The translations under genes were made by a program, and so were the position numbers. Positions 1 to 47,237 of a DNA stretch of 47,237 nucleotides are shown piece by piece. This DNA is from Candidatus Dormiibacterota bacterium. Its GTDB lineage: Bacteria; Chloroflexota; Dormibacteria; Aeolococcales; Aeolococcaceae. A model generated the notes under the pieces. That model ran no database searches and had not been told where the DNA came from. It saw only the letters and a list, made by a program, of their open reading frames with translations. The stretch lies in assembly GCA_003142035.1 (NCBI GenBank), contig PLOF01000112.1, positions 8,377 through 55,613 of the forward strand, written 5' to 3'. How positions within the stretch are numbered: the first letter of the stretch is position 1; every line of letters starts with the position of its first letter.

Positions 1-543
1 CTAGTCGGCGGGGTCGGTGCTGTGGTCCTTCTCTGTGCCTCCGCCTGCGGGGCCTCCAGCACCCCATCGTCGTCCGCGGGCGCCCCGACCGGGGCAGCCT
101 CCTCCTCCTCGGCGGCGTCGACGGCCGCCGCGAGCGGTGGCCATGCGTTCACCGCCACCCTCAAGGTCACGGGAACCGTCACCCAGTCCGCGACCTTCAC
201 CGAGGACCTCAGCGTCCTGCCGGCCTGCGCGGTGCTCGCCAAGAGCGGCATGGCCAACCAGACCTGGAGCATTCCCCAGCCTCTGACGGACCAGAGTTTC
301 GCCCTCAACTGGAACATCACCCCCTACACCGGTCCAGGGACGTACACCGACGCGACCGCGTTCCAGGACTCGGTCGACCTCGACGCCCCCTACCAGGGGA
401 CGGCCGACGAGTTTGACCAGGTCTCGGGAACCACCCTCTCGATCACGGTGAACAGCAACGGGTCGGGTTCGGCCACGTTCTCCAACCTCCAGGACGGGGA
501 TCAGCTGCCGGTCGCCGGCAGCGAAACCTGGACCTGCAGCTGA
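1..543 (+). CDS. Secreted lipoprotein, 5' end cut by the window
   Basis: The frame is open from the first base, so the gene starts outside the window; the GTG at 22 would cut the signal peptide in half. The visible N-terminus reads as the end of a hydrophobic signal segment (GGVGAVVLLCASAC) with a lipobox-like ASAC, so the protein is probably lipid-anchored. A Ser/Ala/Thr-rich spacer of about 25 residues follows, then a beta-rich domain of about 130 residues with two further cysteines (PAC, and TWTCS at the very C-terminus) that could form a disulfide. I recognise no family. It is followed by a strong inverted repeat at 579-629. A substrate-binding or cell-surface role is only a guess. Confidence 0.7.
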   Translation, partial: LVGGVGAVVLLCASACGASSTPSSSAGAPTGAASSSSAASTAAASGGHAFTATLKVTGTVTQSATFTEDLSVLPACAVLAKSGMANQTWSIPQPLTDQSFALNWNITPYTGPGTYTDATAFQDSVDLDAPYQGTADEFDQVSGTTLSITVNSNGSGSATFSNLQDGDQLPVAGSETWTCS

Positions 544-578
544 GCCTCCGGCTGCCACAACGCACCTGACCCGATGCC

Positions 579-629
579 GGGCCGGCCCCTCGCACCTAAT
601 GTCTACCAATGAGGTGCGGGGGCCGGCCC
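579..629 (+). terminator. GC-rich inverted repeat, terminator and/or operator
   Basis: The left arm GGGCCGGCCCCTCGCACCT (579-597) pairs with AGGTGCGGGGGCCGGCCC (612-629), with a single bulged base, a 14-nt loop and a TTT run behind it. It fits a Rho-independent terminator for the upstream lipoprotein gene. Its right arm also covers the -35 area of the promoter proposed for the Rrf2 gene, so an operator role is possible. Confidence 0.55.
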
Positions 630-635
630 TTTGGT

Positions 636-641
636 CACAAT
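636..641 (+). promoter_or_regulatory. Possible -10 box of a leaderless Rrf2 transcript
   Basis: CACAAT lies 7 nt before the ATG at 649, so the transcript would begin at or next to the start codon. The box matches TATAAT at only four of six positions. No convincing -35 is visible; that position is occupied by the inverted repeat. Confidence 0.3.
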
Positions 642-648
642 GTGCGAA

Positions 649-1296
649 ATGCGCGTATCGGTGAAGGCTGACTATGCCGTCCGGGCGGCGATCGAGCTGG
701 CGGCCCATGGGCCGGGCACGGTCAGCGCGGAGCACATCGGCGAATCCCAGAACATCCCGCTCAAATTCCTCCAGAACATCCTTGCCGAACTCAAGGAGGA
801 GGGGCTGGTCATCAGCCACCGGGGGGTGGGGGGCGGATTTGAGCTGGCGCGGGATTCCGCCACCATCACCCTGGGTGACGTCATCCGGGTCATCGACGGG
901 CCGCTCGCCCGAGTGGGCGACTACCGCCCGGACCAGCTCGCCTACGTCGGGCACACGGAGGCGCTCCGCGACGTATGGGTCGCGGTCAGGTCCTACATCC
1001 GGGACGTGCTCGACGAGGTCAGCCTGGCCCAGGTGGTCCGCGGCGACCTTCCCCCGGTCGTGACCAGCCAGACCGCGCTCCGGGATGCCTGGGTGCCGCG
1101 GATCAAGATCGACCCCCGCCAATCGCCCCACCTGGGGGTCCCGGGCCACGGTGGCCGTCATGGTGCGAGCGGTGCCGAACATGCCGGCCCGGAGCTCTCC
1201 CGAGCCCCCCTCGCTGCCACCGCCGTGCCGGCCACCGCCTGCCAGCCGGGCGGCTCCAGGTGCGCTGCCGAGAGGGTACCCACACCCCCGAGGTGA
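649..1296 (+). CDS. Rrf2-family transcriptional regulator
   Basis: Residues 1-150 match the Rrf2 winged-helix family. The N-terminus MRVSVKADYAVRA, the helix-turn-helix (SAEHIGESQNIPLKFLQNIL) and the wing with RGVGGGFELAR are typical. The three cysteines that bind a cluster in IscR, NsrR or RsrR are absent: that segment reads GPLARVGDYRPDQLAYVGHTEA. This is therefore probably a cluster-free member sensing something else, or a constitutive repressor. A tail of about 65 residues, rich in Pro, Ala and Gly, follows the domain and makes the protein (215 aa) longer than the usual 140-165. The ATG at 649 is chosen over the TTG at 631 because the family begins at MRVS. The target genes are unknown; autoregulation through the inverted repeat just upstream is an inference. 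Confidence 0.85.
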   Translation: MRVSVKADYAVRAAIELAAHGPGTVSAEHIGESQNIPLKFLQNILAELKEEGLVISHRGVGGGFELARDSATITLGDVIRVIDGPLARVGDYRPDQLAYVGHTEALRDVWVAVRSYIRDVLDEVSLAQVVRGDLPPVVTSQTALRDAWVPRIKIDPRQSPHLGVPGHGGRHGASGAEHAGPELSRAPLAATAVPATACQPGGSRCAAERVPTPPR

Positions 1297-1351
1297 GCCG
1301 CAGAGGCGCCGCTCCCTGCCGTCTCCATCCGGCGCCGGATCCATGACGAAA

Positions 1352-1367
1352 CCCGCTGGCGAGCGGG
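1352..1367 (+). terminator. Short hairpin in the helicase leader
   Basis: CCCGCT-GGCG-AGCGGG is a 6-bp stem with a tetraloop followed by CTTCTGTT. It lies between the Rrf2 stop and the helicase start. It could end the Rrf2 transcript or sit in the 5' leader of the helicase mRNA. A GTCGAC-CAC-GTCGAC repeat lies about 22 nt downstream. Confidence 0.35.
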
Positions 1368-1528
1368 CTTCTGTTACCGTCAATGGCAGTCGACCACGTC
1401 GACGGCATCTTGGCGAACCCTCTCCCCCGCTTCCGGCGGGGTCCTCAAGAACGCTTCCCACCCCCGAGAGGGGCCAGCGCGGTCCAGCCGCCACTGCACG
1501 GCCAGGCTGGTGTGCGCCCGGAGAACCC

Positions 1529-2791
1529 ATGACATCGTTTGCAGAACTCGGAGTGCGTGCGCGCACCCTCGAATCGCTCACCCGGCAGGGCATCGACGCC
1601 CCCAACGAGGTGCAGCGCGAGGCACTTCCCCACATCCTGGCCGGCCATGACACCGTCATCGCGGCCCCCACGGGATCGGGGAAGACCCTCGCCTTCGCCG
1701 TCCCCATGATCGAACGCCTTCAGGGCCACCGCGCCGGGGGCCCTCGCGCCCTGGTGGTCGGGCCCACCCGCGAGCTCTCGCTGCAGGTCGCCACCGTGAT
1801 CGCCGGCCTCGACCGGGCGCTGCGGGTCGCCGTCCTCTACGGGGGCGTCGGCTACGGGGCGCAGTACCAGGCGCTGGCCGGAGGTCCCGACATCGTGGTC
1901 GGATGCCCCGGGCGGATCCTTGATCTCGTGGGGCAGGGTCGGGTGCACTTCTCCGCGGTCGAGTACCTGGTGCTGGACGAGGCGGATGAGATGCTCGACG
2001 CCGGCTTCGCCCGCGAGGTGGAGCGGATCATGAGCCTCTGCGCGGTCGGAGCCGCGCGTCAGACCGTGCTCGCCTCGGCGACCATGCCCGACTGGGTGCA
2101 GCGGATGATCGACCGCCACCTCCGCGAACCACGGCGGGTGCAGGTTGCCGCCGACGCCGAGCCCACCCTCGAGCACGGCGTGCTCCACGTCGACGACGAG
2201 CAGCGCATGGACTCGCTGGTGACGCTTCTCAGGCTCCAGCCGGCCGGCTCCGGGACGATCGTCTTCACCCGTACCAAGCACGGTGCCAAGAAGCTCGCCC
2301 GCAAGCTGGAGACCCTCCATCTGCGCGTGGCCGAGCTCCAGGGCAACCTCTCCCAGAACGCCCGGGAGCGCTCCATCGGCAGCTTCCGCGATGGCGACGT
2401 GGACGTCCTGGTGGCGACCAACGTGGCCGCCCGCGGCCTCGACGTCCCCCACGTCGGCCTGGTCGTCAACTACGAGCTGCCCGAGACCGCGCAGTGGCTG
2501 ACCCACCGGATCGGCCGCACCGCGCGCAACGGCGCCGCGGGCCGGGCCATCACGCTCCTCTCGACCGCCGACGCCGAGCAGTGGCACAAGCTCCAACGCG
2601 GAGGCGCGCCCCACCTGCCACGTCTCCACGCCGAACCACTCCTCGCGCGGGGCGAATGGCTCTACCTCGCCGAAAGCGAGCACCCGGAGCCGGCATTCCG
2701 GCCGGCCCAGCCGGTCCGGACGGGCCTCCCGCGCCGCCCCGCCGGGTCTTTCCGGCGCCGGCGCCCGGCTCCCCATCGCACCGCCGCCTGA
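1529..2791 (+). CDS. DEAD-box ATP-dependent RNA helicase
   Basis: A complete helicase core of 420 aa. Motifs in order: Q-motif (FAELGV...GIDAPNEVQREALP), motif I APTGSGKT, Ia PTREL, CPGR in the place of TPGR, motif II LDEADEML, motif III SAT, motif IV IVFTRT, motif V ATNVAARGLD and motif VI HRIGRTAR. The tail of about 60 residues is basic and Pro/Arg-rich (RRPAGSFRRRRPAPHR) and probably adds unspecific RNA binding. Such proteins unwind short RNA duplexes in ribosome assembly or mRNA decay. The ORF track extends upstream to 1085, but the Q-motif begins right after the ATG at 1529, which has GGAG about 6 nt upstream; the longer frame overlaps the Rrf2 tail and has no family match. The 230-nt leader hints at post-transcriptional control. 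Confidence 0.95.
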   Translation: MTSFAELGVRARTLESLTRQGIDAPNEVQREALPHILAGHDTVIAAPTGSGKTLAFAVPMIERLQGHRAGGPRALVVGPTRELSLQVATVIAGLDRALRVAVLYGGVGYGAQYQALAGGPDIVVGCPGRILDLVGQGRVHFSAVEYLVLDEADEMLDAGFAREVERIMSLCAVGAARQTVLASATMPDWVQRMIDRHLREPRRVQVAADAEPTLEHGVLHVDDEQRMDSLVTLLRLQPAGSGTIVFTRTKHGAKKLARKLETLHLRVAELQGNLSQNARERSIGSFRDGDVDVLVATNVAARGLDVPHVGLVVNYELPETAQWLTHRIGRTARNGAAGRAITLLSTADAEQWHKLQRGGAPHLPRLHAEPLLARGEWLYLAESEHPEPAFRPAQPVRTGLPRRPAGSFRRRRPAPHRTAA

Positions 2792-2878
2792 GCATCGACG
2801 GGCCTCGCCCTGGAGGTGGGTCTCGGCAGCTAGCATCATTTGATTCAGCCTCGGCTCACGTCCATCGGGGGAAGCCAG

Positions 2879-3958
2879 ATGCCCGTTCCAGAGTCCGGGA
2901 AGGGGGGAGCCCGCGCGGTCGGCCCTCCCTGGCGACGCGCTCACTTGGGCCGCTTCGAGCAGTCGGTGATCGAGAGCGCCGCCCTGCGAAACAATGCACT
3001 GGGTGACCCGTGGGTGCGTCCCATCGAGGTCTACCTCCCACCCGGCTATGACGACCATCCCGAGAAGCGTTACCCCTCCGTCTACATGATCCAGGGGTAC
3101 ACCGGCCAGCTCGACATGTGGCATGGGCGGAGCGCCTTCCGTCCCAACTTCCCCGAGCTCTGTGACGCCCTCTTCAGCGGCGAGGACGCCCCACCCCCGG
3201 TGGTTGTGGTGTTCGTCGACTGCTGGACCTCCGTGGGAGGCAGCCAGTTCCTGGACTCGCCGGCGACCGGGATGTACCACACCCACCTCTGCGAGGAGGT
3301 GGTGCCCTGGGTGGACGGCCAGTACCGAACCCTTGCCGCCGCCGCTCACCGGGGCATCGCCGGCAAGTCGAGCGGCGGGTACGGCGCCATGGTCACCTGC
3401 ATGCTCCGCCCCGACCTCTTCGGAGGGATGGCCGACCACGCCGGCGACGCCGTCTTCGAGAACTGCTACCTGCCTGACTTCCGCAAATGCGCCCGGGTGC
3501 TGCGCGACCGCTACGAGGGCAGCTACGACCGCTTCTGGGCGGACTTCCGCTCCCGGCCGGCGATGAGCCGGGACGGCGACGGTGAGCTGGCCAACGCCTG
3601 GGCGATGGCCGCCGCCTACTCCGCCGACTCCGACGGCACCGTCCGGCTGCCCTTCGACACTGCCACCGGCATGCTGATCCCCGAGGTGTGGGAGCAGTGG
3701 CTGCAGTGGGACCCGGTGCGCATGGCTCCCCGCTACGCCGACGCACTCCGCTCGCTCCGCGCCATCTTCATCGACGGCGGCCGGAGCGACGAGTGGTACC
3801 TCGACCTCGGGGGCGAGGCCTTCCGGCGGGCTCTGGAGCAGATCGGGGTGACCGACGTCCGGTTTGAGCTCTTCGAGGGAGGCCACATGTCGATCGAGTA
3901 CCGGTACCCGATCGCGCTGCGCTACCTCGCGGAGCGTCTGTCGCCCGCCGTCCGCTGA
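2879..3958 (+). CDS. Alpha/beta-hydrolase esterase (esterase D/PF00756 type)
   Basis: A 359-residue protein with the putative-esterase fold. The strand VYLPPGYDD...YPSVYMIQGY precedes the oxyanion region. The nucleophile elbow is GKSSGGYGA (GxSxG), the acid is probably the Asp in IDGGRSDEWY, and the histidine is in FEGGHMS. The family hydrolyses acyl esters, including siderophore and thioester-type substrates; the substrate here cannot be read. No signal peptide is visible, so it is probably cytoplasmic. The ATG at 2879 has GGGGGAAG about 6 nt upstream and is preferred over the TTG at 2840. TAGCAT at 2831-2836 is a possible -10. It is convergent with the adenosine-specific kinase gene, 33 nt away. 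Confidence 0.85.
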   Translation: MPVPESGKGGARAVGPPWRRAHLGRFEQSVIESAALRNNALGDPWVRPIEVYLPPGYDDHPEKRYPSVYMIQGYTGQLDMWHGRSAFRPNFPELCDALFSGEDAPPPVVVVFVDCWTSVGGSQFLDSPATGMYHTHLCEEVVPWVDGQYRTLAAAAHRGIAGKSSGGYGAMVTCMLRPDLFGGMADHAGDAVFENCYLPDFRKCARVLRDRYEGSYDRFWADFRSRPAMSRDGDGELANAWAMAAAYSADSDGTVRLPFDTATGMLIPEVWEQWLQWDPVRMAPRYADALRSLRAIFIDGGRSDEWYLDLGGEAFRRALEQIGVTDVRFELFEGGHMSIEYRYPIALRYLAERLSPAVR

Positions 3959-3991
3959 GCCAGGTTGCCCACGCCGGACGCGGCGGGGGGA

Positions 3992-4477
3992 TCAGCTCGC
4001 CTTGTACCCGAAGCGGCGGAGCATCTGCTTGCGCTCGGCGATCTCGGCCTCGCCCTCGATGCCGCGGCTGCGCACACCGTCGGCCACTCCGAGGATGGCT
4101 CGGCCTTGGTCGGTCTCGGCGACGATGACCTCCACCGAGTTGGCGGTGGCGCAGTAGATCCCGCAGACCTCCTGGACGGCCCGCACCGCCGGAAGCACGT
4201 TGATCGGAAAGGCGTTGCCGAGCAGGATCAGGAAGGCGTGGCCCGTGCCCAGCCTCAGCATGGTGCCGCGGGCCAGGTCCGTGAGCTCGTCGTCAGTGCC
4301 GCTCCAGCGGACCAGCGCCGGCCCGGAGGCCTCGCAGAAGGCGAGCCCGAACTTGATCCCGGGCACCGCTCCCACCAGCGCCTCGTGAAGATCCTCCACC
4401 GTCTTGATGAAGTGGCTCTGACCGAGGATGAGGTTGACGTCCTCCGGCTTGTGGATGGCGACCGAGGTGATCTCCAT
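3992..4477 (-). CDS. Adenosine-specific kinase family protein (PF04008)
   Basis: A 161-residue protein matching the compact family first characterised in archaea as adenosine-specific kinase. Conserved blocks are visible: KPEDVNLILGQSHFIKTVEDL near the N-terminus, PGIKFGLAFCEASGP, GHAFLILLGNAFPINVLPAV, EVCGIYCATANSVEVIVAET and GRAILGVADG. The length is normal and the protein appears intact. The family phosphorylates adenosine in vitro; its physiological role in bacteria is poorly defined. AGGAG lies 6 nt upstream of the ATG. It is divergent from the transglycosylase gene across 143 nt. Confidence 0.9.
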   Translation of the reverse strand: MEITSVAIHKPEDVNLILGQSHFIKTVEDLHEALVGAVPGIKFGLAFCEASGPALVRWSGTDDELTDLARGTMLRLGTGHAFLILLGNAFPINVLPAVRAVQEVCGIYCATANSVEVIVAETDQGRAILGVADGVRSRGIEGEAEIAERKQMLRRFGYKAS

Positions 4478-4620
4478 GAGCTGCTCCTGACATGGCGGCG
4501 GGACGGCACGGGGGGACGGCGCAGTGGGGACCGCCTGGCGGCACTCTACGCCGCGGTGGGTGGAGTGGTTGCCGCCCGGCAGAACCGCCCCGTATCTCTC
4601 CTCTCACCTCGCCCGTTCCC

Positions 4621-5460
4621 ATGAGCAGAGTGCTCGAGACCCCGCCGGTGGAGCCGGTCGACCGGCCCCAGCCCGATCCGGCCGCGACGGCGGCCGCCCA
4701 TCCTGAGGGCGCCACCCCGGAGCCCGAAATACCGCCGCGCCCATCGCCGGCGACGGGCCGGTCGCGGTTGCCCCGCTGGCGGCACCTGCTTCGCGCCGGG
4801 CTGGCGTTCCTCCTCGTCCCCGGGACGGTGCTGGCGGGAGCCGCCCTGGTCACTCCACCGGTCGCCGGGGCCCCGGCGCTGGTCGCGGCCATCGACCGCG
4901 AGCACGGCTCTGTCCCGGTCCCGGCCGAGCCCTCCTGGCGCGTTTCCGAGGCCATCGTGGCGGCCGAGGACGGCACTTTCTACAGCAACGACGGGATTGA
5001 CGTGGCCGGAGCCGGCCGGGCGCTTTGGGGATGGTTCACCGGAGTGGACGGGGGGGGCAGCACCATCACCGAGCAGCTCGCCAAGGTGATCTACACCGGC
5101 GGCCGGACCGGGGTCCCCGACCGGATCGCCCAGGTCGCGCTCGCCCTCAAGCTGGACGGCCACTACACCAAGCCGGCCATCCTCAGCATGTACCTGAGCG
5201 CCGTCTACTTCGGCAACGGCTACTTCGGGGTGCTCGCCGCCAGCGAGGGGTACTTCGGCGTCCCCCCGGGCCAGCTGAGCTGGGCCCAGGCGTCGCTCCT
5301 CGCCGGGCTCCCCCAGGCACCAAGCCTGCTCGACCCCCTCCAGCACCTGGCACTTGCCGGGCAGCGGCAGTCGTATGTCCTCGACCGCCTGGTGGCCACC
5401 GGGGTGCTCACCCGGGCCCAGGCGGCGGCCGCCGCCGCGGCGCCCCTCGGCCTGCGCTGA
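4621..5460 (+). CDS. Monofunctional GT51 peptidoglycan glycosyltransferase-like protein, altered catalytic motifs
   Basis: 279 aa. A Pro-rich cytoplasmic N-terminus of about 50 residues and one membrane segment (LLRAGLAFLLVPGTVLAGAAL) precede an extracellular GT51 domain; there is no transpeptidase domain. GT51 enzymes polymerise lipid II into glycan strands. The first catalytic region reads AAEDGTFYSNDGID, keeping Glu-Asp but with Asn in place of the usual His. The second reads GGSTITEQLAK (usually TQQ). At the normal RKxxE motif the sequence is DRIAQVALALKLD, so the second catalytic Glu appears to be Gln. YLSAVYFGNGYFGV completes the fold. Either this is a subfamily with shifted residues or a weak enzyme. 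A long hairpin follows the stop. The start is the ATG at 4621 because upstream sequence is not conserved-looking. Confidence 0.8.
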   Translation: MSRVLETPPVEPVDRPQPDPAATAAAHPEGATPEPEIPPRPSPATGRSRLPRWRHLLRAGLAFLLVPGTVLAGAALVTPPVAGAPALVAAIDREHGSVPVPAEPSWRVSEAIVAAEDGTFYSNDGIDVAGAGRALWGWFTGVDGGGSTITEQLAKVIYTGGRTGVPDRIAQVALALKLDGHYTKPAILSMYLSAVYFGNGYFGVLAASEGYFGVPPGQLSWAQASLLAGLPQAPSLLDPLQHLALAGQRQSYVLDRLVATGVLTRAQAAAAAAAPLGLR

Positions 5461-5488
5461 GCACAACCGCCGTTTGCCCTCGCTCGGC

Positions 5489-5516
5489 GCACTCCCGCCA
5501 GGACCGGCGGGGGTGC
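5489..5516 (+). terminator. Strong hairpin after the transglycosylase gene
   Basis: GCACTCCCGCC and GGCGGGGGTGC form an 11-bp stem with one T-G pair around the loop AGGACC. It starts 28 nt after the stop codon and is followed by AATT, not a U-run. Confidence 0.6.
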
Positions 5517-5565
5517 AATTCGGCCAGCCTCGTCGAGTGGCAGAGCGGGGCGGTCAGCCAGTGCA

Positions 5566-5571
5566 TAGAAT
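5566..5571 (+). promoter_or_regulatory. Possible -10 box for the pspA-like gene
   Basis: TAGAAT stands 47 nt before the ATG, in an otherwise GC-rich region. No good -35 is present at the expected distance, and there is no GG-N10-GC sigma-54 element, unlike enterobacterial pspA. AAGGAG lies about 9 nt before the start. Confidence 0.35.
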
Positions 5572-5618
5572 TCGCAACGTCCCCATAGTCCGGCTGCCAC
5601 CCCGAAGGAGACCCCCCG

Positions 5619-6644
5619 ATGAGCGTGTTCCGACGCTTCAGCAACATCGTCCAGCAGAAGTCCAATGCCGCTCTGGACAAGATGGAGGACCCCTCCCAGG
5701 CGATCGATCTCTCGTACCAGCAGCTGCTGGAGCAGCAGCAGAAGCTCCGGACCGCGCTGGTCGAGGCGACCACCGGCCAGAAGCGGGTCGAGAATCAGGC
5801 CAAGACGATGGACACCCGGATCGCCTCGCTGAACGACGCCGCTCAGAAGGCCGTCTCCGCAGGCAAGGATGACCTGGCCACCCAGGCATTGACCCAGGCC
5901 GAGGTCCTCCAGCAGCAGCGCCAAGCGCTGGACCCGCAGATTGAGACGCTCAGAGCCCAGGTCGAGAAGCTGCAGGTGGCGCTCCAGAAGTACCAGGCCA
6001 AGGTGCAGTCGTTCGCCACCCAGCGGGAGTCGCTCAAGGCCTCGTACGAGGCGGCCAAGGCGACCAGCACGGCCGGGGACACCCTGGCCGGCATCGGCGA
6101 GCACACGAGCGACGCAGCCATGATGATGCAGCGCGCCCAGGACAAGATCGCCCGCACCCAGGCGCACGCCGACGCCGTCGACGCTCTACTGGAGAGCGGG
6201 ACCCTGGACACCCCGCTGCTCACCGGCGGCACCTCCACGCTCGAGGATCAGATCAGCGCGACCGTCGTGGACAGCAGCGTGCAGGCGAAGCTGGCCGCGA
6301 TGAAGCAGCAGGCGGCACTGCCCGCGCCGGCCGCGCCGGCCCCCGCGGCGATCAGCGCGCAGGGGATCGTGGTCCGCATCCACGGTGATGATCAGTACCG
6401 CCTGGAAGCGTCGCTCCAGTCCGACCTGGACATGTACGACCGCCGGCTGGTCGCCGCCGTCGAGGCCAACGACGATGCCGCCTACCACTCGGTCCTTCGC
6501 GACGTCACCACGTTCGTCAAGACGAAGGGCGTCGTCCTTGGGGGTGCGGATGTCACCAAGAGCGACATCATCCTGCCGAGCGACGACATGCCCCTGAACG
6601 AGGTGGCCGGCATCCTCCATCCCGCCGACGGCGCGGCCGCCTAA
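5619..6644 (+). CDS. PspA/IM30 (ESCRT-III-like) protein fused to a PspAA domain
   Basis: 341 aa. Residues 1-225 are a PspA/Vipp1 coiled coil: the amphipathic N-terminal helix MSVFRRFSNIVQQKSNAALDK, the PSQAID segment, long Gln/Glu/Lys helices and the late helix DKIARTQAHADAVDALLE. An Ala/Pro linker (about 230-245) joins a C-terminal domain of about 90 residues (GIVVRIHGDDQYRLE...SDIILPSDDMPLNEVAGIL) that matches the PspA-associated PspAA domain, normally a separate small protein encoded next to pspA. PspA proteins assemble on stressed membranes and limit proton leakage. I infer that the fusion keeps the partner on every subunit. No PspF, PspC or two-component genes are nearby. ftcD follows after 18 nt. 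Confidence 0.9.
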   Translation: MSVFRRFSNIVQQKSNAALDKMEDPSQAIDLSYQQLLEQQQKLRTALVEATTGQKRVENQAKTMDTRIASLNDAAQKAVSAGKDDLATQALTQAEVLQQQRQALDPQIETLRAQVEKLQVALQKYQAKVQSFATQRESLKASYEAAKATSTAGDTLAGIGEHTSDAAMMMQRAQDKIARTQAHADAVDALLESGTLDTPLLTGGTSTLEDQISATVVDSSVQAKLAAMKQQAALPAPAAPAPAAISAQGIVVRIHGDDQYRLEASLQSDLDMYDRRLVAAVEANDDAAYHSVLRDVTTFVKTKGVVLGGADVTKSDIILPSDDMPLNEVAGILHPADGAAA

Positions 6645-6662
6645 CCGCTCCCGGTCACGTCC

Positions 6663-8297
6663 ATGAGCGGAGCTGCGGCTGCGATACCGGAACCGCTGGT
6701 ATTGGTGGTACCCAACTTCAGCGAGGGTCGCCGTGCCGAGGTGATGGACGCCATCGTGGCAGCGATGACGTCCGTCCCCGGCATCACGCTGCTCAACCGC
6801 CAGTCGGACCCCGACCACAACCGGCTGGACACCACCCTGATCGGCTCGCCCGAGGCCGCTCGTGCCGCGGCGATGGCGGGAGCTACCAAGGCGGTCGAGC
6901 TGATCGACATGGAGCAGCAGCACGGCAGCCATCCCCGCATGGGGGCGGTCGACGTGATCCCCTTCATCCCCATCCGGGGAGTGACGATGGACGGCTGCGT
7001 GGAGCTGGCCCGAAGCTTTGCCCGCGAGCTCGCCGAGACCCTCTCGCTCCCTGTCTACCTGTACGAGCGCGCCGCCGCGACCCCGGACCGGGCCAGCCTG
7101 GCCGATGTCCGCCGCGGCGAGTACGAGGGTCTCCGGGCAGATGTGGCCGAGGGAAGGCGGCTGCCGGACATGGGCCCCCACCAGCTCGGCAAGGCTGGAG
7201 CCACCGCGGTCGGGGCGCGGCCACCGCTCGTCGCCTTCAACGTCTACCTGAGTGGCAGCGACGAGCGCGCCGCCAAGGAGGTGGCCAAGCGGGTGCGGGA
7301 GCGATCCGGCGGCCTGGTGCACGTCCGCGCCATCGGCTTCGCTGTCCCCGAGCGCGCCTGCGTCCAAGTTTCGATGAACCTGCTCGATCCGCTGGCCACC
7401 CCGCCGTACCGGGCCCTCGAACTGGTCCGGCTGGAGGCCGCCCGCTTCGGCATGCGGGTGCTGGACACCGAGATCGTCGGCCTCATCCCCCAGGCAGCGC
7501 TCGCGGAGTCCGCCGCCCACTACCTGCAGCTGCGCGGCTTCAAGGCCGACGCCCAGGTGATCGAGACCCTGGTGGCCAGCCACGGGAGCGCCGCCCCGGC
7601 CGCCGGGACAGATGGGGCACCAGCCGGAGGCGCCGGTGCCCCCTCCGTGGCTCCGGGCAGCGGCATCGGGACGATGACGGTGAATGGCTTCCTGGATGCC
7701 CTCGCCTCGGAGCGACCGACCCCCGGCGGGGGTGCGGCGGCGGCCGTGAGCGGTGCCGCGGGCGCGGCGCTGCTCGGCATGGTGGCGCGGCTGACCACCG
7801 GACGGAAGGGTTATGAAACCCTCGAGGGCCGCATGGCCGAGGTGGCTGCCCTGGCCGACGCGGAACGTGGCGCCCTGATCGCTCTCGCCGACCGGGACAC
7901 GGCCGCCTTCGACGCCGTGATGGCGGCGTACCGCCAGCCCCGCCGTACCGACGGGGAGCGGGTGGCCCGCAGCGCGGCGGTGCAGTCGGCGTTGACCGGG
8001 GCGGCGGAGGTGCCGCTGGAGGTGGCCCGACGCGCGGCGGCCCTCCTGCCCACGGCGCGGGAGCTGGTCGAGACGGGCAACTCCAATGCGGTCTCCGACG
8101 CCTACTCGGCCGGCCAGCTGCTCCACACCGCTGTGGCCGGCGGCCTGGCCAACGTCAGCATCAACCTCGCGGCGATGAGCGACTCGTCACGCGCCGACGT
8201 GCTGCGGAGCGATGTGCAGAGGGTCCGGAGGGGAGCCGCCGCGCAGCTCGCCGCGGTGGAGGCGGCGTTCGCGTCGCGGCTCTCCAGGACGGGCTGA
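6663..8297 (+). CDS. ftcD: Bifunctional glutamate formimidoyltransferase / formimidotetrahydrofolate cyclodeaminase
   Basis: 544 aa in the order found in the fused enzyme. The transferase N-subdomain (VPNFSEGRR..., residues 10-185) and C-subdomain (to about 300) are followed by a short Ala/Gly linker and, from about residue 338 (MTVNGFLDALASERPTPGGG), the helical cyclodeaminase. The first activity moves the formimino group of N-formimino-glutamate to tetrahydrofolate; the second releases ammonia to give 5,10-methenyl-THF. This ends the formimino branch of histidine degradation and feeds one-carbon metabolism. Glu-Asp-like and PGGG motifs of the cyclodeaminase are intact. hutU is convergent directly downstream; hutH and hutI are not in the window. 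The fused architecture is common in animals and in some bacteria. Confidence 0.93.
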   Translation: MSGAAAAIPEPLVLVVPNFSEGRRAEVMDAIVAAMTSVPGITLLNRQSDPDHNRLDTTLIGSPEAARAAAMAGATKAVELIDMEQQHGSHPRMGAVDVIPFIPIRGVTMDGCVELARSFARELAETLSLPVYLYERAAATPDRASLADVRRGEYEGLRADVAEGRRLPDMGPHQLGKAGATAVGARPPLVAFNVYLSGSDERAAKEVAKRVRERSGGLVHVRAIGFAVPERACVQVSMNLLDPLATPPYRALELVRLEAARFGMRVLDTEIVGLIPQAALAESAAHYLQLRGFKADAQVIETLVASHGSAAPAAGTDGAPAGGAGAPSVAPGSGIGTMTVNGFLDALASERPTPGGGAAAAVSGAAGAALLGMVARLTTGRKGYETLEGRMAEVAALADAERGALIALADRDTAAFDAVMAAYRQPRRTDGERVARSAAVQSALTGAAEVPLEVARRAAALLPTARELVETGNSNAVSDAYSAGQLLHTAVAGGLANVSINLAAMSDSSRADVLRSDVQRVRRGAAAQLAAVEAAFASRLSRTG

Positions 8298-8337
8298 GCC
8301 GCCGCTGCGGGTCGTTCGGCGGATGGGGCCGGCTCAG
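8294..8337. terminator. Shared bidirectional terminator between ftcD and hutU
   Basis: CTGAGCCG (8294-8301) and CGGCTCAG (8330-8337) are perfect inverted arms that contain the stop codons of both convergent genes. A nested pair CCGCC/GGCGG (8300-8304 / 8318-8322) could extend the stem. There is no U-run. Confidence 0.45.
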
Positions 8338-10007
8338 TCCCCGAACTCGCGCATCGGCAGCCGCAGCCCCTTCTCGGCCGCCACCCGCTCGGCCTCCGGG
8401 TAGCCGGCGTCGGCGTGGCGCACCACTCCGCTGCCGGGATCGTTGGTGAGCACCCTCTCGAGCTTCTGAGCCGCCAGAGCAGACCCATCCGCGACCGTCA
8501 CCTGGCCGGCGTGAATCGAGCGTCCGATGCCGACTCCACCGCCGTGGTGGATCGACACCCAGGACGCCCCCGACGCGGTGTTGAGCAGGGCGTTGAGGAG
8601 CGGCCAGTCGGCGATGGCGTCGGACCCGTCGCGCATCCCCTCGGTCTCGCGGTACGGCGATGCCACCGAGCCGGTGTCGAGGTGATCCCTGCCGATGACG
8701 ATCGGCGCCTTGAGGTCGCCGCGCGCCACCATCTCGTTGAAGCGGAGGCCGAGCCGGTCGCGCTCTCCGTAGCCGAGCCAGCAGATGCGGGACGGAAGGC
8801 CCTGGAACTTGACCTTCTTCCCGGCCATCCGGATCCAGCGCGCCAGAGGCTCGTTGTCGGGGAACTCGTCGAGCACCGCCTGGTCGGTGGCCGCGATGTC
8901 GGTCGGGTCGCCGGAGAGGGCGACCCACCGGAAGGGGCCCTTGCCCTCGCAGAAGAGCGGGCGAACGTAGGCGGGGACGAAGCCGGGGAAATCGAAGGCG
9001 CGCGCACAGCCTCCGAGCTTTGCCTCGGCGCGGATGGAATTGCCGTAGTCGAAGACCTCGGCACCGCGATCGAGGAAGCCGATCATGGCGTCCACGTGGG
9101 CCGCCATCGACTCGCGGGCACGGGCGGTGAGGGCCACCGGGTCGGTGAGACGGAGCTGCGCCATCTCCTCCACCGTGGCGCCGCGGGGGACGTACATGAG
9201 GGGGTCGTGCGCCGATGTCTGGTCGGTAACCACATCGATCTCGGCCCCGCTCGCGAGCAGCTCCGGCACCACGTCCGCCGCGTTGCCGAGGACCGCGATG
9301 GAGAGCGGCGTGCGGTTCCGCTTGGCCTCCAGCGCCCGGTCCAGGGCGTCGTCCACCGAGTCCGCGACGACGTCCAAGTAGCCAGTCTCCAGGCGGCGCT
9401 GGATGCGCGAGGGATCGATCTCGACACAGATCGCCACCCCCTCGTTCATGGTCACCGCCATCGGCTGGGCGCCGCCCATGCCGCCGAGCCCGGCGGTGAG
9501 GGTGATGGTGCCGGCCAGCGTGCCCCCGAAACGCTTGGCGGCGATCGCCGCAAAGGTCTCGTAGGTGCCCTGCAGGATGCCCTGGGTCCCGATGTAGATC
9601 CAGGATCCCGCGGTCATCTGGCCGTACATGGTCAGCCCGAGGGCGTCGAGCCGCCGGAACTCCGGCCAGTTGGCCCACTCCGGCACCAGGTTGGCGTTGG
9701 CGATCAGCACCCGCGGCGCCCACTCATGGGTACGGAAGATGCCGACGGGCTTGCCCGACTGCACCAGGAGCGTCTCATCGTTCTCCAGGTCCCGGAGGGA
9801 GGCGACGATGGCATCGAACGCCGCCCAGCTGCGCGCCGCCTTGCCCCCGCCGCCGTAGACGATGAGCTGGTCGGGATGCTCGGCGATCTCCGGGTCCACG
9901 TTGTTCATCAGCATCCGCATGGCGGCCTCCTGCGGCCACGCCTTGCAGGAGAGCTGGGTGCCACGCGGAGCGTGCACCACGCGGGGCCCGTGCACGGCCC
10001 CGGCCAT
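8334..10007 (-). CDS. hutU: Urocanate hydratase (urocanase)
   Basis: 557 aa, full length for the family. Recognisable blocks include [12 protein letters not shown] at the N-terminus, the NAD-binding stretches [11 protein letters not shown] and [25 protein letters not shown], the active-site cysteine in [12 protein letters not shown] (about residue 409) and [11 protein letters not shown] near the end. The enzyme converts urocanate to imidazolone propionate using tightly bound NAD+ as an electrophile, the second step of histidine degradation. Its ATG overlaps the TGA of the NCS1 permease gene (ATGA), so the two are almost certainly co-translated. The FtcD product acts at the end of the same pathway. 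Confidence 0.96.
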
Positions 10008-11437
10008 CAGGACGTTCCCTCGGCGACCGCGGCCGGCACCGCCGGCGCAACCGCACCCGAACCGGCGCGAAGCGAGCGGTGCAGGAAGAAGTAGAGGCCC
10101 GAGGCGACGATGAGTCCGAGGATCCAGGAGATGTCCCCGCCGCCCAGGTGGCTCACCATCGGCCCGGTGTAGAAGGTCGTGTTCATGAAGGGGACCTCGA
10201 CGGCGATGGCGACCAGGTAGGCGACCATGGTCCGCCAGTCGATCCGTCCGTAGATGCCCTTGATGTCGAAGATCGAGGCGATGTCGTACTTCTCGCGGCG
10301 GATGAAGTAGAAGTCCATCAGGTTGATCGCGGTCCAGGGCACCAGGAAGTAGGCGAGGAAGAGGATGAAGTTCTCGAAGTCGTTGAGGAAGTTCGAGGTC
10401 GCGGCCACGGCCAGCACGGTGCCCACCACACCCGCGCCGACGACGAATCCGGCCCGCATCGAGCTGTGCACCCGGATCTTGGCCAGGGCGGTCACCGTGG
10501 TCGTCGTCGACATGAACATGCCATAGAGGTTCAGCACGTTCACGGCGACGATGCCGAGGATGATGACCAGCGAGATCGCCCAGCCGATCGCCTTGTCATT
10601 GCCGAGTCCGACGATGAAGGAGACCGATCCGCTGTTGAAGGCGTTGGCGGCCACCGCCACCGCCACCGCGCCGAAGGCCATCATCCAGACCGTGCCGATC
10701 ACCGACCCGGCAGCCGTCCACCAGAAGGTGGCCGCCTTGCTGGTGTTCTCGGGCAGGTAGCGCGAGTAGTCGGCGACGTAGGGCGCGTAGGTGATCTGCC
10801 AGGTCGCGGCAAAGGTGATGGCGAGCAGGAAGGTGCCGAAGGTCAGGCCGCTGTTAACCCAGACGGCTCCGAGCGAGTGGACCGTGAGCAGCCGGATGGT
10901 GAGGTAGAGGAAGCCGAGGCCCGACACCAGGGCGATCCACCGCTCGTACTGGTGGATCATCCGGTAGCCGTAGACGGCGAGCACCGTGCAGACGATCGAG
11001 ACGATGATGGTGGCGAGAGTCTGGTTGAGACCGAGCCAGCCGGCGAGGGCGGCGCCGCCGAGCACCGCGCTGGTCGCAAAGAAACCGACGTACATGAGCA
11101 GAACGAGGATCAGGGGCAGGATGGCGCCGTAGAAGCCGAACTGGGCCCGGCTCTGGATCATCTGGGGAATGCCCAGCTTGGGGCCCTGCGCCGAGTGCGC
11201 CGCCATGAAGACGACGCCGACGAGGTTGCCGATCACGATGGCGAGCAGCGCCCACGGCAGAGAGAGCCCGATGATCACGGCCAGAGCGCCCGTCACCGCC
11301 GCGGTCACCTGCATGTTGGAGGCGAACCAGATGTTGAAGAGGCTCCGCGGCGTGCCGTGGCGCTCCTCCGGCGGGATGTACTCGATCGAGCGGCGCTCGA
11401 CCTGCAGGCTGCTCGTGTAGCCGCAATCCGTGCTCAT
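10007..11437 (-). CDS. NCS1-family permease coupled to hutU
   Basis: 476 aa with about 12 hydrophobic segments. The N-terminal signature ([22 protein letters not shown]) and the [18 protein letters not shown] stretch are those of the nucleobase:cation symporter-1 family (CodB/Mhp1/PucI type). The usual substrates are cytosine, purines, allantoin and hydantoins. Because the stop overlaps the hutU start, I infer an imidazole-type substrate linked to histidine breakdown, such as urocanate or a hydantoin, not cytosine. The ATG at 11437 is preceded by GGGGAGG at good spacing; the ORF-track start at 11542 adds an Arg-rich stretch unlike the family. A 144-nt gap separates it from the YbjQ operon upstream. 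Confidence 0.88.
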
Positions 11438-11581
11438 CGGAACCTCCCCAGGGGGCGACCTTCCCCGGCATGCTCGGGCGCGCCGGTGAGGCCGGCCGCG
11501 CCGGTCGAGTGGCCAGATGTTCGAACGCGCGAGAGCGATCAACCAGTGACGAAAGGCACCGATTGGGCAGGGACCATCCGG

Positions 11582-12433
11582 TCAGCCCTCGGCAGCACCC
11601 CCCGCCGCGGGTGCGGCGTCGGTGACCGGCACCATCTCGTCGTCGAGGCTCACCGACAGCTCGGGAGCGATCTTCCGGTGCTCGGCGGCCACCAGCCTGA
11701 CCGAGGTCCCGATGGCCAGGAACTCGATGACATGACTTCCCCACATGTGAGACTTCTGCTCGATCCGCATGGCCACGATGCCGTGGGCGCGCGACCGCTG
11801 CGCCTCCTGCTGCATCCGGGTCATGGCCAGCTCGCGGGCCTCGTACAGGGCCGAGGTGTAATTGCCGAGCTCGACGTTCTGGCTCTGCTGGCCGACCCAA
11901 GCACCGAGCCGCTGGTGGGCGACGTGGTAGACGCAGGCCCCGAAGGCGAGGCCGATGGGCTGGTAGCCGGCGCGGATCAAGAGGTAGAGGTCCTGCCCGG
12001 AGAGATCGCTGACCCAGATGCCGCTCGACTTCACGTTGGGATTTGCGACCGCCGTGCCCATGGCGACGAACTCGGCGAGGGGGTGGTTCCCCTGATGGAT
12101 CTGGACCTCGAGCTTGAGACCGACCACACCCTGGCCGCCGACCTGCTGGGCGTGGCGCTCCATGGCGGTGAGCGCCTCGGTACGGGCCTGGTACATGGCC
12201 TGGGTCAGGTCGCCCATCTCCTGGTTGGTAGTCCAGTTGGCGTACTGGATGCCGATGTGGTAGACGGCGCTGCCGACCACCAGCCCCTTGGGCTCGTAGC
12301 CGATCTCCTTGAGCAGCACCGCCTCGTCGACGGAGAGATCGCTGCTGAAGGCGCGACCCTGATGGCGCTCACTGCTCTTCCCGGCCAGACAGGCGAGGGC
12401 GGCGTCGGCGCGGGGGTGGGGCATGACCGACAT
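11582..12433 (-). CDS. Tandem YbjQ-like (PF01906-type) protein, third copy
   Basis: 283 aa made of two similar domains (about residues 25-135 and 140-255). Each runs: SSDLSVDE/VSDLSGQD, hydrophobic helix, G-Y-x-P-x-G-L-x-x-G-x-x-V-Y-H, a helix LTQAMYQARTEAL / YTSALYEARELAM, G-V-V-G-L and E-F-V/L-A-M/I-G-T-A/S-V. This is the YbjQ/UPF0145 pattern, a small beta-alpha-beta fold that forms ring oligomers and is often called heavy-metal-binding, although the function is unproven. The ends are disordered Ala/Pro-rich tails. It is the last gene of a four-gene minus-strand operon and its start overlaps the previous stop by ATGA. Confidence 0.85.
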   Translation of the reverse strand: MSVMPHPRADAALACLAGKSSERHQGRAFSSDLSVDEAVLLKEIGYEPKGLVVGSAVYHIGIQYANWTTNQEMGDLTQAMYQARTEALTAMERHAQQVGGQGVVGLKLEVQIHQGNHPLAEFVAMGTAVANPNVKSSGIWVSDLSGQDLYLLIRAGYQPIGLAFGACVYHVAHQRLGAWVGQQSQNVELGNYTSALYEARELAMTRMQQEAQRSRAHGIVAMRIEQKSHMWGSHVIEFLAIGTSVRLVAAEHRKIAPELSVSLDDEMVPVTDAAPAAGGAAEG

Positions 12434-13380
12434 CAGCGCAGCCTCATGATCGGCAACGGAGGCTCATCGAGGGGCTCCTTGGCGTAGCGCCGCACCGCGG
12501 TGCCGAGCAGGAAGAGCTCGACCAGCATGGACTCGCCGCCCAGCTCGTAGGTGGAGAGATCGGTCTCGACGCCGACCGCGCCGTCGGCGTCGACGGTCGC
12601 CACCTCGGCCTCGAGGTGGTTGATGCCGAGCATCCGGGCCTCCTCGATGCCGTCGCTGATCTGCTGGATGCGCGTGTTCGACCACGAGCGCAGCGCCCAC
12701 TCGGTGCCGCAACCGGGGTCGATCTCCATCGCCCCGATGCCCATCACCAGCGCCACCGGGACGTAGCCGCCGTGGAGCAGCTTGCTGAAGGCGACACCGT
12801 CGAGGTGGGACATGAACGGGGAGCGGAGCTTCGGGCCGCCACGGCGGCGCACCGCCGTGCCGATGCACGTGAACTCCAGTGAGTTGCCGACACCCTCCAG
12901 GTGGCGGCGGAGGATGCGCACCCCGACCACCCCGTGAGCGCCCAGGCCCTGTGCCTCCTCGAGGATCCGGCGGAGCGCGGCGTCGCGGGTCTCGGTGATA
13001 CCGGCCTCGTAGAAGCGGTGCTCCCAGTTGTACCCGGTGCGGTGCTCGCTGCCGACCCCGTAACCGTAGAAGCCGTGTGGGCAGGGGTAGGTGCGCACCC
13101 TGCCTCCGCCGGTCGCGCCGCCCAGGCCGTAGACGGTGGTGTACCCCCATTGAGCCGCGATCCGGTAGACGCTCGAGCCCATCACCATCCCCACCGGCTC
13201 GAAACCGGCGTGCTGTATGGCCGCCATCTCGGACACCGAGAGGTCGCTGGTCCAGGCAGACTTGCCCTCGCGCAGCTCCTCGATACGCTCCTGGGCCGCG
13301 AGCGGCAACCCGCCTCGCTCGAGGGACGCGATGCTCGCCAACTGGCGCTGCTGGGCGGCTGCGGCAGCCTCGTCGCTCAT
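12433..13380 (-). CDS. Tandem YbjQ-like protein, second copy
   Basis: 315 aa, the most divergent of the three. The first domain (about 40-180) keeps TSDLSVSEMAAIQHAGFEPVGMVMGSSVYRI and EFTCIGTAVR but carries a Gly/Tyr-rich insertion (GGRVRTYPCPHGFYGYG) with a cysteine and histidines. The second domain (about 190-300) begins PFMSHLDGVAFSKLLHGGYVPVALVMG and ends VELFLLGTAVRRY. It carries CG and acidic residues not seen in its neighbours. The ORF track starts it at 13848, but the ATG at 13380 overlaps the upstream TGA (ATGA) and gives a sensible N-terminus. The divergence suggests that the three copies are specialised subunits and not simple redundancy. Confidence 0.85.
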   Translation of the reverse strand: MSDEAAAAAQQRQLASIASLERGGLPLAAQERIEELREGKSAWTSDLSVSEMAAIQHAGFEPVGMVMGSSVYRIAAQWGYTTVYGLGGATGGGRVRTYPCPHGFYGYGVGSEHRTGYNWEHRFYEAGITETRDAALRRILEEAQGLGAHGVVGVRILRRHLEGVGNSLEFTCIGTAVRRRGGPKLRSPFMSHLDGVAFSKLLHGGYVPVALVMGIGAMEIDPGCGTEWALRSWSNTRIQQISDGIEEARMLGINHLEAEVATVDADGAVGVETDLSTYELGGESMLVELFLLGTAVRRYAKEPLDEPPLPIMRLR

Positions 13381-14219
13381 CAGCGGTCCAGCGACAGGAC
13401 CATGCGCGGCGTGGCGATCTCGCGGTCGGGCAGCTTGCGAACCGCGGTTCCCATCGCGAAGAACTCGATGGTGTGGCTGCCCCAGACGTGCGACTTCTCC
13501 TGGATCTGAACCCCCACGATGCCCTCGGCGCCGACCTTCTTGGCCTCGTCCTGCATCCGCTCCATGGCCAGCTCGCGGGCCTCGTAGAGCGCCTGGGTGA
13601 AGTTGGGCATCTCCTTGTTCTGCCCTATGTTGCCCATCGCCTGGAACATCCCCTGGTGGGCGACGTGGTAGACACAGGTGCCCATGACCAGCCCGAGCGG
13701 TGCGTGCCCGGCCTGCAGCAGGGTCCAGAAGTCCTGGCCGGAGAGGTCGGACGTGAACGGCTTGCCGGCCGGCGTCTTCCAGTTGCCGCCATCCTCGGCG
13801 CTCACCGCCGTGCCGAGGGCGAGGAACTCGGCCGTGCCCCGGCCCCACTCGTAGAAGCCCACATCGAGACGGACCCCGACGACTCCGTCGGCACCCAGCA
13901 CGGCGGCCTCCTCCTCCATCCGGCTCATGGCGAGCTCGCGGGCCGCGTACATCGCCTGGGTCAGGGTCTGCACCTCACGGCTCGTGCTCCATCCCTTGGA
14001 GCTGAAGCCGATGTGGTAGATGCTGCTGCCCACCACCAGACCGCGCGGGTGGAAACCGGCCTCCTTGACCAGCAGGAACTCGTTGACCGAGAGGTCGCTG
14101 GTGAAGAGGGCGTCCTTGCCCTGCAGTTCGGCGAGGCGGCGGAGCGCATCCTTGGGGAGCCCCTCGAGGGGCGCCGGGGGAGCCTCGACCGGCTGAGGGG
14201 GATCCTCCTGCTGGGTCAT
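13380..14219 (-). CDS. Tandem YbjQ-like protein, first copy
   Basis: 279 aa with two clear domains. TSDLSVNEFLLVKEAGFHPRGLVVGSSIYHIG to EFLALGTAVS is the first; TSDLSGQDFWTLLQAGHAPLGLVMGTCVYHVAHQ to EFFAMGTAVRKL is the second. The second domain is very close to that of the third copy (SHVWGSHTIEF versus SHMWGSHVIEF), so the genes arose by duplication of an already tandem ancestor. AGGAGG lies 9 nt before the ATG at 14219; the longer ORF start at 14426 would run through the upstream gene. Cytoplasmic, no signal peptide. Function unknown. Confidence 0.87.
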   Translation of the reverse strand: MTQQEDPPQPVEAPPAPLEGLPKDALRRLAELQGKDALFTSDLSVNEFLLVKEAGFHPRGLVVGSSIYHIGFSSKGWSTSREVQTLTQAMYAARELAMSRMEEEAAVLGADGVVGVRLDVGFYEWGRGTAEFLALGTAVSAEDGGNWKTPAGKPFTSDLSGQDFWTLLQAGHAPLGLVMGTCVYHVAHQGMFQAMGNIGQNKEMPNFTQALYEARELAMERMQDEAKKVGAEGIVGVQIQEKSHVWGSHTIEFFAMGTAVRKLPDREIATPRMVLSLDR

Positions 14220-14262
14220 GACGGGCGCGCCTCCTGTGGGGATGGACGGGCGGTGGGGAAGC

Positions 14263-14655
14263 TCAGGTGACTTCGGAACGCAGCCCTGCGAGGGCCTCGG
14301 AGCTGACCTGGGCCTGAGTGCCCAGGACGACGACCAGCGCTCGACGCCAGGCCTCGAAGCCCAGATCCTCGGAGCGGAGAACGATACCCCGCACCGCGTG
14401 AGCGTGCCGGCACGCAACCGAACCACGGCTCAATTCGGCCTCGAAGACGTCCTCTCCCGCCCGGACTGTGATCTTCCGGATGGGATGATCCTTCTTGAAG
14501 AGACCTCCCTCACGCTGGACCTGGACAGCACCCGGCACGGTGGCAAGCAGCTTGCCGCAGAACACCTGGAAGAAGACCGCGATATCCGCGGCATCCATGT
14601 GCAGGGAGGCGGCGACAGAGTCGAGGTCCGGCTCGGGCGTGGGGGCGTCGTTCAT
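14263..14655 (-). CDS. Conserved-looking hypothetical protein heading the YbjQ operon
   Basis: 130 aa. After an acidic N-terminus, an amphipathic helix (DLDSVAASLHMDAADIAVFFQVFCGKLLATVPG) precedes a beta-rich part with a basic turn (GGLFKKDHPIRKITVRAGEDVFEAELSRG) and a final helix (WRRALVVVLGTQAQVSSEALAGL). I cannot name the family. My recollection is that short proteins of this shape occur next to YbjQ-type genes in actinobacteria; I could not check that here. It is 43 nt upstream of the first ybjQ copy and carries the only promoter-like sequence of the operon. A partner or chaperone role for the YbjQ proteins is an inference from gene order. Confidence 0.7.
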   Translation of the reverse strand: MNDAPTPEPDLDSVAASLHMDAADIAVFFQVFCGKLLATVPGAVQVQREGGLFKKDHPIRKITVRAGEDVFEAELSRGSVACRHAHAVRGIVLRSEDLGFEAWRRALVVVLGTQAQVSSEALAGLRSEVT

Positions 14656-14665
14656 CTGGGGATCG

Positions 14666-14671
14666 AGTATA
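14666..14671 (-). promoter_or_regulatory. -10 box of the YbjQ operon, short or no leader
   Basis: TATACT on the minus strand lies 10 nt before the ATG at 14655, so the transcript would start about 4 nt ahead of it. There is no ribosome binding site. The -35 position has no TTGACA-like sequence. Confidence 0.5.
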
Positions 14672-14675
14672 CGAA

Positions 14676-14688
14676 CGCCCTCAGGGCG
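14676..14688. promoter_or_regulatory. Perfect palindrome next to the YbjQ operon -10
   Basis: CGCCCT-C-AGGGCG is a 13-bp perfect palindrome between the -10 and the expected -35. It is a plausible operator, but in DNA this GC-rich short palindromes also arise by chance. Confidence 0.35.
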
Positions 14689-14829
14689 ACGGGGGGCGCG
14701 GCTTCGTGGAGGGCCCAGACCGCGATGGCGGCGGCACCGTTGGCGGTCGGAGGGGTCGGGTAGCATGGGGTCAATCCCCGCATCCCCGATGCCGAGGGAG
14801 CCGATCCGGATGAGGAGGGCCCACCCACC

Positions 14830-15234
14830 GTGGTGTTCACCGATTTCGAGCTCGAATACCTTCGTTCCCAGCGGCTGGGCCGTCTGGCGACTCTGAGCCC
14901 ACGTGGGACGCTCCAGAACAGCCCGGTCGGCTTCCAGGTCGACGAGGAAGCGGGTGTCATCGCCATCTGGGGGCGGGACATGGGCAACACCCGCAAGTTC
15001 CACAACGTGGCCGCCAACGGTCAGGCGGCCTTCGTGGTCGACGACCTGGTCTCGGTGAGCCCCTGGGTGGTGCGCGGCCTCGAGATCCGCGGAAGCGCGG
15101 AAGCCCTGTCGGGGCAGACGCCGCCGAACGGGTACTGGAGCGCCGAGGTGATCCGCATCCACCCTCGGCGGATCATCACCTGGGGCGTCGGCCCCGAGGG
15201 AATGCGCGCCTCCCGAGCAGTCCCGGCGGACTAG
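14830..15234 (+). CDS. PPOX-class (F420/FMN) flavin-binding protein
   Basis: 134 aa matching the split-barrel pyridoxamine-phosphate-oxidase-like family, in particular the branch annotated as PPOX-class F420-dependent. The opening FTDFELEYLRSQRLGRLATLSP, the central NSPVGFQVDEE, NTRKFHNVAANGQAAFVVDDL and the ending VIRIHPRRIITWG are characteristic. It probably binds F420 or FMN and reduces small molecules; the cofactor cannot be decided from sequence. If it uses F420, the host must make that cofactor. The start is GTG at 14830 or 14833, with AGGAGGG 11-14 nt upstream; TAGCAT at 14761 is a possible -10. Confidence 0.85.
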   Translation: MVFTDFELEYLRSQRLGRLATLSPRGTLQNSPVGFQVDEEAGVIAIWGRDMGNTRKFHNVAANGQAAFVVDDLVSVSPWVVRGLEIRGSAEALSGQTPPNGYWSAEVIRIHPRRIITWGVGPEGMRASRAVPAD

Positions 15235-15266
15235 CAGGGAGAGGTCTGATGGGCCCGCGGGTCGCC

Positions 15267-15581
15267 TCAGTCGAGGTCGTCCTCGCTGGGAAGCATCAGC
15301 GTGTCCTGGAGGTCGTACAGGGCCTCCATCCAGTCGGCGATGGGGATCTCGTCGCAGGGCCGCTTCACCAGAGGGTGGGCGGCGGCGACGATGAACCGGT
15401 TGGCGCGGTGCTTCAACTCTCCGGGAACGTCAACCTCCTCGGCGAGGTTGAGCATCTCGAAGTCATTGATGAGCTGGTCGATGGCGCGGATCTTTTTCCG
15501 GCGCGCGTACCTGACGTCCCGGTCGGCCTCAGCGCGCTCCTGCAGCTCGCTGATGGTCATGCAGGTGGTCTCAATCAGCAA
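15267..15581 (-). CDS. Small helical protein of unknown function
   Basis: About 104 aa, mostly charged helices: LQERAEADRDVRYARRKKIRAIDQLINDFEMLNLAEE, then ELKHRANRFIVAAAHPLV and an acidic C-terminus (LMLPSEDDLD). There is no membrane segment and I recognise no family. The start is uncertain. TTG at 15581 has GGAGGGGG at good distance, while the ATG at 15560 would sit about 25 nt from it; the TTG is preferred. The gene has the best sigma-70-type promoter of its region about 95 nt upstream and is divergent from birA. Confidence 0.65.
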   Translation of the reverse strand: MLIETTCMTISELQERAEADRDVRYARRKKIRAIDQLINDFEMLNLAEEVDVPGELKHRANRFIVAAAHPLVKRPCDEIPIADWMEALYDLQDTLMLPSEDDLD

Positions 15582-15676
15582 CCGCTCCCCCTCCTGAAGG
15601 ATGGGTTGACGTTTCGCCCTCCCCGAGGGCCAGTCGAAATCCGCCGCGGAACACACTTCCCCCGACGGATCGCAAA

Positions 15677-15706
15677 ATCCTAAACATGAAAGGACGGGGT
15701 GGTCAA
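15677..15706 (-). promoter_or_regulatory. Sigma-70-type promoter for the small helical protein
   Basis: On the minus strand TTGACC (-35, 15706-15701), an 18-nt spacer and TAGGAT (-10, 15682-15677) make a near-consensus promoter. The predicted leader is about 90 nt long. Confidence 0.6.
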
Positions 15707-15744
15707 GACTCGGAATTCCCGCCTCCCGGCGTGAGGTGCGGGGG

Positions 15745-16527
15745 ATGAATCGAACCCCCGAAAGCAACTCCGTCGCCGCCGTCAGGCGGGCGGGAGAGGC
15801 CGTCTTCCCGGGCTTCCAGCTGCGCCGGCTGGCCCGGACGCCGAGCACCCAGGAGGTGGTGCGCGAGGCCGCCGGGGCCGGTGCCCGCGAGGGGTTCTGC
15901 TGCGTGGCGGCGGAGCAGACGGCGGGTCGCGGCCGGTCCGGCCGCCAGTGGCTGGCGCCGCCGGGCACCGCGCTGCTGATGAGCCTGCTGCTCCGGCGCC
16001 GCCCCGAGGTGGCCGCGGCGGTCCCGCTCCTGACGGGCCTGGCCGTCGCCGACACCGTGGACGGCCTGACCGGCGTCAGCTGCCGGTTGAAGTGGCCCAA
16101 CGACGTGCTCGCGGGTTCAGCCAAGCTGGCCGGCATCCTCACCGAGCTCGAGGGGGGTGGCGGGATCATCCTGGGGCTGGGCGTCAACCTCACCGTCCCC
16201 GCCTTCCCACCGGACGTCCCTGGGGTCAGCCTGGACCGGCTCGCCGGCGCCGCGTACGGCTGGGACGCGTTCCTCAGCGCGCTGCTCCCCCAGCTGGGCC
16301 GCCGGCTTCAGCAGGTGGAGGCAGGTGGCATCGGGAGTCTGCGGGCGGATTGGACCGCACGCGCGGCGGGGCTGGGCGGGCCGGTGCGAGCGCAGCTGGG
16401 GATGTCGACGGTGGAGGGCACGGCGCTCGGCATCGATGATGATGGCGCGCTCCTGGTCGAGACCGTGCACGGCCGGGTCCGCCTGGTGGCCGGCGAGGTG
16501 CACCTCCTCCCGCGGCAGGACGGCTGA
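15745..16527 (+). CDS. birA: Biotin--[acetyl-CoA-carboxylase] ligase, group I
   Basis: 260 aa without the N-terminal DNA-binding domain of E. coli BirA, so a group I ligase that does not repress transcription. STQEVV, the biotinyl-AMP loop GRGRSGRQW, the KWPNDV motif, KLAGILTE and ILGLGVNL are all intact; a small C-terminal SH3-like part follows. It activates biotin with ATP and attaches it to a lysine of the carboxyl carrier protein. fabH and the fused accDA lie about 1.1 kb downstream, which fits a role in malonyl-CoA synthesis; accB and accC are not in the window. The ATG at 15745 follows AGGTGCGGGG; GTG at 15736 is the alternative. Confidence 0.92.
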   Translation: MNRTPESNSVAAVRRAGEAVFPGFQLRRLARTPSTQEVVREAAGAGAREGFCCVAAEQTAGRGRSGRQWLAPPGTALLMSLLLRRRPEVAAAVPLLTGLAVADTVDGLTGVSCRLKWPNDVLAGSAKLAGILTELEGGGGIILGLGVNLTVPAFPPDVPGVSLDRLAGAAYGWDAFLSALLPQLGRRLQQVEAGGIGSLRADWTARAAGLGGPVRAQLGMSTVEGTALGIDDDGALLVETVHGRVRLVAGEVHLLPRQDG

Positions 16528-16617
16528 GCGGGGGGCCATGCGATTCGTGGGTTCGCTTGTGACCTGGCATCGGTGTTCCGTGACGGCTCCATCTCTGGAA
16601 GACACGCGCGCCCTCCT

Positions 16618-16623
16618 TACGCT
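16618..16623 (+). promoter_or_regulatory. Possible -10 box, leaderless small ORF
   Basis: TACGCT ends 6 nt before the ATG at 16630, where no ribosome binding site exists. Confidence 0.3.
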
Positions 16624-16629
16624 CCGGGC

Positions 16630-16818
16630 ATGGTCACACCTGCCGACATCGACCAAGCCCTCCGGCTCTCGGATGGCTCGCTGATCCTGGAGCGCGCCGA
16701 CAGCGACGACGAGCGCGCGGCTGACGAGGAGCAGCTGGGAAACGCCGGCTGGCAGGTGATCGCCCGGTGTGAGCGTCCCGGCCAGCCCACCGTCGTCACC
16801 TGGGCCAAGACACCGTAG
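16630..16818 (+). CDS. Small hypothetical protein
   Basis: 62 aa, acidic in the middle (ERADSDDERAADEEQLGNAGWQVIAR) and ending in QPTVVTWAKTP. The alternation of helix and short strands looks like a folded mini-domain, and the tail WAKTP resembles no motif I know. The ORF track starts 19 codons earlier, but that part has no protein-like character. There is no Shine-Dalgarno; a -10-like box sits 6 nt upstream. It is moderately likely to be real because it ends just before a shared terminator-like hairpin. Confidence 0.5.
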   Translation: MVTPADIDQALRLSDGSLILERADSDDERAADEEQLGNAGWQVIARCERPGQPTVVTWAKTP

Positions 16819-16829
16819 CGACGTCCCGC

Positions 16830-16846
16830 GGGGTGCGCGGCGCCCC
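16830..16846. terminator. Hairpin between convergent genes
   Basis: GGGGTGC-GCG-GCGCCCC forms a 7-bp stem with one G-T pair. It lies between the stops of the small plus-strand gene and the minus-strand unknown gene and could serve both. Confidence 0.4.
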
Positions 16847-16871
16847 GGCTGACAGGTGCTGAAAAACCCTG

Positions 16872-17429
16872 CTAACGCTCGGAGAAGGAGAGGATGGCGG
16901 CCGGGTTGAGCAGCGCGAAGACGCGCTGGACCGCGCTCGTCTCCGCGGAGAGAGCGGTCACCCAGAGCGCCGAGACGTTGGTGAGCGGGAGGAAGTCGCC
17001 GGGATGGGCCTCGAGCTGCTGCTCGAGGGTCTGACGCGGCTCCAGATGGATGTCCCCCACCAGCGAGAAGGCGACGCTGTTGAAGACGGCCTGGTGGGAG
17101 AGCTTGGCGCGGTGTGCGCTGGGAATGCGCTCGCGCTCGGCCTCCTCGAGCGGGCAGATGAGGATCACCGCCGACTTGGCGATGGTGGTGCGCGGCTCCA
17201 CCCGGCTCAGCACCGGGTAGTTGACGGAGAGCGGCTCCGCCCGGGTGTCGCGGAGCGAGAGGTAGCGCCCGCTGCCGTTGACCACGTCGCTCAGGCGATC
17301 GGAGCCCGTCACCTCCACCTCACCGGTCAGCTTCATGTAGGTCGCGTAGACCTCGACCTCGGTCCACCTGCTGGCCACCACGCCCTCCACCCGGATCGAC
17401 ATCCCGGGCAACGCTCCGGTTTGCGCCAT
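16872..17429 (-). CDS. Hypothetical protein with two repeated beta domains
   Basis: 185 aa. Two halves look alike. The first has MKLTGEVEVTGSDRLSDVVNGSGRYLSLRDT followed by a strand and AVILICPLEE. The second has VAFSLVGDIHLEPRQTLEQQLEAHPGDFLPLTNV, then a strand and VFALLNPAAILSFSE. Each half reads as strand, 'G-E/D-I/V-x-x', a short helix, 'F/Y-L-x-L-x-D/N', which recalls the DUF6812 type of small beta-barrel domain; that assignment is tentative. No signal peptide or membrane segment. The ATG at 17429 has GGAG only 4 nt away; the ATG at 17402 is an alternative. Function unknown. Confidence 0.65.
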   Translation of the reverse strand: MAQTGALPGMSIRVEGVVASRWTEVEVYATYMKLTGEVEVTGSDRLSDVVNGSGRYLSLRDTRAEPLSVNYPVLSRVEPRTTIAKSAVILICPLEEAERERIPSAHRAKLSHQAVFNSVAFSLVGDIHLEPRQTLEQQLEAHPGDFLPLTNVSALWVTALSAETSAVQRVFALLNPAAILSFSER

Positions 17430-17621
17430 CCACTCCGGCTGAGATCGCAGGCCCTGCGGACGCAGGCTCGCTCCAATCGGGTCAGGCGGAGGGGACCAGG
17501 TGCAAGGCTACCAGGCCGTCTCGCCGGATCGCGACGGGCCGCCCCTCGTAACCACGCCGGGCGGCCCGCGCTTCTGGGCTGAGATGTCCACACCCTCTCC
17601 GCCACCGTCTCATCGGGCGAC

Positions 17622-18590
17622 GTGACCGCACGGGAGCGCCGGGCCGGCATCCTCTCCATTGCCGCCCACCTACCCGATGGCATCCTGAGCAACGCCGACC
17701 TCGAGTCGATGGTCGACACCTCGGACGCCTGGATCATGGAACGCACCGGGATCCGGCTCCGGCACCGCGCCGTCCCTGGGGAGACCACCTCCGAGATGGG
17801 CGCCAAGGCGGCCCGCCGGGCCCTGGAGAAGGCGGGCTCGCCCAAGGTCGACGCCATCGTGGTGACCACGGTCACTCCGGACACCCTCTTCCCGTCGACC
17901 GCCTGCCTGATCCAGCGCAAGCTGGACATGGGTGGCATCCCGGCCTTCGATGTCAACGCGGCGTGCAGCGGATTCACCTACGGCCTGATCGTCTCCGAGG
18001 GGCTGATCCGGAGCGGGGTCGCGGAGCACGTCCTGCTGGTCGCCGCCGAGTCCATGACTTCCCTCGTCGACTGGGGGGACCGCGGCACCTGCGTCCTCTT
18101 CGGCGACGGCGCGGGTGCAGCCGTGCTCGGAGCCGCCTCTGAGGGCGGGATCGTGGCAAGGCGCTGGGGTGCGGATGGGACCAAGGGACACCTGATCTAC
18201 TACGGGCCCAAGCCCGACGACGCCGACAGCCCCGACCGGCTCCGGATGGCCGGCAATGGAACCTTCCGGATGGCGGTCGAAACCTTCTGCGACGTCACCG
18301 CCGGGGTCTGCGCCGACGCCGGCTGGGACCCGGCCAGCATCGACCACTACGTCCCGCACCAGGCCAATCAGCGCATCATCGAGGCCGCCGCAAAACGGAT
18401 GGGCATTCCGATGGAGCGAGTGGTGGTCAACATCACGGAAACCGGCAACACCAGCTCCGCCTCGATCCCCCTCGCCCTGGCCGGCGCCGCCGCCCAGCGG
18501 CGCTTCAAGCGGGGTGACAGGGTGGTGGTGGCGGCCTTCGGCGCGGGCGCGACCTGGGGCGCCGTCGCCTTGGAGTGGAACGCGGACTGA
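17622..18590 (+). CDS. fabH: Beta-ketoacyl-ACP synthase III
   Basis: 322 aa, complete thiolase fold. The catalytic triad is visible: Cys in NAACSGF (residue 115), His in VPHQANQRI and Asn in ETGNTSSASIPLA. The dimer-contact region TSDAWIMERTGIR is present. FabH condenses acetyl-CoA or a branched acyl-CoA with malonyl-ACP to start fatty acid synthesis. The stop overlaps the ATG of the accDA fusion (TGATG), so the enzyme that consumes malonyl units is translated together with the carboxyltransferase that makes them. The GTG start at 17622 follows a weak GGGCGA; no better start exists before the conserved domain. Confidence 0.95.
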   Translation: MTARERRAGILSIAAHLPDGILSNADLESMVDTSDAWIMERTGIRLRHRAVPGETTSEMGAKAARRALEKAGSPKVDAIVVTTVTPDTLFPSTACLIQRKLDMGGIPAFDVNAACSGFTYGLIVSEGLIRSGVAEHVLLVAAESMTSLVDWGDRGTCVLFGDGAGAAVLGAASEGGIVARRWGADGTKGHLIYYGPKPDDADSPDRLRMAGNGTFRMAVETFCDVTAGVCADAGWDPASIDHYVPHQANQRIIEAAAKRMGIPMERVVVNITETGNTSSASIPLALAGAAAQRRFKRGDRVVVAAFGAGATWGAVALEWNAD

Positions 18591-20473
18591 TGCTGGGACG
18601 CTTCACCGCTGCGGGGGCACCCCGCGAGCGGCCGCTTCAAGCACCCGGTCCCCGGCTCAAGCCGGTCGCGCGGTCGGGAAGCGTCGCCTGCAAGGGGTGT
18701 GGCCGCCGCTTTGTCCTGGAGAGGTACGAGGGGGCACTCCGGGTCTGCCCATGGTGCGGGCACCACGGCCAGCTGCCCGCCGCGGCCCGGGCGGCCCAGC
18801 TCGCCGACCCGGGGAGCGTCCAGCCGATCGAGATCCAGCTCGCCGACCGTGACCCGCTCGGTTTCGACGACGGGCGCCCGTACCCGGCGCGCGTCGCCGA
18901 GGCCCGCCAGAAGACCGGGCTGGACGAGGCCTTCCTGATCGCCCGGGCGAGCATCGGCGGCGTCCCGGCCATCCTCGCCTGCATGGACTTCGGTTTCCTG
19001 GGCGGTTCGCTGGGCTCCGCGGCGGGGGAGATGTTTGCCCAGGCTTGCGAGTTGGCGGTGGCCGAGCGGCGCGCCCTGGTGGCCGTCTCCAGCAGCGGCG
19101 GCGCCCGGATGCAGGAGGGGATCGCCTCGCTGGCTCAGATGGCCCGCTGCACGGCCGGGGTCAGCACAGTCGCCGACGCGGGCCTCCCCTACATCTCCGT
19201 GCTCGCCGACCCGTGCTTCGGGGGCGTCACCGCATCCTTCGCCGCCCAGGGCGACGTGATCCTGGCCGAGCCCGGCGCCCGGATCGGCTTCGCCGGGGGA
19301 CGGGTCATCGAGCAGGCGGCCCACGAGGCGCTGCCGGAGGGTTTCCAAACCGCCGAGTTTCTGCTCAGCCACGGCATGGTGGACCAGGTCGTCGACCGGC
19401 GGGAGCTGCGGGAGCTGGTCGCCGGCCTCCTCCGGGCGCTGACGGCGGGGGGCGCCGACCGCGATCTCCGGAGCCTGCCGGCAGCCGCGGCGGGGGCGCA
19501 TGGCGGCGATGTCGCGGCAGCGGCGGCGGAGGGAGCTCTCCGAGCGTCCACCAGCGGCGACGCGCGGCACGCGCCAGAGGCGCCGGCTACCGGCGTCGGT
19601 GAGCGCGTCCCCGCCGGACCGGGGCCGTCGGTCGCCGACACCCTCTCCACCGCCGAGCGGGAGAGACAGGCCTTCACCGCGGTCGAATTGGCCCGCAACC
19701 CGGGACGGCCGCGCACGCTCCAGCTGCTGAGGACCCTCTTCCACGACTTCACCGAGCTGCGCGGAGACCGGCTCTTCGGTGACGACCGGGCCGTGATCGG
19801 CGGGACCGCGCAGCTGGGCGGGTCGGGGGCCATGCCCGCTGACGACGTCTGGGTGATGGTGATCGGTCAGGAGAAGGGCAATGACGCCACCTCCCGGGCC
19901 ATCCACAACTTCGGGATGCCCCACCCCGAGGGGTACCGCAAGGCCACCCGGCTGATGCGCCTCGCCGAGAAGTTCGGGCTCCCGGTCATCTGCCTGGTGG
20001 ACACCCCGGCCGCCGCACCCGGCGTGGGCGCCGAGGAGCGCGGGCAGGCATGGGCGATCGCCGATTCGCTCTTGACACTGCTGCGGCTCCGCACCCCGGT
20101 CATCTCCTGCGTGCTCTCAGAGGGGGGATCGGGAGGTGCCTTGGCCCTCGGCATCGCAGATTGCGTGCTGGCCCTGGAGAACGCCATCTATTGCGTGGCC
20201 CCTCCCGAGACGGTGGCCGCCATCCTCTACCGCGACGCCGCCCAGAAGGCACGTGCCGCCGCCGCCCAGCGCCCGTGGGTCGGCACCGCCTACCGCCTCG
20301 GGCTGGTGGACGAGCTGATCCCCGAGCCCGCCCCCGGCGCCCATGCGCATCCGCAGGTGGTGGCGGGAGCTCTCCGGGGCGCCCTGCTCCGCCACCTCGC
20401 CGCCCTCCGCCCGCTCCCACTCGATGTGCTGCTGCAGCGCCGCGCCGAGCGCTACCGCAGGGTGGGGGACTGA
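18590..20473 (+). CDS. accDA: Fused acetyl-CoA carboxylase carboxyltransferase, beta-alpha (AccD-AccA)
   Basis: 627 aa in one frame. Residues 1-285 are the beta subunit: a four-cysteine zinc ribbon (C34, C37, C53, C56), GGSLGSAAGEMFAQA, SSSGGARMQEG and GFAGGRVIEQ. A low-complexity Ala/Gly/Arg linker follows (about 290-345). The rest is the alpha subunit: AFTAVELARNPGRPRTL, ELRGDRLFGDDRA, IGQEKGND, NFGMPHPEGYRKATR, DTPAAAPGVGAEERGQ and SEGGSGGALA. The enzyme moves the carboxyl group from carboxybiotin to acetyl-CoA. In most bacteria these are separate chains in an alpha2-beta2 complex; fusions in this order occur in some lineages. The start is the ATG shared with the fabH stop, not 18575. Confidence 0.95.
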   Translation: MLGRFTAAGAPRERPLQAPGPRLKPVARSGSVACKGCGRRFVLERYEGALRVCPWCGHHGQLPAAARAAQLADPGSVQPIEIQLADRDPLGFDDGRPYPARVAEARQKTGLDEAFLIARASIGGVPAILACMDFGFLGGSLGSAAGEMFAQACELAVAERRALVAVSSSGGARMQEGIASLAQMARCTAGVSTVADAGLPYISVLADPCFGGVTASFAAQGDVILAEPGARIGFAGGRVIEQAAHEALPEGFQTAEFLLSHGMVDQVVDRRELRELVAGLLRALTAGGADRDLRSLPAAAAGAHGGDVAAAAAEGALRASTSGDARHAPEAPATGVGERVPAGPGPSVADTLSTAERERQAFTAVELARNPGRPRTLQLLRTLFHDFTELRGDRLFGDDRAVIGGTAQLGGSGAMPADDVWVMVIGQEKGNDATSRAIHNFGMPHPEGYRKATRLMRLAEKFGLPVICLVDTPAAAPGVGAEERGQAWAIADSLLTLLRLRTPVISCVLSEGGSGGALALGIADCVLALENAIYCVAPPETVAAILYRDAAQKARAAAAQRPWVGTAYRLGLVDELIPEPAPGAHAHPQVVAGALRGALLRHLAALRPLPLDVLLQRRAERYRRVGD

Positions 20474-20515
20474 CCGGGGAGCTGCCCGTCGGGGTCGCGA
20501 GGGCGGCCCTCCACC

Positions 20516-20521
20516 GTAGGA
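20516..20521 (+). promoter_or_regulatory. -10 box of a leaderless HAD gene
   Basis: TAGGAT, then 7 nt, then the GTG at 20530; the transcript should begin at the start codon. Confidence 0.45.
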
Positions 20522-20529
20522 TCGCCGGC

Positions 20530-21246
20530 GTGAAGGCAGAGACCAGCGGTGCCACAGGCGCGCTGCCGGAGAGCACCAACCACGTCATCTGGGACTGGAA
20601 CGGCACCCTCCTGGACGACGTGGGGGCAGTCCTCGAGGCGACTTCGGTCGCCTTCCGCCAGGCCGGCATCCGGGTCGAGGTGACCGGGGAGAGCTACCGG
20701 CGCAACTTCACCCGCCCGATCCGCGTCTTCTACGAACGGCTGCTGGGGCGGCCGATCGGCCACGACGAGTGGGTGCGGCTGGACCACGCCTTCCACCTCG
20801 AGTACGCGCGGCTGGACGCTCGGTGCACGCTCGCCACCGGAGCCCGGGAGGTCCTCGACGAGATCCGGGAGTTGGGCTGGAGCCAGTCCGTCTGCTCGAT
20901 GCTGCCCGAGGAGTACCTCCTCCCCGCGGTCGAGCGCCAGGGCATCGCCGGCCATTTCGTGCGCATCGACGGGCTGCGCGGGGCGGAGCGGGGCGGGGCC
21001 AAGCTGGAGAACCTGATCGCCCACCTCGACCATATCGGCGTGTCTCCCACGCGCACGGTGATGGTCGGCGACACCGTGGATGACGCGGTGGCCGCTCGCG
21101 GCGCCGGCATCGCCTGCATCCTCCTCGACAGCGGGGCCGGTCTCCACGACTCGGAGACCATCCGCGGTGCCGGGGTACCGGTGGCGGCGGACGTGCCGGA
21201 GGCGCTGGCGCTGCTGCGCCCCGGGTCTGCCGGCCCGCGACGGTAG
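20530..21246 (+). CDS. HAD-superfamily hydrolase (phosphoglycolate phosphatase-like)
   Basis: 238 aa, a C1-capped HAD protein. Motif I is IWDWNGTLLDD: the nucleophile Asp22 is present, but the general acid two residues on, normally Asp, is Asn24. The helical cap follows (residues 40-110), then motif II near CSML, the Lys of motif III in GGAKLENL and motif IV MVGDTVDDAVAA. The family removes phosphate from small metabolites such as phosphoglycolate or nucleotides. The Asn at the acid position is shared by a WDWNGTLLDD subgroup I have seen before and may change the reaction. The ORF track starts at 20050 inside accDA; GTG 20530 is the sensible start. Confidence 0.8.
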   Translation: MKAETSGATGALPESTNHVIWDWNGTLLDDVGAVLEATSVAFRQAGIRVEVTGESYRRNFTRPIRVFYERLLGRPIGHDEWVRLDHAFHLEYARLDARCTLATGAREVLDEIRELGWSQSVCSMLPEEYLLPAVERQGIAGHFVRIDGLRGAERGGAKLENLIAHLDHIGVSPTRTVMVGDTVDDAVAARGAGIACILLDSGAGLHDSETIRGAGVPVAADVPEALALLRPGSAGPRR

Positions 21247-21266
21247 GGCTCATCCGCGGTCGCGGT

Positions 21267-21287
21267 GCCGCCGACAACGACGGCGGC
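21267..21287 (+). terminator. Hairpin after the HAD gene
   Basis: GCCGCCG-ACAACGA-CGGCGGC is a perfect 7-bp stem 20 nt after the stop, directly ahead of the next promoter. No U-run. Confidence 0.5.
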
Positions 21288-21301
21288 GCGTACGGGCGCG
21301 C

Positions 21302-21307
21302 TAGATT
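21302..21307 (+). promoter_or_regulatory. -10 box of a leaderless peroxiredoxin transcript
   Basis: TAGATT, 7 nt, then the ATG at 21315. No ribosome binding site is present. Confidence 0.5.
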
Positions 21308-21314
21308 GAACCTG

Positions 21315-21764
21315 ATGAAAGAGGGTGATCTGGTCAACGACTTCGAGCTGGAGGACGAGACCGGCACGCCCCGCCGTCTCTCCGAGTTCCTCGCCAAGGG
21401 TCGGGTGGTGCTCTTCTTCTACCCGGCGGCGATGAGCGCGGGCTGCACCCGGGAGAGCTGCCACTTCCGCGACCTGGCCGGCGAGTTCGCTGCCGCCGGG
21501 GCTCAGCGGATCGGCATCAGCCACGACACCGTCGCCAAGCAGCGCCAGTTCGCCGAGCGCCACTCGCTGGGGTATCCCCTCCTCTCCGACCCCGACGGCA
21601 CGGTCGCCCGGCAGTTCGGGGTCAACACCCGCTTCGGCATCATCCCGGTCAAGCGCTGGACCTTCGTCATCGGCGGCGATGGCCGCGTCCGCGAGGTGAT
21701 CAAGAGCGGGGTCAACATGAGCGTCCACGCAGACCGCGCCCTGGAGGTGCTGAGGCAGTCATGA
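21315..21764 (+). CDS. Peroxiredoxin, PrxQ/BCP type with alpha-2 resolving cysteine
   Basis: 149 aa. The active site reads FYPAAMSAGCTRESCHFRD: peroxidatic Cys44, with Ser41 in the place of the usual Thr, and resolving Cys49 five residues on, the classic Bcp arrangement. LLSDPDGTVARQFGV and TFVIGGDGRVREV complete the thioredoxin fold. It reduces hydroperoxides at the expense of thioredoxin. The last four bases overlap the start of the next gene (ATGA), linking it to an NADP-binding protein. The ATG at 21315 is favoured over the TTG at 21306 by the -10 box 7 nt upstream. Confidence 0.9.
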   Translation: MKEGDLVNDFELEDETGTPRRLSEFLAKGRVVLFFYPAAMSAGCTRESCHFRDLAGEFAAAGAQRIGISHDTVAKQRQFAERHSLGYPLLSDPDGTVARQFGVNTRFGIIPVKRWTFVIGGDGRVREVIKSGVNMSVHADRALEVLRQS

Positions 21765-22417
21765 GGATCGGGATCATCGGCGCCGGCAACATCGGAGGCA
21801 ACCTCACCCGGAGGCTGACCGTTCTGGGCCACGAGGTCGTGGTCTCCAACTCGCGCGGTCCCCAGACGCTCGAGGATCTGGCCGAGGAGACCGGCGCCAC
21901 CGTCGCGCTCGCAGCGGTCGCCGCCGAGGGCGCGGAGCTGGTGATCGTGACCATCCCGGAGCGGGCGATCCCCCTGCTGCCCGCCGGCATCCTCGACGGC
22001 GCCGCACCCGGCGCTCCGATCATCGACACCGGCAACTACTACCCGCAGCGTGACGGGCGGATCGCCGAGATCGAGGACGGCATGACCGAGTGCCGCTGGG
22101 TGAGCAACCAGCTCGGGCGCCCGGTGATCAAGGCGTTCAACGGCATCCAGGCCCAGCACCTGCTGGAGCGGGGGCTGCCTCCGGGGACGCCGGGCCGGAT
22201 CGCGCTGCCCGTGGCCGGCGACGAGCCAGAGGCCAAAGCGGTCGTCATGCGCCTGGTCGACGAGCTCGGATTCGACCCGGTGGACGCCGGGGGCATCGAC
22301 GATTCCTGGCGGCAGCAGCCGGGCACCCCGGTCTACGGCGCCGACCTCGACGCGGTGGGGGTGAGGGAAGCGCTGCGCCAGGCCAGTCCGGAGCGGCCGC
22401 CCGGGTTCCGGGCCTGA
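21761..22417 (+). CDS. NADP-binding oxidoreductase, F420:NADP reductase-like
   Basis: 218 aa with an N-terminal Rossmann fold. MRIGIIGAGNIGGNLTRRL is the dinucleotide loop and VVVSNSRGP, with Ser-Arg at the end of the second strand, is typical of NADP preference. ELVIVTIPERAIPLLP, IDTGNYY and VIKAFNGIQAQHLLE follow the pattern of NpdG/F420-dependent NADP reductase and of the YqeC-like proteins annotated with it. F420 use fits the PPOX-type gene at 14830 but is not proven by the sequence. Translationally coupled to the peroxiredoxin, so a redox-supply role is possible. Confidence 0.8.
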   Translation: MRIGIIGAGNIGGNLTRRLTVLGHEVVVSNSRGPQTLEDLAEETGATVALAAVAAEGAELVIVTIPERAIPLLPAGILDGAAPGAPIIDTGNYYPQRDGRIAEIEDGMTECRWVSNQLGRPVIKAFNGIQAQHLLERGLPPGTPGRIALPVAGDEPEAKAVVMRLVDELGFDPVDAGGIDDSWRQQPGTPVYGADLDAVGVREALRQASPERPPGFRA

Positions 22418-22418
22418 T

Positions 22419-22439
22419 CCCACGACCCACGACCCACGA
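22419..22439 (+). repeat. Three direct heptamer repeats
   Basis: CCCACGA occurs three times in a row just behind the stop of the oxidoreductase gene, with a fourth partial CCCC. It is a simple-sequence tract of unknown meaning. Confidence 0.6.
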
Positions 22440-22462
22440 CCCCAGCCGGGGCATCCTGCAGG

Positions 22463-22491
22463 TTGACCGCAGCCGCCGCCCCTGGTAGGGT
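22463..22491 (+). promoter_or_regulatory. Sigma-70-type promoter of the YhaO/YhaN pair
   Basis: TTGACC, a 17-nt spacer and TAGGGT give a near-ideal promoter. Transcription would start near 22498, about 20 nt before the ATG. Confidence 0.6.
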
Positions 22492-22518
22492 CAATCGCGA
22501 ACTGACGTTCGCCACCAG

Positions 22519-23694
22519 ATGACGTACCGGCTTCTCCACCTGGCCGACCTGCACCTCGATCGCCCCTTTGCCCAGATGGGCTGCCACGGGGAGCTGGCAC
22601 GGCGCCGCCGCCAGGGGCTGCGCGACGCCCTTCGCCGCGCCGGCGAGGCCGCCCAGGAGCACGACTGCGACGTGGTGACCATCGCCGGCGACCTCTTCGA
22701 GCACGAGCGGGCCGGCGCCGATACCGCCCAGTTTCTGGTCGAGACCTTCGCCGCCTGGCAGCCGATGCGGGTGCTGCTCGCCCCTGGCAACCACGACCCG
22801 CTGGTACCGGGAAGCCTCTACCTGCGGGCCCGGTGGCCCGCCAACGTCCACCTCTTCGAGGGCACCCACCTGGAGCCCTACGAGCTCGCTGACGGGCTGA
22901 CCGTCTGGGGGCTCGGCCACCATGAGCCCGCCTGGACGGGCAACCCGCTGGAGGGCGGCCTGGGGGCCGACGGCGGCGGGCGCCACAGCAGGAGGAGGGA
23001 CGGCATCCACCTCGCCCTCTTCCACGGGGCCGAGATCGGCAGCCGCCCGGCGGGCAAGGGGGTGCACGGCCCGTTCGCGGCTGCCGAGATCCGGGAGCGC
23101 GGATACCACCTCGCCCTCTGCGGCCACTACCACGCCCGCCGGATCGATCTCGGCGCCCGGCTCATCTATCCGGGCAGCCCGGAGCCGCTCGCCTTCGACG
23201 AGAGCGAGCCGCGAGGCCCGGTGGTCGTCGAGATCACCGACCGCGGCGATGTCCGCTGCGCGGCCCTGGAGACCAACCGGTGGCACGCCCGCATCATCGA
23301 ATGCCCCATGGACGAGGTCACCAGCCTCACCGCGACCGTCGACCGGGTGAGCGCCGAGGTGCTGACCGCCACGGCCGGATTGCCCCTGGAACGGACGACG
23401 CTGCGCGTCGACCTGGTCGGGACTGTGCCCCCCAGCCTCGGGGTCGACGTCTTCGACTGCGAGAGCGCGGTGCGGGACGCGACCGGCGTCGCCGCCGTGC
23501 GGATCCGCGACCTCACCACTCACGAGACCGATCTCGAGACGCTGGCCCAGGAGGGGACCACTCGGGGCGCCTTCGTGCGGGTGGCCCTGGCCGAGCTGAC
23601 CGCGGCCGACAGCCCCGCGGCGAAGGCGGTGCTGAGCGATGCCCTCCGGTACGGGCTGGAGGCCTTCGCGGGTGGCGAGGTGGGTCTCCGATGA
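22519..23694 (+). CDS. YhaO/SbcD-like DNA-repair metallophosphoesterase
   Basis: 391 aa. All phosphoesterase motifs of the Mre11/SbcD fold are visible in the first 220 residues: LADLHLD, AGDLFEH, APGNHD, LALFHGAE and LCGHYHAR. The second half is a capping domain of unknown detail. The closest match by architecture is YhaO of Bacillus, paired with YhaN, and not classical SbcD. It is a Mn2+-dependent nuclease by analogy, acting on DNA ends or hairpins. Its TGA overlaps the ATG of the ATPase gene (ATGA), indicating a stoichiometric complex. Confidence 0.9.
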   Translation: MTYRLLHLADLHLDRPFAQMGCHGELARRRRQGLRDALRRAGEAAQEHDCDVVTIAGDLFEHERAGADTAQFLVETFAAWQPMRVLLAPGNHDPLVPGSLYLRARWPANVHLFEGTHLEPYELADGLTVWGLGHHEPAWTGNPLEGGLGADGGGRHSRRRDGIHLALFHGAEIGSRPAGKGVHGPFAAAEIRERGYHLALCGHYHARRIDLGARLIYPGSPEPLAFDESEPRGPVVVEITDRGDVRCAALETNRWHARIIECPMDEVTSLTATVDRVSAEVLTATAGLPLERTTLRVDLVGTVPPSLGVDVFDCESAVRDATGVAAVRIRDLTTHETDLETLAQEGTTRGAFVRVALAELTAADSPAAKAVLSDALRYGLEAFAGGEVGLR

Positions 23695-26609
23695 GGCTGG
23701 AGCGGCTGGAGGTCAACGGGTTTGGGCGGCTGCACCAGCGTCGCTTCGACTTCGGGGAGCGGATCACGGTCGTCCTCGGGCCCAACGAGTCCGGCAAGTC
23801 GACCCTGCACCGCGCCATCCGCGCCGCCCTCTACGGCCTGGAGGCGGGCGGGCCGGGGCACCCTCGCGACCGGAGCGACTGGGCGCGCTGGCTCCCCTGG
23901 ACGTCCGGGCGCTTCGGGCTGACCCTCACCTACCGGCTGGACGGCGGGCGGCGCCTGCGCGTGGCCCAGACCTTCGACCGGGACAGGGTGCAGGCCCAGG
24001 TCCAGGAGCTGGGCGGCGGTGACGTCACCCAGCAGTTCCGGGTCGGGCGCACCGTGTGCCCAGGCCGATTCCACCTCGGGGTCGACGAAGCGGTCTTCTG
24101 CGCCGCCGCCTGGCTGGGCGAGGAGGGCCTGCAGCTCTCCTCGACCGAGGCCGCGCCCCAGCAGGCGGGGCGCCTGCGTGAGGCGCTGGAGCGGCTGGTC
24201 GACGCCGGCGCCGAGGGAACGACGGCCGCCGAGGCGACCAAGAAGCTGACCGATGCTCTCCAGCGGGTCGGATCGGAGCGTCGGGTCACGAGCCCCCTCG
24301 GGGTCGCCATCGCCCAGGCGCGCCGCCTCGAGGGGGACATCGAGGCGGCCGAGCGCCGGCTCGCCTCGTTTGCCGGCGAGGAGGCGCGACTCCGCGAGCT
24401 GGAGATGGAGGCGCGGCTCTCCGCGGAGACGGCCGTGGCAGCCCAGCGCGAGTGGATCCGTGGCCGCATCGCCCAGCTGGACGCCCAGGAGGTGGAGATG
24501 CGAAGGGCCACCGAGGAGGCGGCCGAGCTGTCCGGGGCGCTGGAGGCCGAGGCGGCGTACGCCGGCTTCCCCGCCGAGAGCGAGGCCGCGGTCATCGCCC
24601 TCGGGGGAGAGCTGCATCAGGCGGCGCGCGCCGCGGCCGAGGCGGAGGCGCGCTGGACGGCGGTCCAGGAACCGCTCGGCGCCCTCCGCCGCCGGCGCAC
24701 CGAGATCTCCGCCGGTCTCCAGGCGATGCCGGAGTCGAGCCCGATCGGCGAGCGGGAGACCGCCGCTGCGAGCGCCCTGCGGCGCCGGGTCGACGTTTCG
24801 GCGGCGATCGCCCATCGCGACGAGGAGATGGCCGCCACGGCCCGTGGCGAGGCTCTCCGGCGCGAGATCGCGGTCACCGGGCTGGGCGGCGTCGAACCGA
24901 GCGAGCTGGAGGCCGTGGTGCCCCTCGTCACCACGGCGCGGACCGCCGGTGCGCGCGCCCGGGCGGCTCTGTGGTGGCTCGCCGCGGTGGCGGTGCTGGG
25001 CGGAGCGGCGACTGCCGCCCTGGCCGCGACCGGCCGGCACGGGCCTGCCGCCCTGCTCGGAGCCGGCTGCCTGCTGGTGGTGGCAGCTCTGGCGGGCCTG
25101 GGCATCTTCGCCTTCCGGAGCGCAGGCACGGCGAGGTCCGAGCTGTCCGGCCGCCTCCCGGGGATGGACCTCAGCCCCTCCGGCCTGGAGCGGTTGGGAG
25201 CCAGCCTCCCGGCTGCCCGCAGCCTCCACGCCGAGAGCCGGCAGCAGGCCGCGATCGTTGAGGTGCATCGCGCCGAGCAGATGCGCGCCCGCGGGGAGCT
25301 GGAGGCGGCGGTTGACAGCTGCCTGGCCCTGGCCCGCGAGTCGGGTCTGAGCGCGCCCGCACGGCCGCCCGCCGGATGCCGTGTCGAGGTGCTGCTCGAA
25401 ACGGCGGCTGCGGCGCTCGCGACCGTCGACGAAGCAGCCCGGCTCTCCGTCCGGCGGCGGGAGCTGGAGGTGGAGGACGCGCGCCTGGCCGATCGGGAGA
25501 CGCAGTACGCCGAGCTGGGGCAGAAGGCGGACCGTGACCGGGCCTCCGCCCAAGCCGTGGAGGCCCGGATCCACGGGGCCACCGCGGCGGGAGGCCTCGC
25601 CGCCGGGCTGCCCCCGCTCGAAGCGGTGGCGGCGTTCCGCGACGCCTGCCGCCACCGGCACGAGTACGACCGCCTCGCCGCCGGCCTGGCCGAGGCCCGC
25701 CGCCGCCAGCGCCTCGGCGGCTCCGACATCGAGACGCTCAGCCATCGGCGGGCCGAGCTGGTGGCCGACCTCCGACGCCGCGGCGGCGACCCCGAGAAGG
25801 CTGCTGGGAACGTCCCGACCGACGCCGCCGGCCTGGCCAGGCTGGAGCGGGAGGCCATGGCCGCCCAGGAGCGGGCCGCCGGGGCAGCCTCCGCCATCCA
25901 GGGTCTCGGGGCCCGGATCGAAGGGCTGACCGGCAGTCTCCCCTCCCTCGCCGATCTCGAGGACGAGCGGCTGACCGTGACCGCCGCCCGGGATCGGGCG
26001 CTCCACCAGCAGGAGGCTCTGCAGCGGGCCATCGTCATGATCGAGACCGCAGGTCGGGATGTCCACGGACGGCTCGCACCCCGCCTGGCGGCGTCGGTGT
26101 CGGAGCGCCTGGCCCTCCTGACCGGCGACCACTACTCGGAGGCCAACGTCGACATGGACCACTTCGCGATCGCTCTGGCTTCGGCCGATCGCGACCAGCT
26201 GGTGTCCCTCGACCTCGTCTCCCACGGCACCCGCGACCAGGTCGCCCTGCTCCTCCGGCTGGCCCTCTGCGACGTGCTCGGCGACGCCGGCGAGTCGATA
26301 CCCCTACTCCTCGACGAGCCCCTCGCCTCCGCGGACCCGCGCCGCGGTCGCGGGCTCCTCGAGTTCCTGGCACAGCTGTCAGCAACCAACCAGGTGGTCG
26401 TCACGACCAGCGATCCAGGCATCGCCGCCACCCTGGTGGGACTGGGCGATCCGGCCACGACGGCCGTCATCGATCTCGGCACCGGGGACGAGGCGGCCGG
26501 CCCGGACGTCGCCGTGCCCGACGACCCGGCTGGCAGGGTGCAACAGAAACCTGTCAGAGCGCCGCGGCCACCTGCACGAGGCCTTCGAGGGCACTCACCG
26601 GAGCGGTGA
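23691..26609 (+). CDS. YhaN-like SMC/Rad50-type ATPase with membrane hairpin
   Basis: 972 aa. The N-terminus MRLERLEVNGFGRL with Walker A GPNESGKST and the C-terminus with signature VSHGTRDQVALLLRLA and Walker B IPLLLDEPLASADPRRG form the ATPase head. In between lie roughly 700 residues of Ala/Glu/Arg-rich coiled coil. Interrupting it around residues 420-480 are two adjacent hydrophobic segments (LWWLAAVAVLGGAATAALAA and LLGAGCLLVVAALAGLGIFAF), as in YhaN proteins, which would tether the arm to the membrane. It probably forms a Mre11-Rad50-like machine with the upstream gene. The last 56 bp overlap the oppositely oriented ATPase gene. The ORF track starts too early (23280). Confidence 0.9.
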   Translation: MRLERLEVNGFGRLHQRRFDFGERITVVLGPNESGKSTLHRAIRAALYGLEAGGPGHPRDRSDWARWLPWTSGRFGLTLTYRLDGGRRLRVAQTFDRDRVQAQVQELGGGDVTQQFRVGRTVCPGRFHLGVDEAVFCAAAWLGEEGLQLSSTEAAPQQAGRLREALERLVDAGAEGTTAAEATKKLTDALQRVGSERRVTSPLGVAIAQARRLEGDIEAAERRLASFAGEEARLRELEMEARLSAETAVAAQREWIRGRIAQLDAQEVEMRRATEEAAELSGALEAEAAYAGFPAESEAAVIALGGELHQAARAAAEAEARWTAVQEPLGALRRRRTEISAGLQAMPESSPIGERETAAASALRRRVDVSAAIAHRDEEMAATARGEALRREIAVTGLGGVEPSELEAVVPLVTTARTAGARARAALWWLAAVAVLGGAATAALAATGRHGPAALLGAGCLLVVAALAGLGIFAFRSAGTARSELSGRLPGMDLSPSGLERLGASLPAARSLHAESRQQAAIVEVHRAEQMRARGELEAAVDSCLALARESGLSAPARPPAGCRVEVLLETAAAALATVDEAARLSVRRRELEVEDARLADRETQYAELGQKADRDRASAQAVEARIHGATAAGGLAAGLPPLEAVAAFRDACRHRHEYDRLAAGLAEARRRQRLGGSDIETLSHRRAELVADLRRRGGDPEKAAGNVPTDAAGLARLEREAMAAQERAAGAASAIQGLGARIEGLTGSLPSLADLEDERLTVTAARDRALHQQEALQRAIVMIETAGRDVHGRLAPRLAASVSERLALLTGDHYSEANVDMDHFAIALASADRDQLVSLDLVSHGTRDQVALLLRLALCDVLGDAGESIPLLLDEPLASADPRRGRGLLEFLAQLSATNQVVVTTSDPGIAATLVGLGDPATTAVIDLGTGDEAAGPDVAVPDDPAGRVQQKPVRAPRPPARGLRGHSPER

Positions 26610-27735
26610 TGAGTGGCACCTGGACGGCGACGACATCGGCGAGGCGCTCCAGCCGGGCGAGCTGGCGGGCCTCCCGTTGGGCGAGCTCAAAGAAGAGCCG
26701 GTAGCTGCGCCCCAGAGCCGCGGCGGCGGCGGCGTCGACGGGGGCGCCGATGGCGCGGCCCAGCGCCTGGATGCCGCGGTGGTCGTCGGCGAGCACGTCC
26801 GCGGCCCGGATCGCCGCCTCGTCGGCGAGGAAGCCGGGGAGAACCCGGTTGACCACGATGCCACGGAGCGGCATCGCCAGCTCCCGAAGCTTGCTGGCGA
26901 AGTGCTCCGCCTCGGCGAACGCGGCCGGCTCCAGGGTGGTGACGACGACGAAGCCGACCCGGGGGCTGCGGAGCAACCGGCCGACGGCCCGGGCACGCCG
27001 CTGGACCCCGTCATAGAGGGTCTGGAGGTCGCCGACGAAGTCGCCGAGCTCTCCCAGCACCTCGCCGCCAAGCAACCGGTCGGCGATGTGCAAGAGCGGT
27101 GCGGCGGCGAAATTCATGGCGTGGAACCCGGCCCGCGAGGGGTGGGCGAGCCATGAGAGGAGCCGCGCCCCCACGAAGTCCGAGATTCGCTCCGGAGCCT
27201 CCAGGAAGTCGATGGCGCTGCGGGACGGCGGCGTGTCGACGATCAGACAGTCGTACTCACCCTCCTCGTGAAGCTCGTACAGAGCCTCCATGGCGGCGTA
27301 CTCGTGGCTGCCGACGAAGGAGTCGCTGATGCCCTGGTAGAAGCGGTTGTCGAGGATTCGCTCGGCGACGTGACGGTTGGGGGCATAGCGCTCCACCATG
27401 CGGTCCCATACCGACTTCTGGTCGAGCATGGCCGCGACCAGCTCGCCACGGAGCGGGAGGCCGGCCTGGCGCAGGCGCGAGGCGGACACCGTCACCGGGT
27501 CGGCTCCGATCCCGGTCATTCCCAGCGCGCTGGCAAGGCGCCGGGCCGGATCGATGGTGAGCACCATCACCCGCCGTTCGGCGGTCGACGCGATGGCCGC
27601 CGCCAGGGCGGCGCTGACCGTGGTCTTGCCCACCCCGCCGCTCCCGCAGCAGATGACCACGTCGAGGCCGCCGAGCACCTCGGCAAGGCGCTGCCCGCGA
27701 GCGGCACGCACCAGCTCCTCCGGCGCCTTCCTCAC
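26554..27735 (-). CDS. Get3/ArsA-like ATPase, signature lysine missing
   Basis: 393 aa. The P-loop reads CCGSGGVGKTT, so the Lys that in ArsA/Get3/MinD-type ATPases reaches across the dimer (GKGGxGKT) is Ser here. LTIDPARRLASALG is switch I-like and CLIVDTPPSRSAIDFL is switch II/Walker B. The pair with the next gene resembles the mycobacterial Rv3679-Rv3680 ATPases. Arsenite Cys ligands of true ArsA are not seen, so arsenic transport is unlikely; the client is unknown. The GTG start lies 1 nt behind the stop of the upstream ATPase gene (TGAGGTG). The 3' end overlaps the yhaN-like gene by 56 bp in antisense. Confidence 0.85.
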   Translation of the reverse strand: MRKAPEELVRAARGQRLAEVLGGLDVVICCGSGGVGKTTVSAALAAAIASTAERRVMVLTIDPARRLASALGMTGIGADPVTVSASRLRQAGLPLRGELVAAMLDQKSVWDRMVERYAPNRHVAERILDNRFYQGISDSFVGSHEYAAMEALYELHEEGEYDCLIVDTPPSRSAIDFLEAPERISDFVGARLLSWLAHPSRAGFHAMNFAAAPLLHIADRLLGGEVLGELGDFVGDLQTLYDGVQRRARAVGRLLRSPRVGFVVVTTLEPAAFAEAEHFASKLRELAMPLRGIVVNRVLPGFLADEAAIRAADVLADDHRGIQALGRAIGAPVDAAAAAALGRSYRLFFELAQREARQLARLERLADVVAVQVPLITAPVSALEGLVQVAAAL

Positions 27736-27736
27736 C

Positions 27737-28786
27737 TCAGCCCGCGGCCTCCAGCGCCGCCGCGATCGCCCGGGTGGTCGCCAGCCCCGGCCGGGCGGCG
27801 ACGAGAGGGACGGGCACGACCGGGACGGACATCCGCGTGGAGAGCCGGCGCGCGAAAGGCTGGGCGAGGCGGCTCAGGTCGTCGGCGAGCCGGATCCCGG
27901 CGAGCAGCCCGTCTATCCCCTCCCCGAGCACCGGCGCGGCCGCCCGCGCGGTGGCGGGGGCGGCAAGCAGCTCCACCAAACGGCGCTGCCGTGGGGCGGA
28001 CACCGGGGCGATGCAGCGGTTGAGGAAGCACGGGCCGAGACCGATGTGGGTGTCCTCCACCACCTCGTCGTGAAGCTCGAGTGCCTCGGCGACGGCCATC
28101 TCCTCAGCGAGGGCGCAGATGCAGAGTGCCGTCTTGCGGTGGTTGGTGACCATGGCGTCGACGAAGTCCACCTGGGAACGGAGCATCCCGCCCCGCACCA
28201 GTCGCCGCATCGACCGGGCCGCGGTGAGCTGGGGCAGAATCTGGCCGCTGGAGTTCGCATCGACCACGATCAGGTCCCAGATCGGCTCCCCGTCCGCCTC
28301 CCGGCGCCGCTCCTCGTGGGCGATCTTGCCCACCATCAGCATGTCCCGCGGACCGGGGACCCCGGTCGCGACGAAATCGAAGACTCCGGCCAGGGGGGTG
28401 AGGCGGGTGAAGCGGGGGACCTTGAAGAAGATCGCCAGGTATTCCTGGAAGGAGTCCTCGGGATGGAGGGCGAGGACCGAGAGGTTGCGTTGGACGACCA
28501 CTGGTTGGAAGCCGACCGGGGGATGGCCGAGTGCCTCGGGAAGGTCTCCCTTGGCGTCGACCTCGACAAGAAGGACCCGGATGCCGCGGCGGGCGGCGAT
28601 CAGCGCCAGGGCCGCGGCGATGGTGGTCTTTCCCGTGCCCCCCTTGCCGGTGACAAAGATGACCCGCTTGCCGAGGAGGTCATCGAGGCGCGGGCGCCCG
28701 CCCGGACGCTGGGGCGGGGTCAGGGCTCGCCCTGGACGGCGGCGAGGACCTGGCTGGCGTGCCCCTGGGGTTGGACCTTTCGCCAT
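27737..28786 (-). CDS. Get3/ArsA-like ATPase with canonical deviant Walker A
   Basis: 349 aa from the ORF start, or about 320 if translation begins nearer LDDLLGKRVIF. The P-loop is TGKGGTGKTT, with the signature Lys present. LLVEVDAKGDLPEALG and LIVVDANSSGQIL follow as switch regions. It is the expected intact partner of the downstream copy, which lacks the signature Lys, suggesting a heterodimer with asymmetric ATP sites. The N-terminus is Pro/Arg-rich and overlaps the peroxiredoxin gene by 67 bp; no Shine-Dalgarno supports the ATG at 28786, so the start is uncertain. Confidence 0.83.
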   Translation of the reverse strand: MAKGPTPGARQPGPRRRPGRALTPPQRPGGRPRLDDLLGKRVIFVTGKGGTGKTTIAAALALIAARRGIRVLLVEVDAKGDLPEALGHPPVGFQPVVVQRNLSVLALHPEDSFQEYLAIFFKVPRFTRLTPLAGVFDFVATGVPGPRDMLMVGKIAHEERRREADGEPIWDLIVVDANSSGQILPQLTAARSMRRLVRGGMLRSQVDFVDAMVTNHRKTALCICALAEEMAVAEALELHDEVVEDTHIGLGPCFLNRCIAPVSAPRQRRLVELLAAPATARAAAPVLGEGIDGLLAGIRLADDLSRLAQPFARRLSTRMSVPVVPVPLVAARPGLATTRAIAAALEAAG

Positions 28787-29184
28787 TCACGCTGGACCCC
28801 GCAGTCCGGCCCGATCAGGAACGTCGAGCGTTCCACGCCCATGTAGCTGCGACCGTACTTCTCCTTGGTGGTCCAGAGTTCGAAGAAGTCGATCAGGAGG
28901 TGGCCGGGATCGCTGACCAGGGGGATGCCCAGGTCGCACTTGGCCGCGAAACGATCGTGGCTCTCACCGGAGTCGGGCGAGACCCCGTACACGAGCACGC
29001 CGGCACGTTCGAACTCGGGCAGCAACCCGGTGAACTCCCGACCCTCCAGGGTGCAGCCGGGGGTGTCGTCCTTGGGGTAGAAGTAGAGGACGGCCCGGCC
29101 GCCCAGGAGGTCGGAGCGCCGGAGCCGTCCGCCCCCGCTCACGGCCAGATCGAAGTCGGGCAACTCTGTCGTCGTCTCGCCCAT
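28720..29184 (-). CDS. Peroxiredoxin, PrxQ/BCP type with alpha-3 resolving cysteine
   Basis: 154 aa. The active site FYPKDDTPGCTLEGREF has peroxidatic Cys44 but Arg at position 49, so the classical resolving Cys is absent. Cys83 (FAAKCDLGIP) falls in helix alpha-3, where another PrxQ subgroup carries its resolving residue. SPDSGESHDRFAAK, LVSDPGHLLIDFF and RSTFLIGPD are typical of the family. It should detoxify hydroperoxides using thioredoxin. AGGAGG is 7 nt before the ATG at 29184, so the GTG at 29190 is less likely. Upstream of the two ATPases on the same strand. Confidence 0.88.
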   Translation of the reverse strand: MGETTTELPDFDLAVSGGGRLRRSDLLGGRAVLYFYPKDDTPGCTLEGREFTGLLPEFERAGVLVYGVSPDSGESHDRFAAKCDLGIPLVSDPGHLLIDFFELWTTKEKYGRSYMGVERSTFLIGPDCGVQREWRKVQPQGHASQVLAAVQGEP

Positions 29185-29269
29185 CGGCACTCCTCCTGAC
29201 CGCAGGTACGTGCCACCTACTCTACGAGGCGGATCGTCCCGCGCGGCGGTCGGCCAGGGTGCCTGTGCG

Positions 29270-30061
29270 TCAGTTCAGGAAGGAGCGAAGTCTCCCCACC
29301 ACCTCGTTGACGTGCCCGCGGTCGGGGGCCTCCGGCGCCGCCCGGGCGAGGTAGTCTCCGAGGTCCTGGAGCGCTCCCTGGGGGCGCCCCATCTGCCAGA
29401 GCAGCAGCCCCCGGTCCCGGCGCTCACCGGGCTCGTCGGGGAGGAGGTCGACGCAGCGATCGGCGGCCTGGAGCGCCAGCGGCCAGTTCTCCAAGCTCGC
29501 GTAGCAGCCCCGGAGGTTGCGGGACATCCGGGCCAGGATGCGACGCGGTGAGGCCGGCTCCAGCCACCGCGGCTCGACGCGCTCCGGCTCACGGCCGAGG
29601 TGGCGGGCCGCGGCCTGGCGGACATCCTCGTCCTCGAGCGGCTCTCCGGAGTAGGCGTCGACCACCAGTCCCTCGACACGCACCGCGAAGTGCCCGGGGA
29701 GGGCGATGCCCTCGACCCGTATGCCGGCCCGCCGGCCCACCCCCATCCAGATCGCGCCGCAAGCGATCGGCGTGCCCACCCCACGCTCCAAGACCGAGTT
29801 CAGGTAGTGGGCCCGGGGGTCGCCACCCCCCGCTCCCCGCAGGTTGAGGCGGGAGCGAAGCAGGGAGGCGACTGCCTCGGAGGGCCGCTCCGCCGCAGTG
29901 CGGTCCACCTGGCCGGCGAGGTCGTCGAGCAGACCCAGCCAGGGCCCGGGGTCCATCGAGGGGGAGTCCTCGACGGCGATCCAGAGGGCCGCCTCGGCGA
30001 TGTCGGAGGCGGGGTCCGCCGCGGCGGCGAGGACGAGGTTGCGGGCGTCTGCGCGCTCCAT
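29270..30061 (-). CDS. SirB1-family transglutaminase-like/TPR protein
   Basis: 263 aa. The first 75 residues are helical (DPASDIAEAALWIAVEDSP), then HYLNSVLERGVGTPIACGAIWMGVGRRAG and VEGIALPGHFAVRVEG match the SirB1 domain, a transglutaminase-like fold with uncertain activity. The C-terminus (ASLENWPLALQAADRCVDLLPDEPGERRDRGLLLWQMG) forms about two TPR helix pairs, also typical. SirB1 genes often accompany translation or cell-wall genes; no function is firmly known. The ATG at 30061 is chosen; CATCAT 8 nt upstream might be a -10. Divergent from dxs. Confidence 0.82.
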   Translation of the reverse strand: MERADARNLVLAAAADPASDIAEAALWIAVEDSPSMDPGPWLGLLDDLAGQVDRTAAERPSEAVASLLRSRLNLRGAGGGDPRAHYLNSVLERGVGTPIACGAIWMGVGRRAGIRVEGIALPGHFAVRVEGLVVDAYSGEPLEDEDVRQAAARHLGREPERVEPRWLEPASPRRILARMSRNLRGCYASLENWPLALQAADRCVDLLPDEPGERRDRGLLLWQMGRPQGALQDLGDYLARAAPEAPDRGHVNEVVGRLRSFLN

Positions 30062-30073
30062 GGCCGGGTATGA

Positions 30074-30087
30074 TGCCCGGCCGGGCA
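30074..30087. promoter_or_regulatory. Perfect palindrome between sirB1-like gene and dxs
   Basis: TGCCCGGCCGGGCA (14 bp) is a perfect palindrome. A second hairpin, CCGCCC-GGA-GGGCGG (30095-30109), lies closer to dxs and covers its -35 position. Either could be an operator controlling the two divergent genes. Confidence 0.3.
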
Positions 30088-30121
30088 CCCCGCACCGCCC
30101 GGAGGGCGGGATCAGAGCGAA

Positions 30122-30127
30122 TACACT
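30122..30127 (+). promoter_or_regulatory. -10 box of dxs, near-leaderless
   Basis: TACACT, 9 nt, ATG at 30137. A GGG at 30134-30136 is too close to act as a ribosome binding site. Confidence 0.45.
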
Positions 30128-30136
30128 GGGCTAGGG

Positions 30137-32017
30137 ATGCTGCTGGACGAGATCACCTGTCCCGACGACCTGCGCGGGCTCAGCCCCCAGGACCTGAACC
30201 GGCTCTGTGCCGAGATCCGGGAGTTCCTGGTGGCCGCGGTCGCCCGAACCGGGGGCCACCTGGGGCCGAACCTCGGGGTGGTGGAGTTGACCGTGGCCCT
30301 CCACCGCACCTTCCACTCGCCGCGCGATGCCCTGGTTTTCGACACCGGGCACCAGGCCTACGTTCACAAGATGCTGACCGGGCGGCTGGCGGCCTTCGGC
30401 CAGCTTCGCCAGCGAGGCGGCCTCTCCGGCTATCCCAACCGAGCCGAGTCCGAGCACGACATCGTCGAGAACTCCCACGCCTCCACGGGCCTCAGCTACG
30501 CGGTGGCGCTGGCCACCGCCCGCCAGCTGACCGGGGAGCCCGGCAAGGTGGTCTGCGTGGTCGGTGACGGCGCGCTGACCGGCGGGATGGCCTACGAGGC
30601 GCTCAACAACATCGGCCACCTTCAACCCGAGCTGATCATCATCCTGAACGACAACGGACGTTCCTACGCCCCTACCATCGGCGGCCTCGCCGCGAACCTG
30701 GGCCAGCTCCGCCTCTCCCCCACCTACGAGGCGGCCAAGGACGCCACCGGCCGCACCCTGCGGCATCTCCCCCTGGTCGGCGACTCCGCCTACCAGGCCG
30801 CCAAGCGGGTCAAGGCTTCGCTCAAGCAACTGGTCGCCACCACCTCGCTGTTCGAGACCCTCGGGCTCAAGTACGGCGGCCCCATCGACGGGCACGACGT
30901 GGCCGCCTTGGAGCGCGCCATGCGCGACGCCGCAGCATACCGTGGACCGGTGGTCATCCACGTCGTGACCAACAAGGGCAACGGTTATGCCCCCGCAGTT
31001 CAGGACGATATCGACAAATACCACGGGGTTTCGACGTTCGATCCCAAAGACGGGAGCTTCGCCGTCAAGGCTCCGTCCTGGACCGATCTCTTCGGCGAAG
31101 CTCTGCTGGAGGCGGCCGAGAAGGACGCCCGGATCGTCGCCATCACGGCGGCGATGGCATCATCCACCGGCCTGCTCGCCTTCGCCGAGCGCTTTCCGGA
31201 CCGCTTCTTCGATGTTGGCATCGCCGAGCAGCACGCCGTCACCTTCGCCGCCGGACTGGCGATGAAGGGGCTCCGGCCCGTGGTGTGCATCTACTCCTCA
31301 TTCCTGCAACGCGCCTTTGACCAGATCGCATGCGACGCCTGCCTCCATCAGCTCCCGGTCACCTTCGTGCTCGACCGCGCCGGCATCACCGGCGACGACG
31401 GGCCCTCCCACCACGGGATGCTCGACCTCGCCTTCCTGCGCTGCATCCCCAACCTGGTGGTGGCGGCGCCGAGCAGCCCCGACGAGATGCGCAGGATGCT
31501 GGCCACCGCGCTGGCCCACGACGGGCCCTTCGCCTTCCGTTACCCGCGGGGGACGGCGCCGACGGCCGGGACGGCTCCGCTCAAACCGCTCGTGATCGGG
31601 CGGGCGGTGGTCCGGCGCGAGGGGACGGACATCGCCATCATGGCCGTGGGGAAGATGGTCCGGGTGGCCCTCGAGGCGGCCACTCAGCTCAAGGCGGAGG
31701 GCGTGAGCGCCACGGTGGTCGACGCCCGCTTCGTCAAGCCGCTCGACCCCCACCTCGCCGATATCGCCGCGGCGCACCGCGCCGTCCTGACCGTCGAGGA
31801 CGGGACGCGCGTGGGAGCGTTCGGGAGCGCCGTCGCCGAATTGTTGGGGGACTGCGGGGTGACGGTGCCCCTGCACCGGCTGGGCATCCCCGACCGTTTC
31901 GTCGAGCACGGCAACCAGGCGCTGCTGCTTCGCGAGCTGGGACTGGACGCGGACGGCGTCGCCCGGTCGGCGCGTGAGCTGCTGGCCATGGTGCGGCCCG
32001 CCCACGCCCTGGCCTGA
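30137..32017 (+). CDS. dxs: 1-deoxy-D-xylulose-5-phosphate synthase
   Basis: 626 aa, normal length. RTGGHLGPNLGVVELTVALH, FDTGHQAYVHKMLTGR, the thiamine-diphosphate motif GDGALTGGMAYEALNN, the transketolase central part FDVGIAEQHAVTFAAGLA and DRAGITGDDGPSHHG are intact. The enzyme joins pyruvate and glyceraldehyde-3-phosphate, the first step of the MEP route to isoprenoids. The protein is soluble and dimeric. It appears monocistronic or paired with the ubiquitin-like gene 16 nt downstream. No other isoprenoid genes lie in the window. Confidence 0.97.
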   Translation: MLLDEITCPDDLRGLSPQDLNRLCAEIREFLVAAVARTGGHLGPNLGVVELTVALHRTFHSPRDALVFDTGHQAYVHKMLTGRLAAFGQLRQRGGLSGYPNRAESEHDIVENSHASTGLSYAVALATARQLTGEPGKVVCVVGDGALTGGMAYEALNNIGHLQPELIIILNDNGRSYAPTIGGLAANLGQLRLSPTYEAAKDATGRTLRHLPLVGDSAYQAAKRVKASLKQLVATTSLFETLGLKYGGPIDGHDVAALERAMRDAAAYRGPVVIHVVTNKGNGYAPAVQDDIDKYHGVSTFDPKDGSFAVKAPSWTDLFGEALLEAAEKDARIVAITAAMASSTGLLAFAERFPDRFFDVGIAEQHAVTFAAGLAMKGLRPVVCIYSSFLQRAFDQIACDACLHQLPVTFVLDRAGITGDDGPSHHGMLDLAFLRCIPNLVVAAPSSPDEMRRMLATALAHDGPFAFRYPRGTAPTAGTAPLKPLVIGRAVVRREGTDIAIMAVGKMVRVALEAATQLKAEGVSATVVDARFVKPLDPHLADIAAAHRAVLTVEDGTRVGAFGSAVAELLGDCGVTVPLHRLGIPDRFVEHGNQALLLRELGLDADGVARSARELLAMVRPAHALA

Positions 32018-32033
32018 CTGGAACCGGGCCCCC

Positions 32034-32729
32034 ATGGGCACCGTGCTCGTCACCGTCGCCGGTCCGACGTCGCGGATGGACCTCTCCCTCCCCACCGACG
32101 CAGCGGTGGGGGAGCTCGTACCGGCTCTGGTGGAGCGCTGCGAGCCCGAACCGAAGCCCTGGAGCCGCTGGGCGCTCGGGCCGGCGGAAGGCGCTCCGTT
32201 CGCACCCCGGCAGACGCTCGCCGAGCTGGGTGTGGTCGAGGGGGCGGAGCTGCAACTGCGCGACATGGTCGCCGGCGGCGACGCCAGGGGTGAGCCGCTG
32301 GACACCGGGCCCGCGGGAGCGGCGGCGGCGGCCGACCAGCGGCGGCGGAAGATCTCCGACCTGACCGAGCGGTTGATCGACGACATCGGCCGCCTCCGCG
32401 CCGGGAAGAACCCGCTGCTCGAGTACGCCGCCCCCGAGGCTCGGCGGTGTCTCCGAGCCCTGGTTCCGGGGCCCTTCGACCGCGCGGCGAATGGTGGTGC
32501 CTCCGATCTCAGCCTGGCAGTGAGCTGGCATCGCGACCCGCGAGCACCGGTGGAGGCGCTCGCCGGCTTCACGGAGATCGCAGCGGACGCCGGGGGGCCG
32601 GGCGGCTCACGACGCGAGCCCCTCTCCAACGCGACGCCGGGCCGGCGGGTGAGCGTCAGGATGACCGTCGACGCTCACTGCCGCCACCTTCTCGACGTCA
32701 GCGTCGCCGCCGACCCGCCGCCACGCTGA
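32034..32729 (+). CDS. Protein with N-terminal YukD/EccD-type ubiquitin-like domain
   Basis: 231 aa. Residues 1-80 (GTVLVTVAGPTSRMDLSLPTDAAVGELVPALVERC...QTLAELGVVEGAELQLRD) match the ubiquitin-like fold of YukD and of the N-terminus of EccD, components of type VII secretion systems. No transmembrane part follows, so it is not EccD. The remaining 150 residues are a charged helical stretch (DQRRRKISDLTERLIDDIGRLRAGKNPLLEY) and a beta-rich end with no assignment. No WXG100, EccC or mycosin genes are in the window, so the domain is either an orphan or part of a system elsewhere. Sixteen nt behind dxs on the same strand; no clear Shine-Dalgarno. Confidence 0.7.
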   Translation: MGTVLVTVAGPTSRMDLSLPTDAAVGELVPALVERCEPEPKPWSRWALGPAEGAPFAPRQTLAELGVVEGAELQLRDMVAGGDARGEPLDTGPAGAAAAADQRRRKISDLTERLIDDIGRLRAGKNPLLEYAAPEARRCLRALVPGPFDRAANGGASDLSLAVSWHRDPRAPVEALAGFTEIAADAGGPGGSRREPLSNATPGRRVSVRMTVDAHCRHLLDVSVAADPPPR

Positions 32730-32765
32730 CACGGTGGTGAAGAACGCCCTGTGGCGGGACGGGCG

Positions 32766-33713
32766 TCAGGTCACCTGGACCGGCGCGCTCTCCGAGATGA
32801 ACACGCGCTCCTGGCCGAGGTCGCCAAGCACCTGGACACCGACCGGGTAGGTGCCCTGCGCCCCGGCAGAGGAGAGTACCTGGGCATCGAAGTCGATGGT
32901 CAGCTTGCCGGGGCTGGATCCGCTCTGGGCGGGGACCACGAAACCGTCGAAGAAGGGGAGCGTGGAACCCTCCAACGGGTTGGTGCCGCCGACGCGGCCG
33001 GAGTTCCCGGTGATCGTGACCGAACCGTCGAAGATGAAGACGGGCGGCAGAGTCACCAGCACGCTGACGTCGTTGGCGGGGCCGGTGCCCTGGTTGATGA
33101 CGCTCACCCTGTACGTGACGTCCTCGCCTGGCACCGCCAGGCTGGGGCTGACCGTGACCAGCGCCGAGAGCTGGGGGGCAGCGGTCAGCTTGATGGGCAG
33201 TGGGTTGCTCTGAGTGGTCGACGCCGTCGACGCGGAGGCGCTCGCCGTCATGGTGTAGGTATTCGGACTTCCCAGGGCGAGAGCGTCGAAGTCGATGGTC
33301 ACGTCGTCCTTGTAACCGCTCAACTCCCAAACTCCCCAGGCCGGCTGGTGGCTCTGACCCTGGGCGTCGACCGGCGAGGTTCGCACCGCGCTGCCGCCCA
33401 GGCCCGGGGTATCCGTGTAGCGGAAGTCCGCCGGCAGGTTGGCGGTGACGGTGAGCCCGGCCGTGCCCGCCGTTCCGGTATCGATGACCGTGATGACGAA
33501 CTCGATCGTCTGGTTGGCGGCGACGGTCGTGCTCGGGTCAACCGTTCCCAGGGTGACGCTCAGCGACGTGTGGTTGGCTCCACAACCGGCCGCCGCCATC
33601 GCGCCGAGGATGGCGGGAAGGACGAGCAGGCGGGAGAGCTTCGGCAGCCACGCGGCACGCCCACCGCCAACCGGACGGCGCCCCCGGCCTGCCGGCCCCC
33701 CCTCGGATGTCAT
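32766..33713 (-). CDS. Surface lipoprotein with two DUF11-like beta domains
   Basis: 315 aa. An Arg-rich N-region, a hydrophobic stretch (LSRLLVLPAILGAMAAAGC) and the lipobox AAGC predict lipid anchoring. The mature protein has two immunoglobulin-like repeats of the DUF11 type, the first with IEFVITVIDTGTAGTAGLTVTANLPADFRY and the second with VTYRVSVINQGTGPANDVSVLVTLPPVFIFDG. Such modules act as spacers or adhesive stalks on bacterial surfaces. It lies 38 nt behind maf and may share its transcript. The ATG at 33713 is used; the ORF-track start would run into maf. Confidence 0.82.
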   Translation of the reverse strand: MTSEGGPAGRGRRPVGGGRAAWLPKLSRLLVLPAILGAMAAAGCGANHTSLSVTLGTVDPSTTVAANQTIEFVITVIDTGTAGTAGLTVTANLPADFRYTDTPGLGGSAVRTSPVDAQGQSHQPAWGVWELSGYKDDVTIDFDALALGSPNTYTMTASASASTASTTQSNPLPIKLTAAPQLSALVTVSPSLAVPGEDVTYRVSVINQGTGPANDVSVLVTLPPVFIFDGSVTITGNSGRVGGTNPLEGSTLPFFDGFVVPAQSGSSPGKLTIDFDAQVLSSAGAQGTYPVGVQVLGDLGQERVFISESAPVQVT

Positions 33714-33751
33714 CCGGCCCTGCGAGACCCGCAGGCCCACACCGGGGCGGG

Positions 33752-34498
33752 TCACACCCTCTGGGCGGCGCGCATCGGCGCCAGCGGACGGCGCTCGCGT
33801 CGCGGCGGCGTCAGCGGGACATCGGTGGCTCTGGGAAGCGGATCCGGATAACCGGCCTCGGCGAGGAGGCGCAGGGTGAGGGCGACATCCAGCCCAACGA
33901 CGGTGTCGACCCGACCACTCACCGCCTCGACAAAGTCTCCGCCGGCCCCCTGCACCGCGTACGCGCCGGCCTTGTCGAGGGGCTCGCCGCTCGCGACGTA
34001 GGTGATCAGGTCCTGTTCGGAGAAGTCGCGCATCTTGACCAGCGAGCGCGAGACCGCGAGCGCCTCGACATCGGTGCCAGACCTCAGGACGCAGATCCCG
34101 GTGAGGACCGTGTGGCGCCGGCCACGCAGGTCGGTCAGCATCCGGAGTGCCGCCTCCGGCGTGCCCGGCTTGCCGAGGGGGCCGCGCGGCCCCACCACGA
34201 CGGTGTCCGCCGCCACGACGAAGCTGCCGGGCTCGACGCGCTCCGCGACCTCCACCGCCTTCTGACGGGCGATGAGCTGACAGCCGAGGTCCGCACACAT
34301 CCCGGGGGGAAGTGGCGGATCCGGTGAAGGCTCGACGACGGCGAAGCGGATCCCGGCCCGGACCAGCAGTTCGCGCCGGCGGGGGCTGGAGGAGGCGAGG
34401 ACGATCCGTACCAACGGTGCGCTGGACACCCGGGGTGCAACGTGCCTGAACGAGGACGACGCCCGAACGCCGGGAAGTTGCTCGTCTGAGTCGGTCAT
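33752..34498 (-). CDS. maf: Maf-like nucleoside triphosphate pyrophosphatase
   Basis: 248 aa. The family signature LASSSPRRRELLVRAGI follows an extra N-terminus of about 30 residues. VVAADTVVV carries the catalytic Asp and GEPLDKAGAYAVQG is the third motif. Maf proteins hydrolyse dTTP, UTP or modified nucleotides to the monophosphate and pyrophosphate and are often near septum genes. The length is above the usual 190-210 because both ends are extended (tail PPRRERRPLAPMRAAQ). GAGGGG lies close to the ATG. In the valS neighbourhood maf is a common follower in this part of the bacterial tree. Confidence 0.9.
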   Translation of the reverse strand: MTDSDEQLPGVRASSSFRHVAPRVSSAPLVRIVLASSSPRRRELLVRAGIRFAVVEPSPDPPLPPGMCADLGCQLIARQKAVEVAERVEPGSFVVAADTVVVGPRGPLGKPGTPEAALRMLTDLRGRRHTVLTGICVLRSGTDVEALAVSRSLVKMRDFSEQDLITYVASGEPLDKAGAYAVQGAGGDFVEAVSGRVDTVVGLDVALTLRLLAEAGYPDPLPRATDVPLTPPRRERRPLAPMRAAQRV

Positions 34499-34614
34499 GC
34501 GCCCCTCAGCAACGTGCGTGATATCTCGGTCCTCTCCCCCGCGTACGACCCCACCCCGCGAACGATCGTACCATCGTCCGAGGGCTGAACCGAAGCCGAG
34601 CGTCCCGATTGCGC

Positions 34615-34625
34615 TGATTGAATCA
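34615..34625. promoter_or_regulatory. AT-rich palindrome upstream of maf
   Basis: TGATT-G-AATCA is a perfect 11-bp palindrome in an AT-rich patch between the end of the membrane-module operon and maf. A second palindrome, ACGATCGT, lies at 34562-34569. They may mark the maf promoter region; TACGAT (34570-34565, minus strand) is a weak -10 candidate. Confidence 0.3.
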
Positions 34626-34660
34626 CTTATTCTGCCACTGTCCCCGTGCGCTCTGCTGGC

Positions 34661-35374
34661 TCAGTGGAGCACGACCGCGAGCGAGATCGAGGCGGGCACC
34701 AGGGCGAGCAGTCCCAGGGCCGGCGCGACGACCACCACCAGGCGGCGGCTCACCCCGATGAGACCGGTGTAGGCGACCACGGAGAGGGCACCGAGGACAG
34801 CCACCACGGGAGCGGAGACGCCGGCGAGAGGCGCGAACCCGGCCAGAGAGAAGCAGGCCAGGCCGATGGCGGCAACCAGTGCCGCCCGCCCCATCCGCGC
34901 GGTGTGGGGGTCGAAGGGACGGACGAGGGTAGGCAGCGCCATCAGCACGGCGACGACGGCCCAGGGCCGGGCTGCGCCCACCGATCCCCCGGCGGCCGCA
35001 ATGGTGCCCAGGTCCAGCGTCGTCGCCACCGAGGCAAGTCCGAGGAGGGGGGCGATCGCTGCGGCGACCGCCGCCAACCGCTGCCAGGGCCACCTCTCCG
35101 CGCTGCCCCAGGCGATGCCCGCGGCCAGGGCCGTGACGAACACCACCAGGCTCACGCCCGTGGGCAGTCCGAAGAGGGGGGAGCCCGGGAAGGCCAGCAA
35201 CCCACAGGCGGCGCTGACGCCGACGGCGACCATCAGTTCGTCGAGCTGGGCGGGGCGGAGCCCGGCGGGGATGCGACCGCCGAGGGCGACCAGGGCCGCC
35301 ACCAGGCCCGCATAGGCCACGCCGGGGAATACGGCCACGGCCACGATCGCGCTCAGCACCGCCAGCGGGTTCAT
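34661..35374 (-). CDS. Membrane protein, last gene of complex I-like module (possible NuoH/HyfC relative)
   Basis: 237 aa, about 7-8 hydrophobic segments and almost no soluble loops. The only loops with character are GGRIPAGLRPAQLDELM after the first segment and LPTLVRPFDPHTARMG later. Both faintly recall NuoH/HyfC (the R-I-x-x-R-x-G-P loop and the PFD loop), but the usual acidic quinone-site residues are not there. It may instead be an unrelated filler subunit. Its ATG overlaps the stop of the NuoN-like gene (ATGA). No family can be assigned with confidence. Confidence 0.6.
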   Translation of the reverse strand: MNPLAVLSAIVAVAVFPGVAYAGLVAALVALGGRIPAGLRPAQLDELMVAVGVSAACGLLAFPGSPLFGLPTGVSLVVFVTALAAGIAWGSAERWPWQRLAAVAAAIAPLLGLASVATTLDLGTIAAAGGSVGAARPWAVVAVLMALPTLVRPFDPHTARMGRAALVAAIGLACFSLAGFAPLAGVSAPVVAVLGALSVVAYTGLIGVSRRLVVVVAPALGLLALVPASISLAVVLH

Positions 35375-36597
35375 GCGCCAGGTCCGAAGACGAGGTGAAC
35401 CGCTCCCATCGGGAGCAGGCCCACGGCCAGCGCCACCGCGGCAATCAGCCAGGCGGCGACGACCCGGTGGTGGGGCGCCGGCGCCCCCTCACCGGGTTCG
35501 CCCTGAGCGACGGTCAGGACGGCGGTCACCGTCACCAGCCCCCCGGCGAGCAGGCAGGCGGCGGCGACGCTGGAGTTGAAGGCGACGCACGCCTGGAGGA
35601 TGAGGAACCGTCCCCAGAACGCCGGGGAGGGGGGGAGCCCGCAGATGGCGAGCCAGACCAGGCGGCGGGGTGGGCCCAGACCAGGTCGCGGCGTCTGCAG
35701 GAGGATCGGGGCGACGACCAGGTGGGTGAGGATGAGCAGCAGCCCGCCGGCGACGGCGGCTGTCTCCCCGGTGCCGATGGCGGCGGCGACGAGGCCGAGG
35801 TCACCGAGAGCCACCCGGCCGTAGCGGGTGGGCCCGGCGCGGAGGCTCATCACCCCGGCCCAGAGCGCACTGATCAGACCGCAGGTGAGGATGGTGTGGT
35901 CGAAGGCGAGCCTCGCGAGAAGGGGGAGCGGGCCGGGGATCGCGAAGGCGGAGAGCAGGACGGCGGGCGCAAGCAGCACCAGCCAGGTGGCGATCTCGGG
36001 AGCGGGCAGGTCCACCAGGGCGCCGGCCGCCCATCCACCGAGCGGCACGACCGCGGCCAGGGCGAGCACCCCGACCACCAAGAGGCCGCCGACCATACCC
36101 GGCTCGCCACCGGAGGCGGCGGCGGGCAGGAGCAGGCTGACCGCGAGCAGGGCGGCCGCCCCCGTGCCGGCGACTCGGGCGGCGGCAAGGCTGGCTCGCC
36201 CCGGCGCCACCGAGATCCAGCGAAGGCTGAGGGCGGCGACGGCAAGCATGGCCGCGACCCCGAAGAGGAGGGGGGACCCCGTCGAGAGGAGGAGCACCAC
36301 AGCCCCCCCGACGGTCCCCATCCCGATGATCTCGCGGCCGTCCAGGCGGTCGGCGAGAAGCAGGCACAGCCAGAGGGCGGTGGCCGACGCGGAGAGGAGG
36401 CCGCCGGCTTCGCGGGGCAGCGCCGGACCAGCACCGCCCAGCCCGTCCGGTCGCGCGCCGACCTGCACCGTGGCGATGGTGAGAGCGACGAGCACGAGGG
36501 GCGCGATCAGGGCGATCGGACGGCGAAAGCGAGCCGGGCCGAGCCCGGCGATGATTCCGATGCCGGCCCAGGCGGCGGCCAGCCACACAGCGTTCAT
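35371..36597 (-). CDS. NuoN/HyfF-like antiporter-type membrane protein, degenerate
   Basis: 408 aa, about 12 hydrophobic segments. The region AVVPLGGWAAGALVDLPAPEIATWL corresponds to the KxxxxPFHxWLPdAhxxAPTxVSA loop of the Mrp/NuoLMN family, and CGLPPSPAFWGRFLILQA to the late GxPPlxGFxxKf helix. Missing are the conserved Lys before the PFH segment (Ala/Val here), the Glu of the fifth helix (SPLLFGVAAMLAV, Ala here) and a clear Lys in the eighth helix (GPTRYGRVALGD, Arg/Gly). Proton pumping by the standard mechanism therefore seems impaired. It overlaps both neighbours by ATGA. The ORF track starts upstream at 36891 inside the previous gene. Confidence 0.75.
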   Translation of the reverse strand: MNAVWLAAAWAGIGIIAGLGPARFRRPIALIAPLVLVALTIATVQVGARPDGLGGAGPALPREAGGLLSASATALWLCLLLADRLDGREIIGMGTVGGAVVLLLSTGSPLLFGVAAMLAVAALSLRWISVAPGRASLAAARVAGTGAAALLAVSLLLPAAASGGEPGMVGGLLVVGVLALAAVVPLGGWAAGALVDLPAPEIATWLVLLAPAVLLSAFAIPGPLPLLARLAFDHTILTCGLISALWAGVMSLRAGPTRYGRVALGDLGLVAAAIGTGETAAVAGGLLLILTHLVVAPILLQTPRPGLGPPRRLVWLAICGLPPSPAFWGRFLILQACVAFNSSVAAACLLAGGLVTVTAVLTVAQGEPGEGAPAPHHRVVAAWLIAAVALAVGLLPMGAVHLVFGPGA

Positions 36598-37226
36598 CGA
36601 CCCGCCTCGGGGGCCACGGGCCGGTGGCGGGCGGCCAGCCACCCCTCCAAGGCCGCCGCGACGGGAACGAGGGCGATGACACCGGTCACATCCGGAAGGG
36701 GGCCGCTCCCTCCCCGGAGCAGCCAGCCCACGCTCACCGCGAAAGCGAGGGCGACCACGCCCACGGAGAGGTCGGTGACGGTGCGGGCGAGGAGGACGCG
36801 GAGCACACCGCAGGTGAAGATGAAAGCGACCGGGAAGAGCGCGCCCTGCACGGGGGCGACCGACCCGACCGGCACGTTGAAACTGACCCACGAGGCCGCG
36901 ATCAGGGCAATGACGCCGGCCGCCACGCGAGCGCTGCGAGGCCCGAAGAGCCCCTCGTGCTGCGTCGCGACCGAGTGGAGCGGGTCGATCCCGGAGCGCG
37001 GGCCGAGCCGCCCGGCGATGGTCCCGGCCAGCGGGCCGGCGGCGGCACCGGCCGCACCGGCTCCGAGAACGATGACCGCCGCCCAGCCGCCGCCATAGAT
37101 CGCGGCCGCAGGAGAGAGACCGAGAGCGACCGCGATGCAGGTGACGAGGACGGCGCGCCGCCGGTCGACCGTGACAACGACAGCCCCGGCGGCGAAGGCG
37201 ATGAGGTCCAGAAGCGGCTGGTTCAC
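36594..37226 (-). CDS. Small multi-pass membrane protein of the complex I-like module
   Basis: 210 aa, about 6-7 hydrophobic segments. By size and place between the HyfB-like and HyfF-like genes it could correspond to HyfE, but I see only weak similarity in LRVLLARTVTDLSVGVVALAFAVSVGWLLRGG. One loop, RLGPRSGIDPLHSVATQHEGLFGPRSA, is polar and contains two His. The start is the GTG at 37226 (VNQPLLDL), which overlaps the preceding TGA as GTGA; the 37301 start of the ORF track is unlikely. Unknown function. Confidence 0.65.
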   Translation of the reverse strand: MNQPLLDLIAFAAGAVVVTVDRRRAVLVTCIAVALGLSPAAAIYGGGWAAVIVLGAGAAGAAAGPLAGTIAGRLGPRSGIDPLHSVATQHEGLFGPRSARVAAGVIALIAASWVSFNVPVGSVAPVQGALFPVAFIFTCGVLRVLLARTVTDLSVGVVALAFAVSVGWLLRGGSGPLPDVTGVIALVPVAAALEGWLAARHRPVAPEAGR

Positions 37227-38992
37227 AGGTAGTGGAAACCGAGGAGAGCGGCGAGGGCCACGACCACCGTGAAGACGAGGCCGGGCTGGGTCACCAACCA
37301 CGAGTCGAGACGGGCCAGCCCGCGTCCGAGCCCGCGGGTGGGAGGTCCGAGAGCCCGGCGGGCCCCGACGACGGCGACCCAGGCGGGCCGCGGCCGCGGC
37401 CCCCGCTCGCCGTGCGCGGGGTGGGGGAAGGGGACCCCGAGGGCCAGCCCACCGCTCACGACCGCGAGCAGGACGACCAGGAGCGCCAGGCTGAGGTAGC
37501 CGCCCGGCCAGGGCCCTCCCGGCCCGTGCAGGGTGGCGGCGTCGATGGCGACGGGGGCCCCGCTGCCCACCAGGGGACCCAGCAGCACCGCGCCCACGAC
37601 ACCGGGGAAGAGCGCAGCAGCAGCGCCCAGCACAAGAGCCACGGCGGCATCGGGCCGCGGCAGCACGGCGCGCCGAAGCAGCCTCGGGGGCAGCACCCCC
37701 CCTCCGACAGGGGAACTCTCACGGAGGGGTGAGACCTCCCCGTCGCCGGATGGCGGGGACGCCGCCGCGGCCTCCCCGGAGGTGAGGGCGGCGAGCCCGA
37801 TCGCCTGCCGTGCCGCGACCACCCCCCCACCGGCGGCGATGACGGCGGCCATCCCCAGGGCGAGCAGGAGCGGCGCGTACGGACGGCCCAGGGAGGAGAC
37901 CGCGCCGAGTTCGAGAACCATGGCCGTGGTCCCGAACCCGATGGGCAGCCCGCCTGCGGCAGCCAGTGCGGTCGCGGCGAGTGCGCGGCCGCGGCGGGTG
38001 GGCAGGGTCGGCCTGCTCCAGGCGGGCGCCGCCAGCAGGGCCAGCTCGAGGGCCACCACCCCGGCCGCAAACCCGCCGGCACCGCCGGGAAGCCCGGCGA
38101 TGGCGACCAGAGTGCCCGCCGAGGCGGTGAGCAGCGCCCTGCCCGCACGGCGCGACTCGTGCTTCCACCGCCAGGCAGCGACGGCACCCCAGAGGGCGGC
38201 GGCGGTCCCGAAGGTGGCGAGAATCACCGTGAAGCCGGGGTCCGCCGCGCCCCCGGTAGCCGCTCCGAGCCGGAGCAGGGTCGCCGCGCCGCACGGGACC
38301 GCCCCGATGGCGAGCCAGCTCCTGGTCGACCGCCCTCCGGCGGCTCCAGGCCACCACCCCGCGGCGAGCAGACGCCCAGCCCCGGCCAGGCCCCAGGGCA
38401 GCGCCACCAAGAGGCCGGCCGCACCCGGGGGAACCGCGTAGGGATCGCTCGTCCCGGTGGTCACGATGAGCTCCACGGCGGCCACCAGCAGGCCCAGGGC
38501 GAAGACGTGCTGGATCGTGAAGGCGGCGGCGGCCCCCCGGCTCACCCGCTCTCGACCCGCTGTCGCCAGCAGCAGGCCGCCGAGGCTGGCGATCTCCGCA
38601 CCGGCGAAGAGCATCACCGCATTGCCGGCCAGAGCGGCGAGCACCGCGCCGGCGGCGGTGACCAGGAGCGCCGCCTCCTCGCCGGGCCGGCGGTCGGCCG
38701 CACCGAGGGCAAAGAAGGTGGCCACGAGGGCGAGCAGAGCCAGGGCCAGACCCGTTTGATCGGCACGGAGCGTGAGCTGGACCCCCGATACCGCCTGTCC
38801 AAAGGTCGTGACAATCGGACCGTTGGTGGTGATCGCGGCGATGCTGAGGGCTGCCCACCCGGTGAGGAGCAGGATCCCGGCGCTGAACAGCCGGCGCGTC
38901 TGCCGCCACGGAGCGGGCAGGAGGTAGGCGACGAGCGCCCCGGCGAGGAGTAGGGCGAGGACCAGGGCGGACCGGTTTCCCACGCTCAACAA
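37223..38992 (-). CDS. NuoL/HyfB-like antiporter-type membrane protein
   Basis: 589 aa, about 14-16 hydrophobic segments. GVQLTLRADQTGLALALLALVATFFALGA matches the early helix of NuoL/HyfB, and MLFAGAEIASLGGLLLATAG holds the Glu of the fifth helix, the only classical charge that is kept. The following helix pair has Arg where the pump Lys is expected (WGLAGAGRLLAAGWWPG). A long Ser/Pro/Gly insertion (SGEAAAASPPSGDGEVSPLRESSPVGGGV) breaks the protein near residue 430. The end resembles the C-terminal helix region of HyfB. The TTG start at 38992 has GGGAGAC 7 nt upstream. It lies 37 nt behind the zinc-ribbon protein gene in the valS operon. Confidence 0.75.
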   Translation of the reverse strand: MLSVGNRSALVLALLLAGALVAYLLPAPWRQTRRLFSAGILLLTGWAALSIAAITTNGPIVTTFGQAVSGVQLTLRADQTGLALALLALVATFFALGAADRRPGEEAALLVTAAGAVLAALAGNAVMLFAGAEIASLGGLLLATAGRERVSRGAAAAFTIQHVFALGLLVAAVELIVTTGTSDPYAVPPGAAGLLVALPWGLAGAGRLLAAGWWPGAAGGRSTRSWLAIGAVPCGAATLLRLGAATGGAADPGFTVILATFGTAAALWGAVAAWRWKHESRRAGRALLTASAGTLVAIAGLPGGAGGFAAGVVALELALLAAPAWSRPTLPTRRGRALAATALAAAGGLPIGFGTTAMVLELGAVSSLGRPYAPLLLALGMAAVIAAGGGVVAARQAIGLAALTSGEAAAASPPSGDGEVSPLRESSPVGGGVLPPRLLRRAVLPRPDAAVALVLGAAAALFPGVVGAVLLGPLVGSGAPVAIDAATLHGPGGPWPGGYLSLALLVVLLAVVSGGLALGVPFPHPAHGERGPRPRPAWVAVVGARRALGPPTRGLGRGLARLDSWLVTQPGLVFTVVVALAALLGFHYL

Positions 38993-39029
38993 CGGCGCAG
39001 TCTCCCGTCAGCGTCCCGCAGGGCACGCA

Positions 39030-39521
39030 CTAGTGCGGTGCGGGCGCCCTGGGGGGAGCCGTGGGCAACGCGTGGGCACCGACCTCGGTGGCGCAGTACG
39101 GGCAGACCGGCCAGCCCAGCCGCAGCCTCCGCTCACAGACGGTGCACCTGCGGGCGAACTGGGTGCGGCAGTACGGGCAGATGACGAAGTCCTCTTCGAT
39201 GTCGCGCCCGCAGGTCGGGCACGGGCGGGTGTCCGGCGTGCCGGTGGGGGGCTCCTCGAGGATCTGCTGCTCGAGAGCCAGGGAGCGCTCCTCCGCGAGC
39301 GTCCTCGGCGGACGGATCACCAGGTAGATGAGGGCCCCCAGGAAGGGGGGTACGAAGGCGAGCAGGAAGGCGAAGATCGCAAAGGGGATCGACGCGGAGC
39401 GCCGCCTGGCGTCCCGCACCACGTTGTAGGCCAGCGCCACCAGGAGCAGGGCCACATAGACGATGAGCAGGAGGACGCCGAGGAAGATGAGCGAGCCGCT
39501 GGTATCGGCGAGAAGCTTCAT
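39030..39521 (-). CDS. Two-helix membrane protein with double zinc ribbon
   Basis: 163 aa. Two membrane helices (LIFLGVLLLIVYVALLLVALAY and IPFAIFAFLLAFVPPFLGALIYLVI) resemble the PLDc_N module. A linker then leads to two zinc ribbons: CPTCGRD...CPYC and CTVCERR...CPYC. Eight cysteines bind two zinc ions. The ribbons face the cytoplasm by charge distribution (positive-inside rule on RDARRRS). Its ATG overlaps the valS stop (ATGA). Such proteins may scaffold protein or RNA complexes at the membrane; no specific role is known. Confidence 0.8.
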   Translation of the reverse strand: MKLLADTSGSLIFLGVLLLIVYVALLLVALAYNVVRDARRRSASIPFAIFAFLLAFVPPFLGALIYLVIRPPRTLAEERSLALEQQILEEPPTGTPDTRPCPTCGRDIEEDFVICPYCRTQFARRCTVCERRLRLGWPVCPYCATEVGAHALPTAPPRAPAPH

Positions 39522-42139
39522 TCGGAGATCCCTAAGCGACGGCGCAGGGTCTGCGCCTGCAGCTCCACCTCGCGGAGCTGGTCGGTGGCCTTCTTGACCA
39601 CGCTTTCGGGGGCACGCTCCCGGAACGCGGTGTTGGCGAGCTGCGCGCGGAGCCGGGCGATTTGGCGCTCGACGTCGTCGAGCTGGCGGCGCAGCTTCTC
39701 CTCCCCTCCGCCCCCGAGGTGCAGCTCGGCCTCGAGGCTGCCGGCGATCACCAGCTGGGCCTCGCCGCCGTCATCGCCATCGGCGACCCGAACGCGGACC
39801 AGGGCCTCGAGAATGCGACGGCGGTCGACGGCCGAGAGGGAGGGGTTGCCGCCCCGGATGACGACGGGAGAGAGGGTCTTGTCGGCCGCGCTGATGCCCG
39901 CCTCCTGGCGTCGGGCGCGGAGCTGTCCGACCAGCAGGAGCAGCTCGTCAACACCGTCACGAGCGCCGGCCCATTCCGGTGCGCCCCACTCGGGCAGGAC
40001 GGTAGGCCAGGAGCGGTGCTGGAGGGTCGGAGCGGGGTCGGGTAGCCGCTGCGCGCACTCCTCGGTGACGAAGGGCATGAACGGGTGGAGGAGGCGCAGC
40101 GCGGAGTCGAGCACGGTGACCGCGGTCGCCGCCGCCGCCTCCCTCCCCTGCCCGTCCTCGCTGTTGCGCAGGCGCACCTTCACGATCTCCATGTAGTCGG
40201 AGCAGAAATCCTGCCAGATCACGCTGTAGAGGCGGTCCATGGCGTCGTGAAAGCGGTACTGGGTCATGGCCTGATCGACGGTGGCCACCGCATCGGCGAG
40301 ACGCTCGAGGATCCAGTGGTCCTCGGCGAGGAGCGCCGCGACCGGGACCGCCGGCGGCCGCACCACGATCCGATCACCGTCACCGATGGCCGTGACCAGG
40401 AGCCGGGTGACATTCCAGAGCTTGTTGGCGAATCGCTGGTAACTGGCGACCCGCTCCTCGTCGTAGCGGACGTCCTGACCGCTCGTGCCAACCGCTCCGG
40501 CCCAGGCACGGACGGCGTCGGAGCCGTAGCGCCCGATGATGTCCAGAGGGTCGACCGCGTTGCCCCGCGACTTCTGCATCCGGGTGCCGTCGCGGGCCAT
40601 GATCGTGGACGTGATGATCACGTCCGCGAAGGGCGTGCGGCCGGTGAACCTGAGACCGGTCATGATCATCCGGGCCACCCAGAGGTAGATGATCTCGCGC
40701 GCCGTCACCAGCACCTGGGTGGGATAGAAGCGACTCAGATCGCGGGTTTGCTCCGGCCAGCCGAAGATGGCGAACGGCCAGAGGGCGCTCGAGAACCAGG
40801 TGTCGAGGACATCGGGATCGTGCTCCAGCCGGTCGCTGCCGCAGCTGGGGCAGATCTCCGGTGTGTCCACCCAGGCGAAGCGATGGCCGTTGCCGCACCG
40901 GCTCACCGGGATCGCGTGGCCGAGCCAGATCTGGCGGCTGATGCACCAGTCCCGAATGCCATGCATCCAGGTCAGGTACTGATCCCCATAGCGCTCGGGA
41001 TGGAAGGAGACATCCCCCCTCTCGACCGCGGCGATGGCGGGCTCGGCCAGGGTCGTCATGCGCACCCACCACTGCTCGCTCACGAGCGGCTCGATCACGT
41101 GGTGACAACGATCGCAGTGGCTGACCTCGTGAACGTAGGGCTCCTCACCGCCCACCGCCCCCTGCTCGCGGAGGGCCTCGGTGACCTCGCGACGAGCGGC
41201 CTCCACCGTGAGACCGTGGAAACGGGGGAGATCGGGGACGTCCATGGTCCCGTCCAGCCCGATCACGTTGACGATCGCGAGACCGTGGCGGACGCCGATC
41301 TCGTAGTCGGTGGGATCGTGGCCCGGGGTGACCTTGAGTGCACCGGTGCCGAAGGCCACGTCGACCGCCGCGTCGGCGACGATCGGGACGCGCCGGCCGG
41401 TGAGGGGAAGGATGACGTGACGGCCCACCAGGTCCCGGTAGCGGGGATCGTCGGGATTCACCGCCACCGCCGAGTCCCCCAGCATCGTCTCGGGACGGAC
41501 CGTGGCCACGACCACCTCGCCGCCGCCCTCCACGGGGTAGCGCAGGCGGGTCAGGGTGTCGTGGTGCTCGATCCACTCGACCTCTTCATCGCTGATGGCG
41601 CTGCGATCGTGGGGGCACCAGTTGACGATGCGGGGGCCCCGATAGATCAGGCCCTCGTCGAAGAGGGCCTTGAAGACGGTGCGGATGGCCCGCACGTAGG
41701 CCTCGTCGAGGGTGAATCGCGAGCGCGACCAGTCGCACGTGAAGCCGAGCCGGCGCATCTGCTCGTAGATGCGGCCGCCACATTCCTCATACCAGGCGTC
41801 CACCCGAGTCTGGAAAGCGGCGCGTCCGATCGCCTCGCGGCTGGTGCCCTCCGCGACCAGCTGGCGCTCGATCACCGCGTTGGTGGCGATGGCGGCGTGA
41901 TCGGTGCCGGGGCACCACTCGACCTCGGCGCCACGCATCCGCCAGTGGCGGGCCAGGATGTCCTGGACCGAGAAGCCCATGGCGTGGCCCATGTGGAGCG
42001 GGGCGGTGATGTTGGGAGGCGGCAGGGCGATGGTGAAGCTGGGACGGTCCGACGTGGCCTCCGCCCGGCCCACCTCCAGCTCCTCCCACCGGAGGCGCCA
42101 GCGGGGTTCGACCTCCGCCGGCTCGAACTTCGATTCCAT
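39518..42139 (-). CDS. valS: Valyl-tRNA synthetase
   Basis: 873 aa. PPPNITAPLHMGHAM contains the HIGH motif, with Ala where most ValRS have Gly. The editing domain (TVRPETMLGDSAVAVNP, FGTGALKVTPGHDPTDYEIG) and the zinc-like CPSCGSD are present. The second signature is RMQKSRGN where KMSKS is expected: the first Lys is Arg and the Ser is Gln, while the essential second Lys stays. A C-terminal coiled coil (LRRQLDDVERQIARLRAQL) completes a bacterial-type enzyme. It charges tRNA-Val and hydrolyses Thr-tRNA-Val. TATACT lies 11 nt before the ATG at 42139. The stop overlaps the next gene. Confidence 0.96.
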   Translation of the reverse strand: MESKFEPAEVEPRWRLRWEELEVGRAEATSDRPSFTIALPPPNITAPLHMGHAMGFSVQDILARHWRMRGAEVEWCPGTDHAAIATNAVIERQLVAEGTSREAIGRAAFQTRVDAWYEECGGRIYEQMRRLGFTCDWSRSRFTLDEAYVRAIRTVFKALFDEGLIYRGPRIVNWCPHDRSAISDEEVEWIEHHDTLTRLRYPVEGGGEVVVATVRPETMLGDSAVAVNPDDPRYRDLVGRHVILPLTGRRVPIVADAAVDVAFGTGALKVTPGHDPTDYEIGVRHGLAIVNVIGLDGTMDVPDLPRFHGLTVEAARREVTEALREQGAVGGEEPYVHEVSHCDRCHHVIEPLVSEQWWVRMTTLAEPAIAAVERGDVSFHPERYGDQYLTWMHGIRDWCISRQIWLGHAIPVSRCGNGHRFAWVDTPEICPSCGSDRLEHDPDVLDTWFSSALWPFAIFGWPEQTRDLSRFYPTQVLVTAREIIYLWVARMIMTGLRFTGRTPFADVIITSTIMARDGTRMQKSRGNAVDPLDIIGRYGSDAVRAWAGAVGTSGQDVRYDEERVASYQRFANKLWNVTRLLVTAIGDGDRIVVRPPAVPVAALLAEDHWILERLADAVATVDQAMTQYRFHDAMDRLYSVIWQDFCSDYMEIVKVRLRNSEDGQGREAAAATAVTVLDSALRLLHPFMPFVTEECAQRLPDPAPTLQHRSWPTVLPEWGAPEWAGARDGVDELLLLVGQLRARRQEAGISAADKTLSPVVIRGGNPSLSAVDRRRILEALVRVRVADGDDGGEAQLVIAGSLEAELHLGGGGEEKLRRQLDDVERQIARLRAQLANTAFRERAPESVVKKATDQLREVELQAQTLRRRLGISE

Positions 42140-42150
42140 GGGTGGCCCGA

Positions 42151-42156
42151 AGTATA
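42151..42156 (-). promoter_or_regulatory. -10 box close to valS start
   Basis: TATACT on the minus strand, 11 nt from the ATG, no ribosome binding site. The same hexamer stands before clpP and the YbjQ operon. No T-box is visible in the 86-nt gap to clpX. Confidence 0.45.
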
Positions 42157-42225
42157 CGGGCCACGCTCGGGGCTCCACGGCCCACCCTGGATGCCAGGCA
42201 CCCGGCGGCGGCCGGGGCGCCGCCT

Positions 42226-43521
<1,296 letters not shown>

Positions 43522-43544
43522 GTCCTCACCCGCATCGCGTGCCC

Positions 43545-44237
43545 CTAGCGGGCGGCAGCGCCGCCCCCGGTCTCGGGCCCATCCGCGGACTCACCGCGAG
43601 CCGGCCTCGGACCGCCACCCACTCCCCGCGGGGAGGAGCCGTCACCGGTGCTCTTGGTTCGGCCCTGGATGATCTCGTCAACGATGCCGTACTCCTTGGC
43701 CTCGTCGGAGCTCATGAAGAAGTCGCGATCGGAGTCCCGGTGCACCACCTCGATGGGCTTGCCGGTGTGGTGCGAGAGGATCTCGTCGATCCGGCGGCTG
43801 ACCCGGAGGATCTCCTGGGCGTGGATCTGGATGTCGGCGGCCTGGCCGCTGAATCCGCCACTCGCCTGGTGGATGAGGATCCGGGTGTTGGGCAGGGAGT
43901 ACCGGAGTCCGGGCGCGCCCCCGGCCAGCAGGACCGCCGCCATGGAAGCGGCCAGGCCCATGCAGATGGTGCCGACCCGCGGCTCCACGTACTGCATGGT
44001 GTCGTAGATGGCGAGGCCGGCGTAGACCGACCCCCCGGGCGAGTTGATGTAGAGCCAGATGTCCTTCTCGGGGTCCTCGCCGGCCAGGAAGAGGAGCTGG
44101 GCCATGACCACGTTGGCCACCTGGTCGTCGATGGGGGTGCCGATGAAGATGATCCGGTCCTTGAGCAGGCGGGAGTAGATGTCCATCCCGCGCTCACCCC
44201 GGTTCGTGGTCTCGATGACGTAGGGGATCAGGGTCAT
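43545..44237 (-). CDS. clpP: ATP-dependent Clp protease proteolytic subunit
   Basis: 230 aa. The catalytic triad is in place: Ser98 in GLAASMAA, His123 in RILIHQ and Asp172 in [28 protein letters not shown] is the usual N-terminus. A Gly/Pro/Ser-rich tail of about 35 residues after EIIQGR is unusually long and probably disordered, near the axial or ring-equatorial face. The ATG at 44237 is preferred to the ORF-track start at 44366, as the extra residues are Pro/Gly-rich and not family-like. TATACT lies 9 nt upstream. Only one clpP copy is in the window. Confidence 0.97.
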
Positions 44238-44246
44238 TGCCAGGCC

Positions 44247-44252
44247 AGTATA
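44247..44252 (-). promoter_or_regulatory. -10 box close to clpP start
   Basis: TATACT on the minus strand, 9 nt before the ATG. The -35 position is GC-rich (AGGGCG), unlike TTGACA. Confidence 0.45.
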
Positions 44253-44376
44253 CCCACGGGCCGTGGCCGCGCCCTCGGGGGGGGGCCGAGGCTCGGACTG
44301 CCCCTCTGGGGAGATCGGGCGCCCCCCGGTCGGACCGCCTCGGCCAAGCACCCGAACCGTGCCCAAACCGAAGGTA

Positions 44377-44405
44377 TTGCTGATACTGACAGTATCAAGT
44401 ATATT
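44377..44405 (+). promoter_or_regulatory. Promoter with palindromic operator in its spacer
   Basis: TTGCTG (-35, 44377-44382), a 17-nt spacer and TATATT (-10, 44400-44405) read into the small zinc-ribbon gene. The perfect palindrome TGATACTGACAGTATCA (44381-44397) fills almost the whole spacer. Any protein bound there would block RNA polymerase, so this looks like a regulated promoter. The AT-rich block stands out in the GC-rich window. Confidence 0.65.
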
Positions 44406-44444
44406 GACAATCCTGGCTGAGAGACAGGGTGGAGGGAGACGGCC

Positions 44445-44642
44445 ATGGCCCGAAAGTACAAGCCCGTCGAGCTATCCCTTCGCACGGTCCCGGTGGACCT
44501 CGCGAAGGAGCGCGCCCGGTGCCCGCTCTGCGATAACCACAACTCCGGTGTGATCGGCCGCCTCGGTCTCCGCCTCGTGTTCCGCTGCGAGCAGTGCCGG
44601 GTCCGCTTTTACCGTCCCTCGGCAGCCCTGCGGTTCGGCTGA
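44445..44642 (+). CDS. Small zinc-ribbon protein between tig and clpP
   Basis: 65 aa. Basic N-terminus ([16 protein letters not shown]), then CPLC, 21 residues, CEQC: a four-cysteine zinc ribbon with ends [12 protein letters not shown]. The composition is like ribosome-associated or RNA-polymerase-binding ribbons, but I know no match. GGAGGGAG sits 8 nt before the ATG, so unlike many neighbours this mRNA has a normal leader of about 33 nt. Its stop lies one base from the stop of tig on the other strand. It is the only plus-strand gene in the tig-clpP-clpX region. Confidence 0.75.
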
Positions 44643-44643
44643 T

Positions 44644-45930
44644 TCAGGCGCCGCCGGCGGCGATCTCGTAGGCGCGCTCGGCCGCCGCCCTGCGGAGGAG
44701 GTCGACGTGCGCCGCAGCGTGAAGGCGGCGGCGGTCCTGCCCGGAGAGGCGGCGTCCCGCACCGATCCGATCGACCTCATGCTCGACCTGCGACTCGTCG
44801 ACATCGAGCTGCTCGGCGGTGGCCAGGGCCCCCAGGGCCAGCTCCAGCCGGACGCTGTCCGCTGCCGCCGGGCGCCGCTCCGCGCGGAGCTTCTCGAGGC
44901 TGCCCCCGGTGTACTCCAGGTAGCGGTCGAAGCGAAGGCCCAGCTCCGCGAGCCGGACCTCCATGTCGGCGAGCTCGCGGTCCAGCTCGCGCTCGACCAT
45001 GGCCGCCGGCAGGTCCACCTTGACCCGGTCCCGGAGGGCCTTGAGAACGTCGGACTGGAAATGCTCCACGTCGCTTTCGGCGGCGGCCTCGACCAGCCGG
45101 ACCCGGTAGCGGTCGCGCATCTCCTCGAGCGTCTCCCCGCTGCCGTCGCGCTGAGCCAGGGCGTCGTCGAGAGGCGGGAGCGCCCGCTCGCGAATGGCGA
45201 GGATGTGGGTGTCCGCCTCAACCGTCACCCCCCGCAACTCCTCCTGCGGGTAATCGGCGGGAAGAGCGAGGGGAAACTTCCTCTCCTCGCCAGGCGTGAG
45301 CCCGAGGAGGGCGTCGACCAGCCCGGGGACGAGGCGCTCACGATCCAGCTCCAGGTCGCGCTCCTCTCCTCCAGAGAGCACCTCCTCGCCGCGCCGCATC
45401 ACCAGGGTGCAGCGCAGGACATCACCGGCCTGGGCCGGCCGGCTCACCTCGGCCAGGTCGGAGAAGCGCCGCCGGACCTCCTCCAGGGCGGAGTCGACGT
45501 CCGAGTCGCCGATCTCGGTGTGGGGTCGGTCGATGCGCAGGGTGCGATAGTCGGCGAGGTCGACCACCGGGCGGACGGTGACCTCGGCCGTGAACTTCAC
45601 GGGCTGGCCGCGCTCGACCGTCTCGAGGGTGACCGAGGGGTCGCCGACCGGGTCGAGGTCCTCCTGATCGATGGCACGAGCGTAGAGCTGCGGGATGAGC
45701 TCCTCGGCCGCGGCGTTGCGCAGAGCCTCCCAGCCCACGGCACGCTCGACCAGCCCGGCGGGCGCCTTGCCCGGCCGGAACCCCGGGATGCGGAGCCGGG
45801 CTCCCAGCTTCCGGCCCGCCACCTCGAGCGCCCGGTCCAGCTCTTCGGGCGGGGCCTCGACGGTGAATTCGACAATCCAGCCCGGCTTGCGCTCGACGAA
45901 GACGGACAGCTCGGAGGTTGCGGTGGTCAC
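44644..45930 (-). CDS. tig: Trigger factor, ribosome-associated chaperone
   Basis: 428 aa. The ribosome-binding loop with RIPGFRPGKAP is intact (GFRxGKxP). The PPIase domain spans about 150-240 (GDVLRCTLVMRRGEEVLSGGEERDLELD...), followed by the long helical arms (EEMRDRYRVRLVEAAAESDVEHFQSDVLKALRDR). It holds nascent chains at the ribosome exit. The GTG start at 45930 has AGGAG 5 nt upstream. Upstream of clpP-clpX on the same strand, the classic order, but interrupted by the small opposite-strand gene and a separate clpP promoter. Confidence 0.96.
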   Translation of the reverse strand: MTTATSELSVFVERKPGWIVEFTVEAPPEELDRALEVAGRKLGARLRIPGFRPGKAPAGLVERAVGWEALRNAAAEELIPQLYARAIDQEDLDPVGDPSVTLETVERGQPVKFTAEVTVRPVVDLADYRTLRIDRPHTEIGDSDVDSALEEVRRRFSDLAEVSRPAQAGDVLRCTLVMRRGEEVLSGGEERDLELDRERLVPGLVDALLGLTPGEERKFPLALPADYPQEELRGVTVEADTHILAIRERALPPLDDALAQRDGSGETLEEMRDRYRVRLVEAAAESDVEHFQSDVLKALRDRVKVDLPAAMVERELDRELADMEVRLAELGLRFDRYLEYTGGSLEKLRAERRPAAADSVRLELALGALATAEQLDVDESQVEHEVDRIGAGRRLSGQDRRRLHAAAHVDLLRRAAAERAYEIAAGGA

Positions 45931-46005
45931 GTGGTCTCCTCAGGTGTCACAGGCCCGCCATTCTGAACGACGGGACGGCTTGGGCGGAGGCGCCGGCCGC
46001 CCACG

Positions 46006-46087
46006 TGCGCGGGCCGAGACTCGAACTCGGACGGGTCACCCCACGGGATCCTAAGTCCCGCGCGTCTACCGGTTCCGCCACCCGCGC
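46006..46087 (-). tRNA. tRNA-Leu(UAG)
   Basis: Reading the minus strand, the acceptor arms are GCGCGGG (46087-46081) and CCCGCGC (46013-46007). The D-arm TGGCGGAACCGGTAGACGC, anticodon stem-loop GCGGGACTTAGGATCCCGT (anticodon TAG), a long variable arm (GGGGTGACCCG) and T-loop GTTCGAGTC are all clear. The long variable arm makes it a class II tRNA, and TAG reads leucine codons CUN, mainly CUA. CCA is not encoded. It lies 75 nt upstream of tig. Confidence 0.93.
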
Positions 46088-46324
46088 CGGTCCTGGCAGG
46101 CCCGGGGCGAGTGTAGCACCGCCATTTGAGGCGATCGGGAGGCAGACGGAACCGGGCGCCGGCCGCCGCCCCGAGGGGTCGACGGCGGGCCGGCGCCTCA
46201 CCCTGGTCGACCCTCGGCCCCGGGCGACCAACAGCCCTGGACATGGCCCGCGCAGACCCGTAGGCTTGATCACAATCCGGCCAGCGGCCGGTTCACCGAT
46301 CGCCATCCGCACGGAGGTCGACGT

Positions 46325-46549
46325 ATGGAGCCGAGCCAGTCAACCGCAGCGGTCGAGGCCCCGCAGGAGATCGTCGCCAAGATCGATCAGAAGGCTGTGA
46401 GACTTTCTGCGCTGCTGCGGGACATCGACAACCACCCCATCGAGCTGTCGGCGGACCTGGTCGAGCGGCTCGATGAGATCCTCGAGATGCTGGGCTGCCG
46501 GATCTCCGCGACCCGAGCCCTCCTCCGCCAGCCGGCGTACGTGACGTAA
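46325..46549 (+). CDS. Small hypothetical helical protein
   Basis: 74 aa. Mostly amphipathic helices: EAPQEIVAKIDQKAVRLSALLRDIDNHPIELSADLVERLDEILEMLG, with a short Cys-containing end (CRISATRALL). GGAGGT is 5 nt from the ATG, a good ribosome binding site, which supports a real gene. No family is recognised. Followed by a hairpin at 46583-46600. Confidence 0.65.
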   Translation: MEPSQSTAAVEAPQEIVAKIDQKAVRLSALLRDIDNHPIELSADLVERLDEILEMLGCRISATRALLRQPAYVT

Positions 46550-46582
46550 GGGATGAGCGTGGCCTGAGCCGGCACCGCCGTT

Positions 46583-46600
46583 ACCCGGGGCTGCCCGGGT
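46583..46600 (+). terminator. Hairpin after the small helical gene
   Basis: ACCCGGG-GCTG-CCCGGGT is a perfect 7-bp stem, 33 nt after the stop and not followed by U. The rest of the 279-nt gap to the next gene shows no gene. Confidence 0.45.
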
Positions 46601-46828
46601 GAGGGCTGGTGGCGTTCACGTGATGGGCCGTCCCGTCCGCGGCGGCGGCGACCACGGGCTGCTCGGCAGCGGGCATGGCGTGCGCCACCTCCCCGGGGGT
46701 CCGAGCCCGGCGGTACAGTGACGCGTGAGCAGCCACCGTCCGGAACCTGGCGGCCGCACTCTCGCCTCCTCGCCAGCCGCGCCGGTGGCGTATCACCCGA
46801 CCGATCGCCTCGACAGGAGAGACGCCCC

Positions 46829-47200
46829 ATGGCCGCAAAGGAGCACTGGAAGACCGAGCCCGACGATCACGATTACCCCGCCGCCTCTGACTACCTGAGC
46901 CTGATCATGGACAAGGGAGAGGTCACCAACGCGGTGGCGGCACTGCGCAAGGCCTCGATCACCCACTACAAGGCCAAGGATCTGTTGAGGGCCAGCCGCC
47001 TGGAGCTGCTGCCGCCCGACAACGTCCATGTCAAGAAGGATCTCGGCAAGGTCCAGGCTGGGAACCTCCTCTCGCCGGTCCTGCTGCTACGTGGCCGGGT
47101 GGATGCCGACGTACCGCTGACGGTCGCCGACGGGTTCCACCGGATCTGTGCCAGTTACCGCCTGGACGAGGACGCGGACATCCCCTGCCGGATCGTCTGA
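46829..47200 (+). CDS. ParB/sulfiredoxin-like domain protein of unknown function
   Basis: 123 aa. It matches a widespread family of small proteins beginning KEHWKTEPDDHDYPAASDYLSLI, with AKDLLRASRLELLPPDNVHV and ending in LSPVLLLRG...LTVADGFHRICASYRLDEDADIPCRIV. The DGFHRICA stretch is the ParB/sulfiredoxin-fold pocket, here without the Cys of Srx. Nucleotide binding is likely; biological role unknown. AGGAGA is 9 nt before the ATG, and the ORF-track start at 46718 is not family-like. It ends 37 nt before the window edge; the remaining bases hold nothing recognisable. Confidence 0.85.
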   Translation: MAAKEHWKTEPDDHDYPAASDYLSLIMDKGEVTNAVAALRKASITHYKAKDLLRASRLELLPPDNVHVKKDLGKVQAGNLLSPVLLLRGRVDADVPLTVADGFHRICASYRLDEDADIPCRIV

Positions 47201-47237
47201 GGGCGGTAATCCAGGGGCTGGCCCCGGCTCACGCGTC

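Follow-up and report, generated by a model that had tools for sequence, protein, structure and literature searches.

YbjQ proteins (UPF0145, PF01906) occur in many bacteria and archaea. Thiamin phosphate synthase activity is presumably a property of YjbQ (UPF0047), which is a separate family, and a report that credits this activity to YbjQ (PMC7084401) was set aside as a mix-up between the two. We found no settled function for YbjQ, in agreement with the original prediction made for the locus described here. The YbjQ proteins with solved structures are homopentameric, and in one of them the subunits differ in conformation (PMC4092069, PMC2954204). A second point of comparison is provided by Rv1761c of Mycobacterium tuberculosis, which was described from NMR work in detergent as a membrane protein whose single transmembrane helix is kinked and accompanied by four other helices (PMC6269851).

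The locus lies in a 47,237-nucleotide stretch of a Candidatus Dormiibacterota genome (GCA_003142035.1, contig PLOF01000112.1), referred to below as the window. As predicted, positions 11582-14655 hold three genes for two-domain YbjQ proteins together with a leader gene, all on the minus strand and in the order L, Y1, Y2, Y3. The leader L (14263-14655) encodes 130 amino acids and is followed after a gap of 43 bp by Y1 (13380-14219, 279 amino acids), Y2 (12433-13380, 315 amino acids) and Y3 (11582-12433, 283 amino acids). The Y genes do overlap, although not by the ATGA motif that had been proposed: both junctions read TGATG and share a single base, at 13380 and 12433. Because reading frames and gene order are kept among relatives from 98% down to ~65% identity, the cassette is not a product of chance. 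The same genome also carries an ordinary single-domain YbjQ gene (G000:C33:22835-23140, 125.6 bits to PF01906), so the tandem set is an addition to it. Elsewhere in the window, a minus-strand gene at 16875-17429 matches the uncharacterized DUF6812 family weakly, in two stretches.

Each half of the three tandem proteins belongs to the YbjQ family. A profile search recovered six separate stretches, one per half, above the curated PF01906 (YbjQ_1) cut-off of 23 bits, the weakest being the C-terminal half of Y2 at a marginal 23.1 bits; the whole proteins score 89.9 (Y1), 55.8 (Y2) and 73.5 bits (Y3). The predicted model of Y1 (pLDDT 83.7) contains two YbjQ folds, and its best Foldseek matches in the PDB are the YbjQ structures 1y2i and 1vr4, at a probability of 1.0. 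It had been suggested that tandem proteins could build the usual ring from half as many chains. This does not fit the known rings, which are pentameric (PMC4092069, PMC2954204): a ring of five domains cannot be assembled from whole two-domain chains, so that the tandem proteins would require a double or stacked ring, a ring of larger or otherwise different size, or a mixed assembly.

The tandem subunits fall into two types with a common origin. In a tree of the separated domains, the N-terminal and C-terminal halves part only once (support 96/92), which points to a single ancient duplication and fusion that preceded both the divergence of Y1, Y2 and Y3 and the spread of the set across phyla. 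Y1 and Y3 are indeed the closer pair (~50% identical), whereas Y1 and Y2 share ~33%, and Y1 remains 62-92% identical to most of its relatives across phyla. In the second domain of the conserved type, C182, H185, E203 and W246 are invariant in 127 distinct sequences and H249 is present in 124 of them, counts in which sequences from close relatives are entered separately and which therefore do not represent independent events. The mycobacterial type keeps the first four residues, with H249 in 13 of 14 sequences and one gap. In divergent partners the five residues are largely lost; within the window, Y1 and Y3 retain them and Y2 does not. Retention in one type and loss in the other suggests, at the level of sequence, that the cassette pairs an active-type tandem subunit with a degenerate partner. 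The Gly/Tyr/Cys loop noted earlier in Y2 (window 12900-13150) is confirmed, and Y2 orthologues, those of the same family only, largely preserve its PCPHG core. The loop is possibly a small metal or redox site.

The Cys and His residues raise the alternative that the products form a metal- or thiol-handling complex, with these residues binding metal and the complex playing no particular part in membrane stress. PF01906 is named as a putative heavy-metal-binding family, and C182 and H185 are invariant, and H249 nearly so, in the conserved subunit and the mycobacterial forms. However, the family name is itself based on prediction, the neighbours of the cassette include no recurrent metal transporter or metal regulator, and the conserved residues could form a ligand pocket instead. 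On balance, we regard metal or thiol handling as the principal role as unlikely.

The gene set is held together over long evolutionary distances. Of 80 named loci that were fetched by similarity to the Y proteins and that represent Dormibacterota and several actinobacterial groups, 76 have L adjoining tandem-YbjQ genes; in two of the other four, a contig end interrupts the locus. Among 100 fetched loci, some of them chosen by L itself, the figure is 96. Across 61 surveyed relatives, close and distant, 39 have Y1 and 35 have L; in a phylum-wide sample, 58 of 400 genomes contain L, and most sampled Chloroflexota-type genomes likewise hold it beside tandem-YbjQ genes. The genes thus stay together in related and distant genomes alike, instead of lying apart and single, as would have argued against a dedicated set. 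Four gene orders occur, L-Yc-Yd-Yd, L-Yd-Yc, Yd-L-Yc and Yd-Yc-L, where c stands for the conserved subunit and d for the divergent one. Three paralogs are a feature of the window and not a rule, since many lineages have two and some, including mycobacteria and some relatives, have one. The closest named match is a Candidatus Changshengia metagenome-assembled genome, with a Y1 that is 98% identical. Among cultured bacteria, the set occurs for example in Kutzneria sp. 744 and on plasmids of two Streptomyces strains, in which the Y genes are annotated as heavy metal-binding domain-containing and the neighbouring hypothetical protein matches the L profile. On a plasmid of the cyanobacterium Aulosira laxa there is a gene whose product shares 42% identity with Y1 across 81% of its length; no leader was noted there. 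The cassette gave no PADLOC hit as an anti-phage defence system, and a phage-borne origin was rejected as phage records held no match. Tandem YbjQ with L is apparently a widespread and undescribed bacterial gene set.

The leader had been proposed as a partner of the YbjQ proteins, and its conservation beside tandem-YbjQ genes agrees with that role. Searches of Pfam, NCBIfam and PADLOC returned nothing for the L of the window, which also gives no hit at the curated cut-off of DUF5073 (PF16817). Seven of 59 leader relatives do match DUF5073 (best E 1.7e-6), and comparison of the L and DUF5073 profiles by hhalign returns a probability of 94.9 (E 4.5e-8); by this profile evidence, L is distantly related to DUF5073. 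In 250 genomes sampled from the order to which Kutzneria belongs, DUF5073 genes number 11, and every one lies directly 3' of a tandem-YbjQ gene, with which most share a TGATG overlap; this DUF5073 set matches Rv1761c (PDB 2k3m, E 8.9e-59). Together, the two relationships identify Rv1762c-Rv1761c as the same cassette, a pair that we infer from adjacent locus numbers in M. tuberculosis. The predicted model of L is an alpha2-beta5-alpha fold (mean pLDDT 75), which disagrees with the published helical structure of Rv1761c (PMC6269851), and a fold search with the model gave nothing convincing in the PDB (best E 0.2). Assignment of L as a PspAA domain was rejected (hhalign probability 1.7). Two variations on the leader were also observed. 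In three loci of the same genus, a leader paralogue without YbjQ lies beside an IMPDH-like gene (named by eye), and in three loci of a sister genus, two tandem leader genes precede Y1, the second 42-48% identical to the L of the window.

The mycobacterial counterpart brings in the strongest alternative to the reading we prefer, namely that the tandem proteins assemble into a separate large particle, such as a pentamer-based one, in which L would be a cap or an adaptor and with which PspA would share regulation only. Rv1762c is found consistently in encapsulin nanocompartments isolated by ultracentrifugation from M. tuberculosis (PMC8635971), a co-sedimentation that may nevertheless reflect cargo, surface binding or contamination. 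The pentameric state of the solved YbjQ proteins and the unusual conservation of the tandem subunit also favour a particle; yet single-domain YbjQ gives pentamers only, and no such particle is described in the literature searched. An independent particle is a candidate, though a doubtful one.

PspA is a membrane-repair protein that resembles ESCRT-III. In the window, a PspA-PspAA fusion (5619-6644, plus strand; PF04012, 94.3 bits; PF22743, 69 bits) lies tail-to-tail with the cassette, 5 kb downstream of Y3. The two do not share an operon in this genome, being on opposite strands and 5 kb apart, with genes for a formiminotransferase-cyclodeaminase (plus strand), a urocanase and a cytosine/purine-type permease (both minus strand) between them at 6663-11437; we do not count these as members of the system. 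In a survey of cassette neighbours, PspA is the only narrow family that recurs across lineages, and other recurrent neighbours were discarded as large superfamilies (MFS, ABC, aldehyde dehydrogenase) or as confined to one lineage. The arrangement varies. Firstly, pspA is tail-to-tail at 0.4-7.6 kb in eight genomes, including that of the window, and is 0.4 kb from Y3 in three genomes of a sister genus. Secondly, pspA and L are head-to-head, 104-246 bp apart, in seven genomes, one from another family in the class and six from a further family of large genomes (up to 11 Mb) whose ktedonobacterial-type label is putative. Thirdly, pspA precedes L and Y on the same strand in two loci (L095 and L144) with gaps of 17-27 bp, and lies ~0.3 kb upstream in L092. 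Finally, pspA follows L-Y-Y on the same strand in two others (L111 and L131), the latter with a short PspA-like protein of 172 amino acids encoded 16 bp after Y1.

In total, pspA lies within 10 kb of the cassette in 15 of 61 genomes, where a rough chance estimate gives ~0.5, although these 15 come from three families and are not 15 independent events. PspA is encoded in 49 of the 58 leader-bearing genomes in the 400-genome phylum sample and in 162 of the 342 others, a comparison confounded by phylogeny; nine leader-bearing genomes are without it. No pspA was found within 8-10 kb on the same contig in 46 of the 61 genomes, nor at most actinobacterial loci, partly because assemblies are fragmented. 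An inverted repeat, ACGTTTAT-N14-ATAAACGT, was considered as a shared operator of divergent pspA and L and rejected, since shuffled sequences yield it too frequently and it is missing from several of these regions; it is present in some pspA/L intergenic regions (L164-L173 and L194, putatively ktedonobacterial-type) at a frequency not clearly above chance. Among the open-access papers searched, YbjQ and PspA are named together in only one, a proteomics study, which is weak evidence of novelty, and neither YbjQ nor heavy-metal domains turned up in searches of two PSP-neighbourhood surveys. Neither the recurrent pspA link nor the mycobacterial counterpart featured in the original prediction.

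These arrangements also bear on the simplest explanation, that duplicated housekeeping genes were kept together by descent and that pspA is nearby by chance. The Y genes do resemble each other, and synteny is inherited among close relatives. That the set is intact across four gene orders and several phyla, and that pspA is found in four different orientations, makes this explanation already very improbable.

We favour the reading, to which we assign a probability of roughly 0.4, that the operon encodes a hetero-oligomeric complex that serves PspA-type envelope-stress repair. Y1 and Y3 would supply the conserved-type subunits with the Cys/His/Trp/Glu set in the second domain, and Y2, the degenerate tandem subunit, together with L, a small adaptor, would complete the hetero-oligomer. 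When the envelope is stressed, the complex would cooperate with PspA on the inner side of the cell membrane; in the simplest case it would be a scaffold or a sensor, recruiting PspA assemblies or tuning them. The many cassettes with no pspA close by, the nine leader-bearing genomes that lack PspA, the silence of the two PSP surveys and the leader paralogue without YbjQ weigh against this reading. Metal or ligand binding by the conserved residues could be accommodated by this PspA-linked complex or by a particle of its own. A more specific version, that paired YbjQ domains build a mixed or double pentameric particle that, with the L/DUF5073 adaptor, acts on PspA membrane scaffolds as a widespread, undescribed system whose conservation extends from Dormibacterota and ktedonobacterial relatives as far as Actinomycetota and, among these, the tuberculosis complex, is speculative and improbable as a whole. 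Nonetheless, a conserved gene set with a partner, a degenerate subunit and a pspA linkage yields a concrete, testable hypothesis for YbjQ, and the cassette ties together two unexplained mycobacterial proteins, Rv1761c, known as a membrane protein from NMR, and Rv1762c, known from nanocompartment preparations.

Among described systems, PSP modules with PspA and PspAA (Ravi et al. 2024, PMC11237479) resemble the locus in the PspA-PspAA fusion of the window and in the recurrence of pspA beside the cassette; they differ in that the cassette often lies outside the pspA operon, and YbjQ or DUF5073 partners do not appear in the searched portion of that text. Mycobacterial Rv1761c-Rv1762c has the same two kinds of protein encoded by adjacent, overlapping genes, but with one tandem gene and the reverse gene order, and the L of the window on its own falls below DUF5073 detection. 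Finally, each tandem half matches the YbjQ family (UPF0145, PF01906; structures 1y2i, 1vr4 and 2gtc) in sequence and in predicted fold, whereas the cassette differs from that family in its two domains per chain, its heteromeric gene set, its own conserved Cys, His and Trp residues and its operon with L.
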